Program-made: the position numbers and the translations under genes
The notes under the pieces: generated by a model
Seen by the model: the letters and a program-made list of their open reading frames with translations, nothing else
Database searches by the model: none
What the model was told of the DNA's origin: nothing
Shown here: piece by piece, positions 1-64,000 of the stretch
Position numbering within the stretch: position 1 is the first letter of the stretch
Layout of the letters: each line of letters opens with the position of its first letter
IMG/VR virus record: IMGVR_UViG_3300009149_000016
Location: 43,137 to 107,136 of that record
Length of the DNA: 64,000 bases
Reading direction: 5' to 3' (one strand)
From: a virus

Positions 1-2
1 CC

Positions 3-320
3 TATCACAAGGAGTGCTGGGACCACGCAGGACGCCCTACGAACGACCTGACGCCCAGTGAGCACGCAGGCGACCAAGGGTTCTTCTTCAACGACGGCGA
101 CCACGACATGGCGCCCCCCTCCTGCGAGGATCCCGAGACTTACATCACCGAGAAGCGGATCGAGCGCACCACGCGCCGCCAAGCCGCCGAGCTTTGCCAG
201 GTGAACAACTGGTTCGAAGAAGCCTGGTACGCCCTCTGCAAGTATCCCGAGGACGAGCCCACCTGGCTTGAGGACGAGCACAAGCGTGCGGTCAGGCGCT
301 CGGAGTACGGAGACATATGA
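3..320 (+). CDS. Hypothetical protein, 5' truncated by window edge
   Basis: An open frame runs from the first bases of the window to a TGA at 318-320. The earliest in-frame ATG is at 108, but the upstream codons read as an ordinary protein (for example YHKECWDHAG), so the real start is probably outside. The visible part is about 105 residues, charged and rich in Glu, Arg and Trp, with scattered Cys and His but no recognisable motif. Its stop overlaps the next start as ATGA, so the two are probably translated together. Function unknown. Confidence 0.6.
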   Translation, partial: YHKECWDHAGRPTNDLTPSEHAGDQGFFFNDGDHDMAPPSCEDPETYITEKRIERTTRRQAAELCQVNNWFEEAWYALCKYPEDEPTWLEDEHKRAVRRSEYGDI

Positions 321-679
321 GCAAGCCCCTCCCCGCCAAGTGGTACGACAAGGCCCCCCGCCTCGCAACCATTGCCAAGTGGATCAACGCGAACACAACC
401 CTACACGCATGGATCGAGGAAGGATTCTGCGACACGGACCGCAAGTACAAGGGGTCTCGAATCCGGTTCCCGGGCAAGGGTCGAACCGGCAATCACCTGT
501 TTGTGACCACCGAAAGGGTTTCCCGCCATGCGATGACCCGGGCGGAATTCTACAAGTTCGAAGTCATCTCCCACAACGCCGCCGAAACCTACCGGTCCAA
601 TGACGAAGTGGTCACGAGCCTCGACCACTACTTGAAAAAGAACCCGAAGCGGTTGATTGCGACCAAGCCCACGCCTTAG
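317..679 (+). CDS. Hypothetical protein (120 aa)
   Basis: This plus-strand gene starts with an ATG overlapping the stop of the preceding gene (ATGA). The protein is basic, soluble-looking and lacks membrane segments or obvious catalytic motifs. Its C-terminus carries a Lys-rich stretch (LKKNPKRL). It sits in a three-gene plus-strand run ending convergently against the minus-strand block. I do not recognise the family. Coding is supported by the start overlap and the short gap to the next gene. Confidence 0.65.
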   Translation: MSKPLPAKWYDKAPRLATIAKWINANTTLHAWIEEGFCDTDRKYKGSRIRFPGKGRTGNHLFVTTERVSRHAMTRAEFYKFEVISHNAAETYRSNDEVVTSLDHYLKKNPKRLIATKPTP

Positions 680-689
680 AAGGGGCACA

Positions 690-1070
690 ATGAGAGCCAT
701 CAACAAAAAAGCCGCCGCCATCCTCTCCTCAATCGTCGAAGGCATGGAGCCCGGCACCAGCAAGAAGATTGACAACACGGGCGGCACGTTCATGCCCCTG
801 TCCGTCGAGCGCCTCACCGAGGACCGATACTCGATGGCGCACTACTTCACGCAGAATGGTGACTTGTGCGCCGACCCGGACATGGAGTTCTGGCGTGGAC
901 CCGATGGCAAGTTCTACCCCATCGCCATCCAACAGATCTACGGCTACCAGGTCGCGATGACCTTCGGAGCCGATGACAAGCCTTCCGGCACGTACCCCCG
1001 TGCCCAGCGCGAGCAAGCGGTCTTCGCCGCTCAGTGGCTCGACAACATCAAGAGTCAACAGGGGCTCTGA
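690..1070 (+). CDS. DUF6908-like protein (126 aa)
   Basis: The start is placed at the ATG at 690 (MRAINKKAAA), preceded by an AGAAGGGG ribosome site. An upstream in-frame start at 657 would overlap the previous gene. The central block (KIDNTGGTFMPLSVERL, then MAHYFTQNGDL and DPDMEF) resembles what I remember of the DUF6908 family, small proteins common on phages and plasmids with no known biochemical role; I could not check this. The gene ends three bases before the stop of the convergent minus-strand gene, leaving no room for a terminator. Confidence 0.65.
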   Translation: MRAINKKAAAILSSIVEGMEPGTSKKIDNTGGTFMPLSVERLTEDRYSMAHYFTQNGDLCADPDMEFWRGPDGKFYPIAIQQIYGYQVAMTFGADDKPSGTYPRAQREQAVFAAQWLDNIKSQQGL

Positions 1071-1073
1071 GAG

Positions 1074-2321
1074 CTACTTGTCGGTCTTCTTACGGGGCTC
1101 GTGCCGCCAGGCCGAGCCCTCTACTTTGTCAGCAAGACTTGCACAGAACGCGCCGGGGTCGTCGATCTTGCCTTCCATCTTTTTGATGCAGGCGGTGACC
1201 TTGTGCTTGTTGTCGCCCGTGAGCTTGCCCCAGAACTTTTTGACGCTCTCATCCGTCCAGCCCTTCGGCAGCTTGTTCCACTTGCCAGCCTCTACGGTCA
1301 CCAAGTCGCTTCCGAACACCAGGGAGGCCCGAACGCACCGGATGCTGTTGGAAGCCATCTTCTCGGCGCACTTGGGGCAGATCTCGGCCATCATCTTCTG
1401 ATCGACCCAGAAGTCCGACAACGGCTGCGAACCGATGTGCTCGGCTGCGACCCGAAGGGTCATGTCGGAAGCGGTCTTGTTTTCTTTTCTGAGGTGGTCA
1501 AACAGTGCGCCCATGGCGTATTTCTCCCGTGGGGCAATTTCATTCCACATCTCGTCAACGACGTCTTTGATTGCCCAATCGATCTCTTGCGGCTGGTTTT
1601 CGACGTCAAGCCCCTGGTCCGTCAGGTACTTCCAGACCTTGTCGTAGGAGAATTCGCTCCCCCGGCCTGTCAACTTCGCCATGATGTGGCTGATCGCCTG
1701 GCGCTCCGGGGTCCAAAGGTCAGACATCGACGGGTCTACTTTGAAGTCGAACGGAAAGACCCCTCGACGAACGTTGTCGATGGCTCGTTCCAGGTCGCGC
1801 CGGATGAATTTGTCGAAGTAGTAGCGAACCTGAACCTCGATCTCCCGGGTCCAATCGTCCTTGTTCTCTTCAATGGAATCTTGGAGGCTTTTGAGAACCT
1901 TGTCTGCAAGCTTGCGCATGAAGCGCTCAATCCGGCGAAACGTCTTGTTGTCAACCCGGTTGATCTGTCCCTTGCGGTCAAGCTGGACAATCTTGGCTGA
2001 CATCTGGTTCGCTCGGCCGTAGACCTTTTCGTTGCCGTCGGTCGCACGCCACATGGCGACCATCTTGCGTTCCGTGTCGTAAACCCAAAGGTACTTCCAC
2101 TTGTTGCCGGAAGGGAGCTTGATCAACCGTGCGCCGCCAGGTACCTCTTCCTCATCCCCTAAGGCATCCATGAGGGGACCAGCATCGGTCGAGAGGTTAT
2201 AGGTCTCACCATCGATCTTGACGGTGGGCACACCCGGCTTGCGTTGCAGCGGGATCACATCACCAGAAAAGCGTTGAACGATTCTTTGTACCAAGGGATC
2301 CATCACCCCTTGTTGAACCAT
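1074..2321 (-). CDS. Hypothetical protein (about 415 aa) with C-terminal conserved module
   Basis: Three starts are possible: TTG at 2351 overlapping the upstream gene, ATG at 2321 (used here), and ATG at 2303 with AAGGGG only two bases ahead. The middle is helical and highly charged (many Lys, Arg, Glu, Trp). The last 60 residues begin LPKGWTDESVKKFWGKLTG and include CIKKMEGKIDDP and CASLADK. This looks like a compact module of the kind found at the ends of otherwise unrelated phage proteins; that comparison is from memory. No enzymatic motif was found. Last gene of the minus-strand block in this window. Confidence 0.6.
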   Translation of the reverse strand: MVQQGVMDPLVQRIVQRFSGDVIPLQRKPGVPTVKIDGETYNLSTDAGPLMDALGDEEEVPGGARLIKLPSGNKWKYLWVYDTERKMVAMWRATDGNEKVYGRANQMSAKIVQLDRKGQINRVDNKTFRRIERFMRKLADKVLKSLQDSIEENKDDWTREIEVQVRYYFDKFIRRDLERAIDNVRRGVFPFDFKVDPSMSDLWTPERQAISHIMAKLTGRGSEFSYDKVWKYLTDQGLDVENQPQEIDWAIKDVVDEMWNEIAPREKYAMGALFDHLRKENKTASDMTLRVAAEHIGSQPLSDFWVDQKMMAEICPKCAEKMASNSIRCVRASLVFGSDLVTVEAGKWNKLPKGWTDESVKKFWGKLTGDNKHKVTACIKKMEGKIDDPGAFCASLADKVEGSAWRHEPRKKTDK

Positions 2322-2328
2322 CAAAAGT

Positions 2329-2724
2329 CTAGTTGTCGATGAGTTGGGCAAGCTCAGCGTAGGTTTCCGAAAGGGTACGAAAACACTTCGCCATCTTCGC
2401 GTGCTTTTGCTGTGACGGGGCGGGTGTCCCGGGCCTCGAAAAGTGCTCTTTGATTCGGTTGGTGTCCTCGGTGCACATGCAGAAGCTCTCGATTTGGTCC
2501 CAAAGCGTCAAGCCCGAGCCTGTTTGCATGGTGCGCTCTAGAATTCCAAGGGTGACGGCAACATCTCGCACCCGACGCCGCCGTTCTTTTGTTGAAAGCC
2601 GTTGAGCCCCTAAAATCCGGTCGTATTCGTTCCGACGGATGGGCCGTCCAAGGATACTTCCGAGCTTGAGCATGATTTCCATACCAAGCTTCCGGTAGTT
2701 GTAGTGCTGTTGTTTCGTCGGCAT
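2329..2724 (-). CDS. Hypothetical helical protein (131 aa)
   Basis: The start is the ATG at 2724 (MPTKQQHYNY). It has no clear Shine-Dalgarno sequence but has the GTGTAG hexamer 14 bases upstream, formed by the GTG TAG end of the preceding gene. The protein is basic and mostly helical, with an Arg-rich segment (KERRRRVRD) and a C-terminal helix. A few Cys are present but not arranged as a zinc site. An unspecific nucleic-acid-binding role is conceivable from charge only. Family not recognised. Confidence 0.55.
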   Translation of the reverse strand: MPTKQQHYNYRKLGMEIMLKLGSILGRPIRRNEYDRILGAQRLSTKERRRRVRDVAVTLGILERTMQTGSGLTLWDQIESFCMCTEDTNRIKEHFSRPGTPAPSQQKHAKMAKCFRTLSETYAELAQLIDN

Positions 2725-2732
2725 GGGAAGAC

Positions 2733-2738
2733 CTACAC
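2733..2738 (-). promoter_or_regulatory. GTGTAG element before 131-aa gene
   Basis: GTGTAG starts 14 bases upstream of the ATG at 2724 and is also the last Val codon plus stop of the preceding gene. No Shine-Dalgarno sequence lies between. Confidence 0.4.
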
Positions 2739-3170
2739 CATCCGGCCGTCTTTCGGGTACCACAGGCGAGGCATGAGACGACGCAAGGTCAGGATGGTCG
2801 AATCACGAGCAGTTCCGTTGAGAGTGAACCGGGATGGGCGTCGCGCATTTCTAACCACCGCATGGGGTTGGTTCATCCGCTCCGTGTAGTCGAGCCACGC
2901 CTCCCACGCTTGCTGGGGCGTGAAGTGTGACGGCACGTTGAACTCGATTCCCCGTTTCGAAAGCCACACTTCCCAGTTCGGACGCTCCCAGACCCAGTAG
3001 CGGCGATGCCCCAAGACAAGGCACTGGGTTTGACGCCCGAGCCAATGCCTGTGGGCATCTACGAGCCGCCCTCCCTCATCAGAAAGGGCAAACGAGAATC
3101 TCAGGTAGTCTTTAGCGAATTCAGGCCCGAACAGGTCTGATTGACTCACGATGTTGAGGATGGGGACCAT
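2733..3170 (-). CDS. Hypothetical protein (145 aa)
   Basis: The start is the ATG at 3170 (MVPILNIVSQ), one base after the TAA of the RNA ligase gene, so it is probably translationally coupled to it. An upstream start at 3290 would overlap the ligase by about 120 bases and is rejected. The protein has many aromatic residues (WVWERPNWEVW) and a basic C-terminal third. No family recognised. Its last codons, ATG GTG TAG, supply the GTGTAG element of the next gene. Confidence 0.55.
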   Translation of the reverse strand: MVPILNIVSQSDLFGPEFAKDYLRFSFALSDEGGRLVDAHRHWLGRQTQCLVLGHRRYWVWERPNWEVWLSKRGIEFNVPSHFTPQQAWEAWLDYTERMNQPHAVVRNARRPSRFTLNGTARDSTILTLRRLMPRLWYPKDGRMV

Positions 3171-3171
3171 G

Positions 3172-4035
3172 TTACTGAGCTTGTAGTTTCGCTTGGAAGT
3201 ATTTCTTGAACAGCTTTGCTGTCGTCGAACCAATGGCTTTTCGAGCCTCCTTGCTATCGACGATCTCCCCTGCACCCTCGCGCAAGACATCCTCCGTCAT
3301 CGCTTGGATGACTTCTTTGGTCCGTTCCATCCCGATGTCGCCCTCGATCTTGTCCAGGACATGCTCAAGGCGAGTCGGAGTCACCCACTCATCGGCGATG
3401 GCTTGCGCTTCCTCCAACACCTTGAGCTTTTCCGGGTCGACTACCTGGCGAGGCGTATTGGTCTCCCGCTCCTCATCTCGCTTGTGCTTCGAAAGGACAC
3501 GCTCCCCCCGGTGGTCTCGGTATTCCGTCAACGGACGAAGCACGACACCTTCACGGGGTTGAGGTTCTTCAATCCCATTGCGAACCGCTTGAACACTCGG
3601 CGCATCCCGCTGCTTGTCGATCTCTTCCACGGTGGCCGCAATCCGCTCATAGTGGACGAATTCCAAGCTAAGTTTGGTCGCAACATTATGGGCGTTTTCG
3701 ACGGACAGCCACGTGTCATCGATCTTGACCTCAAAGGCAGCGAACTTCAGATCCTTGCCGTATCTCCAGGTCTGCTTTTGCTGACTCCCACCATACGCTT
3801 CGCCGTAGACAACCACGGTCGGATGACCCAGCGCCTCGAAGGCTTTCACAAGCGCAGCCTCATCGAACAGCGACCGAAAGCGTTCCGCCTTCGCGCCGCC
3901 CGACGAGAATTGCAACTTGCCATCCCGCCATTGGATGCTGGTTGACGTCCCATGGAGCTTTTCCAAGGCAAAGCATTCCTTGAAGGCTAGGATTCCCTGG
4001 TTCTTATAGAGGTTCTCGATGTGTCGGTAGCCCAT
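3172..4035 (-). CDS. RNA ligase, Rnl2-like nucleotidyltransferase family
   Basis: The protein joins RNA ends through a covalent lysyl-AMP intermediate. The adenylation motif EKLHGTS lies at residues 25-31 with the predicted nucleophile Lys26. FAAFEVKID is a plausible motif IIIa, EGVVLRP motif IV and LSKHKRDE motif V. At 287 residues it has room for the nucleotidyltransferase fold plus the helical C-terminal domain typical of Rnl2-type enzymes. Phage RNA ligases repair host anticodon-nuclease damage; a CCA-adding-type enzyme about 3.5 kb away fits an RNA-repair theme, but the physiological substrate is not shown. Confidence 0.85.
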   Translation of the reverse strand: MGYRHIENLYKNQGILAFKECFALEKLHGTSTSIQWRDGKLQFSSGGAKAERFRSLFDEAALVKAFEALGHPTVVVYGEAYGGSQQKQTWRYGKDLKFAAFEVKIDDTWLSVENAHNVATKLSLEFVHYERIAATVEEIDKQRDAPSVQAVRNGIEEPQPREGVVLRPLTEYRDHRGERVLSKHKRDEERETNTPRQVVDPEKLKVLEEAQAIADEWVTPTRLEHVLDKIEGDIGMERTKEVIQAMTEDVLREGAGEIVDSKEARKAIGSTTAKLFKKYFQAKLQAQ

Positions 4036-4041
4036 TTGATC

Positions 4042-4227
4042 TCATCTTTCGTTGCAGAAAGGAATCTTCTTCCGCTCCATCTCGGCCTTGGCCTGGCAAG
4101 AGATACACCAGGCCACTTCAGGCCAGTTGGCTCGGCTTTTTTGACAGGTGGTGCCCTGCATCATGCAAGGCTTCTTTCCAAGCTCTAGAAGCTTCGCATA
4201 GGGCAGGGCTTCGAGGGGGCGTTTCAT
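4042..4227 (-). CDS. Small Cys-containing hypothetical protein (61 aa)
   Basis: The ATG overlaps the clpX stop as ATGA, which supports expression. Five cysteines occur in a pattern CMMQGTTC ... CISC ... C, which could bind a metal, although spacing does not match a named zinc finger. The protein is basic and otherwise featureless. It could be a small partner or adaptor of the ClpX encoded just upstream, but that rests only on position. Confidence 0.5.
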   Translation of the reverse strand: MKRPLEALPYAKLLELGKKPCMMQGTTCQKSRANWPEVAWCISCQAKAEMERKKIPFCNER

Positions 4228-5486
4228 CCCTTGGCCTGCTTTTTCTCCTCTTGCTGGATCGCTTCATCGATCCGGGCTTCGGCCCCCTCGACCACCAACT
4301 CAGTAACGTGGATCGCCTTCATGTCGGGGTCAGAGGGCGCGTCGAACATGTAGGGCTCCAAGATAGCCTCAACGATCCCTCGGAGCGCTCTTGCCCCCGT
4401 GGGCTTCTCGCAAGCCTTGCGAGCGATGGCATGCAGGGCATCATCGTCGAACGAAAGGGCAACCTCATCGATCGTGAACAGCGCTTCGAACTGCTTGACC
4501 AGGGCGTTCTTGGGTTCGGTCAGGATACGCACCATCTCATCCTCGGTCAGGGGAAGCGTGCTGGTGATCACCGGCAGCCGGCCGAGAAGCTCAGGGATCA
4601 GACCAAAGTCGAGGATATCATCCTCGGTAATGTTGCCGTAAACCTCATCGGCCTTGATCCTGTTGGGCTGCCCCCCGCCGAATCCGAGCCGGGCGCCCTT
4701 GTTCCGGCGCTCGCCCACGACTTCCTCGATCCCGGCGAACGATCCCGAACAGATGAACAGGATGTTGGTTGTGTCGATCATGTCGGAAGTACCCATCCCG
4801 ATCTTCGAACCCATCCCACGAGGCACGGGCACAACCCCACCCTCGACAAGCTTCAGAAGGGCTTGCTGGACGCCTTCACCGGACACATCTCGGTACCCCG
4901 TCGCTCCCCGCCCGCTCTTGCGGGTGAGCTTGTCGATCTCGTCCACGAAGATGACGCCCCACTCGGCGCGCTCGATATCCCCATCGGCGTCCTGAATGAG
5001 CCCCTGAAGCATCGTCTCGACGTCATCACCGACGTAGCCAGCTTGCGTCATGCGCGTCGCATCCGACACGTAGAAGGGCAGCTTGAGCATACGTGCCACC
5101 GACCGAGCGATGTGGGTCTTGCCGGTACCCGACGGGCCCATGAGCAAGATGTTGGACTTGTCGATTTCGATATCGCCCGCAATCCCGTCCTTGACTACGC
5201 CACGTCGTTTGAAGTGGTTGTAGACCGCAATGGCAATCGCTCGCTTGGCACGGTCTTGGCCGATCACATGCTCGCTGAGGATCTTGAAGATCTCACGGGG
5301 CTTGAGAAGGATGTCATCCCCGCCCTGTTCCGCAGCTTCCTTGTTGCGGTTGGTGATCGCCTTGACGGCAGAATCAATGCAGCGGTTGCAAATGAAGGGT
5401 CCTTCGTCACCACCCGAGATGATGTGCTTCACCTCGTTGGAAGGGCGACCGCAGAAGGAGCAGACTTGACGCTTGGCTCTGGGCAT
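4224..5486 (-). CDS. clpX: ATP-dependent Clp protease ATP-binding subunit ClpX
   Basis: Hexameric AAA+ unfoldase that threads tagged proteins into ClpP or remodels complexes alone. The N-terminal zinc domain has Cys9, Cys12, Cys33 and Cys36. Walker A is GPSGTGKT (117-124), the pore loop is GYVGDD (150-155), Walker B is VIFVDEID (178-185), and a sensor-2-like GARALRG lies near the C-terminus. At 420 residues it is full length. The ClpP-docking tripeptide appears as LGF (267-269). No clpP is in the window, so it may use host ClpP or act alone. A GTGTAG element lies 14 bases before the ATG, with TTGAGG as ribosome site. Confidence 0.95.
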   Translation of the reverse strand: MPRAKRQVCSFCGRPSNEVKHIISGGDEGPFICNRCIDSAVKAITNRNKEAAEQGGDDILLKPREIFKILSEHVIGQDRAKRAIAIAVYNHFKRRGVVKDGIAGDIEIDKSNILLMGPSGTGKTHIARSVARMLKLPFYVSDATRMTQAGYVGDDVETMLQGLIQDADGDIERAEWGVIFVDEIDKLTRKSGRGATGYRDVSGEGVQQALLKLVEGGVVPVPRGMGSKIGMGTSDMIDTTNILFICSGSFAGIEEVVGERRNKGARLGFGGGQPNRIKADEVYGNITEDDILDFGLIPELLGRLPVITSTLPLTEDEMVRILTEPKNALVKQFEALFTIDEVALSFDDDALHAIARKACEKPTGARALRGIVEAILEPYMFDAPSDPDMKAIHVTELVVEGAEARIDEAIQQEEKKQAKG

Positions 5487-5494
5487 GCCTCAAT

Positions 5495-5500
5495 CTACAC
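5495..5500 (-). promoter_or_regulatory. GTGTAG element before clpX
   Basis: GTGTAG starts 14 bases upstream of the ATG at 5486; the ribosome site TTGAGG lies between. Confidence 0.45.
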
Positions 5501-5522
5501 CGGCACGGAGCCGGGAGCGAGG

Positions 5523-6257
5523 CTAGATCTCACCCATCACGAAGCAAGGCTCACTCCACTTGAGACCTTCACATTCGACCAATCCGTGCGGATGAATCAC
5601 GCACACGCCACCTTCCCCGAAATTGTTGGGAAGCTCTTTGCCATATCGGTTGGCAACGACCAACACACACTTATTGTCCTTGGCGAATTCCATCCATGTA
5701 ACGGCAGGAAAACCCCCATCGCCCCAGTTGGCACTCATCGCCACGATATCCGCATCCCCGGGATCGTAGAAGTAAGACCCTTTCTCGGTGGCCTTGTCTC
5801 GAATGTCCCGACAGATCAACAACCCCATCTTCAGCATCCGCTTGCCGTCAAGGATATGGATCACGGGAGGATTGTCGAAACCAGGATCAGCCCAAAGAAA
5901 GTCGTTCCCCCACCGGTTGATCTTGTTGTAGCTCTGGTAGTAGCCCCCCGGCGTCACCAGCACTTGGCTATTGAACAGATGATCGTCGACATGGGAGACC
6001 ATTCCCCACACGATATCCACGTTATATCGCCGAGCGACTTCCATCATGACCTTGAGCGTTGGCCCAGTGCTGATGTTCTCGGAGAGCTTCCAGGCGTCTT
6101 CCTTGTTCATGATGGAATAGCCCGTCGTGCAAAGCTCTGGTAGCACCACTAGCCTCGCGCCCGCTTTGGCAGCATCGACCACCAGCCGGGCTGCTTGTAG
6201 CAGGTTGACCTCTTTTTTTCCAAAGACGGGCTGAAACTGAACGGCTGCAACCTTCAT
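5523..6257 (-). CDS. Carbon-nitrogen hydrolase (nitrilase superfamily amidase)
   Basis: Hydrolyses a carbon-nitrogen bond, most often an amide or carbamoyl group, through a Glu-Lys-Cys triad. All three are visible: Glu41 in LPELCTTGY, Lys112 in YNKINRWG and Cys149 in GLLICRDIR. At 244 residues it is a complete single-domain enzyme without a glutaminase or synthetase partner. Substrate cannot be predicted; N-carbamoylputrescine or omega-amidase-like activity are family possibilities. The start overlaps the upstream metallopeptidase stop as ATGA. Confidence 0.85.
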   Translation of the reverse strand: MKVAAVQFQPVFGKKEVNLLQAARLVVDAAKAGARLVVLPELCTTGYSIMNKEDAWKLSENISTGPTLKVMMEVARRYNVDIVWGMVSHVDDHLFNSQVLVTPGGYYQSYNKINRWGNDFLWADPGFDNPPVIHILDGKRMLKMGLLICRDIRDKATEKGSYFYDPGDADIVAMSANWGDGGFPAVTWMEFAKDNKCVLVVANRYGKELPNNFGEGGVCVIHPHGLVECEGLKWSEPCFVMGEI

Positions 6258-7597
6258 GCGTCTACCACCAATTCCTCGAACAAAGCTGCTTGGGACGGGG
6301 GAAGCTCGCCCAAACAGTAAAAAGCGAACATTTCGGCAAAGTTCTCATCTGGGCTTGTCTTGGCGTACGGGGTGATGAACCCCTTGAAATCGTTCTTGAG
6401 CATCCTTGGGTCGATGCCCTTGAGTCTCAGGTACCCGAACAGGTTGATCTCCGCTGTATCAATAGAGAAGCTGCGGCGGGTGATGATGTCGATGAGCATC
6501 TTCTTTTCCCGCTCTTGCTCTGGCGTGAGAACCCCTTTGAACAGATCGGGAGCCTGCTTTTCCGCAGAACGAAGCACCTGAGCTTCAAGCTCTTTCTTGT
6601 CCTTGTCCGTCAGGACTTTCCGAAGATGAACCTTGTCTTTCTTCATGTACGTGACTTCGTACGTCTCGCCCTTATCCGTGATGGTGTCACCACGTTCGGG
6701 ACGATAACCAAGGAAGTCGCTCTGATACCCATCCTCGGCGGCATTGTAGAGGATCTTGGGCACACGCTTGTTTTTCAAGAACTTGTTTTCGTACCGATGA
6801 CCAAGCTCATGAATGATGGTGCGCACGGAGCTTCCCGCCGCAATTTTCTTGTCAGCACGAACGAAGAATTCATCCGACCCGTAAACGTAGAACGCAAGTA
6901 CGTTCCCTTTGTCGATCGACTGGCTGATATGAACCTCGCCGTAGCAGACCTTGCCAAGCCCAGCGGTTGTGATCTCCGATGCAGCCTCTTTGACTGCCTT
7001 AGCGCAGATGTCCATCACACCATCGGGGAAGCCACCCATGTTGATGAGGGTGAAGGGTCCGGCCTTGACCTTCACGGGGTCGTCGGCATCACCCACCGCA
7101 ATCTCACGACCCTTGCTCAGCGCTTCTTCCAGCGTACTGAAATGCGCCCGAAGGGTATCGAGGTACTTGAGATAGTACGTCAGGTAAGCATCGGTGCGCT
7201 CCAAGTCCTTCCTTGGGAGGCGGGGGCGGCGGTTGGTTTTCTTCGTCGCCCAAAACTTGACGAGCTTCTCGACCTTCTTACGCAGCGTTGCTGACAGGCT
7301 GTAGGTCTGGAGGATCGCCATCGAGATCCCCCACATCTGGTTGAACCGCTGATTGAAGCCGACCACCTCGGACATGATTGTGAACATGTCCCGACCGAAA
7401 TCGGGTTTTGCCACGTCCTTGCCACGAGCCAAGTCCTTTTTGTACTGCGAAAGGATGGCTTGGAACCGCTCGGCGTCCTTCTCAGCGTTGTCGTAAAGGT
7501 CGAACTTGCGCCGAAGCTCTTTGAGAAGTGCTTTCGGATCCTCGACGACCGCTGCCTCCAAGTACCGGGTGGCGACTCGCTCAGCATGAACGCTCAT
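6254..7597 (-). CDS. Putative zinc metallopeptidase (447 aa)
   Basis: The ATG at 7597 overlaps the upstream stop as ATGA and is preferred to a start at 7606. The first 165 residues are helical and charged. A zinc-peptidase signature HELGH occurs at 263-267, and a downstream acidic helix (DENFAEMFAFY, about 425-435) could supply a glutamate metal ligand, as in gluzincins. A short beta-rich segment (TYEVTYMKKDKVHLRKV) lies between. The N-terminus carries RVATRYL. Could process virion or host proteins; the substrate is unknown and there is no signal peptide, so it probably acts in the cytoplasm or in the virion. Confidence 0.7.
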   Translation of the reverse strand: MSVHAERVATRYLEAAVVEDPKALLKELRRKFDLYDNAEKDAERFQAILSQYKKDLARGKDVAKPDFGRDMFTIMSEVVGFNQRFNQMWGISMAILQTYSLSATLRKKVEKLVKFWATKKTNRRPRLPRKDLERTDAYLTYYLKYLDTLRAHFSTLEEALSKGREIAVGDADDPVKVKAGPFTLINMGGFPDGVMDICAKAVKEAASEITTAGLGKVCYGEVHISQSIDKGNVLAFYVYGSDEFFVRADKKIAAGSSVRTIIHELGHRYENKFLKNKRVPKILYNAAEDGYQSDFLGYRPERGDTITDKGETYEVTYMKKDKVHLRKVLTDKDKKELEAQVLRSAEKQAPDLFKGVLTPEQEREKKMLIDIITRRSFSIDTAEINLFGYLRLKGIDPRMLKNDFKGFITPYAKTSPDENFAEMFAFYCLGELPPSQAALFEELVVDA

Positions 7598-8802
7598 GCC
7601 AACCACCGGTTGGCAACTCGGAGGGCCACACGATCCGCCCCGGACTGAACGAGCCTCGTGAGCCGGTCTTGAAGCTCTCGTGGCTTGACGAAGGGGTCGT
7701 CCAGGATCAGATCCCGGGCCATGTCCACAGCTTTGCTAATGGCGGCTCCCTTGATGCCCGTATCCTGAATGAGCCGTCGGGTATCAATCGGCGGCTTCAA
7801 AAGCTTGTTGTAGACATCTTCCAAGTCGTCATAGCCGAGCTTGCTCTCAATCCGGCGAAGCATCCGGAGATGTTCAGGACGGAGCTTGTCCAACCCTACC
7901 GGAATCTCGAAACCGGCGAGCGTCAAAAGCAGATCGATGTTCTTGACTCGTTGTCCCACGGCTCGACGCAAACGGCTTGCCGGAAACATCGAAAGCACAG
8001 GATCGAGAAGTCCGAGCCCCTTCATGATGGTGAGCGCCTTTTTAGCGCCGGGCAGCTTCAGGATCTTGTCGAAGAAAAGCTCGTCGATCGCCTCGTACGA
8101 AACCCTTTTGATTTCCTTGGCTTTGCTCTTGATCGCCCGCCGAGTCGCCGGGTCCAATTCGAAACCGTATTTCACAGCAAAACGAATCGCCCGAAGCATC
8201 CGGGTCGGGTCGTCATCGAAGGTCTCGTTGGGGTCAAGAGGCGTCTTGACGATCTTGTCCTGCAAGTCCTTGAGCCCAAGCCCGGTCAAGTCGAGGATGG
8301 CTTTCTTGTCGGGACCTTGAGCCACATCGAGAAGCCGCCACACGAGCGCGTTGAACGTGAAGTCCCGGCGAAGCATGTCTTCGAGGATTGTTCCGGGCTC
8401 GACCTTCGAAGGCTTGTGACTCCCCTTTTCCTCTCCCTTGCCCTTTTCGTACTTCTCTTTGCGAGAAGTCACGATCTCGATCTTCTGTCCTTTGAGGTTG
8501 ACCCCGTCGAATTCAACGTCCACGGGGACAGGTCCAATGTGCACGACGCCGTATTGGTCGGCCTTGACGTTGGGTACCTGAAGGGCATCGGCAACCGCTT
8601 CGGCGAGCGTGACGGCATTCTTGCCGTTTTTCGGCTCGACCACCACGTCGACATCTTTGAAGTCGAACCCCAAAGCGAAGTCCCGGGGGGCCCCGCCCAC
8701 GATGTAACTGTGACTGGCCATACCAAGCCGTTTGGCGGTGGCTGACAGCAGTTTGACCAAGGCGTTGGCCTGTTGGGGGGTGGCGTCGGCAAGTCGGAAC
8801 AT
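7594..8802 (-). CDS. CCA-adding enzyme / poly(A) polymerase family tRNA nucleotidyltransferase
   Basis: Adds nucleotides to RNA 3' ends. The class II nucleotidyltransferase head is clear: GGAPRD at 36-41, the metal-binding DVDVVV at 50-55, RRDFTFNAL, and DDPTRMLRAIRFA followed by KYGFELDP. The C-terminal half is helical, as in the RNA-binding neck and body. Length (402 aa) suits a CCA-adding enzyme, but sequence alone does not separate it from a poly(A) polymerase or an A-adding variant. A GTGTAG hexamer lies about 55 bases upstream and an inverted repeat separates it from the divergent SWIM gene. Confidence 0.88.
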   Translation of the reverse strand: MFRLADATPQQANALVKLLSATAKRLGMASHSYIVGGAPRDFALGFDFKDVDVVVEPKNGKNAVTLAEAVADALQVPNVKADQYGVVHIGPVPVDVEFDGVNLKGQKIEIVTSRKEKYEKGKGEEKGSHKPSKVEPGTILEDMLRRDFTFNALVWRLLDVAQGPDKKAILDLTGLGLKDLQDKIVKTPLDPNETFDDDPTRMLRAIRFAVKYGFELDPATRRAIKSKAKEIKRVSYEAIDELFFDKILKLPGAKKALTIMKGLGLLDPVLSMFPASRLRRAVGQRVKNIDLLLTLAGFEIPVGLDKLRPEHLRMLRRIESKLGYDDLEDVYNKLLKPPIDTRRLIQDTGIKGAAISKAVDMARDLILDDPFVKPRELQDRLTRLVQSGADRVALRVANRWLA

Positions 8803-8834
8803 TTCAACCTCAGTCTGCCCGCCTCATAGGAAAA

Positions 8835-8851
8835 TTGTTGATCGTGAACAA
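8835..8851. promoter_or_regulatory. Inverted repeat in divergent intergenic region
   Basis: TTGTT, seven bases, AACAA forms an inverted repeat in the 69-base gap between the divergent nucleotidyltransferase and SWIM genes. A GTGTAG hexamer in minus orientation follows directly. The position suits an operator controlling either gene, but arms of five bases are short and no repressor is known. Confidence 0.3.
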
Positions 8852-8871
8852 CCCTACACCTTAGAGGGTGC

Positions 8872-9189
8872 ATGAAGACTCTCGAAGCCCCCTCAGCCGT
8901 CACCGTCAACGCAGTCGCCCGCAAGTGGGCCAAGGCGCGTCCCGAGAGCGCTCAGCGCATCAAGCGGGCGGTCGCCCTGGTCGCCACCGTCGAGCGCACC
9001 GGCTCCCACACGTTCGCCGTCGAAGGCTCGGACGGTCGCAGCTACCAGGTGTGGGTCAACTGGCAGAAGCACACGAGCACATGCACATGCCCTGACTCGA
9101 TGGGTCGGGGAGCCAAGTGCAAGCACCGCTGGGCTGCGGCGCTCGTCATCGCCGGCCGGTCAACCGACCGCAAGGCTGCCCAAGCCTAG
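8872..9189 (+). CDS. SWIM-type zinc finger protein (105 aa)
   Basis: A lone plus-strand gene between minus-strand blocks. The SWIM signature CxCx(n)CxH is complete: Cys71, Cys73, Cys83 and His85, within TSTCTCPDS and GAKCKHRW. SWIM domains bind nucleic acids or proteins. The N-terminal half is basic (RKWAKARPES, QRIKRAVA). The leader ends CTTAGAGGGTGCATG, very like the leader of the plus-strand gene at 27446. The TAG stop overlaps the stop of the convergent gene in a CTAG. Confidence 0.8.
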   Translation: MKTLEAPSAVTVNAVARKWAKARPESAQRIKRAVALVATVERTGSHTFAVEGSDGRSYQVWVNWQKHTSTCTCPDSMGRGAKCKHRWAAALVIAGRSTDRKAAQA

Positions 9190-9617
9190 ACGGTCGCTTG
9201 GGGTGCCTGGGACTTGCGCTTGAGGAACTGGCGCTCCCAATGCTTGCTCCGGGTTCCCAAGTACAGGACCCGGTCGTTCGGACACGGCGTGACGATCACG
9301 TTTGTCATCGGCACCCGCCCAACCTTTTTCCCACACTGAAGCTTGTAGCCGGTCCCATTGGTCCAAACGGCGCCCCGCCCGCTCGTGAGCAGTTCGCTCG
9401 CAAGGTCCATCGCGTGCGTCCGGTCAATCCGAAACCGAATGAACGTGAGAGCGCCGATGTTGAGCGGGCCGTTCGCTTCGAGGAAATCAAACTTGATCTG
9501 GGCTTTCGCTGCGGTTCGCAAGACTGCTTCTGCGACGTCTTGGACCGATTCGAGGGATTGTTGTTCGACAGCGAAGTACGTCGCCGGGGTGTTCGAAGGA
9601 AAGAAGTGGTGCATCAT
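9186..9617 (-). CDS. Hypothetical protein (143 aa)
   Basis: The start (ATGATG at 9617-9612) overlaps the stop of the dihydrofolate reductase gene, indicating coupled translation. The protein mixes helical and beta-prone segments, with no motif I recognise. Residues about 60-110 (FIRFRIDRTHAMDLASELL, then GRVPMTNVIVTPCP) look like a compact alpha/beta domain. It ends convergently against the SWIM gene. Confidence 0.6.
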   Translation of the reverse strand: MMHHFFPSNTPATYFAVEQQSLESVQDVAEAVLRTAAKAQIKFDFLEANGPLNIGALTFIRFRIDRTHAMDLASELLTSGRGAVWTNGTGYKLQCGKKVGRVPMTNVIVTPCPNDRVLYLGTRSKHWERQFLKRKSQAPQATV

Positions 9618-10402
9618 GTTCGTACGTAGTAGCGGTGGAGAAGGTCAGGGTCGTCGGGGTTGTGGCTCTCGGATTCGAGAGTGAATGCTTCCATGGGCAG
9701 GCGAGGCATCGGGGTGATGTCACCCATTGAGAGAACCACAAGATCTGGCACGATTGTCAGATCCAATGCGTCGACGAATGGCAGCGCCGCCTCATAGACC
9801 ATCGCACCACCCGCTACCCACCTTGGTCGTCCAGCAAAGTACATTCTCGAAAGTTCGAACGCAAGCTCGATTTCGTTGACTGCCCGCACGCCCGTGTCTT
9901 GAAACGGACCTGGGTTGCTCGTGAGCACGATGATCTCACGCCCCTTGAGCTTTTTCCGTCCAAGCGACTCGTAGGTCTTGCGCCCCATGATGAGCACACC
10001 GCCCATCGTCCGCTGTTTGAATCGGCGCATGTCGGCCTTACGATGCCACGGGATGCCTCCGTCGGCTCCGATGACACCTTGGGGGTTGATGGCGGCGATA
10101 AGCGTCGTCTTGACCTGTTTCTCTTCCACTATGCGCTCCCAGATGGTTGGGCGACCGGCGAGGGGCCCCCAAATCTCCAAAGCTTCCTCTTGGGTGGCCT
10201 CTCGCTCTGGGATCTTGTCCAAATCCATGATCTGCTCAGGCTTGTAGACATGCCCCCGGTCGACGAAGTAGCTCTTGTGGTCGGAAGGCATCTCTCCGGG
10301 CTTGAGGAAACGCCCCATGTTGAGCACGAGAAGCAGAAATCCATCCGTCGTTCGATGCCATTTGACGATCTGCTTCGTTGCCAGGATGTAGGTGCGGCCC
10401 AT
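9614..10402 (-). CDS. Dihydrofolate reductase with about 95-residue N-terminal extension
   Basis: Reduces dihydrofolate to tetrahydrofolate, regenerating the cofactor oxidised by the thymidylate synthase two genes upstream. The reductase domain starts near residue 99 (TTLIAAINPQGVIG) and shows DGGIPWH (114-120), GGVLIMGRKTYESLG (134-148), IIVLTS and WVAGGAMVYEAAL. The first 95 residues are not part of normal reductases (about 160 aa) and end with RPTIWERI, also the C-terminus of the 92-residue protein at 11994. The ATG at 10402 overlaps the upstream TGA as TGATG. Confidence 0.92.
   Translation of the reverse strand: MGRTYILATKQIVKWHRTTDGFLLLVLNMGRFLKPGEMPSDHKSYFVDRGHVYKPEQIMDLDKIPEREATQEEALEIWGPLAGRPTIWERIVEEKQVKTTLIAAINPQGVIGADGGIPWHRKADMRRFKQRTMGGVLIMGRKTYESLGRKKLKGREIIVLTSNPGPFQDTGVRAVNEIELAFELSRMYFAGRPRWVAGGAMVYEAALPFVDALDLTIVPDLVVLSMGDITPMPRLPMEAFTLESESHNPDDPDLLHRYYVRT
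10136..10153 (-). repeat. 18-nt repeat copy A (encodes RPTIWE inside DHFR)
   Basis: These 18 bases are identical to 12003-12020, in the same orientation and reading frame. Here they lie at the junction between the extra N-terminal domain and the dihydrofolate reductase domain. Confidence 0.85.
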
Positions 10403-10659
10403 CAAAACACTCCAAGGTGAACACAGGGGGTCTCATTGACCGGAGAAGTCCACCCCAAGATCAGACATAGAGGACAAGGGATGTGCTCAAACTCGATACC
10501 ATGCACCTTTTCCACCCGCAAGATCGCCTGAAGGTACCTCTTGGACATCGGAAAGTGATGCCTTCGAAGATACCTCCAGCCTGTCACGTACCACAGGATA
10601 CAGCACGGGTGGATATCCGAGCGCAGCCCGTTGACCATGTGCTCAAAGGTGTCACTCAC
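10402..10659 (-). CDS. Hypothetical Cys-containing protein (85 aa)
   Basis: It begins with GTG overlapping the thyA stop (GTGA) and ends overlapping the dihydrofolate reductase start (TGATG), so it sits inside a coupled operon. Five Cys and several His (HPCCILW, PCPLCLILGW, CVHLG) suggest a possible metal site, with CPLC as the best half-site. No family recognised. Confidence 0.5.
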   Translation of the reverse strand: MSDTFEHMVNGLRSDIHPCCILWYVTGWRYLRRHHFPMSKRYLQAILRVEKVHGIEFEHIPCPLCLILGWTSPVNETPCVHLGVF

Positions 10660-11771
10660 ACGGCGACCTTGAACTTGATGTTTTCCCGGGGCATGTAGTT
10701 CTCGATCCGGAACAGCTTCATGATCTGCTCCGTCGTCACCGAAGGATCCAAAAGGGCCTCAACGTCTTCGAGCGTCCGAATGGAATCGTCAATGAAAAGA
10801 TTGGGGGGCGAGTCAATGTCCCGCTCAAGCTGTTCTTCGAGCCCGGGTACGTGGTCGTACTCGGCTTGGGTACCGTCGGCTTTCTTCGTGTAGATGTGGG
10901 TATCCACGAGCGTGTGGCCGAAGATCCCAGCTTCCATGTCGGCAAACCGAGCCATGAGCGAACACAGAAGGGCGTAGCTTGCGAGGTTGTACGGCACCCC
11001 CAACGCCACATCGCATGAGCGCTGGGTCAAGTGCAGGCAAAGCCGTCGGGGGTCGTCATAGGCCGGACCATCCTTGAAAGGTTCACTCTTGTGAATCTTG
11101 TTCAAGATTTGTTTGCACTTGGGACACCAAGCTTGCCCCCGATCAAGCACAGCAATTCCGGTTCGGGTTTGCGAACCACGAGGTGCGCCGCAGACAGGAT
11201 CAAATCCGTCGTTGTGCCCATAGTGGAACACCTTGTCCACGCCCTGGTTCTGGACGTTGAAGATGAACATGCAGTGGCAGGGGGCCCAATAGGTCTTGAG
11301 GGTCGGGGGCGTTTGCACGATGTGAGGCTGCCAGGCGCTTACCACGAGATCCCGCCGCATCGGGTTGGTCTGAAGCTGCCCCATCACCCACTTGATTTGG
11401 TCGTTCCATTCGGTGACCGGCCCATCGTAGCCGAGCCCCGTCTCATCCATACGGTAGCCGGGGGTCTCGAACCGGCGCCAGGCGGGCCCATAGGCGGCGT
11501 TGACCTTCCCGTCGTCCCGGTACCAGGGTCGCCAGAACTTGATCCCATGCCGCTCAAGGAAGTCTTGCCCGTTGGTACCCGACAGGAACCACAGAAGCTC
11601 GATCACAATGTTCTTCCACTGGATTTCCTTCGTGGTCAGAAGCGGGAAGCCATCCCTCAGATCGTGCTCGTAGTAGTACCCAAACGTTGACAAGGTGTCT
11701 ACGCCAGTTCGGTTTTCCTTGCGAACGCCGTGCTTGAGCACATGGCGCACGAGATCATGATATTGTCTCAT
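10656..11771 (-). CDS. thyA: Thymidylate synthase (ThyA type) with internal Cys-rich insertion
   Basis: Methylates dUMP to dTMP using methylenetetrahydrofolate. Conserved parts include the N-terminal RKENRTGVDTLSTFG, NPMRRDLVVSAWQP, catalytic Cys165 in WAPCHCMF, and LTQRSCDVALGVPYNLASYALL. The normal chain passes straight from the catalytic strand to LTQRS; here about 65 residues (roughly 175-242) are inserted, carrying CGAPRG and WCPKC, a possible zinc loop. This explains 371 residues against the usual 265-300. Forms a dTMP pathway with the dihydrofolate reductase and deoxynucleotidase nearby. Confidence 0.95.
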   Translation of the reverse strand: MRQYHDLVRHVLKHGVRKENRTGVDTLSTFGYYYEHDLRDGFPLLTTKEIQWKNIVIELLWFLSGTNGQDFLERHGIKFWRPWYRDDGKVNAAYGPAWRRFETPGYRMDETGLGYDGPVTEWNDQIKWVMGQLQTNPMRRDLVVSAWQPHIVQTPPTLKTYWAPCHCMFIFNVQNQGVDKVFHYGHNDGFDPVCGAPRGSQTRTGIAVLDRGQAWCPKCKQILNKIHKSEPFKDGPAYDDPRRLCLHLTQRSCDVALGVPYNLASYALLCSLMARFADMEAGIFGHTLVDTHIYTKKADGTQAEYDHVPGLEEQLERDIDSPPNLFIDDSIRTLEDVEALLDPSVTTEQIMKLFRIENYMPRENIKFKVAV

Positions 11772-11997
11772 TTTCCACTTTCACGGGGAGGGGGTAGTGA
11801 ATGAAGTCGAAGGTGGCGCAGGTTCCGCAGCTTCGGCACTTGTAGACGTAGATTCCATCCCGAATGGCCTTGAACACCGGATCCACGTTGAGAAACTCAC
11901 CACATTTGCAGCGGGTCACGAAGCCTTGGTCGGCAAGTAGCTTCTGTTCCAGCCGTTTCCGAAGATAGGCGTGGTACCAGTCAACCAAGAACTTCAT
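11755..11997 (-). CDS. Small zinc-ribbon-like protein (80 aa)
   Basis: The ATG at 11997 (MKFLVDWYHA) overlaps the stop of the upstream gene as ATGA, so it is preferred to 12033. Two Cys pairs, RCKCGEF near residue 30 and YKCRSCGTC near residue 55, form a plausible zinc ribbon. The N-terminus is a basic helix. It overlaps the thymidylate synthase start by 17 bases. Role unknown. Confidence 0.6.
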   Translation of the reverse strand: MKFLVDWYHAYLRKRLEQKLLADQGFVTRCKCGEFLNVDPVFKAIRDGIYVYKCRSCGTCATFDFIHYPLPVKVENETIS

Positions 11998-12272
11998 AGC
12001 CTCTCCCAGATGGTTGGGCGCTTCTGGTCCCACCCCAGTTCGGCCTCACGCACCCTGGAAGCGTGCACGAAGGCTTCCAGGGCGTCGTAGAAGTCCGTCG
12101 TGTGCAAGGTTATGCGCTCGTTGGAGCACAAGAGTCCATCCTTGACTCGCAGGGTGACCACCGGAACCTTTTCCCTCCGGTCGATCTTGAGATAAACCAC
12201 ATCACCTACGGCAAAAACGGTGACGTCATCCTCATCGGAGTTGGCTTCCGGGCCGATAACAACGGTCCTCAT
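11994..12272 (-). CDS. Hypothetical protein (92 aa) ending in RPTIWERL
   Basis: The ATG at 12272 overlaps the deoxynucleotidase stop and its own stop overlaps the next start. The protein is beta-prone (VVYLKIDRREKVPVVTLRV), then helical, and ends QKRPTIWERL. The same peptide ends the N-terminal extension of the dihydrofolate reductase. No family recognised. Confidence 0.6.
   Translation of the reverse strand: MRTVVIGPEANSDEDDVTVFAVGDVVYLKIDRREKVPVVTLRVKDGLLCSNERITLHTTDFYDALEAFVHASRVREAELGWDQKRPTIWERL
12003..12020 (-). repeat. 18-nt repeat copy B (encodes RPTIWE at a C-terminus)
   Basis: Exact match to 10136-10153 in the same frame. Here it encodes the penultimate residues of the 92-residue protein, followed by two codons and the stop. 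Confidence 0.85.
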
Positions 12273-12838
12273 TGGTACCTTCGTCCGGTCCAGGCGGCGA
12301 CGTGGTTGTAGACGTCACCCCAGTTGTACGCCCGGGTCAAATGCTCGTCCTCTTGGTTGTATGTCGTGTCCCAGAGGATTCCCTCACCGTTCGGGTGCGC
12401 TGCGAGCCACTTCTGAACGTTTTCCGGCTTGTCATCGATCAGGATGTCGCCGTCGACGACTTCCTTATAGCCCGTCTGGACGATCTTCCTCGGGTCGAAG
12501 CCGAACTTGCCAGCGAGCCAGAAGCTTCGCTCATAGGCCCACGTAGGGCTCGTGTGGAACGGTGTGGTGACCGGAACCACCTCCCCGAACGTCTGAAGCC
12601 GCTTGACGGCTTCGGGAGCCTCTGGGAAGGGCTCGATCCCCGCACAGAACCCTGGCTGGTTCATGGCGAACCGCAAGTGCTCGTGGTGCTCAGATGGGAT
12701 GAGCTTCTGGATGTCCCAATCGACAACCTGCTCCGGGCGCAAGGTGATGCCCATGTGCTGCTTGATCAGCTTGAGAACGGCTCCCGTGAAGTCCCCGACG
12801 ACTCCATCAACGTCCAGCAAGATTCGTGGCTTTGGCAT
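12269..12838 (-). CDS. 5'(3')-deoxyribonucleotidase-like HAD phosphatase
   Basis: A haloacid dehalogenase fold phosphatase that would dephosphorylate deoxynucleoside monophosphates. Motif I is LLDVDGVVGDF (nucleophile Asp9, acid/base Asp11), motif II the VPVTTP region, and motif IV LIDDKPENV. The 189-residue length and cap arrangement fit the dNT-like family found in phages. In this cluster it may balance dNMP pools beside thymidylate synthase. The ATG abuts the preceding TAA directly. Confidence 0.8.
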   Translation of the reverse strand: MPKPRILLDVDGVVGDFTGAVLKLIKQHMGITLRPEQVVDWDIQKLIPSEHHEHLRFAMNQPGFCAGIEPFPEAPEAVKRLQTFGEVVPVTTPFHTSPTWAYERSFWLAGKFGFDPRKIVQTGYKEVVDGDILIDDKPENVQKWLAAHPNGEGILWDTTYNQEDEHLTRAYNWGDVYNHVAAWTGRRYQ

Positions 12839-13156
12839 TTACTTCCTCTTGAAATGGATCTGGCTTCGAGCAAGAGCTTCTACCAGCCCAGGCGGGTCCG
12901 CATCTTCCCCCGCATCCTCGAACACGTCAAGATCGTTGGCAGCCCGCAAAAGGTGACTGTACTGGTCACCCCCCGTCTTCCATTCAGCGATGACGCCATG
13001 CATCGCACGGCTCACCTCTTGAAATTCAGAATCCGAACGGCACCGACGAAACATAAGGGTGAAAGTCTCGGCTTGCTCAGCGGTAAGCTCGCCAATCTTT
13101 CGGAACCCCTCAACGATGGTTTGGAACTTCTGCTTTTGTCGACGCTTGTTCGTCAC
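12839..13156 (-). CDS. Hypothetical helical protein (105 aa)
   Basis: A GTG start at 13156 is inferred; the GTGTAG element lies 15 bases upstream, overlapping the stop of the preceding gene. The protein is helical and charged, with a basic start (TNKRRQKQK) and end (HFKRK). It immediately precedes the deoxynucleotidase without a gap. No motif recognised. Confidence 0.55.
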   Translation of the reverse strand: MTNKRRQKQKFQTIVEGFRKIGELTAEQAETFTLMFRRCRSDSEFQEVSRAMHGVIAEWKTGGDQYSHLLRAANDLDVFEDAGEDADPPGLVEALARSQIHFKRK

Positions 13157-13165
13157 CCAGAAGTG

Positions 13166-13171
13166 CTACAC
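13166..13171 (-). promoter_or_regulatory. GTGTAG element before 105-aa gene
   Basis: GTGTAG starts 15 bases upstream of the GTG start at 13156 and forms the last Val codon and stop of the preceding gene. Confidence 0.4.
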
Positions 13172-13387
13172 CAGCTTGTAACCCAGAGCGCACCCAGATC
13201 CCTGCCCACCGACCTTGGTCAGTCGACCCTCTTTGACCAACTCGTTGAGAAGCGCTTCGGCTTGCTCAAGGGACACGCGACCCTTGTAGCTTGAGACTAC
13301 AGTCCCGACCAGCAAAGGACGGTACCGCTGTTTCTTTGCCAGGGTGAGCGCGAACTCTTTCACTCGAAGTTCTTCAGCTTCGTCCAT
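13166..13387 (-). CDS. Small winged-helix-like hypothetical protein (73 aa)
   Basis: The ATG at 13387 (MDEAEELRVK) overlaps the upstream gene by 14 bases; a start at 13429 would overlap more. A pattern helix - VSLEQAEALLNELVKEGRLTKVG - strand resembles the recognition part of a small winged-helix domain, suggesting DNA or RNA binding. This is a pattern-level inference only. Confidence 0.5.
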   Translation of the reverse strand: MDEAEELRVKEFALTLAKKQRYRPLLVGTVVSSYKGRVSLEQAEALLNELVKEGRLTKVGGQGSGCALGYKLV

Positions 13388-13652
13388 GCTCGATCCGTAT
13401 GGGGGGAAGCTCGGGCATTTCGGAATCAAGCCCGAATGCTTTCATTTGGTCTTCGACCGGCGCCACCGCTTCCAACTCGTCAAGTTGGTCTACACTCTTG
13501 ATCGTGGCGCCCTTTTCTTCCAGCCGGGCCGTCAAGCCTTCGATGTCATCTGTGATCACCGAAAATACGTTCGTGCCGGAATCAAGGACAATCTCCTCAG
13601 CCTCATCGATGATGAGATCCCGACAGAACGCTTGGACAGAATAGTGACCCAT
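13374..13652 (-). CDS. Hypothetical acidic protein (92 aa)
   Basis: The ATG at 13652 overlaps the upstream stop (TGATG). The protein is acidic with a strand-helix-strand segment (VFSVITDDIEGLTARLEEKG). It has no recognisable catalytic residues. Part of a run of small unknown genes between the AAA+ ATPase and the nucleotide genes. Confidence 0.55.
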   Translation of the reverse strand: MGHYSVQAFCRDLIIDEAEEIVLDSGTNVFSVITDDIEGLTARLEEKGATIKSVDQLDELEAVAPVEDQMKAFGLDSEMPELPPIRIEHGRS

Positions 13653-13873
13653 CACGAAGCGAGGAACGAGGGTTGCCCACCCAAGACCAGTTCCCGGTAG
13701 GCTTCCGTGAGGACGCCGCTCGGCTTGAGGTTGCCCTCGTACGCCAAAGCGGTTGAAGTGCCCCCACCCTCCGTTGCCCAGCGAGCCGAGTAGTTCGGAT
13801 CTGAGTAGGATTGGTTTTTACCGATCGGAGCGTTCCAATCGGGAAGAGTCGGAAGTGGATCGCCGGCTGCCAT
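13652..13873 (-). CDS. Small hypothetical protein (73 aa)
   Basis: A good ribosome site (AGGAG) precedes the ATG at 13873. The composition is rich in Gly, Ser, Thr, Pro and Tyr with few charges, more like a virion component than an enzyme. It follows the Ig-like gene at 13885 by 11 bases. Family unknown. Confidence 0.5.
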   Translation of the reverse strand: MAAGDPLPTLPDWNAPIGKNQSYSDPNYSARWATEGGGTSTALAYEGNLKPSGVLTEAYRELVLGGQPSFLAS

Positions 13874-13884
13874 GATTAGATCTC

Positions 13885-14250
13885 CTATTCAGCGAGAACG
13901 CCAGCTTCGACCGTACCCGGTCGAGCCCATAGGATGGTACCACTCGGCCACTCCGTGATGGTAGTCGCTTCTGCCAAAATGGTGTTCCTATCCGAAACTG
14001 CCCCGGCGCCCTCGCCCTCCAACCGGACAGCGAACCAAGCGATCTCCCCAATAACTGAGCTATCACCGGGGATGAGCGCTTCGATGGTCGTGTCGTCCCA
14101 GCTTTCAGGGATTACCTCAAAAGCTCCTGCATTCTCGCAGTAGAAAACCAAGACGCTATCACCCTGAGAGGCGCCGAAACCTGAACCCTGAAGGGTTACC
14201 GTCGCGTCTTGTTCCCAGGTGGTTGTGGTACCTTCAATTGACGGGGGCAT
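13885..14250 (-). CDS. IPT/TIG-like immunoglobulin-fold protein (121 aa)
   Basis: The sequence PSIEGTTTTWEQDATVTLQGSGFG followed later by VLVFY and WDDTTIEALIP matches the rhythm of IPT/TIG domains, in which a GxGFG turn precedes paired strands. An AAAGGG ribosome site precedes the ATG. Ig-like modules often decorate phage capsids or tails, so a decoration role is plausible. A single domain fills the whole protein. Confidence 0.55.
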   Translation of the reverse strand: MPPSIEGTTTTWEQDATVTLQGSGFGASQGDSVLVFYCENAGAFEVIPESWDDTTIEALIPGDSSVIGEIAWFAVRLEGEGAGAVSDRNTILAEATTITEWPSGTILWARPGTVEAGVLAE

Positions 14251-14274
14251 ACCCTTTGCCCCTTCATAAGACGA

Positions 14275-15435
14275 CTAGCGGACCACCTCAGCAAGGTGGG
14301 AATCCTCGATCTTTGGTACCTCGAAGACCCGAAGCTCTTCCGTCCACAGATGCACCGTCAAATCAACGTGGGCTTGGATGCGCCACTTGTCGTGAAGCTC
14401 GACGCTCGTCAGTTCCTTGAATTCAGTGAGAACGGATCCAGCCGGGTTCATAATCCCGACGACAACGGGCGCGCTGTCGACGGACCGACAGGCCAAGCGA
14501 AGCCGTTGCATTGCCAAAGCCACCGAGGGAGGGGCCAACCACATCCGGCAATTCATTTCCTTGAATTCGTCCATCGTGGCCGATTCCAAAAGCTGGGACC
14601 CCTCGCACATCTGCGTGATGGCGTGGGCCACGTCGTTCATCAAACCTCGGTACAGAGCCGAGAGCACCTGGTTTTTCCGGTTGAAGTGAACGTTCGTGGT
14701 CGACGGGTCCTGAATGGGGATCGTCACCAGCGGGGAAGCGTGAACGAGCCGCTTGGTCCCATGCGCTGGTACCTTATCGGAAAAGGTCATGAGCCCATGA
14801 AGATGGGCGGCGGGTCCGCTTTCCGTCAGAAGGTTTTCCAGGAAAGTTTCTCGGATCTCCTCTGCCATGGTCTTTCGGCCATTGCGGGTAGCGATCCGAA
14901 GGCGCCGGTCACCGGTCTGCACGAGAAAGTCAGTCTGGGCGCCTTTCTTGGCAAGGGTCGCCTGGTTCGCCAACTCCCGCCCCTTCTCGTGGAAGTCGTG
15001 GATGACCTGGGCTTCGATCTCAGGATGCACCCGGGGAAGGGGCGTCACCATGTTGCCCGACTCACGAGGGACTGTGGCTGGCGTGTAGATGGCTTCCGGC
15101 GTGACCTTGCGAATCAAACGGCCGGTCTCCGTGTTGACCATGTAGATCGAACCGTCCCCACCGTCGACGACCTGTTCGTATTCGTCGGCGATGTACTGGG
15201 CAGATGCCATGGCAACCGAGAAGTCGTGACCACCCCACTTGGCGCTCAGGCGCACAGCGAGGTTGTCAGCGAGCCACGTGTTGTCCCGCTTTTCTTCGGT
15301 AAATTGGGTGAATAGAGCGGTTAGCTCTGGGTCTCGCTGGATCTCCCCCCGGGCTGCCATCAAGGCATCGGAGGGAGGCTCAGCGGTTGATAAGACGACC
15401 ACATCGGTCGCCTTTTTGGTGATGTCAGTCGTCAT
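14275..15435 (-). CDS. Hypothetical protein (386 aa) downstream of AAA+ ATPase
   Basis: The ATG at 15435 (MTTDITKKAT) overlaps the ATPase stop by 11 bases; a start at 15522 would overlap more. The protein is a mixed alpha/beta, soluble protein with no membrane segment. A basic middle region (GDRRLRIATRNGRKT) precedes a helical part and a beta-rich C-terminus (KWRIQAHVDLTVHLWTEELR). I recognise no family. Direct coupling to the ATPase suggests a shared process, perhaps as substrate or partner. Confidence 0.65.
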   Translation of the reverse strand: MTTDITKKATDVVVLSTAEPPSDALMAARGEIQRDPELTALFTQFTEEKRDNTWLADNLAVRLSAKWGGHDFSVAMASAQYIADEYEQVVDGGDGSIYMVNTETGRLIRKVTPEAIYTPATVPRESGNMVTPLPRVHPEIEAQVIHDFHEKGRELANQATLAKKGAQTDFLVQTGDRRLRIATRNGRKTMAEEIRETFLENLLTESGPAAHLHGLMTFSDKVPAHGTKRLVHASPLVTIPIQDPSTTNVHFNRKNQVLSALYRGLMNDVAHAITQMCEGSQLLESATMDEFKEMNCRMWLAPPSVALAMQRLRLACRSVDSAPVVVGIMNPAGSVLTEFKELTSVELHDKWRIQAHVDLTVHLWTEELRVFEVPKIEDSHLAEVVR

Positions 15436-16999
15436 CGTTGGTGATGAGTCGAAGGCTTTCGCTCTTGCCATCACTGGCGAACCGAGCACGAATGCCTTCC
15501 TTGGCGTCAGGGTCATACCCAACCCACTCGATAAGCTCTTGAACCTCGTCGACCATGGTCCGATGGATCCGGGGCTTGCTCTCCAACTCGATCTTCAGGA
15601 TGTCCTGATCGAGCTTGGGCTTCTCCTGCGAAAACGATTCGACCATGGCAGCGTAGATCGCTTGCTCAATCTCACGCCCGACCATCCGTTGAGACGATTC
15701 CGCCAGCATTGCCAGGTTGTAGTCCTCCGGGTCAGCGTTGACCTTTTTCAGGTGGATCTTGAGGATCTCGATGCGTTCCTCCTCGTTGGGCATGTCGAAG
15801 AAGAATCGCTCATCCATGCGGTTGACGAACTCGGCGGGCATGCTCGTCAAGCTGTTTGCCGTCATCGCCAAGCACACGGGTGCTTTCGTCTCCTGAAGCC
15901 AGGTCGACAGGATGCCGATGGTCCGGCTCGTGGTACCTGCATCCGACTGTGCCGACGACGCGTTGCCCGACAAGGACTTGTCAGCTTCGTCGAGCCACAC
16001 GATGCACGGGGCGACCGATTCGATCAGGCGGCATGCCCGATAGACGTTGGCTTCCGACTCGCCCACGCCGCTCGACCGCAGCTTGCCCATCTCCATCTGG
16101 ACGACCGGCAGTTGCCACGCCGCTCCCATCGCCTTGACGCTCAGGGACTTGCCGCACCCCCACACGCCCACAGCGAGCACTCCCTTGGGCGGCTTGAGCC
16201 CGTACTCCTGCCCCTTCTCGCTCCACGTCGCCTTCTGCTTGCGGGTCCACTGCTTGAACCGCTGGACCCCGCCCACGACGTCGAAGTTGAATTCGTCCGT
16301 GTCCACGTAGGTGAGCAGATCCGTCTTGGCAAGCTGCCGGCGCCGGAATTCGGCGACATAGGACGGGTCGATTCGCTTCGGGTCCTTCTTGTCCTTCTTG
16401 GTCTTGATGACGCTCTGCGCAATCGCCGCTCGCACCTCGAAGCTCGTAAGCCCAGCGAACACCTTGGAAGCGTTGGGCAGCGGGGGGCGCTTCAGGAATC
16501 CGCACGTTTCCGTGACGATTTCCTCGATCTCGGGATCCGTGAGCCCGTGGTCATGCACTACCTCGAAGTAGCGCGAAAGCTTCTCAGGGATCATCAACCG
16601 GGGCCCGACGAAGATCAGGATCTTGACGGTCCGGATGTTGTTGTGCAACTGGTGCACGATGTTGAGGATTCGCCGCTGCGTGTGCTCGTCCCGCAACCAC
16701 CGCTCAGGGTCCGTGATGATGTAGAAGTTCTGCTCCTCACGAGGGTCATCCCGGTAGATCTTGATCAGAGCGTCGTGGATCGAACCACACTCACGGTTCT
16801 CAGCGTGGGCTCTGGTGGACCAATCCTTCGTCAGGGCTTCGATGGGTTGCAGCCCCATGGCAGCGTTGAACACCCACGTTCGCTTGACTTGCTTGCTCAA
16901 GACCTGTTGGAATCGCAGCAGGAAGCGGTCCTCTTCGTCAGTGACGAAAAAGATGCACTTGGCGAGACTGCGGAGAAAAAAGGCTAGTTCCGAATTCAT
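15425..16999 (-). CDS. AAA+ ATPase, Ycf46-like
   Basis: A 524-residue ATPase. The N-terminal part (1-240) lacks a P-loop but has a RecA/AAA-like pattern (NFYIITDPER, then KILIFVGPRLMIP), and the C-terminal AAA+ module has Walker A GVWGCGKS (278-285), GVGESEANVY, Walker B CIVWLDEADK, a sensor-1 region AMTANSL, and NRMDERFFFDMP as the arginine-finger region. This layout and the LKPPKGVLAVGVWG lead-in match the chloroplast/cyanobacterial Ycf46 family. It follows DUF1257 (Ycf35-like) and DUF2997-like genes. Start at 16999, with GTGTAG 14 bases upstream and AGAGGA as ribosome site. Confidence 0.8.
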   Translation of the reverse strand: MNSELAFFLRSLAKCIFFVTDEEDRFLLRFQQVLSKQVKRTWVFNAAMGLQPIEALTKDWSTRAHAENRECGSIHDALIKIYRDDPREEQNFYIITDPERWLRDEHTQRRILNIVHQLHNNIRTVKILIFVGPRLMIPEKLSRYFEVVHDHGLTDPEIEEIVTETCGFLKRPPLPNASKVFAGLTSFEVRAAIAQSVIKTKKDKKDPKRIDPSYVAEFRRRQLAKTDLLTYVDTDEFNFDVVGGVQRFKQWTRKQKATWSEKGQEYGLKPPKGVLAVGVWGCGKSLSVKAMGAAWQLPVVQMEMGKLRSSGVGESEANVYRACRLIESVAPCIVWLDEADKSLSGNASSAQSDAGTTSRTIGILSTWLQETKAPVCLAMTANSLTSMPAEFVNRMDERFFFDMPNEEERIEILKIHLKKVNADPEDYNLAMLAESSQRMVGREIEQAIYAAMVESFSQEKPKLDQDILKIELESKPRIHRTMVDEVQELIEWVGYDPDAKEGIRARFASDGKSESLRLITNDDD

Positions 17000-17007
17000 G
17001 TTGTCCT

Positions 17008-17013
17008 CTACAC
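17008..17013 (-). promoter_or_regulatory. GTGTAG element before AAA+ ATPase gene
   Basis: GTGTAG begins 14 bases upstream of the ATG at 16999. Same spacing class as the other copies in this window. Confidence 0.45.
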
Positions 17014-17041
17014 CGAGTGTTCCGACCCCTGAAATGCGACA

Positions 17042-17068
17042 GCCCGTCACCAGTTGAGGGTGACGGGC
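17042..17068 (-). terminator. Strong hairpin downstream of the DUF1257 gene
   Basis: Perfect 10-bp inverted repeat GCCCGTCACC / GGTGACGGGC with a 7-base loop, in the gap between the DUF1257 stop and the ATPase start. There is no T-tract after it, so it may be a weak or Rho-assisted terminator or an mRNA-stability hairpin. A promoter for the ATPase would then be needed between it and 16999. Confidence 0.55.
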
Positions 17069-17108
17069 CGCAGACGGCGCACGTGTGACGTGTTCAGCCG
17101 GTGTTGTG

Positions 17109-17435
17109 TCAGCCGATGGCGTACATGAGGACGACGTTGTCGCCTTCCTGGCTCACCGACTCGATCGTGCCGCCCTGCTTGAAAACCTCTTCCTTGTACT
17201 TGGCGAGGTTGTAGTAGCAGCGCAACTTGCTGAAGGTCGTCTGGTTGTTACCGTAGTCCGTGTCGCCCGTGATGGTGCCGTCGCGAAGGTTGATCGTCGC
17301 GTCACGCAGCCCGTTGCCGCCCGTGATGCGCAGCGTGTCGCCGCTCTCGGAGAACGAAAGGCCCGCTTCCTTCAGGGCTTCCTTCGCCAAGCGCTTGTCG
17401 GTCATGTCAATCTTGGTAGTTACTCGATGGCTCAT
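17109..17435 (-). CDS. DUF1257 (Ycf35-like) protein
   Basis: The 108-residue protein starts MSHRVTTKIDMTD and ends with a strand pair (GGTIESVSQEGDNVVLMYAIG), the typical opening and close of the DUF1257/Ycf35 family as I remember it. The middle has a YYNLAKYKEEV segment like the conserved Tyr-rich helix. Function unknown. It sits between a DUF2997-like gene and a Ycf46-like ATPase. AGGAG ribosome site and GTGTAG 15 bases before the ATG. Confidence 0.75.
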   Translation of the reverse strand: MSHRVTTKIDMTDKRLAKEALKEAGLSFSESGDTLRITGGNGLRDATINLRDGTITGDTDYGNNQTTFSKLRCYYNLAKYKEEVFKQGGTIESVSQEGDNVVLMYAIG

Positions 17436-17444
17436 GGTATTCTC

Positions 17445-17450
17445 CTACAC
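17445..17450 (-). promoter_or_regulatory. GTGTAG element before DUF1257 gene
   Basis: GTGTAG starts 15 bases upstream of the ATG at 17435; its last base begins the AGGAG-like ribosome site. Confidence 0.45.
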
Positions 17451-17473
17451 CGTGTGCGCCGCTAGAAGCGGAT

Positions 17474-17644
17474 CTAGTTCTGGATTTCCTCGACCCGGTC
17501 ACACTCGGGGCCGGTCTGTTCATCGTTGATCTGGTGGCCCACGGCGGTCGTGATCTTCAAGACTTCGGAGCAATTCTGCCCGCTGCGTTCCTGAACTTCC
17601 GTGATAACTTTGTTCGTAGGGGTGAACGTGACCTTGACTCGCAT
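17474..17644 (-). CDS. DUF2997-like small protein (56 aa)
   Basis: The gene starts at ATG 17644 after an AGGGAG ribosome site and ends TAG at 17474. The protein begins MRVKVTFTPTNKVITEV, continues with QNCSEVLKITTAVG, and ends acidic (GPECDRVEEIQN). This strand - GxxC - helix - acidic tail plan matches DUF2997, typically encoded beside DUF1257. Family call rests on pattern and neighbourhood. Confidence 0.65.
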   Translation of the reverse strand: MRVKVTFTPTNKVITEVQERSGQNCSEVLKITTAVGHQINDEQTGPECDRVEEIQN

Positions 17645-17678
17645 TGTACTAGCTCCCTGGCTTGTTGCCTCATTCGGT

Positions 17679-18242
17679 TCACTTGGGGTCTACACCAGGA
17701 CTGCCCAATCTTACCTGGGCTCCCGACGGAATCACAACCTCATTTGTCGGTGCCGGCTTCTTTTTGGGCTCCCAAGGATCCGTTTGCGCTGGTTTTGTAG
17801 GGGCTCCCGCTAAAACACGCCCCTGATTCATAATAGGTTGAAATTGATCCGGTGGTGGCGCCGGGTCAGTAGGGTCCATGGCATCGTCCAGAGGTAACTC
17901 CACAAGTGGCTCACGCTGCGTGTCAGGTGGCGCTTCCTCGTCCTCTTCACCCTCTTGTAGGGGGTCGATCCATTGCGCCCCTAACTCGGGCATACGCTCC
18001 TCAGGAGCGGGGGCCCCGACGAAACGCTTGGCTTTGATACCTTGGTACCGTTCGTCGAGAGGGTCCATGCGGGGAACGTCAAGAAACAGGCGGCTTTCCC
18101 AGGTTTGGGTTCGCTTGTCGAACAGGCTCTTGCCCGCCATGCTCCGATGACATTCCGTTTGAACGCAGAATGCGCACCACGTCGCCTGGAAGTCTACCAG
18201 GGGCTCGCCTTGAGCATTGCATTCGCCTAGAAAGTCCCGCAT
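17679..18242 (-). CDS. Hypothetical protein with N-terminal Cys cluster (187 aa)
   Basis: Cys8, Cys23, Cys26 and Cys31 (FQATWCAFC, QTECHRS) look like a zinc site in the first 35 residues. The remainder is low-complexity, rich in Pro, Glu and Asp with a basic end, probably disordered. The gene lies between the DNA polymerase and the DUF2997 gene. No function assigned. Confidence 0.6.
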   Translation of the reverse strand: MRDFLGECNAQGEPLVDFQATWCAFCVQTECHRSMAGKSLFDKRTQTWESRLFLDVPRMDPLDERYQGIKAKRFVGAPAPEERMPELGAQWIDPLQEGEEDEEAPPDTQREPLVELPLDDAMDPTDPAPPPDQFQPIMNQGRVLAGAPTKPAQTDPWEPKKKPAPTNEVVIPSGAQVRLGSPGVDPK

Positions 18243-18258
18243 CCCCGTAACCTAGCGC

Positions 18259-21200
18259 TTAATTGTCGTCGAGCAAGCCTGGTACCCCGGTCCCCAGATT
18301 TTGCTCTCGAATGGATTGACCGAACACCTCTGCGTCGATCTTGAGGCCAATACCACGAAAGTCCGGCCCAATCAACGTGTTGCCAGCGATGTCGACCAGG
18401 TGCAGCACACTGACCGGGTTTGTCTCCGGGAACCGAGCCTTCATGGCTGCCAAGCACACGCTCTGAACCGAGACTTCGTCCAGCTTGTTGATCTTGAAGA
18501 TCGCCACCTTGGGCGGCTCTTTGCGCTTGGGGAAGCTCGCCGATGGCTTCGGTGGCTCGGCTTGAGTCTCGCTGGCGCCGTGGTCGAACTTCAGGGTGAG
18601 CCAATCAGGGCTCTTGGCGTAGACCTTATCCCCCTGCCTGAAGTGGGAATCCTTGATCTCTTGCCCATCCTCATAGGCTTCGCCGTACTTCATCTGACGC
18701 CAGTCGTAAGTCGCTGCCCAGGACCGACCGAGAAGCGGTTCAACGATGAGCGGTACCTCCCACCCAACCATTCGACTGTACTCTTCCATGTAGAATTCGA
18801 TGACTTCCATGATCTCTTGAGCCATGTCGTCCCGAATCTCAAACACGATTTCATCGTGGACGTTCAAGAGGATGCGTGCGCAGTCGAGACCGTTCTTGAG
18901 CCAGCCCCGCTTGTAGAATTCCCGGTGCAGCAAGATGAACGACACCTTGAGAACGTCGGCGCCCGTGTTCTTGTTGATCGCCCCCTCACACTCAAAGCGA
19001 TGACCTTCATCCTGAACGGATAGAGTGAAGGTTGGACCCTCCTGAGAAAGGGTGCGGGTTTCCTTGACCCGTTGGTACCCATAGACCGGCTGGGTAATCG
19101 TCCAACCCATTGTGTCGAGCATGTGCTGAAAGGTGATGAGCGTCACGGTGCCACCCGACCGCATGCGCAAGTAGAGATTGTAGAGAGACTCGTTGGGGAA
19201 AGCAGACCGCTTTTCCTCTGGGTAGACTTCAAGCAACTCATCGATCAGGAAAGAAGGCGCGTACAGATCGACCATCTTCGGAAGCCGGGCCGATGTGTGC
19301 TCTACAGCAGACCGGAACATCCGCTGATTGATGTCCAAGCGGTAACTCACCTGTCCTTTGTAGGTGTATGGGCCATAAAGTGTGGAATCCACCCCTAATG
19401 TACGCAGCAAGAGCTTCACATCACGCAACAACTCTTTCTGGCAGAGGTGGATGCTGTAAGGGTCACCATTCGTGGTGCGATGCCCATCTGAAGACATCAA
19501 CCCCAACACAAACTGTTGTCGGTTGACCAACAACCCGGAGAAAATCCGAGACGAAAGTCGCTTGGTGTGAGCAGTAGCGGCGGGAATTCCCAACTCGTCA
19601 AGCCACCGAACCAAATCCACACTGTGAACACTCACGATGTATCGGGTGGAAACCTTTTCGTGTGGTTGGTGTGTGGCTTCACGAATGGTTGGGTTGAGCC
19701 CCCATCGCCGCCAGAAGCCCACACATTGATCCATTTTGGCCGTTTCATGAGCACCGAAGATGTAGTGGAGCCCATCGTCCCCCTTCCAACCATCCCCGAA
19801 GTAGTAACCCAACCAGAACCACAGGTCACCTTCATTGTCGGGAGGCATCACAGGCGTGTGCGTTGAGCGCTCGCCAGACACAAGAGGGGGGAGTGGAAGC
19901 TCAGGGAATGTGACTGGTTTGGGGATCGATGTTGCTACCATATCCCCAACACACAAATCCGAGAAATCTTTCCAGATATACCCGTGTTCCGAAAAGACAA
20001 GCACCTTGTGACGAGTATCGCAAGGGATGAGGGTTCCATCTGCAAGCTCGATCTCGGCGTATTGCCATGGGCCCATATCGCGAAGTTGGAAAGATGCCCA
20101 ATTGGTCCCCGTCCAAACCCGGCAATCCTTCTGCCTGGAAAGCTCGGCAATCGTCAGGTATCCATGATCTGTTAGGATGCGAGCCGAAGGCTGGAGACAA
20201 CCTTGAATCGGATAGTTCGTCGAGTACCGCTCACATGCAGCCCGCAGCTTGTTGGCGTCCTCTTTGTTGAGGAAACGCCCCATGCTGTCCTTCGTGCCTT
20301 CTTTGCAAGCGGCATCCGGGATGGAGATCCAGCGGCCCGAAGCCGTTTTGACTCCGAGGTTGGTCTTGACGTAGGCGTGCTGCCCCTTGACCCATGTGGC
20401 GAACTTGCTGACTTTCTTGTCGAAGTTTTGCTTACGACGTCGGGCTTCCTGCTTGTTGCAACCCGTGGCCCGCATGATGGCTGCCGGCCCGCCACCGTAG
20501 ACGAGCGCGAAGTTGGCAGCCTTGCCCATCTTGCGCTTGTCTGTGTCGTCCCTTGTGATGTGCGCCCCGAAGAACGCTTGAGCCGTGATTGTGTGAAGGT
20601 CACCCGTGCCGTGGATGAATTCCTTAAGCCAAACGGGTTCCTGACTCAAGTTGGTGACAATTCGAAGCTCTTGGCCTGCATAGTCGCTCTTGACTATCGT
20701 GTAGCCGGGCCGGGAGATGAACAGCCGACGCAGGCTGTGGGCGACCTTGGGACGCTTCGGGTCCTTGCGGGCAGGGATCCCGTGGATGGGAATGCTGGTA
20801 CCCCCATGGTCAGACTTACCAGCGGGAGCCGAGAAACGCCCCGTCGTGGTCCCCGTCTGCTTGAAGTCGAACCGAAGCTGGTCAAACTCATCAACGTCGT
20901 GGAGCATGCCTTCCAAGTAGGTCCCGATGATCTTGTCGATCTGACGCCATTTGACGATATCGACAAGGATATCGGGCGCATCGCCAGCCTCTGCCAGCTT
21001 CTCAAGGATGTCAGCCGACGTCGAGTATTGCTGCGAACCCGCCTTTTCAGCCGCTTTCGTGAGAGGGGGCTTGGGTTCTAAATCGAACCCCTTGCTCGTG
21101 AACAGCAAGTCACTCACTTGCGGGGGGCTGCCGGGGTTGAAGTCCTTAAACCCTACGGACTTGGCAACATCGACGATCCTCTTTTCGGTTTCAGCAAGCT

Positions 21201-22281
21201 CGATCTTTGCTTCCTCAATGAGGATGGCGACTTCCTTCAGATCGATCTTGACCCGGTTGCGGTCCATCACCCGGCAGACCTGGACGACCTTCTTTTCCAT
21301 CTGGTAGGCACCAGAGAATTTCTTGTCCTTCCACGCCTTGGTGATCTCTGGGTGTCGGCAAAGAAGCAACGTACAGATGCCGTCGCCGCCGACGTATTCC
21401 TTCACGCCGAAGCTCGCCGGATCGAGAGAAGCGAAGTCGACCGTCTGCCCTCGCTCGAACAGTTCCTTCATCTCGACCATCTCGTAGGGTTCATCGTCCG
21501 GCGTCCGAAGCAACTGCTTTGCCTTGGGCTTCAGACCAATGCGCTTGTCCCCTGAGAAAATCGTGAATGCCGCAAGCATTCCGTCTTGGAAAGAACTTGG
21601 ATGCCAGTAGTCGATCCCGGTGACCGGGTAGAGGAATTCTTGGTCGAACTTGGAGTGCCAGAAACAGATGACGACCTTGCCTGGTACCGCAACCTTACCG
21701 GCAAGTGGGTCCTCTTTGGCTGACTCTGGGTCGAGGGTGGGCTGTGAGGCCAAGCACAACCGCTTGATCTGCTCTTCAACCGCTTTGACGTCTGGGATGT
21801 TCGGATTGACATCCGGTGTCAGCGGATCTGGACGGTGCCGGACGGGCAGGTAGTAGCCCGTGACACCGTCGACGCTCATACAGTAGCCGACGATCTTGTG
21901 CGGAGTGCTTGGGGCTCCGTTCTCATCGTAATTGATCCGGTTGTCGAAGCCCTGGGTTTCCAGGTCAAGTGAACACTCACCCGCTTCGATAGCCTCATCT
22001 ACGAGCTTGACGACTTCCTCCACCGTCGAGAGCAAGACGAACTTGTGGTGTTTCATCCACGGCTTGATCACGGCTCGGGTGACAGATGCCGCCTTCAGCG
22101 TCCCATCGGCGAACATGCTCGCCGGGTCGTCCCCTACGTCGTCATCGTCATCGTCGTCCGGTTCGGGGGCCTTAGCCTTTGGGGGCTCGGGCTTGGGAGG
22201 ATCAGGCTTCGGTTCCGGGACGGGTGGAAGCTCTGCGTCGTCCATGTCGAATTCGTCATCGTCGAAGTCAGACTCATCCAT
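18259..22281 (-). CDS. Family A DNA polymerase with 3'-5' exonuclease and an in-frame intein
   Basis: Replicative polymerase of 1340 residues, about 929 after intein removal. Residues 1-55 are acidic and Pro-rich. The exonuclease domain shows SLDLET (104-109), HSKFDQEF (209-216) and YVGGDG (296-301). Polymerase motif A is KSDYAGQELR (531-540), motif B KRKMGKAANFALVYGG (582-597), with Phe591 at the residue that influences dideoxynucleotide discrimination, and motif C LLNVHDEIVFEI. The intein at 695-1105 splits PIQG from TGAD. It lies downstream of the helicase and zinc-finger primase genes and overlaps its neighbour by 8 bases. Confidence 0.95.
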   Translation of the reverse strand: MDESDFDDDEFDMDDAELPPVPEPKPDPPKPEPPKAKAPEPDDDDDDDVGDDPASMFADGTLKAASVTRAVIKPWMKHHKFVLLSTVEEVVKLVDEAIEAGECSLDLETQGFDNRINYDENGAPSTPHKIVGYCMSVDGVTGYYLPVRHRPDPLTPDVNPNIPDVKAVEEQIKRLCLASQPTLDPESAKEDPLAGKVAVPGKVVICFWHSKFDQEFLYPVTGIDYWHPSSFQDGMLAAFTIFSGDKRIGLKPKAKQLLRTPDDEPYEMVEMKELFERGQTVDFASLDPASFGVKEYVGGDGICTLLLCRHPEITKAWKDKKFSGAYQMEKKVVQVCRVMDRNRVKIDLKEVAILIEEAKIELAETEKRIVDVAKSVGFKDFNPGSPPQVSDLLFTSKGFDLEPKPPLTKAAEKAGSQQYSTSADILEKLAEAGDAPDILVDIVKWRQIDKIIGTYLEGMLHDVDEFDQLRFDFKQTGTTTGRFSAPAGKSDHGGTSIPIHGIPARKDPKRPKVAHSLRRLFISRPGYTIVKSDYAGQELRIVTNLSQEPVWLKEFIHGTGDLHTITAQAFFGAHITRDDTDKRKMGKAANFALVYGGGPAAIMRATGCNKQEARRRKQNFDKKVSKFATWVKGQHAYVKTNLGVKTASGRWISIPDAACKEGTKDSMGRFLNKEDANKLRAACERYSTNYPIQGCLQPSARILTDHGYLTIAELSRQKDCRVWTGTNWASFQLRDMGPWQYAEIELADGTLIPCDTRHKVLVFSEHGYIWKDFSDLCVGDMVATSIPKPVTFPELPLPPLVSGERSTHTPVMPPDNEGDLWFWLGYYFGDGWKGDDGLHYIFGAHETAKMDQCVGFWRRWGLNPTIREATHQPHEKVSTRYIVSVHSVDLVRWLDELGIPAATAHTKRLSSRIFSGLLVNRQQFVLGLMSSDGHRTTNGDPYSIHLCQKELLRDVKLLLRTLGVDSTLYGPYTYKGQVSYRLDINQRMFRSAVEHTSARLPKMVDLYAPSFLIDELLEVYPEEKRSAFPNESLYNLYLRMRSGGTVTLITFQHMLDTMGWTITQPVYGYQRVKETRTLSQEGPTFTLSVQDEGHRFECEGAINKNTGADVLKVSFILLHREFYKRGWLKNGLDCARILLNVHDEIVFEIRDDMAQEIMEVIEFYMEEYSRMVGWEVPLIVEPLLGRSWAATYDWRQMKYGEAYEDGQEIKDSHFRQGDKVYAKSPDWLTLKFDHGASETQAEPPKPSASFPKRKEPPKVAIFKINKLDEVSVQSVCLAAMKARFPETNPVSVLHLVDIAGNTLIGPDFRGIGLKIDAEVFGQSIREQNLGTGVPGLLDDN
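18967..20199 (-). mobile_element. LAGLIDADG intein in DNA polymerase (411 aa)
   Basis: Self-splicing insert from Cys695 to Asn1105 with Thr as the +1 residue. Block A is CLQPSARILTDHG, block B carries TLIPCDTRHKV, and the end shows EGHRFECEGAINKN. The penultimate residue is Lys instead of the usual His. Two dodecapeptides, WLGYYFGDGWK (823-833) and FVLGLMSSDGHR (924-935), mark a homing endonuclease of the LAGLIDADG type. It interrupts the conserved PIQGT segment just before polymerase motif C, a site where loss is unlikely without exact excision. Confidence 0.92.
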
Positions 22282-22666
22282 CGGTGTCCTCCAGGACTAC
22301 AATCACATACACGCCTTTTCGCCAATGACTGAGGATGTCAGCGGTGAAGGGCGCACCTCCCACGTCGGCAGGCTCATAGCACCAAGGCATCAATTTCGAA
22401 AAGGGGTGGCACTTGTGTTTCTCGAAGAAAATGCACTTCTGGCGTTGCTCGCACTGCTTGGCCGAAGCCGGCATTTTACGAAGGGAGCCTTCCGGGGGCA
22501 ACCCCAAAGCGTCGACCAACGGCTTTGTCCATCCACGGAGCGCATGATCCATCACCGACTGGGGTATGACGCTGAGTAGGGGGGCAAACGAAGTGGTCCG
22601 CACGGCGTCCCAGGTCCCCCACCCATCCTCTGACGCCCAGATGATGAACAGCGTGATCTCACCCAT
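22274..22666 (-). CDS. Hypothetical Cys-rich protein (130 aa)
   Basis: The ATG at 22666 follows one base after the stop of the zinc-finger primase gene; a start at 22714 would overlap it. Cysteines at KQCEQRQKC, KHKC and PWCYEP form a four-Cys cluster that could hold a metal or Fe-S centre. The N-terminal half has hydrophobic strand and Trp-rich stretches (EITLFIIWASEDGWGTW). It overlaps the polymerase start by 8 bases, so a replication link is possible from position alone. Confidence 0.6.
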   Translation of the reverse strand: MGEITLFIIWASEDGWGTWDAVRTTSFAPLLSVIPQSVMDHALRGWTKPLVDALGLPPEGSLRKMPASAKQCEQRQKCIFFEKHKCHPFSKLMPWCYEPADVGGAPFTADILSHWRKGVYVIVVLEDTDG

Positions 22667-22667
22667 C

Positions 22668-23303
22668 TCAGTGGTGGCGAGCGTTAGCTGTCTGGGCACG
22701 GACCTTTTCCCCAATCTTGTCGAGAATCTTCTGACAACGCTTACACGCCTGGGTCGCTGTCAGCTTGTCGCTCTTCATTCCGACGTGGATTCGGTCGAGA
22801 AGCGTACAAAGGGTGAGGTACGTCCGCATGTCGAACGCCGATTTCTCAGCGAGCAACCGGTTTTCACAGGCCACAATGAGTTGCTGGTACCTCTCCAGCG
22901 CTGGATCGACCGGGATGATCTCGGGCAACTTGGGCATCGGGGGGGTCTTGAGCCCGAAGTCCTTCTCGATCGCCAACAGCATTTGAGAGAACGACCCGCT
23001 CTGCCCGTGGAATTCCTTCCACAGCCCAATCACATCCCAGCTTTTCCGGCAGTAGTAGCACCAAATGTGGCTCTTGCTCGACGAAGTCTCAGGATAGGCC
23101 CGGGCGCTCGGCTTGTTGTCTTCCCCATGGAAGGGGCAACGGATCTGGTATTCTCGATCAGCGCTCGGTATGTCGTGATGATGGTGCTGAAGCATGTCGT
23201 ATGCCGAAATGCTCGCATGGATGTTGTCGATCCGGGTTCGGATCCAATCTCGGATGAGCTTCCCTCGAAGAATCTCGTCCCGGGCTTCGTCCTCAAAGCT
23301 CAT
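22668..23303 (-). CDS. CHC2 zinc-finger primase-like protein without TOPRIM domain
   Basis: The zinc-binding module of DnaG-type primases is present: Cys56 and His59 in RCPFHGEDNKPS, Cys82 and Cys85 in IWCYYCRKSWD. A WDVIGLWKEF segment follows as in DnaG. The remaining 110 residues are helical and show no TOPRIM signature (no EG...D.D), so the catalytic core is missing; it may be outside the window, or the protein may recognise template for another primase. The ATG overlaps the helicase stop as ATGA. Confidence 0.8.
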   Translation of the reverse strand: MSFEDEARDEILRGKLIRDWIRTRIDNIHASISAYDMLQHHHHDIPSADREYQIRCPFHGEDNKPSARAYPETSSSKSHIWCYYCRKSWDVIGLWKEFHGQSGSFSQMLLAIEKDFGLKTPPMPKLPEIIPVDPALERYQQLIVACENRLLAEKSAFDMRTYLTLCTLLDRIHVGMKSDKLTATQACKRCQKILDKIGEKVRAQTANARHH

Positions 23304-24757
23304 ATCACATCCATCAACACCTCTCGGTGATCGGAAACCTCCATTCCGTTTCCGGTTTGCCCTCCATACGGGTTTTCGTTCTGCATTCGCCGGCAGATAA
23401 AATTGACGCTCGCCAGGAACGGCTCGAAAAGCGGGTTGTCCCGGTTCTTCAGGTTGCAGAACTTCGTGGTGCCGTCCCCTCGGTGGTCCTCGTTGAGGTA
23501 CGTGGTCGTGATGACGTCGGCACTGCGTTCGGCTTCATTGGCGTAGCTCAACGCCCGCATCCGGTAAAGACCTTCGTTCTTGTCGGCGTAGTCCTTACCA
23601 TCCCGGTTGATTTGGAACAGGAGTAGGATGGGGATGCCTTCGCCGTGGTTGAAGTGAAGGGCGAACTTCTTTGCCCCTCGAAGCACGCTGTTCAAGGCGA
23701 TCGTGTAGTCGCTGCTCCGTTTCGTCTTTTCGATCTCGATGAGCCCGCCGTGGTCGAGCACCACCAGGCCAATCTCCATCTCCCGGTGCATCAACTCCGC
23801 TTCCATGCGGATGTCTGGGATCGTCACGTCACGGTCGGGTGCCCAAACCTCGAAACGGCAGTATTCTGGGTTCGTGGAGAAGTCCTTGATCACCAGTTCG
23901 TAGAACTTCTCTTCCTCTTCTGTCAGTTCGCCGTCCCGAACCTTGCGGTAGTCAAGCGGTTGATACCCCTCAAGCCGGAACCTCGCGTGCGCCGAGTGCA
24001 GCACGTAGATCAACCGCATGAGGTGCTCGTACTTCATTTCCAGGCTCACGTAGAACACGTTCGTCCGGTACCGAGTCACCAGGTTGTAAGCCCAGTTGAT
24101 CGCGAAGGTCGTCTTCAGTTCACCGGCAAACCCGGCGTGAACCCACAGGTCGCCTTTCTTGATCCCGTGGCAAACCCGGTCGATGTGGTTGAGCCCCGTG
24201 AAGCGCCCCCACGCCTTGGACTTGTCTCGCTTGGCAGCCTGGTAGTCGTCCCAAGCTTTCTGACCGTCCTGGCGGATGTCGCCACGGGTCTTGGCGTTGC
24301 CCTCTGGGACGATCAGACCGTTGGTGTGCTGGACGAAGTGAAGGATGCCGTCCCGCACCCCCCGACGCATCTCCCCCTCGACCTTGGCCCCCTTCAGGAT
24401 GATCTCACGGGCCTCTTGGAGATAGGCGACCGCCCGGCTCTGGTGCTGTTCGTTCAGAAGCGACTGAAGGTGGAACGTGAAGTTGCTTCTCGTGTAGGCG
24501 GAATCGGCCTTGACGTCCTGAAGCCGCTCAAGCGCCTCGATGTTGTCGTGCTTCCGAAAGAAGTCCCGAACCGTTCGCTCGCTGGGAAGCTCAAGGTGGC
24601 TCTGAAAGAACGTGACGCAGAACTGATAGAGGCGCTGGTCGTCTTTCCGGTCCCATTGGAAGGTCGTATTCTGGACCTTCCGCATGTTGAGGACCAACTC
24701 CTCTTGCTCAACGTCGCCGAAGTCAATCAGTGAACGCAGAATTGTCTTGGTATCCAC
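23300..24757 (-). CDS. DnaB-like replicative helicase with atypical Walker A
   Basis: RecA-fold helicase, 485 residues from a GTG at 24757 that overlaps the upstream TAG; another GTG at 24823 is possible. The P-loop reads HAGFAGELKTTFAINWA (about 208-224), where DnaB has GxGKT; the Gly before Lys is Leu. Walker B is GLVVLDHGGLI, and LLLFQINRDG matches the DnaB QxNR motif. The N-terminal 180 residues are helical. Between a primase zinc-finger gene and a Cys-motif gene that may be its loader. Confidence 0.82.
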   Translation of the reverse strand: MDTKTILRSLIDFGDVEQEELVLNMRKVQNTTFQWDRKDDQRLYQFCVTFFQSHLELPSERTVRDFFRKHDNIEALERLQDVKADSAYTRSNFTFHLQSLLNEQHQSRAVAYLQEAREIILKGAKVEGEMRRGVRDGILHFVQHTNGLIVPEGNAKTRGDIRQDGQKAWDDYQAAKRDKSKAWGRFTGLNHIDRVCHGIKKGDLWVHAGFAGELKTTFAINWAYNLVTRYRTNVFYVSLEMKYEHLMRLIYVLHSAHARFRLEGYQPLDYRKVRDGELTEEEEKFYELVIKDFSTNPEYCRFEVWAPDRDVTIPDIRMEAELMHREMEIGLVVLDHGGLIEIEKTKRSSDYTIALNSVLRGAKKFALHFNHGEGIPILLLFQINRDGKDYADKNEGLYRMRALSYANEAERSADVITTTYLNEDHRGDGTTKFCNLKNRDNPLFEPFLASVNFICRRMQNENPYGGQTGNGMEVSDHREVLMDVI

Positions 24758-25527
24758 TAAATGTTCCCAAGTCCTGTTGGGCCCGAACCCTGGCTCTCTT
24801 TTCGAGCCTTGTCCTGTTTCCACTTCGGCTCACTGCTCACATCGTCGACCCCATGAATCGGTTCGCTGGTGCACGAGGACATATGCTGGATTGCCGTCGC
24901 ATGCTTTTCAGTCCTGCGTTGGGCCTTAGGAGCCATGTTGAGCCTTTTGAACCGCCGACGGATGTAGTTTTCCGTTTCCTGGCTCCATGAAAGGTGGCCC
25001 GCCTGAAAGAAATTTTCCGGCTCATTGATGATCCACGTTGGGGCTCCCGCCATCTCCCGCATCACGAGCGTCTCATGCAAAACGCCGGGGGCCGCAATGT
25101 TCTTGTACTTCAGACCGCCGAGCCGGATGATCAAAAGCTTGATATCCTCAGGGCCAACCAGGTCTCGGAGGGAGAAGTTGTCCTCCTCCCCGACGTACAC
25201 CCGAACGAGCCGTTGGTCCGTGACGAGCCGATACTGAAAGGTTGGGCCCTTGCACCCAAGCGCCCACTTCAGGTGCCCACGGGCAGTCTCCCACGAGACT
25301 TCAATCATCAAGTTCTTATCCGTCAGGTCGCGAGTCTCACTCCACAAGGGGCTTCTCGATGGAAGCTTGGCGTCGGCCAGTGAACCCAGGTAGGTCTTGA
25401 GCAGTTTGCGGTAGCGGCAGACGCACTGCGTCACCGTGTCGTCGGTCGTGAAGATGACCCCGGCACCTTTGCAGATGGTGCAAACGTCATCCTCCATTTT
25501 GCCGCTCTTGCTGTCGGAGTTGCTCAT
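24757..25527 (-). CDS. Zinc-binding protein, possible helicase loader (256 aa)
   Basis: The N-terminus has CTICKGAG and QCVCRYRK, a DnaJ-like pair of Cys motifs. The middle is alpha/beta with strands (IKLLIIRLGGL, PTWIINEP) that resemble the core of DnaC-type loaders, but no Walker A is present. The C-terminus is basic and probably disordered. Position immediately upstream of the replicative helicase suggests loading or assembly of that helicase; this is inference. GAGG ribosome site before the ATG. Confidence 0.6.
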   Translation of the reverse strand: MSNSDSKSGKMEDDVCTICKGAGVIFTTDDTVTQCVCRYRKLLKTYLGSLADAKLPSRSPLWSETRDLTDKNLMIEVSWETARGHLKWALGCKGPTFQYRLVTDQRLVRVYVGEEDNFSLRDLVGPEDIKLLIIRLGGLKYKNIAAPGVLHETLVMREMAGAPTWIINEPENFFQAGHLSWSQETENYIRRRFKRLNMAPKAQRRTEKHATAIQHMSSCTSEPIHGVDDVSSEPKWKQDKARKESQGSGPTGLGNI

Positions 25528-25651
25528 CTAGCTTTTTCCTCCGTCGTTCGTCCTGCCACGCTCGAAGTCGATCCATGAAGGTCGATCGGTACTGGCGAAC
25601 GTCCTTGTCGGGTACCTTGTGAGGGTCCCAACCCCCGTACTTTGTTGTCAT
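25487..25651 (-). CDS. Small basic protein (54 aa), overlapping gene
   Basis: The ATG at 25651 overlaps the helicase stop (ATGA) and the TGA lies at 25489-25487, giving a 41-base overlap with the next gene. The protein starts MTTKYGGWDPHKVPDK and becomes a charged helix (LRAWQDERRRKKLDEQLRQQ). The overlap with the helicase stop argues for this frame over the alternative frame ending at 25524. No function known. Confidence 0.55.
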   Translation of the reverse strand: MTTKYGGWDPHKVPDKDVRQYRSTFMDRLRAWQDERRRKKLDEQLRQQERQNGG

Positions 25652-27393
25652 TTATCCCTCCCTTGCAGCATCCCAACGAGATCCCGGATGCTGTTGCGCC
25701 CCTTCTCGAATTCCAAAGCGCCCACAGCCGCCTCACCAAGCACCTTGTTGATGACGTTGCGCTTCTTTCGTAGGAGAGTCAGGACGTAGTGGTCGATGGT
25801 GTGGACCCCCTCTTCTGGCTTGCCGTGCCGCTCGGCGATGAGGTGGTAGCACAGGACGTTCGGATGGGGGCTACCGATCCGGATGGGACGGCCCAAGATC
25901 TGGACGTAATTGCCGTAGCTCCACGGAGCATCGTAGAACACGATGGCTGCCGCCGCCTGCAAGTTGATCGATTCTGAACCGGCATCCGTAATGAAGATTA
26001 CATGGATATCGCTTTTCATATCCGTGAAGACTTTCTTGGCCTCTTCACGTTTGGCGTCATTCTCTTTGCCGGTGATCCGGACGGACTTGATACCGACCTG
26101 GTCGAGAAGTCCCCGGAGCCGAGCGACGACCGATTCGAACCGGGTGTAGACGATGACCTTCTCACCGTCCAACTCCTCTGCCATGAGCGCTTGGAGCATC
26201 TGTTCCTTCGAACCGAGCTTGCCCACCTCCAAGTCTTCGTCGAAGTCGATGATGAAATCTCCTTCCCGGTACTTGAGCAAGTCCAGGGAGTTGACCACCT
26301 TTTGGCACATCATCAAACTCGTCAGGGCTTTGCTGTCCTCATAATCAAGGACTTCGCCGGACCCAAGCTCCAAAACTCCGCTGAGCGCCTCGCAATACTT
26401 GGCGTCCTCGACCTTGCTCATCGGGAAGCGAACCTCACGGGTCGTGAGTGTCGGAAGCTCGGCCGATACCTCGTGCTTCTGGCGCCCCAAGAAAAACGTG
26501 TCGATTCGGTCCCGGAACCGGTCCAGGTTCTTGAACCCGAGCACGATCGGGATCTTGCGACGACCCACCGGCTGCATCTTCACGAAACAGAAGTCGTCCA
26601 TGAACTTCGTCTTCGTGGTGAACACCCCCGGCATGATAACGCCGTAGATGCTGAAGCCTTCCATCAAGTGGTTCTTCAGAAGGGTTGCGGTCAGGCCGTA
26701 GACCCGGTGGGAGCGGCTCGCCACCTGGGCGCATACGTCCCAGGTCTGGGTTCGGCTGTTTTTGAAGGCACTCGCTTCGTCGAAGATCATGACCAAGCTC
26801 TCGACCGAGTCGGTGATCCTGTCGAGAAGGCCAGGCACGACGGACGCGCCTTTCTTGAGGGCTTTCTTCTCTGGGATGAATCGGCCCTGTTTCCAATCCC
26901 GCACGAGGATGTGGTAGTTCATGATGAGAACTACCTTCTCGGCATCGGGGCCCGTGGGGGCCTCCTGCCACGCCTTGTATGCCGCCTCACGCTTGGCGAG
27001 GGTGCCGGATGCGATGACGGTCCGGACCCCCTTGGCAAAGCGCTGGATCTCCCCAGCCCACTGCCGAAGGGCGCTCTTTGGGGCGACCACGATCACCTTG
27101 TTGTTGTGCTCGATGCTCCACAGGTAGCACAGGGCGGCAATCGTCTCGATCGTCTTGCCTAGCCCGCACGCGTCCCCAAGGACCATGCGTTTGAGCTTGA
27201 GCATGTGGAAGGTGCCTTGGACCTGGTAGTACCGGAGCCGGAAGGGCTCTCGACCCCCGTCAAAGCTGGAGATTTCCTCCCGAAGCATTGGGCACGGTTT
27301 GAGTGAAACCGTCTTGGAAGCCCGGACCTTCTGGAGTTGCTCGTAGATGGGTCGATGGGTCTCGACCGGATCAGCAATCGGCTTGGCTGGCAT
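25648..27393 (-). CDS. SNF2-like superfamily 2 helicase/ATPase (581 aa)
   Basis: ATP-driven DNA translocase. Motif I is GDACGLGKTIET (73-84), motif II IFDEASAFKN (about 202-211; DEAS rather than DEAH), motif III GLTATLLKN, motif V DAGSESINLQAA, and motif VI QILGRPIRIGS (about 495-505). These define an SNF2-type double RecA core without extra domains. Phage relatives act in replication restart or recombination. It opens the replication gene run; GTGTAG lies 15 bases before the ATG, with AAGAAGG as ribosome site. Confidence 0.9.
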   Translation of the reverse strand: MPAKPIADPVETHRPIYEQLQKVRASKTVSLKPCPMLREEISSFDGGREPFRLRYYQVQGTFHMLKLKRMVLGDACGLGKTIETIAALCYLWSIEHNNKVIVVAPKSALRQWAGEIQRFAKGVRTVIASGTLAKREAAYKAWQEAPTGPDAEKVVLIMNYHILVRDWKQGRFIPEKKALKKGASVVPGLLDRITDSVESLVMIFDEASAFKNSRTQTWDVCAQVASRSHRVYGLTATLLKNHLMEGFSIYGVIMPGVFTTKTKFMDDFCFVKMQPVGRRKIPIVLGFKNLDRFRDRIDTFFLGRQKHEVSAELPTLTTREVRFPMSKVEDAKYCEALSGVLELGSGEVLDYEDSKALTSLMMCQKVVNSLDLLKYREGDFIIDFDEDLEVGKLGSKEQMLQALMAEELDGEKVIVYTRFESVVARLRGLLDQVGIKSVRITGKENDAKREEAKKVFTDMKSDIHVIFITDAGSESINLQAAAAIVFYDAPWSYGNYVQILGRPIRIGSPHPNVLCYHLIAERHGKPEEGVHTIDHYVLTLLRKKRNVINKVLGEAAVGALEFEKGRNSIRDLVGMLQGRDK

Positions 27394-27402
27394 CCTTCTT
27401 AC

Positions 27403-27408
27403 CTACAC
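27403..27408 (-). promoter_or_regulatory. GTGTAG element before SNF2-like helicase gene
   Basis: GTGTAG starts 15 bases upstream of the ATG at 27393, in the gap to the divergent plus-strand gene. Confidence 0.45.
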
Positions 27409-27445
27409 TGGTTGATTGGCTTGGGCACCATGTCTTATGGGGTGC

Positions 27446-27700
27446 ATGGAGCCTTTCAACGTTACGACCGAGACCACCCACCACCGACTAACTGCCGTGG
27501 TCATCCGTGAGGAGAACAGCGGACGTCGTTGGCGAAGCAACCGTGCGTTTGGCTCGGAGATGAGCGCCACCCGTTTCGCTATCGAACAGGTGGTTCCGGC
27601 GCTTCAAAAAGGTGCTCACCCGGGCACATCCACCAAGTGGACGGAGATCGAGCCGGTTCACCAGAGCCCGGCCTGGTACCTGCAACAGCGGGCAGGCTAA
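27446..27700 (+). CDS. Small hypothetical protein (84 aa), plus-strand island
   Basis: The ATG at 27446 (MEPFNVTTET) follows GGGGTGC. The protein is soluble, Thr/Trp-containing and has no known motif. It is divergent from the SNF2-like gene and convergent with the MazG-like gene, stops overlapping by three bases. Its leader CTTATGGGGTGCATG nearly matches that of the SWIM gene at 8872, suggesting shared control of the plus-strand islands. Confidence 0.6.
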   Translation: MEPFNVTTETTHHRLTAVVIREENSGRRWRSNRAFGSEMSATRFAIEQVVPALQKGAHPGTSTKWTEIEPVHQSPAWYLQQRAG

Positions 27701-28098
27701 GCCTGCTTGCCTCCGTGGCGAAAGGATCGCGTCTGATTGTACGCATCCTTGACCGCCACCGCCTTGCCGATGTCCACCCCGTAGAAGCCCGCCATATCGA
27801 GCGCTCGGATGATCACGTCGGCAAGCTCTTCCTCGAAATACGTGAGCGGCTCTAGCCCCAGCGCTTTCATCTCTTCAGCCTTGTCGCAGGGCTCGTTGAG
27901 GAGACCCTTTCGATAGGCGGTCCAGATCTCAGCCACCTCTTCGTGAAGGTTGGACGTGTAACGACCGACCCCCTGGGCTTCCAACTCTGGGTCGTGGAAG
28001 CCTTTTGCGGTGTGGATCTTGAGGATGTGGTCGCCGAGCGTGTTGAGGATGACCAAATCGAGCGGCTGGTACTGCTTGTATGGAGTCTGGTCAGACAT
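27697..28098 (-). CDS. MazG-like nucleotide pyrophosphohydrolase
   Basis: All-alpha NTP pyrophosphatase family, 133 residues. The metal-binding helices are visible: HEEVAEIW with Glu53, Glu54 and Glu57, and EELADVIIRALDMAG with Glu90, Glu91 and Asp94. Single-domain MazG-like enzymes hydrolyse (d)NTPs to (d)NMPs; phage copies may adjust dNTP pools or alarmones. Substrate cannot be read from sequence. GTGTAA lies 15 bases upstream of the ATG, and an ACCCTTcAAGGGT inverted repeat precedes it. Confidence 0.8.
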   Translation of the reverse strand: MSDQTPYKQYQPLDLVILNTLGDHILKIHTAKGFHDPELEAQGVGRYTSNLHEEVAEIWTAYRKGLLNEPCDKAEEMKALGLEPLTYFEEELADVIIRALDMAGFYGVDIGKAVAVKDAYNQTRSFRHGGKQA

Positions 28099-28324
28099 GC
28101 CCGGATCTTACACCCTTGAAGGGTATGAATCGAGCAAGACGACGGCCTTCAGGCCAATCGACGATCTCATTCCACATCTCAAGCGGACGGATCCACGTGC
28201 CCTCTTGGTCCATGTTGACGTAGACCACCATCTTGGACTGGTCCTCCGAGTGTTTCCCCACCGCAATGACCTGGTACAGACCGCCCTTGAAGTGTCGGTA
28301 GAGTTTGCCAACTTTCGGTTGCAT
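28091..28324 (-). CDS. DUF1653 domain protein (77 aa)
   Basis: The sequence KLYRHFKGGLYQVIAVGKHS, then MVVYVN and GTWIRPLEMWNE, matches the DUF1653 family, a small beta-rich domain of unknown function frequent in phages. Two starts are possible (28330 and 28324); the second keeps the 15-base distance to GTGTAG seen elsewhere. It overlaps the mazG-like gene by 8 bases and lies directly downstream of the triple-hairpin array. Confidence 0.8.
   Translation of the reverse strand: MQPKVGKLYRHFKGGLYQVIAVGKHSEDQSKMVVYVNMDQEGTWIRPLEMWNEIVDWPEGRRLARFIPFKGVRSGHV
28108..28113 (-). promoter_or_regulatory. GTGTAA element before MazG-like gene
   Basis: GTGTAA (one change from GTGTAG) starts 15 bases upstream of the ATG at 28098. 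No Shine-Dalgarno sequence is evident between them. Confidence 0.4.
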
Positions 28325-28333
28325 GCTCATACC

Positions 28334-28339
28334 CTACAC
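28334..28339 (-). promoter_or_regulatory. GTGTAG element before DUF1653 gene
   Basis: GTGTAG starts 15 bases upstream of the ATG at 28324, just after the hairpin array and an AT-rich AACTAATTTAA segment. Confidence 0.45.
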
Positions 28340-28353
28340 CCCTTAAATTAGTT

Positions 28354-28444
28354 GGGCCCTGGTTGAGTTGTCAGGGCCCGAATATAGGCACAGTTGAGTT
28401 GTCGCGCCTACTAGAGCGGCCATAGTTGAGTTGTCATGCCCGCT
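28354..28444 (-). ncRNA. Three tandem RNA hairpins with identical 10-nt loop
   Basis: On the minus strand three hairpins occur every 31-32 bases, each with the loop ACAACUCAAC. Hairpin 3 (28444-28415) has a 10-position stem with one G-G mismatch and one G-U. Hairpin 2 (28410-28385) has 8 pairs, two of them G-U. Hairpin 1 (28379-28354) has 8 Watson-Crick pairs. Stem sequences differ completely while pairing is kept, and hairpin 2 pairs fully only on the minus strand. No T-tracts follow, so these are not ordinary terminators. The array is the 3' region of the 430-residue gene and the 5' region of DUF1653. Confidence 0.65.
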
Positions 28445-28478
28445 ACAAGAATCAAAGTATCGTTCGGGGAGCGAATTG

Positions 28479-29771
28479 TCAAGTGGGTTCCAAGCAGATC
28501 GTGACATTCGCATGGCGGCGAGACACGTTGAACTTGCGCTGGAAGGGCTCGGATCGAACGCCTGTGGACGAATCGAGCGCGTACATCTGCACCCTGCTTG
28601 CAATCTCAGAGGAATCCAGGTTGAGTCCAGCCCCCTTGGTGACTTCCAGAGATACGTGAATGTTGTGCGGACCGTCCACGTTATCCCAAGCATCCCAGCC
28701 CACAGAGGAGATCGACTTGCGCCGGGAAGGAATTCCCCGTGTGCCGACGTACTCCCCGATCACCCGAATCGAACCGCCTTGGTCAACACCGATCCCGAAG
28801 TGGTCGATCCCGTAGGGCTTCAGGTAGAATGCGTAGAAGGTGTCGGGGCCAGCAACGCGTGTGAGGGGGTAAACAACCAGTCCCTCACGGTGCTGGTTGA
28901 AGTATCGACCGCCTCGAAGGTCTGCCATGGTTTCGAGAGTCCTGACGGTCGGAGACGGTAGTCCTTGAAGCCCGAAGAACCGAGGCGTTCCGACTTGGAA
29001 GGTATCGCCGACGCCCGTTGCGGCGTAGTTGGCGGTTCCTGTGTTGTACGCCTGGCGTTGAGTCGAACCCGAGATCACGTAGGACCCCACCTTGGGTTGA
29101 TGGTAGAGGTTCTTTTTGGTGTGAGACCAGATAAGGCATGAACTGTTCAAGGGGGCCACAGGTGTGACGATTGAGTGAAATGCGTTCATGAAGTCACGAC
29201 CGGGCTCCGTGAAGGCATCGGTCCAATGACCGCCACCGCCTTCAAACGCAGTATCGATTCCACACGTTGGCGGAAGCCCACTACGATAACGCCGGTTGTA
29301 GGAGCCGCCCCCTCGCATGCTGCTGTACATCCGGTTGTGGCAAGAGACCCGAACTTGGTTCATGTCGGGGTCGAACACCTCGAAGACCCGAACCACAGCT
29401 TGGTCATCGAAAAAACCGCCGCTCGACGCCGTGTTGGCCCAAACATAGGAGATCACCTCAGCAATCGTGCCTTGTGCTTGATAGTGTTTCGTCCCGGTGC
29501 CGCCTGGAAAGTCGATCTCGAAGAACGCACCTTGCAAAGTGTCGTCCCACTGCTGTGCCGTGTGGCCCGGGGTGACTGCATTTGCGCTCACGGTGATTGG
29601 ACGCGTTCGCAAGTAAAACGTGATTTGGTCCGTCTGCCGCAAGTACCAGCGAGGACGACGGGTCCATGTCTGAGTCACGTTGTCCCACTGCCAAATCGTG
29701 CGCTCAGCGTCGACGTAAACTTGACGGGGCGATGTCGGGATTGGCTTTGTGACGGTGTTCCACTCAAACAT
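28479..29771 (-). CDS. Putative virion protein (430 aa)
   Basis: Beta-rich, Gly/Ser/Thr/Trp-containing protein without enzymatic motifs, similar in style to the appendage proteins upstream. It opens with a Trp-rich section (YVDAERTIWQWDNVTQTWTRRP) like a short carbohydrate-contact module and includes RGGGSYNRRYRSG. An AAGGA site precedes the ATG. No family recognised; a tail or baseplate surface role is inferred from composition. Confidence 0.55.
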   Translation of the reverse strand: MFEWNTVTKPIPTSPRQVYVDAERTIWQWDNVTQTWTRRPRWYLRQTDQITFYLRTRPITVSANAVTPGHTAQQWDDTLQGAFFEIDFPGGTGTKHYQAQGTIAEVISYVWANTASSGGFFDDQAVVRVFEVFDPDMNQVRVSCHNRMYSSMRGGGSYNRRYRSGLPPTCGIDTAFEGGGGHWTDAFTEPGRDFMNAFHSIVTPVAPLNSSCLIWSHTKKNLYHQPKVGSYVISGSTQRQAYNTGTANYAATGVGDTFQVGTPRFFGLQGLPSPTVRTLETMADLRGGRYFNQHREGLVVYPLTRVAGPDTFYAFYLKPYGIDHFGIGVDQGGSIRVIGEYVGTRGIPSRRKSISSVGWDAWDNVDGPHNIHVSLEVTKGAGLNLDSSEIASRVQMYALDSSTGVRSEPFQRKFNVSRRHANVTICLEPT

Positions 29772-29816
29772 GATGTGTCCTTAGTTGCAGGTATCGGACT
29801 GCACTCCGCTGGTCAA

Positions 29817-30401
29817 TTAGAAGGCGAACCAGAGCCCAAAGTGAGGGTTGTGTGTCCAGGATGCCCAAGCCAGTGCATAGCCTGCGTGCGCCCCGAAGTT
29901 CTTGGTGACATCGACCCCAAAGCTCAAGCCTGTCGACCTGATCCCGACGTTGGCGTTGAGGTTGGCCCACTGCCAATGGAAGAAATCGAGCATGGCAGAG
30001 ATCTCAAGACCCTCACGCAAGTCCTTGGCGTTCCACGCCTCGACCGCCAAAAGCCCCATCGCCGCCTTGGGTCGCAGCCGAAAGCCCCACGTTGAAGGCT
30101 CGACCATCCCCACCACGACATCGATCTTGCCCGCAGCGTCGGCTTCGTACGTGCACCACTGCATCCGCAGCTTGTATGGATGAGGCTGGGCGCCCGAGTA
30201 GAAGATGCGTCCCTCACGATCACGGATGATGGTGATCGGATCCAACTCGAAAGTCGGGTCCTGGGTCTGCAAGCACTTCTTTTCCTTCAGAAGCTCGACG
30301 AACACGTTCATGTCCGGCTCTGGGACACAGGTTCCGTCAGGGCATTCTTGCGCCGCAGCGAGCGACGGAAGGAAAACGAGCGCTAGGGGGGCCCACCGCA
30401 T
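29817..30401 (-). CDS. Exported protein, outer-membrane beta-barrel-like (194 aa)
   Basis: The ATG at 30401 overlaps the upstream TGA (TGATG) and gives a clean signal peptide MRWAPLALVFLPSLAAA with AAA-Q as cleavage site. The mature part starts QECPDGTCVPEP with four Cys in its first half (possible disulfides). From about residue 95, alternating hydrophobic strands (GFRLRPKAAMGLLAVEA, ISAMLDFFHWQWANLNANVG) lead to a terminal FGLWFAF with C-terminal Phe, as in outer-membrane barrels. Could exclude superinfecting phage or aid lysis. Confidence 0.65.
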   Translation of the reverse strand: MRWAPLALVFLPSLAAAQECPDGTCVPEPDMNVFVELLKEKKCLQTQDPTFELDPITIIRDREGRIFYSGAQPHPYKLRMQWCTYEADAAGKIDVVVGMVEPSTWGFRLRPKAAMGLLAVEAWNAKDLREGLEISAMLDFFHWQWANLNANVGIRSTGLSFGVDVTKNFGAHAGYALAWASWTHNPHFGLWFAF

Positions 30402-30751
30402 CACTTCTCCCGATAGTAGGAGTAGACCTTGGGGGCGTTCTTCGACTTGTAGGCGTCCAACTTGGTCTTGAGCGCCGTCCACAAGCGAGGGTCGGACCCA
30501 AGATGGTTGGAGATGAGCCGGTAGCGTCCCCAGTTCGTGATCAGTTCTTCCAACTTGAACGGAAGCTTTTCCAATGCACCAAGGGACTTGAGCCATGGCA
30601 TCAAGATGTGGTTTCGCCCAAAAACCAAAGCGATCTGCTCAATCGCAACGACAACGTCACCTCGGTGAGGCACCGTCACTCTGTCTTTCAACAGTTGCTG
30701 GGCTTCCATCTTGACGTCGACGGGGAGCTTGAGATCTGCTGTCGGATTCAT
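30401..30751 (-). CDS. Hypothetical protein (116 aa)
   Basis: The ATG overlaps the upstream stop (ATGA) and its own stop overlaps the exported-protein start. Helical, basic C-terminus (KTKLDAYKSKNAPK), Trp-containing middle. No signal peptide or membrane segment. Unrecognised; its position in a coupled run with membrane and exported proteins suggests a shared envelope-related or lysis module. Confidence 0.55.
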   Translation of the reverse strand: MNPTADLKLPVDVKMEAQQLLKDRVTVPHRGDVVVAIEQIALVFGRNHILMPWLKSLGALEKLPFKLEELITNWGRYRLISNHLGSDPRLWTALKTKLDAYKSKNAPKVYSYYREK

Positions 30752-31023
30752 CGCACCACCGAAATTGCTTTTTCGAGAATCTTCCGAGCATCCGCAGAGG
30801 CCCTCGCTGGAGTGTCCCCCTCACCCGTGACAACAGGGGCACCCCCACCGAAGTACAACGCGCAGAACCATTTGTTGGACAAGGGGCCATACCCTTTTTT
30901 CATGGTCGCACGACCAATCTTCCTTCCTTTCGCAACCAAAGGAAGGGTGAAGCCCTCAGCCCCGGAGATGTCATCTACCCAAGGTTTCCAAGCAGCGATG
31001 TGGGTTCGGTCGTAGGAGTACAT
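30748..31023 (-). CDS. Hypothetical protein (91 aa)
   Basis: The ATG at 31023 overlaps the upstream TGA (TGATG). The protein has basic central residues (KGRKIGRATMKKG) and a Gly-rich loop (YFGGGAPVVTGEGD), and ends with a helix. No membrane segment or catalytic pattern is visible. Unknown role in the same coupled run. Confidence 0.5.
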   Translation of the reverse strand: MYSYDRTHIAAWKPWVDDISGAEGFTLPLVAKGRKIGRATMKKGYGPLSNKWFCALYFGGGAPVVTGEGDTPARASADARKILEKAISVVR

Positions 31024-31541
31024 CACTCACCGTATTTCTTCAAAAGATCATCGACGTCCTTGCCCGTCACCGGGCTGCTGTCCTTGACCGTGACAACGGT
31101 GATCTCTGGGCTCACAATCACGACTTGGTCGACATCCTTGGCCTTGACGCCGTCAGGAAGCTCGATCTCGATCGTCTCTTCACCCGGGGGAGTAATCTTC
31201 ACGACGTCAGGATCGTCGAAAAGACCAGGAAGCTCGACAGGGACCACCTTGGCTTGGGTGACGCCCTTCGAATCAGGTGTGCCCGGCCGGATGATGTTGC
31301 CATCCTTGTCGACTCGACCCTCCGGAATGGAGTTGGCAATGTCGATGGCGCGCTTGGCCGACTTCCGGTCACGCCCAAAAAGCTTGCCGAGAAGCCCACC
31401 GATCTGAGGCTTGAACCCCAAAACGATGAGAAGCCCGGCGCCGACCACGATGAGGATGGCGACACCCGGAGCGAAGATCGTACGAGAGATCTTCTTTAGC
31501 CATCGCCAGGTGGCTTGCCAGAAGGTCTCTTCCTCGCTCAT
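31023..31541 (-). CDS. Single-pass membrane protein (172 aa)
   Basis: The ATG at 31541 overlaps the upstream stop as ATGA. A strong transmembrane helix (VAILIVVGAGLLIVLGF, about residues 26-43) follows an amphipathic basic N-terminus (WRWLKKISRTIF). The remaining 130 residues are charged and beta-prone (EETIEIELPDGV, DQVVIVSPEITVVTV). Topology resembles an inner-membrane anchored accessory of a lysis cassette, though no holin, endolysin or spanin signature confirms it. Confidence 0.6.
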   Translation of the reverse strand: MSEEETFWQATWRWLKKISRTIFAPGVAILIVVGAGLLIVLGFKPQIGGLLGKLFGRDRKSAKRAIDIANSIPEGRVDKDGNIIRPGTPDSKGVTQAKVVPVELPGLFDDPDVVKITPPGEETIEIELPDGVKAKDVDQVVIVSPEITVVTVKDSSPVTGKDVDDLLKKYGE

Positions 31542-31735
31542 TTTCTTTCCTGAACGGGGATTGCCCCCGCTTCCCAAGCCGCCAGCTTCTGAAGTTGCTT
31601 CATGATGACCTTGGCTTGAAGCTGGTCCATGATCGGGTTGGCGAGCATCGCCTTGAGGTGGGTCCGGCGCGTAGCAGCGGCTTCGCGCCGCTGCTGTGGG
31701 CTCAGATCCAAGTAGGACATGTGCTTGACGCTCAT
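31538..31735 (-). CDS. Small helical hypothetical protein (65 aa)
   Basis: AGGAGC lies just ahead of the ATG at 31735. The protein is a basic helix-rich peptide (SPQQRREAAATRRTHLKAML, then LQAKVIMKQLQKLAAW). It is coupled to the membrane protein gene by an ATGA overlap. No family recognised. Confidence 0.5.
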   Translation of the reverse strand: MSVKHMSYLDLSPQQRREAAATRRTHLKAMLANPIMDQLQAKVIMKQLQKLAAWEAGAIPVQERK

Positions 31736-31743
31736 GGTAGCTC

Positions 31744-34700
31744 CTAGAAGTCGATGTCGTAGATGGCCGGGCTCAGGGTGATGGTGTTCGGATCAAGCTC
31801 GAAACGAACGTTGTCCCGAACCAGAGGGTGACCCTCAATCCGGTAGAAGTCCGCTGCCGAGTAGCCTTCACCCGTTCCCTGCGTACCGATGAGGGCCATT
31901 GCCAAACTTGAGATTGTGATGTCCTGCACCGTCGTGGTGATGAGCATCATCAATTCGTCGCCCGCCGAGACTTCTGTTGACGACACACTTGTGACCGTGT
32001 TGCGCACCAAGTGCGCATGCCCGGTCAGGCTCCGTGTGTGTCCAGCGCCACCACCGTTGATGAGTTGGTGACTCGTGAAGCATTCACCGCCAGGACGGAA
32101 GCCGGATCCAGAGAACGCACTTCCACCCCGATTGACTCGGTAGTTCGTAAGGAGGCTGTAGTTGGCCGGCTCACCATCCACATGGATGATGACGTCGCCA
32201 GCTTGCCCGCTCACGAGGTGGACGTTGGAGAGGTTGACTTCTCGAACGCCCAAGGTCGATTCAGGGGCGAGACTCGTGGCAAACACGCCGGGGGTTGCGT
32301 TGCCCCAGTAAATGAACGGGCTGTCATGTGCGGCTCCAACCTTGTCTCCCCGGAAGTCCTTGTCCCGGTACAGAGCACCGATTGGCAGAGTTTCCGTGCA
32401 GCCAAGATAGGTCGTCGAGACGGCGAACATGTCTTCCGAAGTGCCGCCCGGGTAGAACAAGGGACGATCCTGCAAGACGCTGGTCGGGGGATACGCAAAA
32501 GGATCCTCGTAGCCCACGTTGCGGAAGTCCGGCAGGTTCGTGTTGACCGAGTCACCGCTCAAGCGGCCGGTTCCGAGCGTCGTGGTGAAGCCAACCGAAG
32601 CCAGGACTTCGAACATCTTCTGGTCGGGCCGGGTGAGGTTGGTCTCGTCGAGGCGCGTTGAATCCACCTGGAAGGCCAGTGCTGTTGTCATGGGGCCCGG
32701 CTTGTATGGGTTGTCCATGTAGTTCGACCCGCTGCCCCATGCATCGCCCTGGTAGGGGGTGCGGCTGTAGTTCACCAAGATCTGGTCGGACACAGCCGGG
32801 GGTGCCGGAACGATGAGGCTGGGGTTATCGAAAGCTCCCGCCACGGGCAAGCCGATGTTGGCGTACCGGTCAACGATGCTGTTTGCCTGTTGACGCTCAC
32901 GGGTCGTCAGAAGGCGGAATTCCCCTTCCAAGTCGAAGCTTCCACGGTCGAACCCGAAGATGCTTGCTTCGATGACGAAGTGCGCCGTATCGAAGTCCGT
33001 AATCGGATTGGGGCTGCGGTCCAAGTCGATCGCGTCCCGGTTGAGAATGAACGTCGAGTCGCCATCTTCGTCAAGCTCGACCCAGAAGGTCGGCCCATCG
33101 AAGTCTTGCCGAAGCAAGTTCGTGGCGTCGGTGTTGTCAAGTTCACGAGTCGACAGGCTGTAGTTGGAACCTGCCGCCTTGTAGTCTTCGGATTCGTAGA
33201 CGGAGAACAGCCGAGCGATGCCGTAGAAGGGAGGAAGCTCCAAGCCTTCTCGACCCATTCCCCGGCTGTCCGTGTAGTGCTGCATTCCGGCGAGAGAGAT
33301 TGCACCGTACAGGAACTTGGAATTGTAGATGGCCGGCGCCGAAGTGTTCAGGTCGACCGTCGAGAACGTTGCGAACGATGCGGTTCCTGTCCCCGTGTAC
33401 GGAATGTAGTTCCGCTCGGAGTTGGGCATCGTGGTCGCTTGGCCCTTGGTGGACAGGACCATGTAGTTGACGCCCTCGTAGAAGGGGGCGACGTCCAGAT
33501 GCCGGATCGGAACCCGAACCGCACCCCAACCAGGGATAAGCTCCCGGGGGGCCGTCACGAAGATGTTCTTCATGAAGTAGGAGTTGCCGCCCGACCAAGT
33601 CGAACCATTGAAAAGCTCCAAGGGGTCTGTGTTGGTCCACTTGGGAACGACAGCAAAACCGTCCCACCGGTCCATGGGCATCAAACCGAAGCACTCACGG
33701 AAGTAATAATTAACGCCCAACGTTGGGAACGCTGTGGGAATGATCCGATCCACCGTGACAACGTTGACCGCCACTGACCGAACTGTGTAGAAGCCGTTCC
33801 ACGGACCGGGCTGTACGATGGTCAGTTGCATCCCTTCGACGACGCCCAAAGCCACGAAGTCCACGGTGGTATCCGTGAGCGTATCGCCCATCACACCCAA
33901 TTGACCTTGGTTGTTACCATACAGGTCGATGGGGATCGGGTTTGCCGACACGCCGTCGTAGGTGAGGTATTCGGCCGGCATCTGCACACGACGGAACGGG
34001 GAGAGGATGACCGTCTTGCTCGACGGGTCCGCATAGGCTTCTGCCGTCACCGGAAGCAACCCGCTGTACAAGTCGTTGCGGTAGCGGGACCAAAGAGCCG
34101 TCCAAGCCGTTCGAAGATCAATGTTGTGGGTCGGAATTCCGACCTGTTGAACCATCGCATCCGAAGGGGGGTCGAGGTAGGCGACATTCTGAAGTGAACC
34201 AGGTCGACGGCTCAATCCACGCCCGGGGCCGTACATGACATGGAAGCCAATGTAAAGCTGAGCTTCCGTGCCGGCTGGGAAGTCAGAACCGAGTGTGATT
34301 TCGATAGCCTCGTTCGGCGTGGGGTCGGCCGGGGTGACCGTGAAGAACGTCGAGCTTTCAAGAGGTTCAGACTGTCCTTCGATCCGAAGCTCGATGACAT
34401 TAGGCATGTTCGTGATGAACCGCACCTGATCTTGATCGCCGCCCGGGAGGCCTGCCTTGAAGTCGCTGATATTGATCCGGAGCACGTCGCCAGGGTTGAA
34501 CTGACCAGCGACTGAACGCACCGATTGGAAAACATCCACGCCGAGTGTCCAGGTCACACCCACTTGCGCCGGAAGCACCAACCCGTTGGGCTTGGCAACC
34601 GTGTAGACCCGCTGGAGACTCGCTGCATCTGAGAACACCTGGCGGATGTTGTCCGGTCCGTCGAGAAGCGTGATGCCAGTCGAAATGCCCGAGCCCACCG

Positions 34701-36078
34701 GAGCGATTTTGTCCTGGTAGGGAATGAACGGTCCTTGGGGTCCAGCGCCCGTGCGCTTCCAATTGCCCCGCATCTCGGCACGCAAGAGCTTGTCGAGGTT
34801 CGCCGTCAAAAGCGCTTGGTAGTCGAACCTGTTCGGATTGACTGCATGACGCAAGTCGAGGATGTCCGTCGAGTTGATTTGGTCGGAGAACAAGCCGTCA
34901 GGACGAATCGCCAAGAGCTTGACTTCGTCGCCAGCCTTGTGGGTTTCCGCCCGGGTCTGGTACTGCGCCCGAGCGTCGATCGAGACCGTCGTGCCGGTGA
35001 TCGTTGCGTAGGTCAGGATCTCATCGCCGATCTGAAGGGCGACCGGCGTGGCAGGGGTCGTGGGCAGCGGGATGTCAGCCACAGAAGCCAACGTGAAGGT
35101 CATGTCCGTCTTGGACATGTCGGCTCCGAGCGTCGGGGTCGTGGTGAAGGTCGTGTAGCCGGTCCGGTCGACAGCGGTCGGGTTGCGGTCAAACCCTCCG
35201 TTGAGGTTCTGACTGGGCTCACCGTTCCATGGGACCGAGTTGCGGCGGAACACAGCGGAGATCGGCACGGCGTAGACGTAGCCATCCACAGTGCCCAGGG
35301 AGTTGGCCGTCCCGTCGCCAGCACGCCACAGTCCAGGGTCGTTGAGTTCCTTGCGCATGTTCTCGTACACGAAGCTCGTCGGCGCCGTTGCCCCGCCCTG
35401 CGCTTTGACCACAGACGGATCGAAGCCATCCGGGTAGGAAGCAAGACCAACGAGGCCCGTGACGACCCGAATCCTGTACTGAAGCTGGACCCGCTGCGTG
35501 GTCTCGAAGCCAATGGCCGGGTCCTGAATGTCGTCGGGCAGATACGTGTAACCACCCTCGACGTTGCCGTACCGGTAGACCGAGGATGCGGCTGGCTTGT
35601 TGAGCGTGGACGGATCTGGCGGGATCCGAGCTTTCCAAACTTCCAGGAAGATGTAATCGATCCGGAAGTCGCCCGAGTTGGCCGGGGGCGGCGAAAGCGT
35701 CACGAGGTTGTAGGTGTCGGTGTCGTTGGGGCTGCCGGGTGGGGTTCCGGTGTGAGTCCCGGTCACTGGGATGAGCCAGCCATTGACAACCGCCCACATG
35801 ACGGCTTGTTTCTCGCCGACACGTTGCCGTCCGAATTGGAACCAGTTCGACCAAATGGGATTCGTGATGAAATCCTGGTCGGGGTTCGTTTCGTTTCCAA
35901 GGAACCCGGAAGGGCACCCACTGAGCATAATCTTGCGATCCCACTGGTCGCTGATCTGCTCCATCAAATTCAACTCTGCATCGAGCGGCGGCTTGCCCTT
36001 TTGCCAAATGGGCATCGTGAATCCCGATGCCGTTGGATCCAGAACTCTCGAAACCCCACTCCCGTAGTTGTCAGCCAT
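31744..36078 (-). CDS. Large fibre/appendage protein (1444 aa), paralogue of the 856-aa protein
   Basis: The first about 300 residues match the 856-residue protein at 45791: PPLDAELNLMEQ, RIDYIFLEVWKA, ETTQRVQLQYRIRVV, NDPGLWRAGDG and VDGYVYAVPISAVFRRN. This is probably the virion-attachment part. The rest is Gly/Asn/Thr-rich and beta-structured with no enzyme motif. It ends with an embedded Gly-rich region (RGGSAFSGSGFRPGGE) and a short beta tail. The leader contains an 11-base motif shared with the gene at 54959. Confidence 0.7.
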   Translation of the reverse strand: MADNYGSGVSRVLDPTASGFTMPIWQKGKPPLDAELNLMEQISDQWDRKIMLSGCPSGFLGNETNPDQDFITNPIWSNWFQFGRQRVGEKQAVMWAVVNGWLIPVTGTHTGTPPGSPNDTDTYNLVTLSPPPANSGDFRIDYIFLEVWKARIPPDPSTLNKPAASSVYRYGNVEGGYTYLPDDIQDPAIGFETTQRVQLQYRIRVVTGLVGLASYPDGFDPSVVKAQGGATAPTSFVYENMRKELNDPGLWRAGDGTANSLGTVDGYVYAVPISAVFRRNSVPWNGEPSQNLNGGFDRNPTAVDRTGYTTFTTTPTLGADMSKTDMTFTLASVADIPLPTTPATPVALQIGDEILTYATITGTTVSIDARAQYQTRAETHKAGDEVKLLAIRPDGLFSDQINSTDILDLRHAVNPNRFDYQALLTANLDKLLRAEMRGNWKRTGAGPQGPFIPYQDKIAPVGSGISTGITLLDGPDNIRQVFSDAASLQRVYTVAKPNGLVLPAQVGVTWTLGVDVFQSVRSVAGQFNPGDVLRINISDFKAGLPGGDQDQVRFITNMPNVIELRIEGQSEPLESSTFFTVTPADPTPNEAIEITLGSDFPAGTEAQLYIGFHVMYGPGRGLSRRPGSLQNVAYLDPPSDAMVQQVGIPTHNIDLRTAWTALWSRYRNDLYSGLLPVTAEAYADPSSKTVILSPFRRVQMPAEYLTYDGVSANPIPIDLYGNNQGQLGVMGDTLTDTTVDFVALGVVEGMQLTIVQPGPWNGFYTVRSVAVNVVTVDRIIPTAFPTLGVNYYFRECFGLMPMDRWDGFAVVPKWTNTDPLELFNGSTWSGGNSYFMKNIFVTAPRELIPGWGAVRVPIRHLDVAPFYEGVNYMVLSTKGQATTMPNSERNYIPYTGTGTASFATFSTVDLNTSAPAIYNSKFLYGAISLAGMQHYTDSRGMGREGLELPPFYGIARLFSVYESEDYKAAGSNYSLSTRELDNTDATNLLRQDFDGPTFWVELDEDGDSTFILNRDAIDLDRSPNPITDFDTAHFVIEASIFGFDRGSFDLEGEFRLLTTRERQQANSIVDRYANIGLPVAGAFDNPSLIVPAPPAVSDQILVNYSRTPYQGDAWGSGSNYMDNPYKPGPMTTALAFQVDSTRLDETNLTRPDQKMFEVLASVGFTTTLGTGRLSGDSVNTNLPDFRNVGYEDPFAYPPTSVLQDRPLFYPGGTSEDMFAVSTTYLGCTETLPIGALYRDKDFRGDKVGAAHDSPFIYWGNATPGVFATSLAPESTLGVREVNLSNVHLVSGQAGDVIIHVDGEPANYSLLTNYRVNRGGSAFSGSGFRPGGECFTSHQLINGGGAGHTRSLTGHAHLVRNTVTSVSSTEVSAGDELMMLITTTVQDITISSLAMALIGTQGTGEGYSAADFYRIEGHPLVRDNVRFELDPNTITLSPAIYDIDF

Positions 36079-36091
36079 GGTCTACATCGTC

Positions 36092-36102
36092 TCCGATAGG
36101 AT
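36092..36102 (-). promoter_or_regulatory. Shared 11-nt leader motif, copy 1
   Basis: ATCCTATCGGA on the minus strand, 13 bases before the ATG at 36078. The same 11 bases occur before the ATG at 55363. Confidence 0.3.
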
Positions 36103-36122
36103 GTCTGCTAAGAGTCCAGATC

Positions 36123-36758
36123 TTAGTAAATCACCGCCCAAGATCCCAGCCCGATGACGGTGCCCGGGGTGGAATTCGTAATGCGGATCACGAAGTTCGT
36201 TCCTTGGTGCGGGGGTGGGATGTTCAAAAAGCCGCCGTCGGTCGCCGGGTAGAAGTTCACCCCGTTGTTGAAGCTCACCTCACACGTCGTGACCAAGTCG
36301 GTTGTCGCTTCTTTGTACGTTCGCTGGAAACGCCCCGTCGTCGAATCCGTGTCGAGCCACTCGTTGGCTTCCCAAACGATCGTTGCTTGCGCAGGCGCCG
36401 GGCCCGTCAGAGAGACGGCCACCGACTCCATGAGCCCGCCTGGGTACAATGAGACTGAACCCCGGTCACCAAACTTGCCAGCGGTGCCAACTGCCGCCGT
36501 GTTGATGTCGGTCGAGTCGAGAAGATCGTCATAGGTGATCCGAGTCGCCAAGCCGGCGTACTGCCCCAAGATCCCTTGGTATTTCTTCGTGAGAAGATCG
36601 CCAAGGTTGGTAGGGTCACGCACCGGAATGCCCTCGCCGACCCGAACAATGAAGCTTCCGCCCGCCTCCGTCTCCCCATTTTCAGACAAGCGGACATCGT
36701 TGATCCCGCTCGCGCTGATTGGGTTGCCGAAGATGTCGACGAGGTAGTGTGTGCTCAT
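36123..36758 (-). CDS. Putative virion protein (211 aa)
   Basis: The ATG at 36758 overlaps the stop of the 2279-residue gene as ATGA. The N-terminus reads HYLVDIFGNPISASG, then FIVRVGEGIPV, and the C-terminal 90 residues are a beta domain (ATIVWEANEWLD, TCEVSFNNGVNFYP) ending VIGLGSWAVIY. Likely a small appendage or adaptor protein between two giant fibres. No named family. Confidence 0.55.
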   Translation of the reverse strand: MSTHYLVDIFGNPISASGINDVRLSENGETEAGGSFIVRVGEGIPVRDPTNLGDLLTKKYQGILGQYAGLATRITYDDLLDSTDINTAAVGTAGKFGDRGSVSLYPGGLMESVAVSLTGPAPAQATIVWEANEWLDTDSTTGRFQRTYKEATTDLVTTCEVSFNNGVNFYPATDGGFLNIPPPHQGTNFVIRITNSTPGTVIGLGSWAVIY

Positions 36759-39700
36759 CGTCTATGTCCATACTTGGTTGCCGTCCGGGAGCGGACATTG
36801 GTCAACCGAAGGGTTTCGACTTTCTTGTCCGGCGACAGCAATGACCGTGAATAGTTCAGGACGTGCTGAATGCCGTTCTCATTCGTGATGTTGAGCGGGC
36901 TGCCGACCGATTGACCAGCGTTGCGCCAAGTGGGTCGAGCCATCACAGGATAGGTTTCCTCAATGTCGACCACCTTACCGGAGATCTCGACGTCATCCAA
37001 GTAGCAAGAGTCAGCGTCTTGGAGTTTGACAGCGGCGTCGTCATAGCCGAGCGTCCAGCAAATGACGTCTTCCCGAGTCGAGATGAAGAACCAGCCAGGC
37101 GTGGCACCTTGGACAAGGTTCCTCATGGTCAAGTCGGCATCGGCGAAGTTGACGTCCACCGTGATGTTGCCGTAGTAGTCGGCTTCACCAGCCGGATCGG
37201 GAACCACACCACCCACGCGCAGGATAGTCATGACGCCCCCGACCTTGCCGGTCGCCTGGTTCCTGAAAACAATCCGAGTGCCCGGCTGGAACAGCGGGGT
37301 GATGAACATCCCGAAAAGGGTGTTACCCACCCAACTCGTCACCGGCCAATCATAGGAAGGACCGCCGCCAGCGTTGTACCAGGTGTAAAGGTTCCAACCC
37401 CAGTTTTGGAAGGAATAACCCCTCGCGAGGTTGGAATAACCTTCGAGCGCCCACAAGTAGGACGCCGAGACGATCCACCGGCCCATCTTGTCGTTCCACT
37501 TGATCTGGGATTTCTTGAGTCGGGCCTGCATCCGACCCCGTTGAGAAACGAACCAAGTTTGGTCCCCGCTCCAAGCATAGTCGCCGTAGAGTGCACCGGG
37601 CACGGTACCGGCCACACGCCCGATAACGGTCTTTTGTGGGTTGGCAACGAGTGAGTTGTTGAAGTGGTCGGCGATCTGTTCAGCCTCAACGAACGCAAGC
37701 TGCGCCGTGTACAAGGCATACCAAGGACTCTCGGATCCGTCGAGATCCCCTACCACCAAGTAGTGACGACCGTTCCAACCGAGCGATGCATTTTTAGCCA
37801 AAGCCAACGAGACAGGATTTTGTCGAATTGCTTCCCGCCGATTGAGATTGAAACCTTCACGCTTGAAGGTCGCCAAGTACGTGATCCGATCGGCAGTGAT
37901 GTACAACAACGCGTATTCATCGTCCACGTCGTTGTAAACGAAGCCCAGAACCCGGGCTGCATTCACGGTATCGCCATCGAGCCACCGTTCGTCAAGAGGC
38001 GTGGGATCGTAGTTCGTCCCCGACGGCGGCAAGCTCGTGATGTCCGAAATGAAGGGATCGCCGAACTGAAGCTGTTGTCGGTTCGAAGCCAGACCACCCG
38101 AGATGATGGAACCGAAGACGTCATTTCCGGCAATGCTACTCAGATCGTAGATGTCCAAGTAGATCCTTTGGTTCGGCATGTCGTAGTCCTTGACAACATG
38201 CCAACCCACATGATCGAAGCTATCGATTGCGCCCGCCTTTGACTTCGTGAGCACAAGAATATCGCCCGGCTGACACCGATCGGTCTCGATGCCAGTAAAG
38301 GAAATGTAATCTGGTTGCGTGATTGACGAAGCGTCGACCCCAACATTTCCGAGCACGGAGAAGGAGCCCGCAATCCTGGAGCTTTCCGCAGCGAGCCGGC
38401 GTACTTGCGTGGGGTTTCCAATTCCTAGTTCAGGAACCACCCACGTGTAGATACGAGGGTCGGGGGGGCTCAACGGCTGGCTTTCGAGCTTCGCTACGAT
38501 CACGAACTGCTTGCCGTCCCACAAAATCTTGGGGTTCGAATACTGCCCTTGGGTGTTAGTGGTGGCGAGAAGGTAGTTCGATGACGAACCAGCGCCATCG
38601 AAGACAGCAATGCCAAGCGCCGAACCGGACCTGAGGGTATCCGTGTTGAGGGAGTTCATCCCAGCAACCCACACGACGGCATAGCTCTTCCCGGAGAACG
38701 CAGCGTCACACACGTAAATCTGGTTGTAATCGAAGTGGTGTGGGTAGGCGGTGATCCCGAAAACATCGCGAGGGATATTTCCGCACGACACGCGAACGAC
38801 GTCAGCAATCTCAGGAACTTCGAACGAATCCCGAGCCGTCGTCAGTTTAGAGTCAATGTTCCCAACTGCATCGTCTCCCGGGAAGAACGCCATGCAGATG
38901 TTGCCGCCGTTCGTGTGAGCACCCTTTGTGAACGTCGGATCCTCATTGCGCTGGGATTCCGTCCAGAAGGCTGCAAAACGCTGGCCGTCCCAGATGACCT
39001 TGGGAGAAGAGGGCTCCTGGTAGCTCTTAGCCGGATCATAAACGAACAAGGGTGCCGTGTCAGTCCCGGTCCATCCATCCTGGACGTACGTCGAGAAGTG
39101 GCCCGTGCCCACATCGTACTTGGGTTCCGGCCCCCACACTTCGAGGGGGTTGCCACCCTTGGCATCCGTGTAGGTTGCCATCATCCGAAGATGGATGTTC
39201 TGGTTCGAGCTACCAGAACCAGGCAGCGACCGCATGTTGGTCCAAGTCAAGTCTGTCGTGAAAGTCGGGTCCTCGATTGGGGTTGCCACCATCGAGGGGT
39301 AGACGAAGCAATTGCGGTAACCGTCCGTGTCGAACCCAGCCGTGGGGGTGGCCGGGAAGCCGTGACGTGTGAACACGTTGTGTTTCGACTTGACCGTGAG
39401 GTGCTTCGGGAGGGTGAAGTGTCCAGGGGTCCGACGCTCCAACCCGTGGATGTTGAGAGATTCCGCTCCGCTGCGGTAAGGCCCGAAGCTTTGGCGGTAG
39501 ACCACCGTCTCATTGACTGTGCCGCCATGGGCGGGCGATCCCGAGATGTTGCGGTCGACAAGGGCGTAGAAGTTCTCGCCCCAAGCCATCGCCACTTGAG
39601 GCACCTCGAAGGGGGCACGCTCGTTGTAGCCCTTGGGGGCGCCGGGGCAAACGCCACGGAACCCAAGGTGACCGGCGATTCGAGTCGTCGGGTAGCTCCA

Positions 39701-42700
39701 ATCCCAACCAGTGCCCAAGTCGTAGATGTTCTCACCTGGCTCACGGTCACCGAATGTGATGGGTCCGTTGCCGCCGCCTGACGAGAAGGTGGGGAAAGCT
39801 CCACCCTGCCACCGACGGCTGACCGTCTGGACCTTGTCCGGCCGGTCTTGCGTGACGTTGTTCAATTCAACGTCATGAGAGTCCGTCAAGCGCGACGCGC
39901 CCATGATGAGCCGACCTTCAGGATCGACCCGGATGCCCATGTTCTTGATGCCCGAGTCCAGATGCCAGTTGCCCACCCGAGTCTCGATGGAAACGAGAGT
40001 CCAAGGCATCCGGTCACCATCGAGCAACGACCAAGCGCCACCAAGCATGAGTGCCACGTGCTCGGAGACCGGGATGATGTCGATGTACTGCGGTCCGGTG
40101 ATGGGGTCGACCACATACAGCAAACTGTTTGAGAACGGTTCCACCGTGGGCAGCAAGTAGTTACCGTCAGAAGCGGACCCGCTGTTTCCGAAGTAGAAAG
40201 TCGGGTCGACCACATACTGTTGGCCGGCGACATCTCGGAAAGTGCCAATCGGTGAAGTGATCGTGCGACGCGTCGGGCTTACGATAGCCCAATCGCTTCC
40301 GGTCCAAGCCACATCCGGGATGAGCGACACTGCACGTGCCATCGACCAAGGATGCAACAGGTGCCGTGCTGAGATCTCCAGATTGTAGCCACGCAAGTCC
40401 GACTTCCCAAAGGGAATGAAGTTGCCACCTGAAAGCGCCCAGTTCATCCACATGGCATTCGGTCGTGGAACGAGCGGGTCGCTTGCGCCAGCGCTCATAG
40501 AGGCAAGCTCGATGGGCCGGTCGACTTGCTGCATGTAGTCCGTCGTGGCAGCGTAGGTCGTCGGCGCCGCACGTCGGGGGTACATGGGGTCCGCTGCAAG
40601 ATTTGTAGAAAGGATGACGTAGCAAACACCAAGATGCTCACGTTGTGCCGTCTGATCGAGACAAGCGGCGCCCGCCACATCGATGAAAACGGCGTTGTGA
40701 CCGTCATCAAAGTTGCTGATCAGGTCCCGAGCCAGGAACCCCGTGGTGTTGAACGCCTGGAAAGCGATGATCCACTGGTTTTCCCCACGACTGATTCGAA
40801 CGAAGTCCGGCTCACGGGGGTTGGGGTTGAAAATAGCGGTATTCGCGTTTTCGTAAGCGCCCGCCACCGGCAACGGTGTGCCGCCGCCAAACTCGTAGTA
40901 AACCTGGATGCGGCTTTGAGGAACGATTGCCCAGTGAACGTTGGTCGCTGCGGCGTACGTGATCTCGTGCGGGGTGTTCTGAGGCTTGATGGCAGCAACG
41001 AGAGGGGCCAAGGCCCAAACGACGCCATCGGTGCCACCATTACCGTTTCCACCACCTGTGACGTTCAAGTGCAAGAACTTCGAACCCCCCGTAACGCCTT
41101 CGTTTGCGAAGTCGACCCCGCTGGCGTCGGAAAGCTCACGAGTCCCACCACCAACATCGGTGATCGTGCCCAAGGTGCCGGTCAGGAGTGCGTGGTCACG
41201 CTCGGACCACACAAAGACTGCGTAACCATCCTCGTTGATGCCGATGTCCGTCGAGGACACGACGTACTTATTTGCGAGAGCATGGGTCAGGATGCCAACC
41301 GGAGCGCCACCAACCATCCGGAACGCTTCCAGACGGCTAAAGGTTGGGCTTGTCCACCACCAGAGCACCCGCAAGTCCGCATCGGCGGGATCTGTCTCGT
41401 TGTACGCCAGGGAAGGATGGTCCCGGTAGCTCGACGAAATAGCACCCAATGTGTAGTTGACGTTGATCGTCGGATCTGTGGCCGGATCGAAAAGCTCGAA
41501 AGCCTTGAGTTGGATGCCCGAGCTTCCGGCTCCGTCCTCAACCCAGATGACAGCGTACTCGTTCGTGAACTTGTTGTACGCGATGCGAGGGTAGTGACCG
41601 CTCGTGTGATTCCCAGCACCAAACGATGAACTGGTGAACAAAGGGGTCGCCGAGTTCTTGAGATCCACCCCGGCACCAGAGTAGAGCATCGAGCCGTCCG
41701 TTGACATCTCGTTGAACCAGATTGCCTGTCCGGTTGCATCCGCCTGGACGATGCCCCACACGCGCCGGGTCGGATTCCAAACGATCCCAATCCCTTCCAT
41801 GGCGGTACCATCGGCGAAAGCCATCGTCGAGGGAGCCGGGGGTTCACCAGGACCGTCCGCTGACAGGTCGTAGACGCCCCAATCCGTGTTCGGTCCAAAC
41901 CGTAGGACTGTCTCACCCGAGATGTTGTGGAGCGTCGTGGACTGCCCTTCACCCTCGATGACCACGCCTGGAGGCACGAACAGCGTGTCCTGCGTGTAGA
42001 AGTGGCCCTTGCGAAGATGCAGCTTGCCGAAGCCATCCTCAGCAGTCTTGACGAGTTGCTCTTTGAGCGACGTGTCGGACTTCCGGATCCCCCGGACATT
42101 GGATGTGAACGACTGCACGGGGTTTTGGTCCGCACCGGGGCTCTTAGGCGGGTTGGCTCCGTCGCCAACGGACAAGGCATGCTTGTCCCCAACGCCGACT
42201 TCCCAATCACGAGCCGAGTCAATACCCGAGTCGAGGTTGAGCATCCGCCAATAGCCCTCGGTCGGGCGGTAGACGAAGTAGCGACGACGTTCAGTTCCCG
42301 AGGAAACCTGCGTTCCGAATTCGGTTGCCTTGGGGGATTCCTCTGCTTGAGGGAGCGACTTGACGTAGAAGTCGAGCAACGAAAGGGACGAATCCGCTCC
42401 GATGTGCCAAGCGTTCGTGGTCACGTCGAAGTACATGCGGGCGGGGCCCTTGGGCTCCGTCTCGGTCCCACGAACCTCGTAGAGACTGCGAGCGCCCCCC
42501 TCAGTGAGGGACTGATCAACCGCCCAGTAGACGGCATACAGGTTGAGCCGCCCCGTCAGGGGGTTGGTTCCGCTCGAAGCGCCAGCCGGCTTGATGTCGT
42601 CGCCCGTGGCAGGAGCCACCGAGAAGCGAACGAGCCCCGCCTGGAAGTCCATGGTCATGCGCTGCTCATCGGGAGCAATGCTGCCATCGATGACCGGGTT

Positions 42701-43594
42701 GAGTTGGGCGATTGGTGCCGCTAGGTTGGGCCCAGAACCGTCTCCAACGTCAGGATACAGAATCACTCGATAGCCAAGCTTGTCGAGGCTCTGGAAGGGT
42801 CCTGGGGAGGGGAAGACCCCATCTGAACGGTCAACCGACGAGTCAGCCCCAAAGTGGGGAGGAACAACGTTCTGGATCCGGACGGCGTTGATCTGATCGA
42901 TCGTCGGGCCTGGATCGTTGTGCAGGGGCGTTCCCGGCTGCACCATCATGAACGTCTGCTCTTGACCGAGCGGACCGCTTCCCGGAACTGCGAGAAGCTG
43001 CGCCACATTGGGGCGAACGATGACGTATGGGTACTCGGCTGTCGGGTCGACGTCGAATTGCGTCGTGACCGCACCGTTCGGGTTGAAGACCTGACTGCAA
43101 CCAAGTTGGTCCGGAAGCACTGCGGAGACGCGCCCCACAGCGTATTGGTTCGCCGTGGTACCCGCCACGATGGGGTACTTGACGAGCACGAGATCGCCCG
43201 CAAGGACGAACAACGTGAAGTTGAGCCCCGGGGTCGGGTCCCGCCAGCGATTTGCTAGGTTGGCGTAACCAATGTTTCCGTCGTACAGGTAATCCGGCCC
43301 GAACCACGAAACCGTCTCGGAGGGAACGCCCGCCACATGGGTGGTCGTACTCAGACCATTGCCAGGATTCGCCGGGGGCGTGATGGTGTAGATGTCATCG
43401 AGAGGAAGAGACGGGCCCGTGAAGTACGGTTCCGCATTGACATCGCCCTTTCCCACGACTCCGTAAGGGGGGGCACCATCGTCTCCGACCGTGAGCGCCT
43501 TCCCGTTCGTCCAAAAATCGGCACGACGGAGTTGCTCCAATTCGAGAGATTCGAGGTTAGAGTACGTCGAAGTGGGGGTGTAGCTCGCCGCCAT
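36755..43594 (-). CDS. Giant appendage protein (2279 aa) with beta-helix and propeller-like repeats
   Basis: A stretch near residue 545 (TLFVPPGVVIEGEGQSTTL) has the pectate-lyase-like start of a right-handed beta-helix. Many WDG-type repeats follow: NKFTNEYAVIWVED, WTGSDWAIVSPT, WDGQRFAAFWTES, WDGKQFVIVAKLE, WNGRHYLVVGDLD and WSGDQTWFVSQ. These resemble beta-propeller blades. No signal peptide. The size and build suit a host-recognition or polysaccharide-contacting tail protein. GAGGT precedes the ATG. I see no catalytic residues that would prove depolymerase activity. Confidence 0.7.
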   Translation of the reverse strand: MAASYTPTSTYSNLESLELEQLRRADFWTNGKALTVGDDGAPPYGVVGKGDVNAEPYFTGPSLPLDDIYTITPPANPGNGLSTTTHVAGVPSETVSWFGPDYLYDGNIGYANLANRWRDPTPGLNFTLFVLAGDLVLVKYPIVAGTTANQYAVGRVSAVLPDQLGCSQVFNPNGAVTTQFDVDPTAEYPYVIVRPNVAQLLAVPGSGPLGQEQTFMMVQPGTPLHNDPGPTIDQINAVRIQNVVPPHFGADSSVDRSDGVFPSPGPFQSLDKLGYRVILYPDVGDGSGPNLAAPIAQLNPVIDGSIAPDEQRMTMDFQAGLVRFSVAPATGDDIKPAGASSGTNPLTGRLNLYAVYWAVDQSLTEGGARSLYEVRGTETEPKGPARMYFDVTTNAWHIGADSSLSLLDFYVKSLPQAEESPKATEFGTQVSSGTERRRYFVYRPTEGYWRMLNLDSGIDSARDWEVGVGDKHALSVGDGANPPKSPGADQNPVQSFTSNVRGIRKSDTSLKEQLVKTAEDGFGKLHLRKGHFYTQDTLFVPPGVVIEGEGQSTTLHNISGETVLRFGPNTDWGVYDLSADGPGEPPAPSTMAFADGTAMEGIGIVWNPTRRVWGIVQADATGQAIWFNEMSTDGSMLYSGAGVDLKNSATPLFTSSSFGAGNHTSGHYPRIAYNKFTNEYAVIWVEDGAGSSGIQLKAFELFDPATDPTINVNYTLGAISSSYRDHPSLAYNETDPADADLRVLWWWTSPTFSRLEAFRMVGGAPVGILTHALANKYVVSSTDIGINEDGYAVFVWSERDHALLTGTLGTITDVGGGTRELSDASGVDFANEGVTGGSKFLHLNVTGGGNGNGGTDGVVWALAPLVAAIKPQNTPHEITYAAATNVHWAIVPQSRIQVYYEFGGGTPLPVAGAYENANTAIFNPNPREPDFVRISRGENQWIIAFQAFNTTGFLARDLISNFDDGHNAVFIDVAGAACLDQTAQREHLGVCYVILSTNLAADPMYPRRAAPTTYAATTDYMQQVDRPIELASMSAGASDPLVPRPNAMWMNWALSGGNFIPFGKSDLRGYNLEISARHLLHPWSMARAVSLIPDVAWTGSDWAIVSPTRRTITSPIGTFRDVAGQQYVVDPTFYFGNSGSASDGNYLLPTVEPFSNSLLYVVDPITGPQYIDIIPVSEHVALMLGGAWSLLDGDRMPWTLVSIETRVGNWHLDSGIKNMGIRVDPEGRLIMGASRLTDSHDVELNNVTQDRPDKVQTVSRRWQGGAFPTFSSGGGNGPITFGDREPGENIYDLGTGWDWSYPTTRIAGHLGFRGVCPGAPKGYNERAPFEVPQVAMAWGENFYALVDRNISGSPAHGGTVNETVVYRQSFGPYRSGAESLNIHGLERRTPGHFTLPKHLTVKSKHNVFTRHGFPATPTAGFDTDGYRNCFVYPSMVATPIEDPTFTTDLTWTNMRSLPGSGSSNQNIHLRMMATYTDAKGGNPLEVWGPEPKYDVGTGHFSTYVQDGWTGTDTAPLFVYDPAKSYQEPSSPKVIWDGQRFAAFWTESQRNEDPTFTKGAHTNGGNICMAFFPGDDAVGNIDSKLTTARDSFEVPEIADVVRVSCGNIPRDVFGITAYPHHFDYNQIYVCDAAFSGKSYAVVWVAGMNSLNTDTLRSGSALGIAVFDGAGSSSNYLLATTNTQGQYSNPKILWDGKQFVIVAKLESQPLSPPDPRIYTWVVPELGIGNPTQVRRLAAESSRIAGSFSVLGNVGVDASSITQPDYISFTGIETDRCQPGDILVLTKSKAGAIDSFDHVGWHVVKDYDMPNQRIYLDIYDLSSIAGNDVFGSIISGGLASNRQQLQFGDPFISDITSLPPSGTNYDPTPLDERWLDGDTVNAARVLGFVYNDVDDEYALLYITADRITYLATFKREGFNLNRREAIRQNPVSLALAKNASLGWNGRHYLVVGDLDGSESPWYALYTAQLAFVEAEQIADHFNNSLVANPQKTVIGRVAGTVPGALYGDYAWSGDQTWFVSQRGRMQARLKKSQIKWNDKMGRWIVSASYLWALEGYSNLARGYSFQNWGWNLYTWYNAGGGPSYDWPVTSWVGNTLFGMFITPLFQPGTRIVFRNQATGKVGGVMTILRVGGVVPDPAGEADYYGNITVDVNFADADLTMRNLVQGATPGWFFISTREDVICWTLGYDDAAVKLQDADSCYLDDVEISGKVVDIEETYPVMARPTWRNAGQSVGSPLNITNENGIQHVLNYSRSLLSPDKKVETLRLTNVRSRTATKYGHRR

Positions 43595-43616
43595 TACGTC
43601 GTTACCTCAATCGGGG

Positions 43617-45791
43617 TCATGCCACCGACCATTCAATGTCTGCGATTTCCAGGGTTTGGCCGATGCCGTTCTTGATCAAGATGACTCGAATGAACAGCAA
43701 GAACTCCCCGGATCCGTTGTCTTGTGTGTACTGCGTCGTGTCGAACGTGTACGTGAAGTCGAACCCGCTGCCCGTCACTGCCGTGCGGCAGCCGTAGAAG
43801 TCGAGGGTTCCCACGCCAGGATCGCCCTTGGGACGTCCAACGTCGAGCCAGCCCGTCTTACCAGGCACCTTCACCTGAACGATACAACCACCAGCATGAC
43901 CGGTCTGTTCGTTGCCGTCGAAAGGTGCCGTCGTTTCCAGATTCGTGAAAGTAACGCCCTGAACCCGGAGCTTGCCGGTGTTGCGGGGGATTCCTGTGTC
44001 GAAAGCCCGGACATACCGACGAAGAACGGCTCCCGAGTCCGAGGCCAAAACCGCAGCGTAGTTCGGCTGCCCGAGCGGCTTGTAACCGGACGTGTAGTTC
44101 TGATTCGGGTAGACAAGATCGTGGCCCACGACCTGAAGGTCAGGCCCGTCCGTCAGGAACACGGCAGCCGAGTTGAAGTCGTCAGGGTCACCGCTGGGAT
44201 CGAGAGGCTTCGTCGGGTCATTTCCATTGTAGTTGGAAAGGAAGCGGTACTTCTCATCCGTGAACGGTTCGGAGACTGCATCTGAGGATGTCGTCGGACC
44301 GCTCTGCGGGTAGCTGTTGAACATGTACTTGGTCAGGTCCAAGTACATTGACGTTGTGAACGGGGTCGAAAGCTGCATCCGAAGAACACCGCCGCCACCT
44401 TTGGGGGTCTCTGCGTTCGGAGCACCGATCGCCAACGTCGTGTTGAGGTACTGAGCGACATCGGTCAGACCCGGGGGCACGCTCACGTCATAGTTCGTGC
44501 CGGGGGGGAGCGACGCATCCTGCAAGCCGAAGTACGGGATCGGGACATCCGCCCCACCAAAGTCCCGGAAAAGCACTTCCATGGGAGCGAACACCGACTC
44601 AAAGCCCACCGGAAGGTCAGGGGGACTGGCAAGCGTTCCGGTCACATAGGAATCGTCGAACAGGTTGGTCGCCTGCACGTCCACGTTCCATGTGAGAGGG
44701 GTCGCGCCGTTGTCGTAATGAGCGACACCCGAGAGCAGGAAGGTCGTCGGGACGCCATTCTCCACGCTCGTGAACACGCTGCCAACAGGGCCAAGCGACC
44801 AATTGGCGTCCTGGTAAACCCAGTGCCGGTTGACGTTTTCGACGTCTCCATTGTCGAAGTCTGGGCTCGTATCGAGCGTCGCCGAGAAGCAGTTGGCGTC
44901 GACGAAGTTGGCCGGGATCAGAGCGGCTCCCTGAATATCCGCCAGCGCTGTAACGTAAGTCTCACGCCAGTGGACCATGACCCACGAACCAGCATCGGCC
45001 GGTCCCACGGTGATGGGATCGAACGTGTAGGTCGCCAACTGGTAGGTCGGGAAGTTCAAGGGGAACACTGAGTACGGAGCGCCTGGGAATCCCGAGTAGT
45101 CAGCGAGGTACGGAAGACGCCACGTGAGTGAGATGATGTCTTCCGGGGTGCTGAGGGACGCCACGTAGTCGAGTTGCTGTCCAAGCTGAAGTGCCTGGTC
45201 GTAAGCCGCCGATGCGATTCCGGGGGGAGCCGGGTTGGCGCCTAGCCAGAGAGCACCAACGAGCGTCGAGGCCCCATCGAGGTAGCTGCCCGTCGTCGAA
45301 TAGTAGAGCGCCACAACGCCCCGGTCGGCCGGGTAGATCATCCCTGTCGCTTGGTAGTCGATGGTCGTGGACGGCACCAGGTAGTGACTGAACTGAACGT
45401 TTGGTCCAGTGTTGGTCCAACCGCCTGTGTTCTTGACGTTGAGGTTTCCCCAATTGGGAATCCCGCTGTTGGGCACGCCGGTATCAAAACCGAGCTTGTC
45501 GGGCTTCGGGGGAATGAGCGCCATCAAAGTGTAGAGTGCATCGAGGACGGATTCCCCCTCGTAAGGCCCCCCAACTGACGTGAGCATGGGCACGATCGGG
45601 TTGGGGTAGTAGGGGTTGACTCCGATGGCCGATGCCATGTGGGCGTCAACCGGGTCGTTGATGTGCGCCGCCAAAGCAGCACCGCCGCCACCACCAGGGG
45701 AGAACGTGAAGGACGAAGCGGTCGCAACCCCGGCTGGGAGCTTCCCCGGACCCGGGTTGACAACCAACGCTGGTCTTTTCGTTGAAGGCAT
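43617..45791 (-). CDS. Putative virion appendage protein (724 aa)
   Basis: The ATG overlaps the TAA of the 856-residue gene (TAATG). The N-terminus is low-complexity (FTFSPGGGGGAALAAHINDPVDAHMASAIG), and the rest is beta-rich with many Pro, Gly and Tyr. The last 120 residues (VQVKVPGKTGWLDVGRPKGD, then FLLFIRVILIKN) form a jelly-roll-like end. No enzyme motif. Between two fibre genes, so an appendage component. Confidence 0.6.
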   Translation of the reverse strand: MPSTKRPALVVNPGPGKLPAGVATASSFTFSPGGGGGAALAAHINDPVDAHMASAIGVNPYYPNPIVPMLTSVGGPYEGESVLDALYTLMALIPPKPDKLGFDTGVPNSGIPNWGNLNVKNTGGWTNTGPNVQFSHYLVPSTTIDYQATGMIYPADRGVVALYYSTTGSYLDGASTLVGALWLGANPAPPGIASAAYDQALQLGQQLDYVASLSTPEDIISLTWRLPYLADYSGFPGAPYSVFPLNFPTYQLATYTFDPITVGPADAGSWVMVHWRETYVTALADIQGAALIPANFVDANCFSATLDTSPDFDNGDVENVNRHWVYQDANWSLGPVGSVFTSVENGVPTTFLLSGVAHYDNGATPLTWNVDVQATNLFDDSYVTGTLASPPDLPVGFESVFAPMEVLFRDFGGADVPIPYFGLQDASLPPGTNYDVSVPPGLTDVAQYLNTTLAIGAPNAETPKGGGGVLRMQLSTPFTTSMYLDLTKYMFNSYPQSGPTTSSDAVSEPFTDEKYRFLSNYNGNDPTKPLDPSGDPDDFNSAAVFLTDGPDLQVVGHDLVYPNQNYTSGYKPLGQPNYAAVLASDSGAVLRRYVRAFDTGIPRNTGKLRVQGVTFTNLETTAPFDGNEQTGHAGGCIVQVKVPGKTGWLDVGRPKGDPGVGTLDFYGCRTAVTGSGFDFTYTFDTTQYTQDNGSGEFLLFIRVILIKNGIGQTLEIADIEWSVA

Positions 45792-48361
45792 TATCCGCTC
45801 CTGCCGATCAGGTTGCCCTTGAGCCGGTACACACTCGCCGACGAGGTGCTAATGTTCAAGTCCGTGTCGAAGTAGATGCCGTTGTTGGCATCGAAGCTGG
45901 CCCACCGACCGAGCACAACCAAGACAAGCTCACCATCCTTTGCAAAGCCGCCGCTCTGTTTGACTTCCGCAATGAACGGAACCATGACCTTGTGACGCTT
46001 CGCGTCACTCAAGCCCTGACCGTAAGCGTTCGGAAGGTAGCCACCCACCGGCACGCTCTTGAAGTAGGTTCGAGCTTCTGCGTCAACGTCGGTACCAACA
46101 CGGTCGAAAACAACCGTTTGGGGTTCCGGGACGTAGCCGATGTACATCGGGAGCTTGAGCCAGCCCGTGTCGGCATTGAAGTCCGTCACCGAAGTCTTTG
46201 CCCGAGCGTCAAGGTCGTGAGACCCATTGAAGATTCCGCCAAGCCCAGGGTAGACGCCAGGGGACTGAACGTAGCCGAAGGGGAATGGGTACGCTTCGTC
46301 GATCGAGCCACTTCCCACGGTGAGCGTGTGGACGAACTCTGAGGTGAGCCGGGGGATCACCGTCATCTGGGTTCCGAGGTTGACGTTCCGCACGGTCTGG
46401 GGCATCCGAGACTCGGAATAGAGCGTCATCTGGGGTGTCCCAAACAAGCTGTTCTGCGGGATCGGCCGGATCGCCAGGTAGTCGACCGTGATTGTGTCGC
46501 CTGGGTTGATGCTCGCCGGGGGAACCGTCACGATGCGCCCCGTGGGATCGAGTGTGAACGGCGTCAAGATGGCGTTCACCAGCACTTGGATGATGGACGA
46601 GGCGCGCTCGATGAGCCAGATTTCTGTCTGACCTGGAACTGTGTCAGCCCCGAAGACAAGCTGCACCGGAAGCGTTTCGTACTGAAGGTTCACTTCCCGG
46701 TGGGGCCAATCCATCACGAAGTTCGTGAAGGTCGAGAAAAACGTTGGCAGTGCGGGAGACAACGTCGCCGGGTTGTTGAAGTACAGACTGTTGGTCACGC
46801 CATAGTCGAGCGTGGGGGTCTTCGCCAAGCCAGCGCCAGGGGGGTAGCACACGAGAAGATCAATGAAGATGTCTTCGTTCGTGATGCCAGGGGGAATCAC
46901 TCCCACCGTGCCGTTGAGGGTCACGACGGGTTGCGTACCAAGGTTCTCGATCTTGGCAATGTCAGCGTCGGCGCAAACGGCACCGCCGCCCCCGCCAACG
47001 TACCGGGCCCTTAGGGCGTCAACGATGAATGTGGTGCCAGGTACACGGTTTGCCCAGTTCGAAGTCCCCCAAGGGTAGATCTCGAACGCCGTTGGGTTGA
47101 TCGCGAAGGTGTCGCCGACCACCCACTGAACAGCGGGACCAAAGACCTGGACCGTGACGACTTCGTAGGTGGGCCGATCAGAGAAGCGTCGGCGAACCCA
47201 GTCGAACTGACCACGGAATTCCGCTCCGGGCGTGTCACCGGTTGTGATGCCATCGCCAGGGAGGGTACCAATTTCATCGGCGGTCAGGACCGTGTGGCCC
47301 CAATAGCCGTTGCCATGCACCGTGGAGTCCCACTCCGAGCACAAGGCGTTGTCGAGCAAGAGGTTCATGCTCTTGTCGAGAAGTTCTTGCATCGGCCAAT
47401 CGCCGCTCGCCGCCATGCCGGGACGCAAGTCGACAACGTCGTTTGACTCAACGATGTCGTTGAAGAAACCATCGGGTCGGTCCGAGGGGCCGGGTCGAGG
47501 GACGCCGCCGTTGTGGTTCGTGTTGCGGTCGAAGGCCGTTCGGTTGCGACGGAACACCGCCCACATAGGCACGGCGTACATGTAGCCATCGACCGTGTCC
47601 AAGGCGTTCGCCGGCAGTCCATCGCCAGCCCGCCACAAACCCGGGTCATCCGGGGCTTGGGAGACGTAGTTGAACGTTGTGACGACGCCATCGGGGGCGG
47701 CAGCGCTCGCCGGTACCGTGTGGGCAAAGACCGTGGGGTCGTCAATGCCGTCTGGGTAGGCGAACATGTCCACACCCGGGATCACTCGCAAGCGATACTG
47801 GATCTGGACCCGCTTGGTTGTCTCGGCGCCCACGTTGGTATCGAACAAGTCATCGGGGAAGTTGAGGATTGCATCCTGTGCTGGATCAATCTTCACGTTG
47901 CCCCGCCACCAAATGCGCCCACCACCGGACTTGCCGTCGATGTCGGGGGCCGGGCTCAAAAGCTTTCGCCAAACTTCCAACACGACCAGGTCAACCCGGT
48001 GGGAGCCAGCGCCGATGGGGCCCGCTCCCAAGTCCAGGTAGTTGAAGCCAGCGCCAAGGGGGTCAACGCTATTCGAGATGTCGATGAGCCATCCGTTGAC
48101 ACGAGCCCCCATCCCATAGAACTGCCCAATGTTGGGACCAGTTCCAGAAACGAAGAACTGCGCATGCTCTGAAGAGTCGAGGTAGTCGGAACCGAAAACG
48201 CCCGAACTCAGATTGGGATGCTTGCTAAGCCCTGAGATCCCCTGGAAGAGGTTCAGTTCTTTGTCGACCACCGGTTTGGCAGCCTGAAAGACAACCGTCT
48301 CCCAGTTGCGACCTGAAGGGTCCAACCATCCACTGACTCCGGGTCCAAAATCCTTCGCCAT
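45791..48361 (-). CDS. Fibre/appendage protein (856 aa), paralogue of the 1444-aa protein
   Basis: The N-terminal region shares PVVDKELNLFQ, VDLVVLEVWRK, AETTKRVQIQYRLRVI, DDPGLWRAGDG and VDGYMYAVPMWAVFRRN with the 1444-residue protein, in the same order and spacing, so the two share a common attachment domain with different distal parts. The distal half has beta repeats and Pro-rich linkers. Follows a gene at 48372 by 10 bases, with AGAGGG as ribosome site. Confidence 0.7.
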   Translation of the reverse strand: MAKDFGPGVSGWLDPSGRNWETVVFQAAKPVVDKELNLFQGISGLSKHPNLSSGVFGSDYLDSSEHAQFFVSGTGPNIGQFYGMGARVNGWLIDISNSVDPLGAGFNYLDLGAGPIGAGSHRVDLVVLEVWRKLLSPAPDIDGKSGGGRIWWRGNVKIDPAQDAILNFPDDLFDTNVGAETTKRVQIQYRLRVIPGVDMFAYPDGIDDPTVFAHTVPASAAAPDGVVTTFNYVSQAPDDPGLWRAGDGLPANALDTVDGYMYAVPMWAVFRRNRTAFDRNTNHNGGVPRPGPSDRPDGFFNDIVESNDVVDLRPGMAASGDWPMQELLDKSMNLLLDNALCSEWDSTVHGNGYWGHTVLTADEIGTLPGDGITTGDTPGAEFRGQFDWVRRRFSDRPTYEVVTVQVFGPAVQWVVGDTFAINPTAFEIYPWGTSNWANRVPGTTFIVDALRARYVGGGGGAVCADADIAKIENLGTQPVVTLNGTVGVIPPGITNEDIFIDLLVCYPPGAGLAKTPTLDYGVTNSLYFNNPATLSPALPTFFSTFTNFVMDWPHREVNLQYETLPVQLVFGADTVPGQTEIWLIERASSIIQVLVNAILTPFTLDPTGRIVTVPPASINPGDTITVDYLAIRPIPQNSLFGTPQMTLYSESRMPQTVRNVNLGTQMTVIPRLTSEFVHTLTVGSGSIDEAYPFPFGYVQSPGVYPGLGGIFNGSHDLDARAKTSVTDFNADTGWLKLPMYIGYVPEPQTVVFDRVGTDVDAEARTYFKSVPVGGYLPNAYGQGLSDAKRHKVMVPFIAEVKQSGGFAKDGELVLVVLGRWASFDANNGIYFDTDLNISTSSASVYRLKGNLIGRSG

Positions 48362-48371
48362 GATTAGCCCT

Positions 48372-49010
48372 CTAGGTAGTCAGTCTCCAAACGATGGTCC
48401 ACGTAGAAGTCGCTGGCTTGTTCACCACAGGAAACGTGAGATAGTTGATCTCTGTCTCGAATGCGGTGAGATCCACCGTGGGATCGTAAGGGCCGTTGGG
48501 AGGTGAAACGGGGTTGCGGACCGACAGGTTGGTCGAGATGTTGCCACCGAGGATGCCCATCTCAACGATGGGGCCCACCGCTTCGGCCTCCGAATAGGTG
48601 CATGTGTAATCGACGACGTTGGTCGGGTAGGCCACGGGGATGCCGCCGCTGTCGATGAATTCGGTGTTCGTGAACGTTTTTCGAGTCAGTTCCGAGTACA
48701 GGGCACGCTGCGTGTTGGTTGCAGCGGGCGGATTCATCGGATCCCAACCCGAGTCGCCGGTTCCCACAGCCAGGACGAACGCTCCGAATGGAGGCTCTTG
48801 GTTGTCCTTCAGGAGCCGAGCGATGAGGATCGAGGCGTCAAGGACCACGAGGTTCCCGATGCGCCGCTCATTATGACGTCGACCTGTCCTGGTATCCGTC
48901 ATGTACCAGAAGATCTCGCCCTTGGGCTTCGGGACCCTGTCTTGAAAGCGGAATTCGAAAAATGATGTCACTTCCGACTTCGCTTTTCGTAAAACGTCGT
49001 TGAGCCTCAT
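48372..49010 (-). CDS. Putative virion protein (212 aa)
   Basis: A GAGG site precedes the ATG. The first 50 residues are basic (LRKAKSEVTSFFEFRF, DTRTGRRHNERRIGN), the middle has a helical LVVLDASILIARLL, and the last third is beta-rich (TEINYLTFPVVNKPATSTW). Might link a baseplate or tail surface to the fibres. I do not recognise the family. Confidence 0.55.
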   Translation of the reverse strand: MRLNDVLRKAKSEVTSFFEFRFQDRVPKPKGEIFWYMTDTRTGRRHNERRIGNLVVLDASILIARLLKDNQEPPFGAFVLAVGTGDSGWDPMNPPAATNTQRALYSELTRKTFTNTEFIDSGGIPVAYPTNVVDYTCTYSEAEAVGPIVEMGILGGNISTNLSVRNPVSPPNGPYDPTVDLTAFETEINYLTFPVVNKPATSTWTIVWRLTT

Positions 49011-49062
49011 TTACATCCTCGTGGGTAGCTTCTGCACAATGGGGTTGGGATAAGTAGAACCC

Positions 49063-49875
49063 TCACGGCTCCAACAACCGGAACGACGTCGCACCTGGTG
49101 GGATGGGCGTCAGGTTGTCGGCCAAGATGAACGGGTGCGCAGACGCCGGATCGAAGATCTCCCAGTAGGGATTGTTCGTCAAGCTCACCCGGTTCGGATC
49201 CCACTGTTCTTGCAGAGTTGACCGGCAATTGGAGGTAGCAGCCCCTCCATACGTATCTTCCCGATGATCCTCGATCGTCCACCAAGCTTCCTCAAGCCGG
49301 CTCGCTGAGGCGTAACACACTGCGTTATTGAGCGTCGAGGGTGTCCCGCCGTGCGTGAACAATACAGGAGGATCGGGAGGAGCAGGAGGACTGTAGACAT
49401 CGAAAGTTCTCGTGCACGTCGTGACGCTATCGACTTGAATTGCCGAATTCGACACGGGGGTCGAGAGTGCTGGCGAGAAAAACACCAAACCGTGCGGCGC
49501 CCCAAGAATCCCCCCTGAAACCTCTCCTGAAAAATCCCCGATCGGGATGTTCATCTCGCGAGGGCGTTCAAACCATTGGAAGTTCGAATACAGGGGGTTG
49601 AGCGGCTCAATTGCCGCATAGGTGCGCACATTCGGAGAAATGGCGAGCACATAAAGATCAGCAAACCGCAACCCGTGTGGGCAATCGAGGACAACACTTT
49701 TTGGCGCCGCTGGATTGTCTTCGATCTCGACGGTCGCAACTGTCAGGACCGTTCCAACAGGCTCTAGGATGAGGTAGTTGAAGGGATTGGTAAGCTCGAC
49801 ATCGGGCCTCATCACCTCGCTGAAGACAAGGCGAACCCGTGTGGGCGAGATGGGAATGGCTTTGTATGTCGGCAC
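49063..49875 (-). CDS. Ig-like appendage protein (270 aa)
   Basis: A GTG start at 49875 follows GGGG. The N-terminal about 90 residues (SPTRVRLVFSEVMRPDVELTN) resemble bacterial Ig-like domains that begin with a strand and a conserved xVxLxFSExM turn; the 1689-residue protein upstream has a similar VLLTFSDPMRPNEAL. The rest has several Cys and a Pro-rich segment (YSPPAPPDPPVL). Probably a small appendage partner. The gap to the next gene (49011-49062) shows no feature. Confidence 0.55.
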   Translation of the reverse strand: MPTYKAIPISPTRVRLVFSEVMRPDVELTNPFNYLILEPVGTVLTVATVEIEDNPAAPKSVVLDCPHGLRFADLYVLAISPNVRTYAAIEPLNPLYSNFQWFERPREMNIPIGDFSGEVSGGILGAPHGLVFFSPALSTPVSNSAIQVDSVTTCTRTFDVYSPPAPPDPPVLFTHGGTPSTLNNAVCYASASRLEEAWWTIEDHREDTYGGAATSNCRSTLQEQWDPNRVSLTNNPYWEIFDPASAHPFILADNLTPIPPGATSFRLLEP

Positions 49876-49884
49876 GGAGAACCC

Positions 49885-52800
49885 CTAGTCGATCAGCACC
49901 TTCATGGATGCGGTTTTAACATCTCGGACGATTCTGTACGTGTGGTAGGCACCGTCCAGGAAGTCGAATGTGACCGACCCGAGGATGTTACCATTGTTAA
50001 GGTCCAGAACCTTGACGAATCGCTCGCCCGTGATGGCATCCGTGATGAAAGCCACGCCTAGTGTCACGCCGGGACTACTCGTTCCGAATCGAATCTGAGA
50101 ATCACCAAATCCGAGCGTCGTGTCTTGCAAAACCCGAATTCGGAAGGTGACTTCACTCTGCAAACTGATCGCGTCGAGTAGCGGGGTGTTGTTCTTGTAA
50201 ACCGTGCGTGTTCCGACCGTGTCCGTACCGTACGTCAAGACTCCTGAAAAAGCCGACGCATTGACATGAGTTGGGTCATCGCTTTCAAGCTCCCAGGGGG
50301 TGGGGGCCGTGGTGTCATTTTGGGGCAGCACACTTCCGTCGTAGGTGAAACAGACATTGTGCTGATAGTTGAATCCGCCGATGTCCGGCGAGCAACTGTC
50401 ACAAATTGGCGAGAGCAGATCCTCTTCACCCGTCGTTTGCTCGATGACGTCCAAGCAATTGTACAAGACGTCGTCAGGAACAATGATCTCGATACGCTGC
50501 GTGGCGTCGTTGAGGGTAAAGTCGCCGTCGTTGTTGAGAAGATCCTCGATCGCGTTGATCTGAGAGATAGGAACGAACGTCGGCTGCGGGTTCCGAACCT
50601 CGTAGGTCTGCGTGAGGGGAACCAGGGGGGTGCCTTCGTTGAGCACCGTGTACGCAATCAGATCGGGGTCCTCAAGGAAGTCAGGAGCCTTCTTTGGTGG
50701 AATCCCCGTCGAGCAACTCATGTAGCCCGTATGGTCGTGCGGGATGGTCGTTCGAAGATGCTCTGGGCTCGCAACCACGTTCCACTGATTGAGGGTCTGG
50801 TGGTGCGGAGCGATTCGAAGCTCGGTCACCGAGCGCGTCACGCCGTAGCGCACGAAGTCCCAAGACGTTTGCGAAAGCTCTGAAGCCGAGAAGGCTCCAA
50901 AGGCCACCGCTGGCAAGCCCGCCACCATTGATCGGATGATGCCCGCCGTCGAGGGGGGTAAGTCGATCTGGTTGTAGCCCGTCAGGATGAGAGGGTCGGG
51001 GTCTGTGTTCAAGTAGATCCCGATCCCGCCGCCCGGGTCACGCACAATGCGGTATCGATTCTGTACCGACCAATCCGTTTCGGCTGGAATCCGGTAATCG
51101 ACTTCGCTTGGAGACAGCGGGAAGGCCGTCAGGACCGTAAGGGTTTGCTCGCCCGTGACGGCTGCGATCTCGTAGACGCCCTTGTTGGGGCCATCATTCA
51201 CCACGAGGGGGTCACCAGCCACAACGTTATCTGTGAGGAACATCGCTTGCGTGTCCTCAAGACCCATCGAAACAATTCGAGCATTCCGCCCCGACGCCTT
51301 GAGGGGCAAGTGGTATCCGATGAGGCTGTCACCATCGGCCCCTCGCCAAAGACCCACGTACTTTTTAACGTCTGGCAGGATCCGCCAGGCGTTGCAGTAG
51401 TTCCAATCGACGCTCGACACGGCTCCCATGGAAATGGACGTCGAGCTTCCGAACCGAACATCACCAACTGGGTCAAGTCCCGGGGAGGAGAACAAGGAAT
51501 AGGCCACGCTCCCGACGAACACGGCATCCACGAACAGACTGACGAGATCTCCCGCAGTGTCCTTGCGGATGCGGTACGTGTGTGGGGCGTCGTCCAACCA
51601 TTCGAAGGGGAACGTCACCACGCTCGTGCCATCCGACATCAAGTCGACGTATCGAGTCCCCGCCACCTCTGTGAGCATGATGCCCACCGACCGGATCGAG
51701 TCGTAGACTTGAGCCATCGTCCCGGCAAAGCCGCCAGCATCGGGGATGTAGCTGTCCACCCGGCACCGGAACTCCAAGACGTAGTCATACAGGTGGGAAA
51801 CGACCCGAGCGTCGTCATTGGCCGGGGCGTTATCTTCGATGTGGTAGATGAGCCCATCCACCGTTGAAGCATCGTCGATCCGGAGAAGCCGCCCGACCAT
51901 GGAAGCCGGCTGGGTTCCAAGATCCGTCCAAGCGTAGGGCGTGAAGTCCGTTGGGAAGCTTCGCCCGCCGTAGCTGATCAAAGGCGCCTTGCGGTCTGAC
52001 AGGAAGCTCAATTGGGTCAGGAGCGTCCCATCGTCCACCGCAGCCATCACAGCATGTGGGTCGAACCCGTGGGTCCAGGACCGGAAGGACAGTGCAACGT
52101 CGAGCACGACATCGCTTGAAGCTAGAAGTAGAGGTTCCGCACGGACGAACCCTTTGAAGTTCCCTTCTATAAGGCCCACGGAAGCGTCCGATCCACTGGT
52201 CGAATCAAGAATCAGGAAATCCGTCGCCAGGATTGTCTCTGTTCCATGCGAGCCCACCGGGGTCCAAGGGGTTGCCGCCTCTTCCGGAACGTAGTTCGCC
52301 TCGTACTTGACGAAGATGCTCGGCACCGACTCTTGGGGGTTGGTCGGCAGGATGATGTAGCGGAAGAAATCCCACGTGCTCTGGTTGCGTGCCGGCCTCG
52401 ACAGTGAACCGAAGAATACGCCCTGAAGCTCACCGAAGGGGTCGTTCACCTCATGAAGGAATGGAAGGTCACTTTCCTGCACATGAAGGAACTCGACGAT
52501 GCTTCCGTCGACGTAGACCCGCACGGTGCCGTCTCGGTCCCGGAAGATTCGGTAGCTTCGAAGGATTGACCAATCGAGATCTGCCGGAAGAACTGTTGGA
52601 TCCCCATTGCCGTCGATCCCACCAACCCACGCGTCCACTTCGGCGATGTCCACGAACCCTTGCTTCAGAACGCCGAGCTTGGGCACGCCACCGTCCAAGA
52701 GGTAGCCGATGACCAAAGCTCGTTCAGCGTTCGAATAGCCCGCTGCAACGCCTGTGAAGACGCCATTGGGCTCGGTGACCAAGTCGAGCGTCCCCCGCCA

Positions 52801-54954
52801 TGACGCTGCGAACGCATGGGAGAACGTCAGGTCAACCTCACGTGTCCAATACAAAGGCTGCCCGGTGGGGTAGGGCCCGCTGGAATCGTCTTGGATGGTG
52901 AGCGCACCTGAAAACACCGAAGCGGTCCCGAGACCATGACGGTCCCAGGGCCACTCAGGCTGGTTTTCAGGCAAGTAGAGCGCCTCGTAGCGAATGAACT
53001 CTTCCTGAAGCGGCCGTGCAAGCCTTGGGTAGGCAATTTTGTGTGTCGGCGAGTTGAGAAGCAAGAGGTTGGGATCGTTGAGCGCTGCCGTGTAAGCCCG
53101 CTCATACGCCCGGTAGTGCTCTTCCCTCGCCAACGGCTGGTCTTGGGTCGGACGTGTGTCGAGCGGATTGTAGTCCGAAGGACGAATCAGGACGTTGTTG
53201 TACCGGTAGCGATGCTGCGTGTCGCTCGGCCCGCCCTGATCCCGATTCCAATTGTTGAGCCGAAACTCTTTCGAATTCAGACGCCGAATCTCAACCTTTG
53301 GATTGCACATCCAATGGTAGTCGATGTCCACGTCGTCTGCGGGGTCGGGGACGGCGTTGAGCACGACCTGTCCCAAAAGACCCACCACAGCGTCAGGGAT
53401 GACCGGCGCCCCGTTGATTCGAACCGTCACATCGGCGGGGTCATCGGCGATGAGCCCGTCACGGGGGTCGTACACAACCCATGCGATCACTCCGGTGTCC
53501 GGAAGGGTAAAGCTCGCCTTCACCTTCACGGTCGTCGAAGTCATGACCGACAGAATCCGGAAGTCGCCATCGCTGTGCCCGCTGCCGGTCAACGACAGGT
53601 AGAGCCCAACGTGGTCTGGGGTCAGGGTCCCGCCTGGGAGATTGACGGCATCGAAGTCAAGGAACGAGGCGTTCGTCCCAGACTGAATCGTCTCCGGGGG
53701 CTTTGTGAGCGGTCCCTTGTCTGTGAACACGCTTCGGTGGATGAGGGGGGTCGCCCCCGTGAAGATCGCCGTATTGAACGTCGGGTCAATAGGATTGCCC
53801 GCTGCATCGAGCGGCGTACCGGTGGCGTTGACTTCCACGGTGTAGGAACCATCCCCAAACCCAGAGGTTTCTAGGAGAACTTGGTTGGCCGTCGTGTGCA
53901 TCGCCCTGAGAATGCGAACATTCGTGGGCCCCGTGATCGAATACTCGCCGATGTCTGTCAGGGCTTCGTTCGGGCGCATCGGATCCGAAAAGGTCAGGAG
54001 CACCTCGCCGTCATCGAAGTCAACACCCGTGAGCGTAGGCTTCGAGATGGCTCCAACAAACTCCTGAGTGAATTCGAAGGGGAGATCGAGGATCTTCGTT
54101 CGGAAGTTGAATCCGTGGATGCTGTAAAGCTGTTGGCCCGTCGTCTTGGTGTGGGTGATCCGAATGGCCTCAACCGCAGACGTGTGGGTCCAGGTAAAGT
54201 TCGTGTTCGCAATGAGCGCTGCCGGAAACTTGCGCTCCAACCGAATGATGTCAGGGGCGAGGACTTCCTCAATCCGAACCCACCCGATGACATCCCGCAC
54301 GTTTTCGATGTGCAGATAGTCACCGAGATGGTCGGCCTGAACGAACGTGCCGTCAAGCTGCACGACTGGGCTGCCGAAGTCCTCGGAGCTTCCATCGAGA
54401 ACGGTGCCGACGCTGCCCGTTTGCTTGACGGTGTACATCGGCTCGGTCTCGCCCACTTCCGAAGGGTAGGCGGTCTGCCCAAGCGGCGTGACCCAATAGT
54501 CAGCCACGACGTGAACGTTGTCGATCCGAATCTCTTCGTCGAAGTAGATGATGATGGTGTTGCCATCGACAACACCGACCGTGAACGTCCACTGAAAGAT
54601 CCCAGGGAGCCCCTCATTGCTGAGGGTGTTGACATCTACGGTGAGGGGTAGCCCACTCGGAAAGTCCGGGTGGACATTGATGGTGACTTCAAGTGTTTCA
54701 GGAGTGAAGCTGTAACTGCCCCCGTAGTCCGGCTGGAAGACCCCCTCAACGATGACAGGGGTCCCTCCAAACCAAACATTGAGGGCTGACAGGTCGATCC
54801 CGACCGGGCATGTGACTTCGAAGGCTACGGGGACGTTAGGCGGAAACCCGCCTAGCCCGTCGGCAGGGCTGGTGTAAACCAGGGTCGGGGCAACTTCGCC
54901 TGTGCTGCCCCATGACTCGACCCCATATCCTTCACCGTTGCCATAGCCCGGCAT
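49885..54954 (-). CDS. Multidomain Ig/LamG-like appendage protein (1689 aa)
   Basis: Begins with Gly-rich GYGNGEGYGVESWG, then Ig-like domains (PPNVPVAFEVTCP; VLLTFSDPMRPNE). From about residue 650 come LamG/ConA-like lectin domains, each marked by WSILRSYRIFRDRDG near 800, APHTYRIRKDTAG near 1125, VQNRYRIVRDPGG near 1303 and AYHTYRIVRDVKT near 1675. The last copy stops only a few residues later (MKVLID), so the C-terminal domain appears incomplete. A carbohydrate-binding surface role is likely from the family. Confidence 0.65.
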   Translation of the reverse strand: MPGYGNGEGYGVESWGSTGEVAPTLVYTSPADGLGGFPPNVPVAFEVTCPVGIDLSALNVWFGGTPVIVEGVFQPDYGGSYSFTPETLEVTINVHPDFPSGLPLTVDVNTLSNEGLPGIFQWTFTVGVVDGNTIIIYFDEEIRIDNVHVVADYWVTPLGQTAYPSEVGETEPMYTVKQTGSVGTVLDGSSEDFGSPVVQLDGTFVQADHLGDYLHIENVRDVIGWVRIEEVLAPDIIRLERKFPAALIANTNFTWTHTSAVEAIRITHTKTTGQQLYSIHGFNFRTKILDLPFEFTQEFVGAISKPTLTGVDFDDGEVLLTFSDPMRPNEALTDIGEYSITGPTNVRILRAMHTTANQVLLETSGFGDGSYTVEVNATGTPLDAAGNPIDPTFNTAIFTGATPLIHRSVFTDKGPLTKPPETIQSGTNASFLDFDAVNLPGGTLTPDHVGLYLSLTGSGHSDGDFRILSVMTSTTVKVKASFTLPDTGVIAWVVYDPRDGLIADDPADVTVRINGAPVIPDAVVGLLGQVVLNAVPDPADDVDIDYHWMCNPKVEIRRLNSKEFRLNNWNRDQGGPSDTQHRYRYNNVLIRPSDYNPLDTRPTQDQPLAREEHYRAYERAYTAALNDPNLLLLNSPTHKIAYPRLARPLQEEFIRYEALYLPENQPEWPWDRHGLGTASVFSGALTIQDDSSGPYPTGQPLYWTREVDLTFSHAFAASWRGTLDLVTEPNGVFTGVAAGYSNAERALVIGYLLDGGVPKLGVLKQGFVDIAEVDAWVGGIDGNGDPTVLPADLDWSILRSYRIFRDRDGTVRVYVDGSIVEFLHVQESDLPFLHEVNDPFGELQGVFFGSLSRPARNQSTWDFFRYIILPTNPQESVPSIFVKYEANYVPEEAATPWTPVGSHGTETILATDFLILDSTSGSDASVGLIEGNFKGFVRAEPLLLASSDVVLDVALSFRSWTHGFDPHAVMAAVDDGTLLTQLSFLSDRKAPLISYGGRSFPTDFTPYAWTDLGTQPASMVGRLLRIDDASTVDGLIYHIEDNAPANDDARVVSHLYDYVLEFRCRVDSYIPDAGGFAGTMAQVYDSIRSVGIMLTEVAGTRYVDLMSDGTSVVTFPFEWLDDAPHTYRIRKDTAGDLVSLFVDAVFVGSVAYSLFSSPGLDPVGDVRFGSSTSISMGAVSSVDWNYCNAWRILPDVKKYVGLWRGADGDSLIGYHLPLKASGRNARIVSMGLEDTQAMFLTDNVVAGDPLVVNDGPNKGVYEIAAVTGEQTLTVLTAFPLSPSEVDYRIPAETDWSVQNRYRIVRDPGGGIGIYLNTDPDPLILTGYNQIDLPPSTAGIIRSMVAGLPAVAFGAFSASELSQTSWDFVRYGVTRSVTELRIAPHHQTLNQWNVVASPEHLRTTIPHDHTGYMSCSTGIPPKKAPDFLEDPDLIAYTVLNEGTPLVPLTQTYEVRNPQPTFVPISQINAIEDLLNNDGDFTLNDATQRIEIIVPDDVLYNCLDVIEQTTGEEDLLSPICDSCSPDIGGFNYQHNVCFTYDGSVLPQNDTTAPTPWELESDDPTHVNASAFSGVLTYGTDTVGTRTVYKNNTPLLDAISLQSEVTFRIRVLQDTTLGFGDSQIRFGTSSPGVTLGVAFITDAITGERFVKVLDLNNGNILGSVTFDFLDGAYHTYRIVRDVKTASMKVLID

Positions 54955-54958
54955 GAGC

Positions 54959-55363
54959 CTACCTTACGCGCCGGAACACCATGGTATCGACATCGAACTG
55001 CCACTGGCTTTGCGGGTTCGAACCGATGCCGTGCTCCTTCGCGATCTCGCTGACTCGATCTTGATAGGAACGCTCCATCTCGGCCGTCGCCTGGATCGTC
55101 TGGTTGATGCGGCCTTCGAGCATCGCCTTCTGCATCGTCATGTTGGCGATCTCCAACTTGGTCTGGAAAACGCGATCGTTGAGGCTCTTGAGAACCCCAC
55201 GCTGCTCTTCCGCCAACTCCACCAGATCGGCCTCAGGCTCCGTGATGGTCACTTCGGTCGGGGGCGCTGCTACAAGTTCTTCAGCCTTGAGCGGGGCCTT
55301 GGCCGGCGCTTTCTTGGTTGCACGCTTTTTGGTCGCCCTCTTCTTCGTCGTCGCCATTTCCAT
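54959..55363 (-). CDS. Coiled-coil protein with Lys/Ala-rich start (134 aa)
   Basis: The first 25 residues repeat KKRATKKRATKKAPAKAP, an Ala/Lys/Pro tail like histone H1. The centre is a coiled coil (EEQRGVLKSLNDRVFQTKLE, then AMLEGRINQTIQATAEMERS), and a short beta end follows. AAAGGA precedes the ATG. A structural or scaffolding role is possible; nothing defines it. Confidence 0.6.
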   Translation of the reverse strand: MEMATTKKRATKKRATKKAPAKAPLKAEELVAAPPTEVTITEPEADLVELAEEQRGVLKSLNDRVFQTKLEIANMTMQKAMLEGRINQTIQATAEMERSYQDRVSEIAKEHGIGSNPQSQWQFDVDTMVFRRVR

Positions 55364-55377
55364 GTTCCTTTCAATAT

Positions 55378-55391
55378 GATCCGATAGGATC
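55378..55391. promoter_or_regulatory. Palindromic leader motif (shared 11-nt core, copy 2)
   Basis: GATCC TATC GGATC on the minus strand is an inverted repeat 14 bases ahead of the ATG at 55363. Its core ATCCTATCGGA is identical to 36092-36102. Confidence 0.35.
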
Positions 55392-55429
55392 GCGTCCCAT
55401 CTTACTTGAACGAAGTATCAAAGCAAAGC

Positions 55430-55738
55430 TCAGACGTCGATAGCTCCTGAGAAGAATGCCTCCAACTTGACCTTGGCATAGATGGCGTCACGGGGATCAA
55501 CGCTTTTGATAGCGTTGATGGCATCGGCACCCGTGAGCACAACCTTGCGAATCGAATCGAAGTCTTGGCTGGTGAAGTTCACGGCGCTCTTGTCTGCTTG
55601 CCGGGCCGTCGCGCTCGCATACGGCAGAATTCTCGCCTGAAGCTGTTGATCCACCACATTGTAGTAGAGATCCGGGCCCACGCGCCAGTAAGAAACCGTG
55701 AACCCCTCGTCCGTGGTCTTGTCGATCTGTAGTGCCAT
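55430..55738 (-). CDS. Hypothetical protein (102 aa)
   Basis: An AAGG site precedes the ATG. The protein opens as a small beta domain (GFTVSYWRVGPDLYYNVVD), then a helix with a short charged end. It lies directly after the S74-chaperone fibre gene, where a fibre chaperone or tip protein could sit, but no motif supports this. Unrecognised. Confidence 0.5.
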   Translation of the reverse strand: MALQIDKTTDEGFTVSYWRVGPDLYYNVVDQQLQARILPYASATARQADKSAVNFTSQDFDSIRKVVLTGADAINAIKSVDPRDAIYAKVKLEAFFSGAIDV

Positions 55739-55743
55739 CGTGT

Positions 55744-58700
55744 TTACCTTCGACCCTGAGGATTGGTTGCTTCCAATGATGCAACCTTTGCCTTCAGGGA
55801 GTCAACCTGTAGGCTCAATTCCTGAACAGCTTTGATGAGCGGCGAGATGAATTCTTCATATCGGATCGACTTCATGGCGTCTTGGTCGCCCTTGTCGTGC
55901 CCGAGATCCACGTAACCACCGAAATCAAGATCTCGCTTGTCCAGGACGTCCTTCACCTCTTGGGCGATGAGACCGTAATGCTCCCGCACGTGCTTGCGAC
56001 TTTGTTTCCGGCCCTCGTTCTCACGATCCTTGAACTTGTACTGAACGGGCCGAAGCTCGTTGATGAATGAAAGCCCCTGTTTCAGATCCTGGATGTCTCG
56101 CTTCAACCGGCGATCGGAAGACCCTTGGATGACGCTCCAACAGTACACGTTGTCGCCCGTGTAGTCACCGAGTTGAATGTCGCCGGTCGTCAGGGCTGCT
56201 TGTGCCGTGAAGTTGTAACCGATGGCCGTCATGCCTGTGCCGCCTGAGTCGGCGCTGTTCAGGTTGACGTTGTAACCCAAGATGTTGTTGTAGCTGCCCG
56301 TCGTCGGGTACAAGTTGCCAGAACCAGCGCCCAGAATCGTATTGTTTGAGCCGGACGTGACTCCCGCTCCCGCAGAGGCCCCAAGAAATACGTTGGAATC
56401 TCCCGACGAAACGGTGCCACCGGCACTATTTCCGACCGCCGTGTTGGAATCTGCTGTACAAACGTCCAGGGCGAGATAGCCGACCGCTACGTTCTGACTG
56501 ACCGCCACGTTGGTCCCGAGCGTTCCTGAACCGATGGCAACGTTGCGGCGAGATCCGGCGCCGGGGGTCTGGTACATGGCGTTGTAGCCGACCGCCACGT
56601 TGTCATCATTTTCCTGATCGGTTGCCGTGGCAACCACAGCCGCCATGGCCTGGTAGCCGATGGCAACGTTCTCCCGGCAGTGACCATTGACGCCGAAACC
56701 ATTGCCAACAGCGAGAGCGTTGTAACCAATGGCGACTGAGCCGTCCCCAATATTGGTTATCGCCGCCGCCATAGCCCCCACACCGATGGCGATGTGCCCG
56801 TTCTCGGTGTCGAGATCGTTGAGAGCATTGCGACCGATGGCGATGTTATTCGATCCTGTCGTCAAAGCGCTCAAACTGGCCGAAGAAATGGCTACGTTGT
56901 CGGAACCGGTCGTGCATGCGTCCAGGGTCGCGTCTCCCAATGAGACGTTTCGACTTCCGGACGAAACGAGATATAGGGCCCGGTATCCGAGCGCAATGTT
57001 GTACGAAGCTGACAGGTAGGTACTGGCTCCGTAGTGGGCCTGGTAGCCCATGGCGACGTTGTAATCGCCTCCGGAGTCGGACCGGTAGCCCGTTTGATAG
57101 CCGATGTACGCACTTCCGGTGCCGATGCCTTGGTAACCAGCGCTGCGACCAACAAAAGTGCACTGAATGGTGCTGGCAGTAGTCTGATACCCTGAATCGG
57201 CTCCGATGCAGACGGTCTCGTTCCCGGTGATCGTTCCGGCCCTGAATCCTACGTACGTGCACTGAGTTCCGTCTGAGTTCGTTCCCGCCTGGCTGCCGAG
57301 CACGGTCGACTCGGTGCCCATCTTCAGATATCCGGCGTTGTACCCCAGCGCAACAGCGTTCACCGCAGCACCAAGGCCGTTGCCCGCTTGATACCCAATG
57401 CCGATGCAAGCAACCCCGGTGGAACCCTGCATAGCGCTGGTGCCAATGGCTACCGTGTATTGCCAGGGACTACCGTTCGCATTGCACGCGTTGTCCCCGA
57501 TGATCACGCAGTTGTTGATCCCAGTCGTCTGACTGGTATGCGCCAGTGCCGTGTACCCGATGATGATGTTGCTCGCCGACGTCGTCAAATACCTTCCGAC
57601 ATAGGTCCCCATCACACAGTTGAACCCGCCCGTCGTGACCGCAGAGATAGCCCCGAACCCGAGGGCCACGTTCCATGAAGCGCTGGACCCTGCCACATTA
57701 CCTTTGCCAGCCTGATAGCCGACGTACACGTTGTTGTCGCCGGTCGCGTAACGTCCGGTCTCATAGCCAAGGCAAGCATGGTTGTCGCTTGTGTTGCCAT
57801 CGGCCATGGAGAACATTCCGACGGCGGTGTTGTACTGTCCCTGCGTCTTTTGGTAAGCAACCTGGGTTCCGACGTACGTGTTGAAGCTGTACGTCGAACC
57901 CAAGTCCCTGGCTGCCAGTTGGCCGATAGCAACCGTGCTACCACCGCCCGTACTATTGGAAAATGCACCTGATCCAACGATCGTGTTGTTCGCACCAGCG
58001 GAAGTTAGAGACGCGCCCGTGTTGTAGCCAATGTAGGTCGAGCCCGTGCAGTACCACTTGTCAGTGAGGTTCCAACCCATCGCTCCATAACCAAGACGAG
58101 TGTTCGTTGTGGAGCCAGAAAAGGTCGTCACGCCTCGATACGTCAGTGCGTGTGCATGCTGCCCAGCGGTCGCAACCCACCTCTGGTTTCCCGCCCCAGA
58201 CGTATCGATGGTCGTCTGATTGTCATTCCCGGAAAGCGCGAGCGGGACCGCCTGATACATGGTCATGGTCGACTGAACCCAACAGATGTCACCATCTGTT
58301 GGCACCGCCGCTGCCGCTGCCGTGTAATCGGCATAGATCGTCACCCCACCACCACCACCCGAATTCAGATCGTAGAGAGTGGTCCCGTCGTCCGTGGCAC
58401 GCCACTTCTCAAGCGTGTCGTCATACAGAAGGTAGGGCTTGTTGGCGAAGTCATTGTACGCGACGATGTGGAAGTCTTCAGCGATCCCGGTGCCGAAGTA
58501 GACGTTCGCGCTCTTGATCGAGGTTGTGTTCGTACCTTGACCGGTGAGCCCCTGCCCAATGACGATCTCGTCCGACACCCCAACGGCAGACGGCGTGATG
58601 CTCGCCCCTAGATAGACGTTGTTTGAGCCGGTCGTTAATGTCGGCGCTGCCCAGTGGCCTGCGAACAAATTCGATCCGCCAGTAGTCACACCCTTACCAG

Positions 58701-60111
58701 CAGTCGATCCAATTCCAACATTTCCAACAGCGCTCGATATGTCGACCAGAGTCTCGAACCCGACCCCAACGTTGTCCACACCGGACAAGTACGTGGCGTT
58801 CCCCTGTAGCGAACTGGTGCCAATCCCGATATTTCTGTTGCCGCCAACATTGACATTTTGTCCAGCAAACGTACCGATGAAGATCGAGTTTTGGCTTACA
58901 GCATTCTGACCCGCCTGGTACCCGATCGAGATGAGCCCATCTCCAACGCCGTTCTGACCAGCTTGGAATCCAAGAGAGACGATGCCCAAGGCACCAACTG
59001 CGATAGCGCTGCCAGCTTGATGCCCAACCAGAACGCACGAGGCTGCTGTGGTAGCACTCGCGCCCGCACTTGTCCCCACCAGCACGTTGGAAGCCCCGCT
59101 CGCCAAAGCGGCTCCCGCACTATACCCAACGGCAACGTTGTCATTTCCGCTGTTGGCGATGACCTGAAGCGCCCCGTAGCCCACCGCCACGCAATGCTGT
59201 GCCGTCGCTCCTGAAACGCCTTGCAGAGCGATCTCACCAATGGCAACGTTGGCTTCACCGACGGTGTTGCTGGCCGCAGAATAACCAACGATGGTGACTT
59301 TGCCGCCCGTTTGATTTCTGCCGGCATTGTAACCGATCGTCACAGACGTGCCGCCTGAAGCCAACTCACCAGCCTGGAAACCAACCGCCACGTTTCCGGT
59401 AACCGAATTTGCGCCCTTCTGAGCCTTGTAGCCTACGAAAACGTTCGCATTACCGCCCGTCAGATCACCGGCTGTGTTGTGCCCAATGATGACAGATTGC
59501 GTCGTGGTCGAGGACGACAACAACGTGTCGGAGCCGATGATGACGTTTTCAGAAGCATTGAGGTTTCCAGCGGCGCCCGCTCCGATGACCGTGTTTCGAT
59601 TCGCTGTCGAAAGACCATCTGCCGCCTGGTAACCGATGATCGTACAATCATCGGCCGTAACCATCGAAGCGCCGGCTCCGAAGCCAACCACGGTTCGATG
59701 GATCGACCCTCCAACTCCTGAACCCACGGTGCCGGAACCAAGAACCGTTCCCCATGGGGTTCCCGTTTGCGTGTACCCAAGCAGAGACGAACCGGTCCCG
59801 ATGTCGAGCCAGGAACCGTCGCCATTGTTGATCTGCATGGCGCTGTCGCCTTCAGACCACCGGATCCCGGCGTTGGTCCCGGTCCCTCGCTCGAATTCTA
59901 AGGTTGAGGTTTCGCCGGTCCCTGAATAGGCCGAGTTGAGAATTGTCAGGCTCCCTTCGATCCTGATTCCCCCACCCGTCCCGGCTGTCAAGGTCAGGTT
60001 GTCAGTTGAAGTCGCCTTACAACCCGCACCAACGAGCAAGATGTCCCCGTCGTTGACTTCGCCCATGCTTTTTTTGGTGAAGTCGATGGTTAGGGCGCGC
60101 TCTTCTGACAT
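55744..60111 (-). CDS. Tail fibre with YadA-head-like repeats and C-terminal S74 chaperone (1455 aa)
   Basis: Residues about 130-1300 consist mostly of roughly 23-residue repeats with NVAVGYxAG / NIAIGxxA cores, as in trimeric autotransporter head domains, split by a spacer near 560-640. The C-terminal intramolecular chaperone starts at SDRRLKRDI (Ser1332, Lys1337) and includes HYGLIAQEVKDVLD and a final coiled coil (VQELSLQVDSLKAKV). Peptidase S74 domains trimerise the fibre and cleave themselves off before the Ser. Function: receptor-binding or side fibre. Confidence 0.88.
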   Translation of the reverse strand: MSEERALTIDFTKKSMGEVNDGDILLVGAGCKATSTDNLTLTAGTGGGIRIEGSLTILNSAYSGTGETSTLEFERGTGTNAGIRWSEGDSAMQINNGDGSWLDIGTGSSLLGYTQTGTPWGTVLGSGTVGSGVGGSIHRTVVGFGAGASMVTADDCTIIGYQAADGLSTANRNTVIGAGAAGNLNASENVIIGSDTLLSSSTTTQSVIIGHNTAGDLTGGNANVFVGYKAQKGANSVTGNVAVGFQAGELASGGTSVTIGYNAGRNQTGGKVTIVGYSAASNTVGEANVAIGEIALQGVSGATAQHCVAVGYGALQVIANSGNDNVAVGYSAGAALASGASNVLVGTSAGASATTAASCVLVGHQAGSAIAVGALGIVSLGFQAGQNGVGDGLISIGYQAGQNAVSQNSIFIGTFAGQNVNVGGNRNIGIGTSSLQGNATYLSGVDNVGVGFETLVDISSAVGNVGIGSTAGKGVTTGGSNLFAGHWAAPTLTTGSNNVYLGASITPSAVGVSDEIVIGQGLTGQGTNTTSIKSANVYFGTGIAEDFHIVAYNDFANKPYLLYDDTLEKWRATDDGTTLYDLNSGGGGGVTIYADYTAAAAAVPTDGDICWVQSTMTMYQAVPLALSGNDNQTTIDTSGAGNQRWVATAGQHAHALTYRGVTTFSGSTTNTRLGYGAMGWNLTDKWYCTGSTYIGYNTGASLTSAGANNTIVGSGAFSNSTGGGSTVAIGQLAARDLGSTYSFNTYVGTQVAYQKTQGQYNTAVGMFSMADGNTSDNHACLGYETGRYATGDNNVYVGYQAGKGNVAGSSASWNVALGFGAISAVTTGGFNCVMGTYVGRYLTTSASNIIIGYTALAHTSQTTGINNCVIIGDNACNANGSPWQYTVAIGTSAMQGSTGVACIGIGYQAGNGLGAAVNAVALGYNAGYLKMGTESTVLGSQAGTNSDGTQCTYVGFRAGTITGNETVCIGADSGYQTTASTIQCTFVGRSAGYQGIGTGSAYIGYQTGYRSDSGGDYNVAMGYQAHYGASTYLSASYNIALGYRALYLVSSGSRNVSLGDATLDACTTGSDNVAISSASLSALTTGSNNIAIGRNALNDLDTENGHIAIGVGAMAAAITNIGDGSVAIGYNALAVGNGFGVNGHCRENVAIGYQAMAAVVATATDQENDDNVAVGYNAMYQTPGAGSRRNVAIGSGTLGTNVAVSQNVAVGYLALDVCTADSNTAVGNSAGGTVSSGDSNVFLGASAGAGVTSGSNNTILGAGSGNLYPTTGSYNNILGYNVNLNSADSGGTGMTAIGYNFTAQAALTTGDIQLGDYTGDNVYCWSVIQGSSDRRLKRDIQDLKQGLSFINELRPVQYKFKDRENEGRKQSRKHVREHYGLIAQEVKDVLDKRDLDFGGYVDLGHDKGDQDAMKSIRYEEFISPLIKAVQELSLQVDSLKAKVASLEATNPQGRR

Positions 60112-60133
60112 GTGATTTCTCCAAATAGGGGGA

Positions 60134-60164
60134 AGGTCGGAACCCTCACATAAGAGCCCGACCT
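60134..60164 (-). terminator. Weak candidate hairpin between fibre genes
   Basis: AGGTCGG and CCGACCT form a 7-bp stem with a 17-base loop in the 76-base gap between the Gly-rich gene and the S74 fibre gene. No T-tract follows on the minus strand, so termination is doubtful. Confidence 0.3.
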
Positions 60165-60187
60165 AAAAGGATTAGGGATGGGGAGGA

Positions 60188-63100
60188 CTAGGCGACCGAA
60201 ACAGGCTCGCCGATTTGGATGAGCATCTTGATCGGGGAGTGGCTCGTCAGGATGCCGATCTTGCAGCGCTCGTCACCGGAAGCAAAGTCCGTGACATCCG
60301 AGTGCGCCAAGAACTGGCCGGCGTTGTTCGGGCTGGCGTAGACCGGGAAGCCAACGTCACCCGAAGTGGGGTCGGCGTTGTCGAATCGCCCAGCGGCAAT
60401 CGTGACTTCACCGTTGGTGTGCACAGTCGCATTGTTTCCGATCGTAGCGGCTGCGGTCACGACGCCCACCGGATAGTACCGGGTACCGGAGGAAAGCATC
60501 GTGGAATGGAACACTTCAGGGCGAGTGTCCCCAGCATCCCACTCGGAAACGACCACGCTGCTTGCCGTGATGCCTTCGCCTGCGGGCTGCGTGATGGTGA
60601 GCGTGCCAGGTGTCGAATCGTGATAGTGAAGCCCGGTGGCGTCACTGTTGTCGGTCAGGGTATCGAGGTTGGCTGCCGTGACGTCGGCTCCGACCGAGAC
60701 GCCTTCGATCTGGAAGTAGGCGCTGGCGTTGAGCGGCAGGTTGATGTTCGCAGTCCCACCGAAGGACAGCAGCGGAGGCGTGGCATCAACATCGAATTGG
60801 AAGTTGTTGGTGCCGCCACCGATACGAACCAACGAGGTGTTCGTAACACCAAGGTGGATGTGGCCGTCGGGCCCGCCGCCCGCTGCGCCACCGTTGATGA
60901 TGATCGAGCCACCGTTGGCTCCGGAAGCACTGGCACCGCCTGTGATATTGATCGAACCAGCGTCGCCGCTTGTGGCTGCGCCGCCTGTGATGTTTACCGC
61001 ACCAGAGGCACCAGTTGTCACGTCGCCGCTTGTGAGGTTCAAGTCACCGGAAGCGCTACCAGCGTTGGTTGTGGCTCCCGACAAGATCGAAAGATCCTGT
61101 CCTGCCCCAGCGGTGGCTGTTTCCACATCGATTGTGCGGGCACCGGTTCCGGCAAGGGTCATGTCCAATTCAGCTTCCCAAGCGGTCGTGCTGTGGTTCC
61201 ACTGAAGGATCTGTTTGGTAACCGTGCCAGCTTCGAGGCTCGCGCCAGTGGCGAGAGGCTGCCAATCCTCTGCCGCTCCATCAACCGTGACTTCCCACTG
61301 GTCGTCTTGATGGTTGTACCGGATGCCGCCCTTGGCAACGCCCGAGATGTTGGCGAAAATCTGGTAGCCGTTGGCATCGGTCCCAGATGCTGTGTCACCG
61401 TAGAAGATGCTTCCTTCTGCGGTTTCAGCCGTTTGCGTTTCGCACAGCAAGTAGATGCTGCCAGGCGTACCATCGGTTCCACCGACGCCGCCAGCGCCAG
61501 TCAAGACCCGGAAGCTACCACCGTCGCCGCTTGTGGTCGTTCCCACACCGCCATCGCCGATCGCAACGACCACATCACCACCGTCAGGACCCGCTCCGAG
61601 GGTGGATGTGCCACCAGGACCGGTCGTGATGTTCACAGCACCACCGATGCCGCCGACGGTCGTAGCACCGTCACCACCGGCAATGCCCGAGACGTAAGCA
61701 GCGCCACCAGGCCCGCCGATTGCACCGTTGCCAGCACCACCACCACGAAGGTAAGCGTCGCCACCGGCTTGGGTCGTGCCAGTACCAGCACCACCTTGCA
61801 AGAACATGTCGCCGCCATCGGTCGCCGTAGGAGCGGCTTCCATGGCAATTCGAGCGCCTTCGTTGGTGTATTGGTACACCATGCCGAGACCTGAAGTCAC
61901 GAGGAAGCGAGTACCCGTAGCGAAGGAATCTGCCGCCGATGTGTTGGTCAGGTTTTCGCTTTGGAAGTTGATCCGACCATAGAGGGTGCCGGCAAGGTTG
62001 TCGAAGCTGATATTGCCGTACATGTGTGCGAAGCCAGCGTCTGAGGCTACTCCGGACCCCGACCCACCACGGATTTCAACATCACCGCCTGTACCGGTTG
62101 ACGACGGACCACCTTGGAGATACGTGGTGCCACCGGTCCCGGCTCCACCTTCAGAGCCACCAACGAGGTTGAGGGTGCCGCCCGTGCCATTGAGGAAGCC
62201 CAAGCCACCCTTGACATGTGTGGTTCCACCATCCGTTGCGAGAAGCCCGGATTGACCAGCTTGCAGCGTGATATCGCCAGGTGCGCCGCCTGTGCCACCA
62301 TCACCAGCCTGCAAGTTGATAGCGCCACCGCCACCAACTGTGGCATCACCCGCATTAAGAGTGATAACGCCACCGTTGCCAGCAACTGTGCCACCTGTGT
62401 TGGTGTAAATCAGGATGTCACCAGCACTGTCACTGGTCCCGGCACCGTCGCCGGCTGTGATGTTCAAGTTGTCGCCGTCGCCGGCATCTGGCGTGTCGAT
62501 CCAGATGAGACGCGTGCCACCCTTCGGAAGGGTCAGGTTGGTGTTGTCGGTCGTCCAACCACCCACAGCGTCGCCCACGAGGCGATCGTATTCACGCTGG
62601 GATGCCGGAAGCGTATTGCCGCCACCGACAAGGTCTGTCCAAGTGGCCGACGCACTATCGATGCGGTACTGCCACTTGTTGTTGGCGTTGTCGTAGCGAA
62701 GACCGGCTGTGTATGCTGTGCCGGTTGTGTTGGCAAGAAGTTGATAGCCATCCTCTGTGGTCGGCTGGGCGAAGTGTCCGAAGACCACACTTCCGGATGC
62801 GCCGGTCGTCTGTTGCACGCCCGGATTCAAGTAGATATGACCACCAGCCGAACCGGCTCCAACTCCATCGGCGGCTCGAAGTCGGAGGAGATCGCCGTCA
62901 CCACTTGACGGTGCGTCAATCTGCAAGGTCGTGGGTGCTGCCGTGAAGATAATCGAACCACGCACGCGAGCATTGGTGCTATCGAAATTGATCTCAGTCG
63001 TCGCGTCGGCTCCGAATTCGATGAGGCCATCGATCTTGACTTCCGCAGCCGGAGACGTCTGAGACGGTCCCAGGATTTGGATGCCGTGTCCGTTGACAGT

Positions 63101-64000
63101 GTAGGGCCCAATCTCAGTTTCGGCACCACCTGTGGTGGAGCCATTGGAACCGATCCAAACCTTGCCTTCCGTGGTGGCATCACCCGCCTGTACGAAAAGG
63201 TCGCCACCGGTCGAGGTGCCACTACCGTGACCGCCCCGGATGGACGCATCGCCGCCGTCTTGGCCCGACGTTGATGCGTCCTGGCCGTGAATCGTGATGC
63301 TGGTTTGATTGTCGCCATCCTTGACGAAGACCGTCCGGCTAGCGGCATCACCGAAACGGATGTCGCTCACCACCTGGTTGTCAGCATGTCCCGCCACGAA
63401 GTCGATGTCGACGCCTTCGGTGCCACCGAACTGAACTTCGGTCGTGTGATTGTTCCCAAGGTACACGACGCCGTCATCGCCAGTCGCGCCGCCGTCGCCG
63501 CCGTTGACGGCCACATCGCCGGCTGCTTCGCCGCCTGTTGCAGTACCACCTTCGACGATCACACCACCACCCGCCGAGTTGCCAGGGGTTCCGTTGACGT
63601 TCGTGCCGCCTCTTACGAGAACTGCACCACCAGCGGAAGCCGCCACGGTGTTGCTGGCACCGAGGAACTGCATGGTCGTAGCATCTGCACCGGAGTTGTC
63701 AGCCATCTTGACATGGGCTGTTGCCGCTGCGGGAAGCTGCATGTTGCTGACTGCGGTCCAACCACTGTTCCACTCCAGATGCTGGTCGGTCGTGCCGTCA
63801 GGAACGCCACCACCGGAACCGGTGAGGATGTCTTCCCAGGTGCCAGCGCCGTCATGGCATGCCTGCATCGTGGTTCCTTCGAACCGGATACCAGGACCGT
63901 TGGCTGCCGTCGGGGCCGTATGCACCGACGTCTTGAATCCCATCGTTGCGTGGTTCGCGCCACTGTTGCCGTAGTTCAGGAAGCCATGGAGGCCGGTTCC
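60188..64000 (-). CDS. Gly-rich beta-solenoid appendage protein, 5' truncated by window edge
   Basis: The frame is open from the stop at 60188 to the window edge. An ATG exists at 63943, but 19 codons upstream read as protein (TGLHGFLNYGNSG), so the true start is outside. At least 1270 residues. It is rich in Gly, Ala and Thr with short repeats such as GGDVEIRGGSG, GGAVLVRGG and GGDAYLRGG, likely a beta-solenoid. Two related cassettes (GYQLLANTTG and GYQIFANISG) mark an internal duplication. No enzyme motif. Probably a fibre shaft. Confidence 0.7.
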   Translation of the reverse strand, partial: GTGLHGFLNYGNSGANHATMGFKTSVHTAPTAANGPGIRFEGTTMQACHDGAGTWEDILTGSGGGVPDGTTDQHLEWNSGWTAVSNMQLPAAATAHVKMADNSGADATTMQFLGASNTVAASAGGAVLVRGGTNVNGTPGNSAGGGVIVEGGTATGGEAAGDVAVNGGDGGATGDDGVVYLGNNHTTEVQFGGTEGVDIDFVAGHADNQVVSDIRFGDAASRTVFVKDGDNQTSITIHGQDASTSGQDGGDASIRGGHGSGTSTGGDLFVQAGDATTEGKVWIGSNGSTTGGAETEIGPYTVNGHGIQILGPSQTSPAAEVKIDGLIEFGADATTEINFDSTNARVRGSIIFTAAPTTLQIDAPSSGDGDLLRLRAADGVGAGSAGGHIYLNPGVQQTTGASGSVVFGHFAQPTTEDGYQLLANTTGTAYTAGLRYDNANNKWQYRIDSASATWTDLVGGGNTLPASQREYDRLVGDAVGGWTTDNTNLTLPKGGTRLIWIDTPDAGDGDNLNITAGDGAGTSDSAGDILIYTNTGGTVAGNGGVITLNAGDATVGGGGAINLQAGDGGTGGAPGDITLQAGQSGLLATDGGTTHVKGGLGFLNGTGGTLNLVGGSEGGAGTGGTTYLQGGPSSTGTGGDVEIRGGSGSGVASDAGFAHMYGNISFDNLAGTLYGRINFQSENLTNTSAADSFATGTRFLVTSGLGMVYQYTNEGARIAMEAAPTATDGGDMFLQGGAGTGTTQAGGDAYLRGGGAGNGAIGGPGGAAYVSGIAGGDGATTVGGIGGAVNITTGPGGTSTLGAGPDGGDVVVAIGDGGVGTTTSGDGGSFRVLTGAGGVGGTDGTPGSIYLLCETQTAETAEGSIFYGDTASGTDANGYQIFANISGVAKGGIRYNHQDDQWEVTVDGAAEDWQPLATGASLEAGTVTKQILQWNHSTTAWEAELDMTLAGTGARTIDVETATAGAGQDLSILSGATTNAGSASGDLNLTSGDVTTGASGAVNITGGAATSGDAGSINITGGASASGANGGSIIINGGAAGGGPDGHIHLGVTNTSLVRIGGGTNNFQFDVDATPPLLSFGGTANINLPLNASAYFQIEGVSVGADVTAANLDTLTDNSDATGLHYHDSTPGTLTITQPAGEGITASSVVVSEWDAGDTRPEVFHSTMLSSGTRYYPVGVVTAAATIGNNATVHTNGEVTIAAGRFDNADPTSGDVGFPVYASPNNAGQFLAHSDVTDFASGDERCKIGILTSHSPIKMLIQIGEPVSVA

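Follow-up and report, generated by a model that had tools for sequence, protein, structure and literature searches.

Three hairpins encoded on the minus strand of a large bacterial virus (record IMGVR_UViG_3300009149_000016) form a real structured RNA, and what is new here is the identity, by sequence comparison, of their common loop with the boxC element of actinobacterial rrn leaders, from which it differs by one change. The window, that is the whole stretch of DNA that was analysed, is the final 64 kb of this 107,136-base record. The most likely reading of this RNA is as a variant of the nut/rrn antitermination signals in which boxC is tripled and displayed on hairpins, and we give about an even chance to the proposal that it serves as a nut-like, NusA-recruiting antitermination leader of the DUF1653-MazG-helicase operon.

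The hairpin array and its setting

The array (28354-28444, minus strand) consists of three 8-bp hairpins that are 31-32 nt apart, each with the loop ACAACUCAAC closed by G, and it lies in the 148-nt intergenic gap between p430 and the DUF1653 gene (Table 1). When this gap was folded as minus-strand RNA the structure obtained was exactly hairpins A, B, and C, with an energy of -51.6 kcal/mol and a z-score of -3.78, and none of 200 shuffles folded as well; the plus-strand fold of the same gap was unremarkable (z -0.32). The sequence GACAACTCAAC is present in exactly three copies, all on the minus strand, in the window and also in the whole record. The sequence-only reading of this DNA had described three hairpins with one common loop at a spacing of 31-32 bases and this was borne out by the fold and by the three copies of GACAACTCAAC, and the check that it proposed for repeats elsewhere in the full genome found none in the 107-kb record beyond these three.

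Table 1. Features of the array locus, with positions in the window, and the actinophage elements compared with it
Feature	Position	Strand	Description
Hairpin A	28417..28444	-	arms 28442-28435 / 28424-28417; loop 28434-28425 ACAACUCAAC; one G-G mismatch
Hairpin B	28385..28412	-	arms 28410-28403 / 28392-28385; loop 28402-28393 ACAACUCAAC; two G-U pairs
Hairpin C	28354..28381	-	arms 28379-28372 / 28361-28354; loop 28371-28362 ACAACUCAAC; all pairs standard
GACAACTCAAC copies	28435-28425, 28403-28393, 28372-28362	-	
boxA-like ACUUUGA	28452..28458	-	7 nt 5' of hairpin A; compared with rrn and phage elements
p430	28479..29771	-	gene of unknown function, 5' of the array; no relative found in viral_contigs
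DUF1653 gene	28091..28330	-	first gene 3' of the array; start codon 28330
MazG-like pyrophosphatase gene	27697..28098	-	overlaps the end of the DUF1653 gene
SNF2-type helicase gene	25648..27393	-	followed by DnaB-like helicase and DNA polymerase genes on the same strand
Shine-Dalgarno-like AAGGGG	28339..28344	-	5' of the DUF1653 start codon (28330); read directly
Leader elements of Streptomyces, Gordonia, and Mycobacterium phages	L563, L565, L566, L570, L571, L572		

With the stems aligned in register, 23 of the 24 cells are standard pairs and five of the eight pairs differ on both sides between copies, the covariation being between three repeats of one genome and not between species; when the partner was slid by 1-3 columns the pairing and covariation of the array stems were lost. 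The probability that random arms would pair at 7/8, 8/8, and 8/8 positions is about 1e-9, and when shuffled strands were scanned generally for loops repeated within stems, chance pairs averaged 0.375 per strand. The stems had been called unrelated in sequence, which is not wholly so, as two pairs, a G-C and a C-G, are invariant across the three hairpins. Pairing had been said to be kept, which is correct apart from the one mismatch in hairpin A, and the two G-U pairs ascribed to the second hairpin are indeed there in hairpin B but are not the only ones, as hairpin A has one. The identical loops and the covarying stems support the earlier proposal that selection acts on both loop sequence and pairing. 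Calculated cross-pairing among the hairpins was only partly lowered by the varied stems. In the Rfam search the array fell below the gathering threshold of every family, in agreement with the earlier statement that no named RNA family matches it.

The order of genes on the minus strand is structural genes including tail genes (31-64 kb), p259, p430, the 148-nt gap, DUF1653, the MazG-like pyrophosphatase, the SNF2 helicase, the DnaB-like helicase, and the DNA polymerase; the DNA polymerase (window 18259-22281) carries a LAGLIDADG domain. The array's position at the boundary of the two gene groups, about 35 nt past the stop codon of p430, would suit a 3'-end signal of the p430 mRNA, whether a stabiliser, a processing site, or a terminator that divides late from early genes. 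We consider such a signal improbable because the test for an intrinsic terminator found no U tract or T run after the stem and no terminator-like site, and because a pure end-protector would leave the identical 11-nt loops unexplained. A promoter or terminator was looked for at the array locus and none was identified; the one candidate for a consensus promoter, TTGACA at 28482, was rejected with a spacer of only 15 nt to GATACT.

The equal spacing of the hairpins is near three helical turns and the cumulative GC skew has a minimum near 28-32 kb, and both would be in keeping with an element that acts as DNA, whether as iterons or operators at intervals of 31-32 bp or as a single-strand hairpin origin close to the genes for replication. 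This appears quite improbable, since the G-U pairs become C-A mismatches on the plus strand and the skew tracks gene content, the third-codon-position skew being different in structural and replication genes. Moreover, the skew switch is not specific to the array, as the skew shifts in the same direction in 62 of 69 relatives that do not have the array. A replication origin placed by GC skew at the tail/replication junction (window 28000-32000) was rejected because the sign change there is explained by the codon usage of the two gene groups.

Likeness of the loop to boxC

The loop GACAACUCAAC is identical at 10 of 11 positions to GAGAACUCAAC, one base apart from it, and this comparison element is actinobacterial and may not be that of the host. 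The GAGAACUCAAC element is located 5' of actinobacterial 16S rRNA; in Nocardioides it is represented by AGAACTCAACAG, which lies directly after TTTG and about 145 nt upstream of the 16S rRNA. The extended motif (T/C)TTGAGAACTCAA(C/T)AG was found, with at most one mismatch, in 48 of 60 Actinomycetes genomes and the reversed control in none, and in a small sample from other phyla the match to the loop was poorer, at 7-9 of 11. The array loops, at their 10/11 identity, include the boxC core AACUCAA as it is found in actinobacterial rrn leaders, a likeness that the sequence-only reading had overlooked. We take AGAACUCAAUAG to be the rrn boxC RNA that is bound by M. tuberculosis NusA and the GAGAACUCAAC element to correspond to boxC. 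The binding of boxC-like RNA by the S1-KH1-KH2 part of M. tuberculosis NusA, and the sequestration of boxC in stem-loops there, are described in PMC6614801.

The chance of a 10/11 identity to the conserved rrn element is about 1e-5 per site, for a match that was made after looking for known motifs. There are five sites in the phage genome within one mismatch of GAGAACTCAAC and three of them are the array loops. With an 11-nt profile built from rrn and actinophage elements the three loops take the first three ranks among 217,924 positions. A profile made from the relatives' elements is partly circular, its members having been collected by means of a boxC-like pattern, and the mismatch count to GAGAACTCAAC is the cleaner measure. 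In an actinobacterial genome (G096 contig 1 near 3083172, L561) the sequence CTTTGACAACTCAACAG, which includes the exact phage loop, adjoins a convergent tRNA-Ala gene.

The boxA-like CUUUGA upstream of hairpin A is rare: the minus strand of the window holds 12 copies of CTTTGA in its 64 kb, and AT(N)CTTTGA is present once there, at this site. The 5' arm of hairpin A keeps ACUUUGA apart from the first loop, and the two are not contiguous as they are in rrn leaders.

Relatives and linear boxA-boxC elements

A profile of the SNF2 helicase identified 80 related loci, many of them in jumbo-phage contigs of 200-600 kb, and at none of these 80 loci were p430, DUF1653, or MazG detected; at one of them (L132) p259 directly precedes the helicase. 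The array is thus part of a block that is missing at this place in the relatives. Searches of viral_contigs gave no relatives for p430 or for DUF1653. A search of 50 whole relative records with the covariance model R2 gave no comparable array, and boxC displayed on hairpins was seen in no relative. Homologous arrays, whose absence from relatives the sequence-only reading had regarded as counting against it, were thus not found, yet this is not decisive because the relatives do not have the whole gene block in which the array lies and because linear boxA-boxC elements are present at other places in some of them.

Among the matches listed for the patterns AACTCAA (three times), CAACTCAAC (twice), and AACTCAAC (three times) there was no other three-hairpin covarying array with this loop. 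Two matches to exact loop pairs in viral_contigs were coding coincidences, scans of the relatives for repeated loops gave scattered matches only, mostly in repetitive or coding sequence, and the repeats in L076 were unrelated inverted repeats. Nocardioides (L223, L251, L257, L263, L281, and L282) and Marmoricola (L244) have 22-nt tandem repeats, for example GGCAACTCAACGGTGAGGATGC, that contain CAACTCAAC and are not hairpins.

Many Streptomyces phages have linear boxA-boxC elements of the rrn type, and so do some phages of Gordonia and Mycobacterium. Most of these elements occupy unannotated DNA 5' of the first early gene, which opens an operon at the right end of the genome, as in Amela, Zemlya, Bantam, Refuge (two), and Manuel (two). 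Single short matches in these actinophages have weak E-values and the case is made by their recurrence in unrelated genera and by their position. In the relatives, elements like TTTGACAACTGAATAG numbered 13 compared to 2 in the control with up to two mismatches, and 6 compared to 0 with up to one; most of the intergenic ones are within or beside same-strand tRNA arrays, and the element of one relative, GACAATTCAAC in a tRNA array, is one base from the array loop. Elements like UCUUUGACAACUGAAUAG, with boxA and boxC in or beside same-strand phage tRNA arrays, were found at L584, L586, L589, L592, L593, L594, L601, and other loci. Their position suggests that the untranslated tRNA arrays of jumbo phages are subject to antitermination like that of host rRNA, and these linear elements may be weightier than the hairpin array itself. 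In the literature searched we found no description of boxA-boxC in actinophage early leaders or in jumbo-phage tRNA arrays.

The 323-kb relative G034 has four dispersed copies (L596, L597, L598, and L600) of a leader of about 130 nt, which is made up of an upstream hairpin, the boxA-boxC-like CCUUGAAAAUUCAAUAG, and a downstream hairpin, and which resembles dispersed nut sites. In a relative (L008/L161) the SNF2 and DnaB genes are split by in-frame, intein-like insertions.

A putative NusA-recruiting leader

The sequence of events under the antitermination proposal would be as follows. The array would act in cis as a nut/rrn-type leader RNA, with the boxA-like ACUUUGA followed by the three boxC-like loops (GACAACUCAAC), and RNA polymerase would enter the DUF1653-MazG-SNF2-DnaB operon from the tail-gene side. 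The nascent loops would be bound by host NusA, perhaps together with NusB/S10 on the boxA-like sequence, and the polymerase so modified could then pass Rho-dependent or weak intrinsic terminators. The three displayed copies may increase avidity, and the varied stems might prevent the hairpins from pairing with one another. Neither a NusA-KH nor a NusG domain is encoded in the record, which agrees with a reliance on host factors. We infer the NusA binding, the antitermination, and the gain from three copies, as well as an actinobacterial host, whose rrn boxC would be expected not to differ strongly from AACUCAAC. Against this proposal are the absence of boxC on hairpins from the relatives and the separation of boxA and boxC here, the two being fused in rrn and phage elements. 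Of the roles suggested earlier, a multivalent protein-binding site at the tail/replication junction is supported whereas an antisense target and a processing signal find no support here.

The array resembles the rrn nut sites (boxB-boxA-boxC) in its 10/11 match to the actinobacterial boxC and in the boxA-like CUUUGA upstream, but in the phage boxC is tripled, each copy is in a hairpin loop, boxA stands apart, and protein genes follow. Like lambda nutL/nutR, at which N protein acts, it would combine a hairpin with boxA in the leader RNA of a phage operon; unlike them it has three hairpins, its loop is not boxB, and the loops hold a NusA-type sequence. Tandem hairpins in a phage leader RNA are also a property of the HK022 put sites, which act directly on the polymerase and have defined stem sequences, whereas in the array the stems vary and the loops are constant. 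The linear boxA-boxC elements of actinophages and jumbo-phage tRNA arrays have the core GANAACU(C/G)AA in common with the array but are fused to boxA, and none of them is a hairpin array.

Repeated hairpins with a constant loop and variable stems are found also in CsrA/RsmA-binding RNA arrays, and identical loops with covarying stems would suit any loop-binding protein. Between the end of the array and the DUF1653 start codon are 23 nt that include the Shine-Dalgarno-like sequence, and it is possible, if rather unlikely, that another phage or host RNA-binding protein acts here on the DUF1653-MazG mRNA to control its translation or stability, in the manner of CsrA or coat-protein sites, and that the likeness to boxC is due to chance. 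The low chance of the rrn identity at any one site and the boxA-like sequence upstream argue against this, and no candidate binding protein was identified; as to CsrA/RsmA itself, GGA is absent from the array loop and Rfam gave no match. That the three copies, having no adjacent fused boxA, might act as a sponge in an abundant phage RNA and draw NusA away from host rRNA synthesis is very unlikely, given that the array is in a protein-coding leader whose copy number need not be high and that there is no evidence of a separate small RNA.

For the NusA-recruiting leader taken more broadly, we put at slightly below even the prospect that it is a phage nut variant in which tandem hairpins displaying host rRNA boxC capture host NusA, and that it is part of a wider use of rrn-type signals by actinophages and by jumbo phages, in the latter also at tRNA arrays. 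If this is true, the phage shows a host rRNA antitermination signal on repeated hairpins and thereby shields an operon from termination, and the array would point to the host and be a simple RNA for testing NusA recognition. More widely, the boxA-boxC elements of the rrn type in actinophage early leaders and jumbo-phage tRNA arrays would explain how long untranslated transcripts escape Rho.
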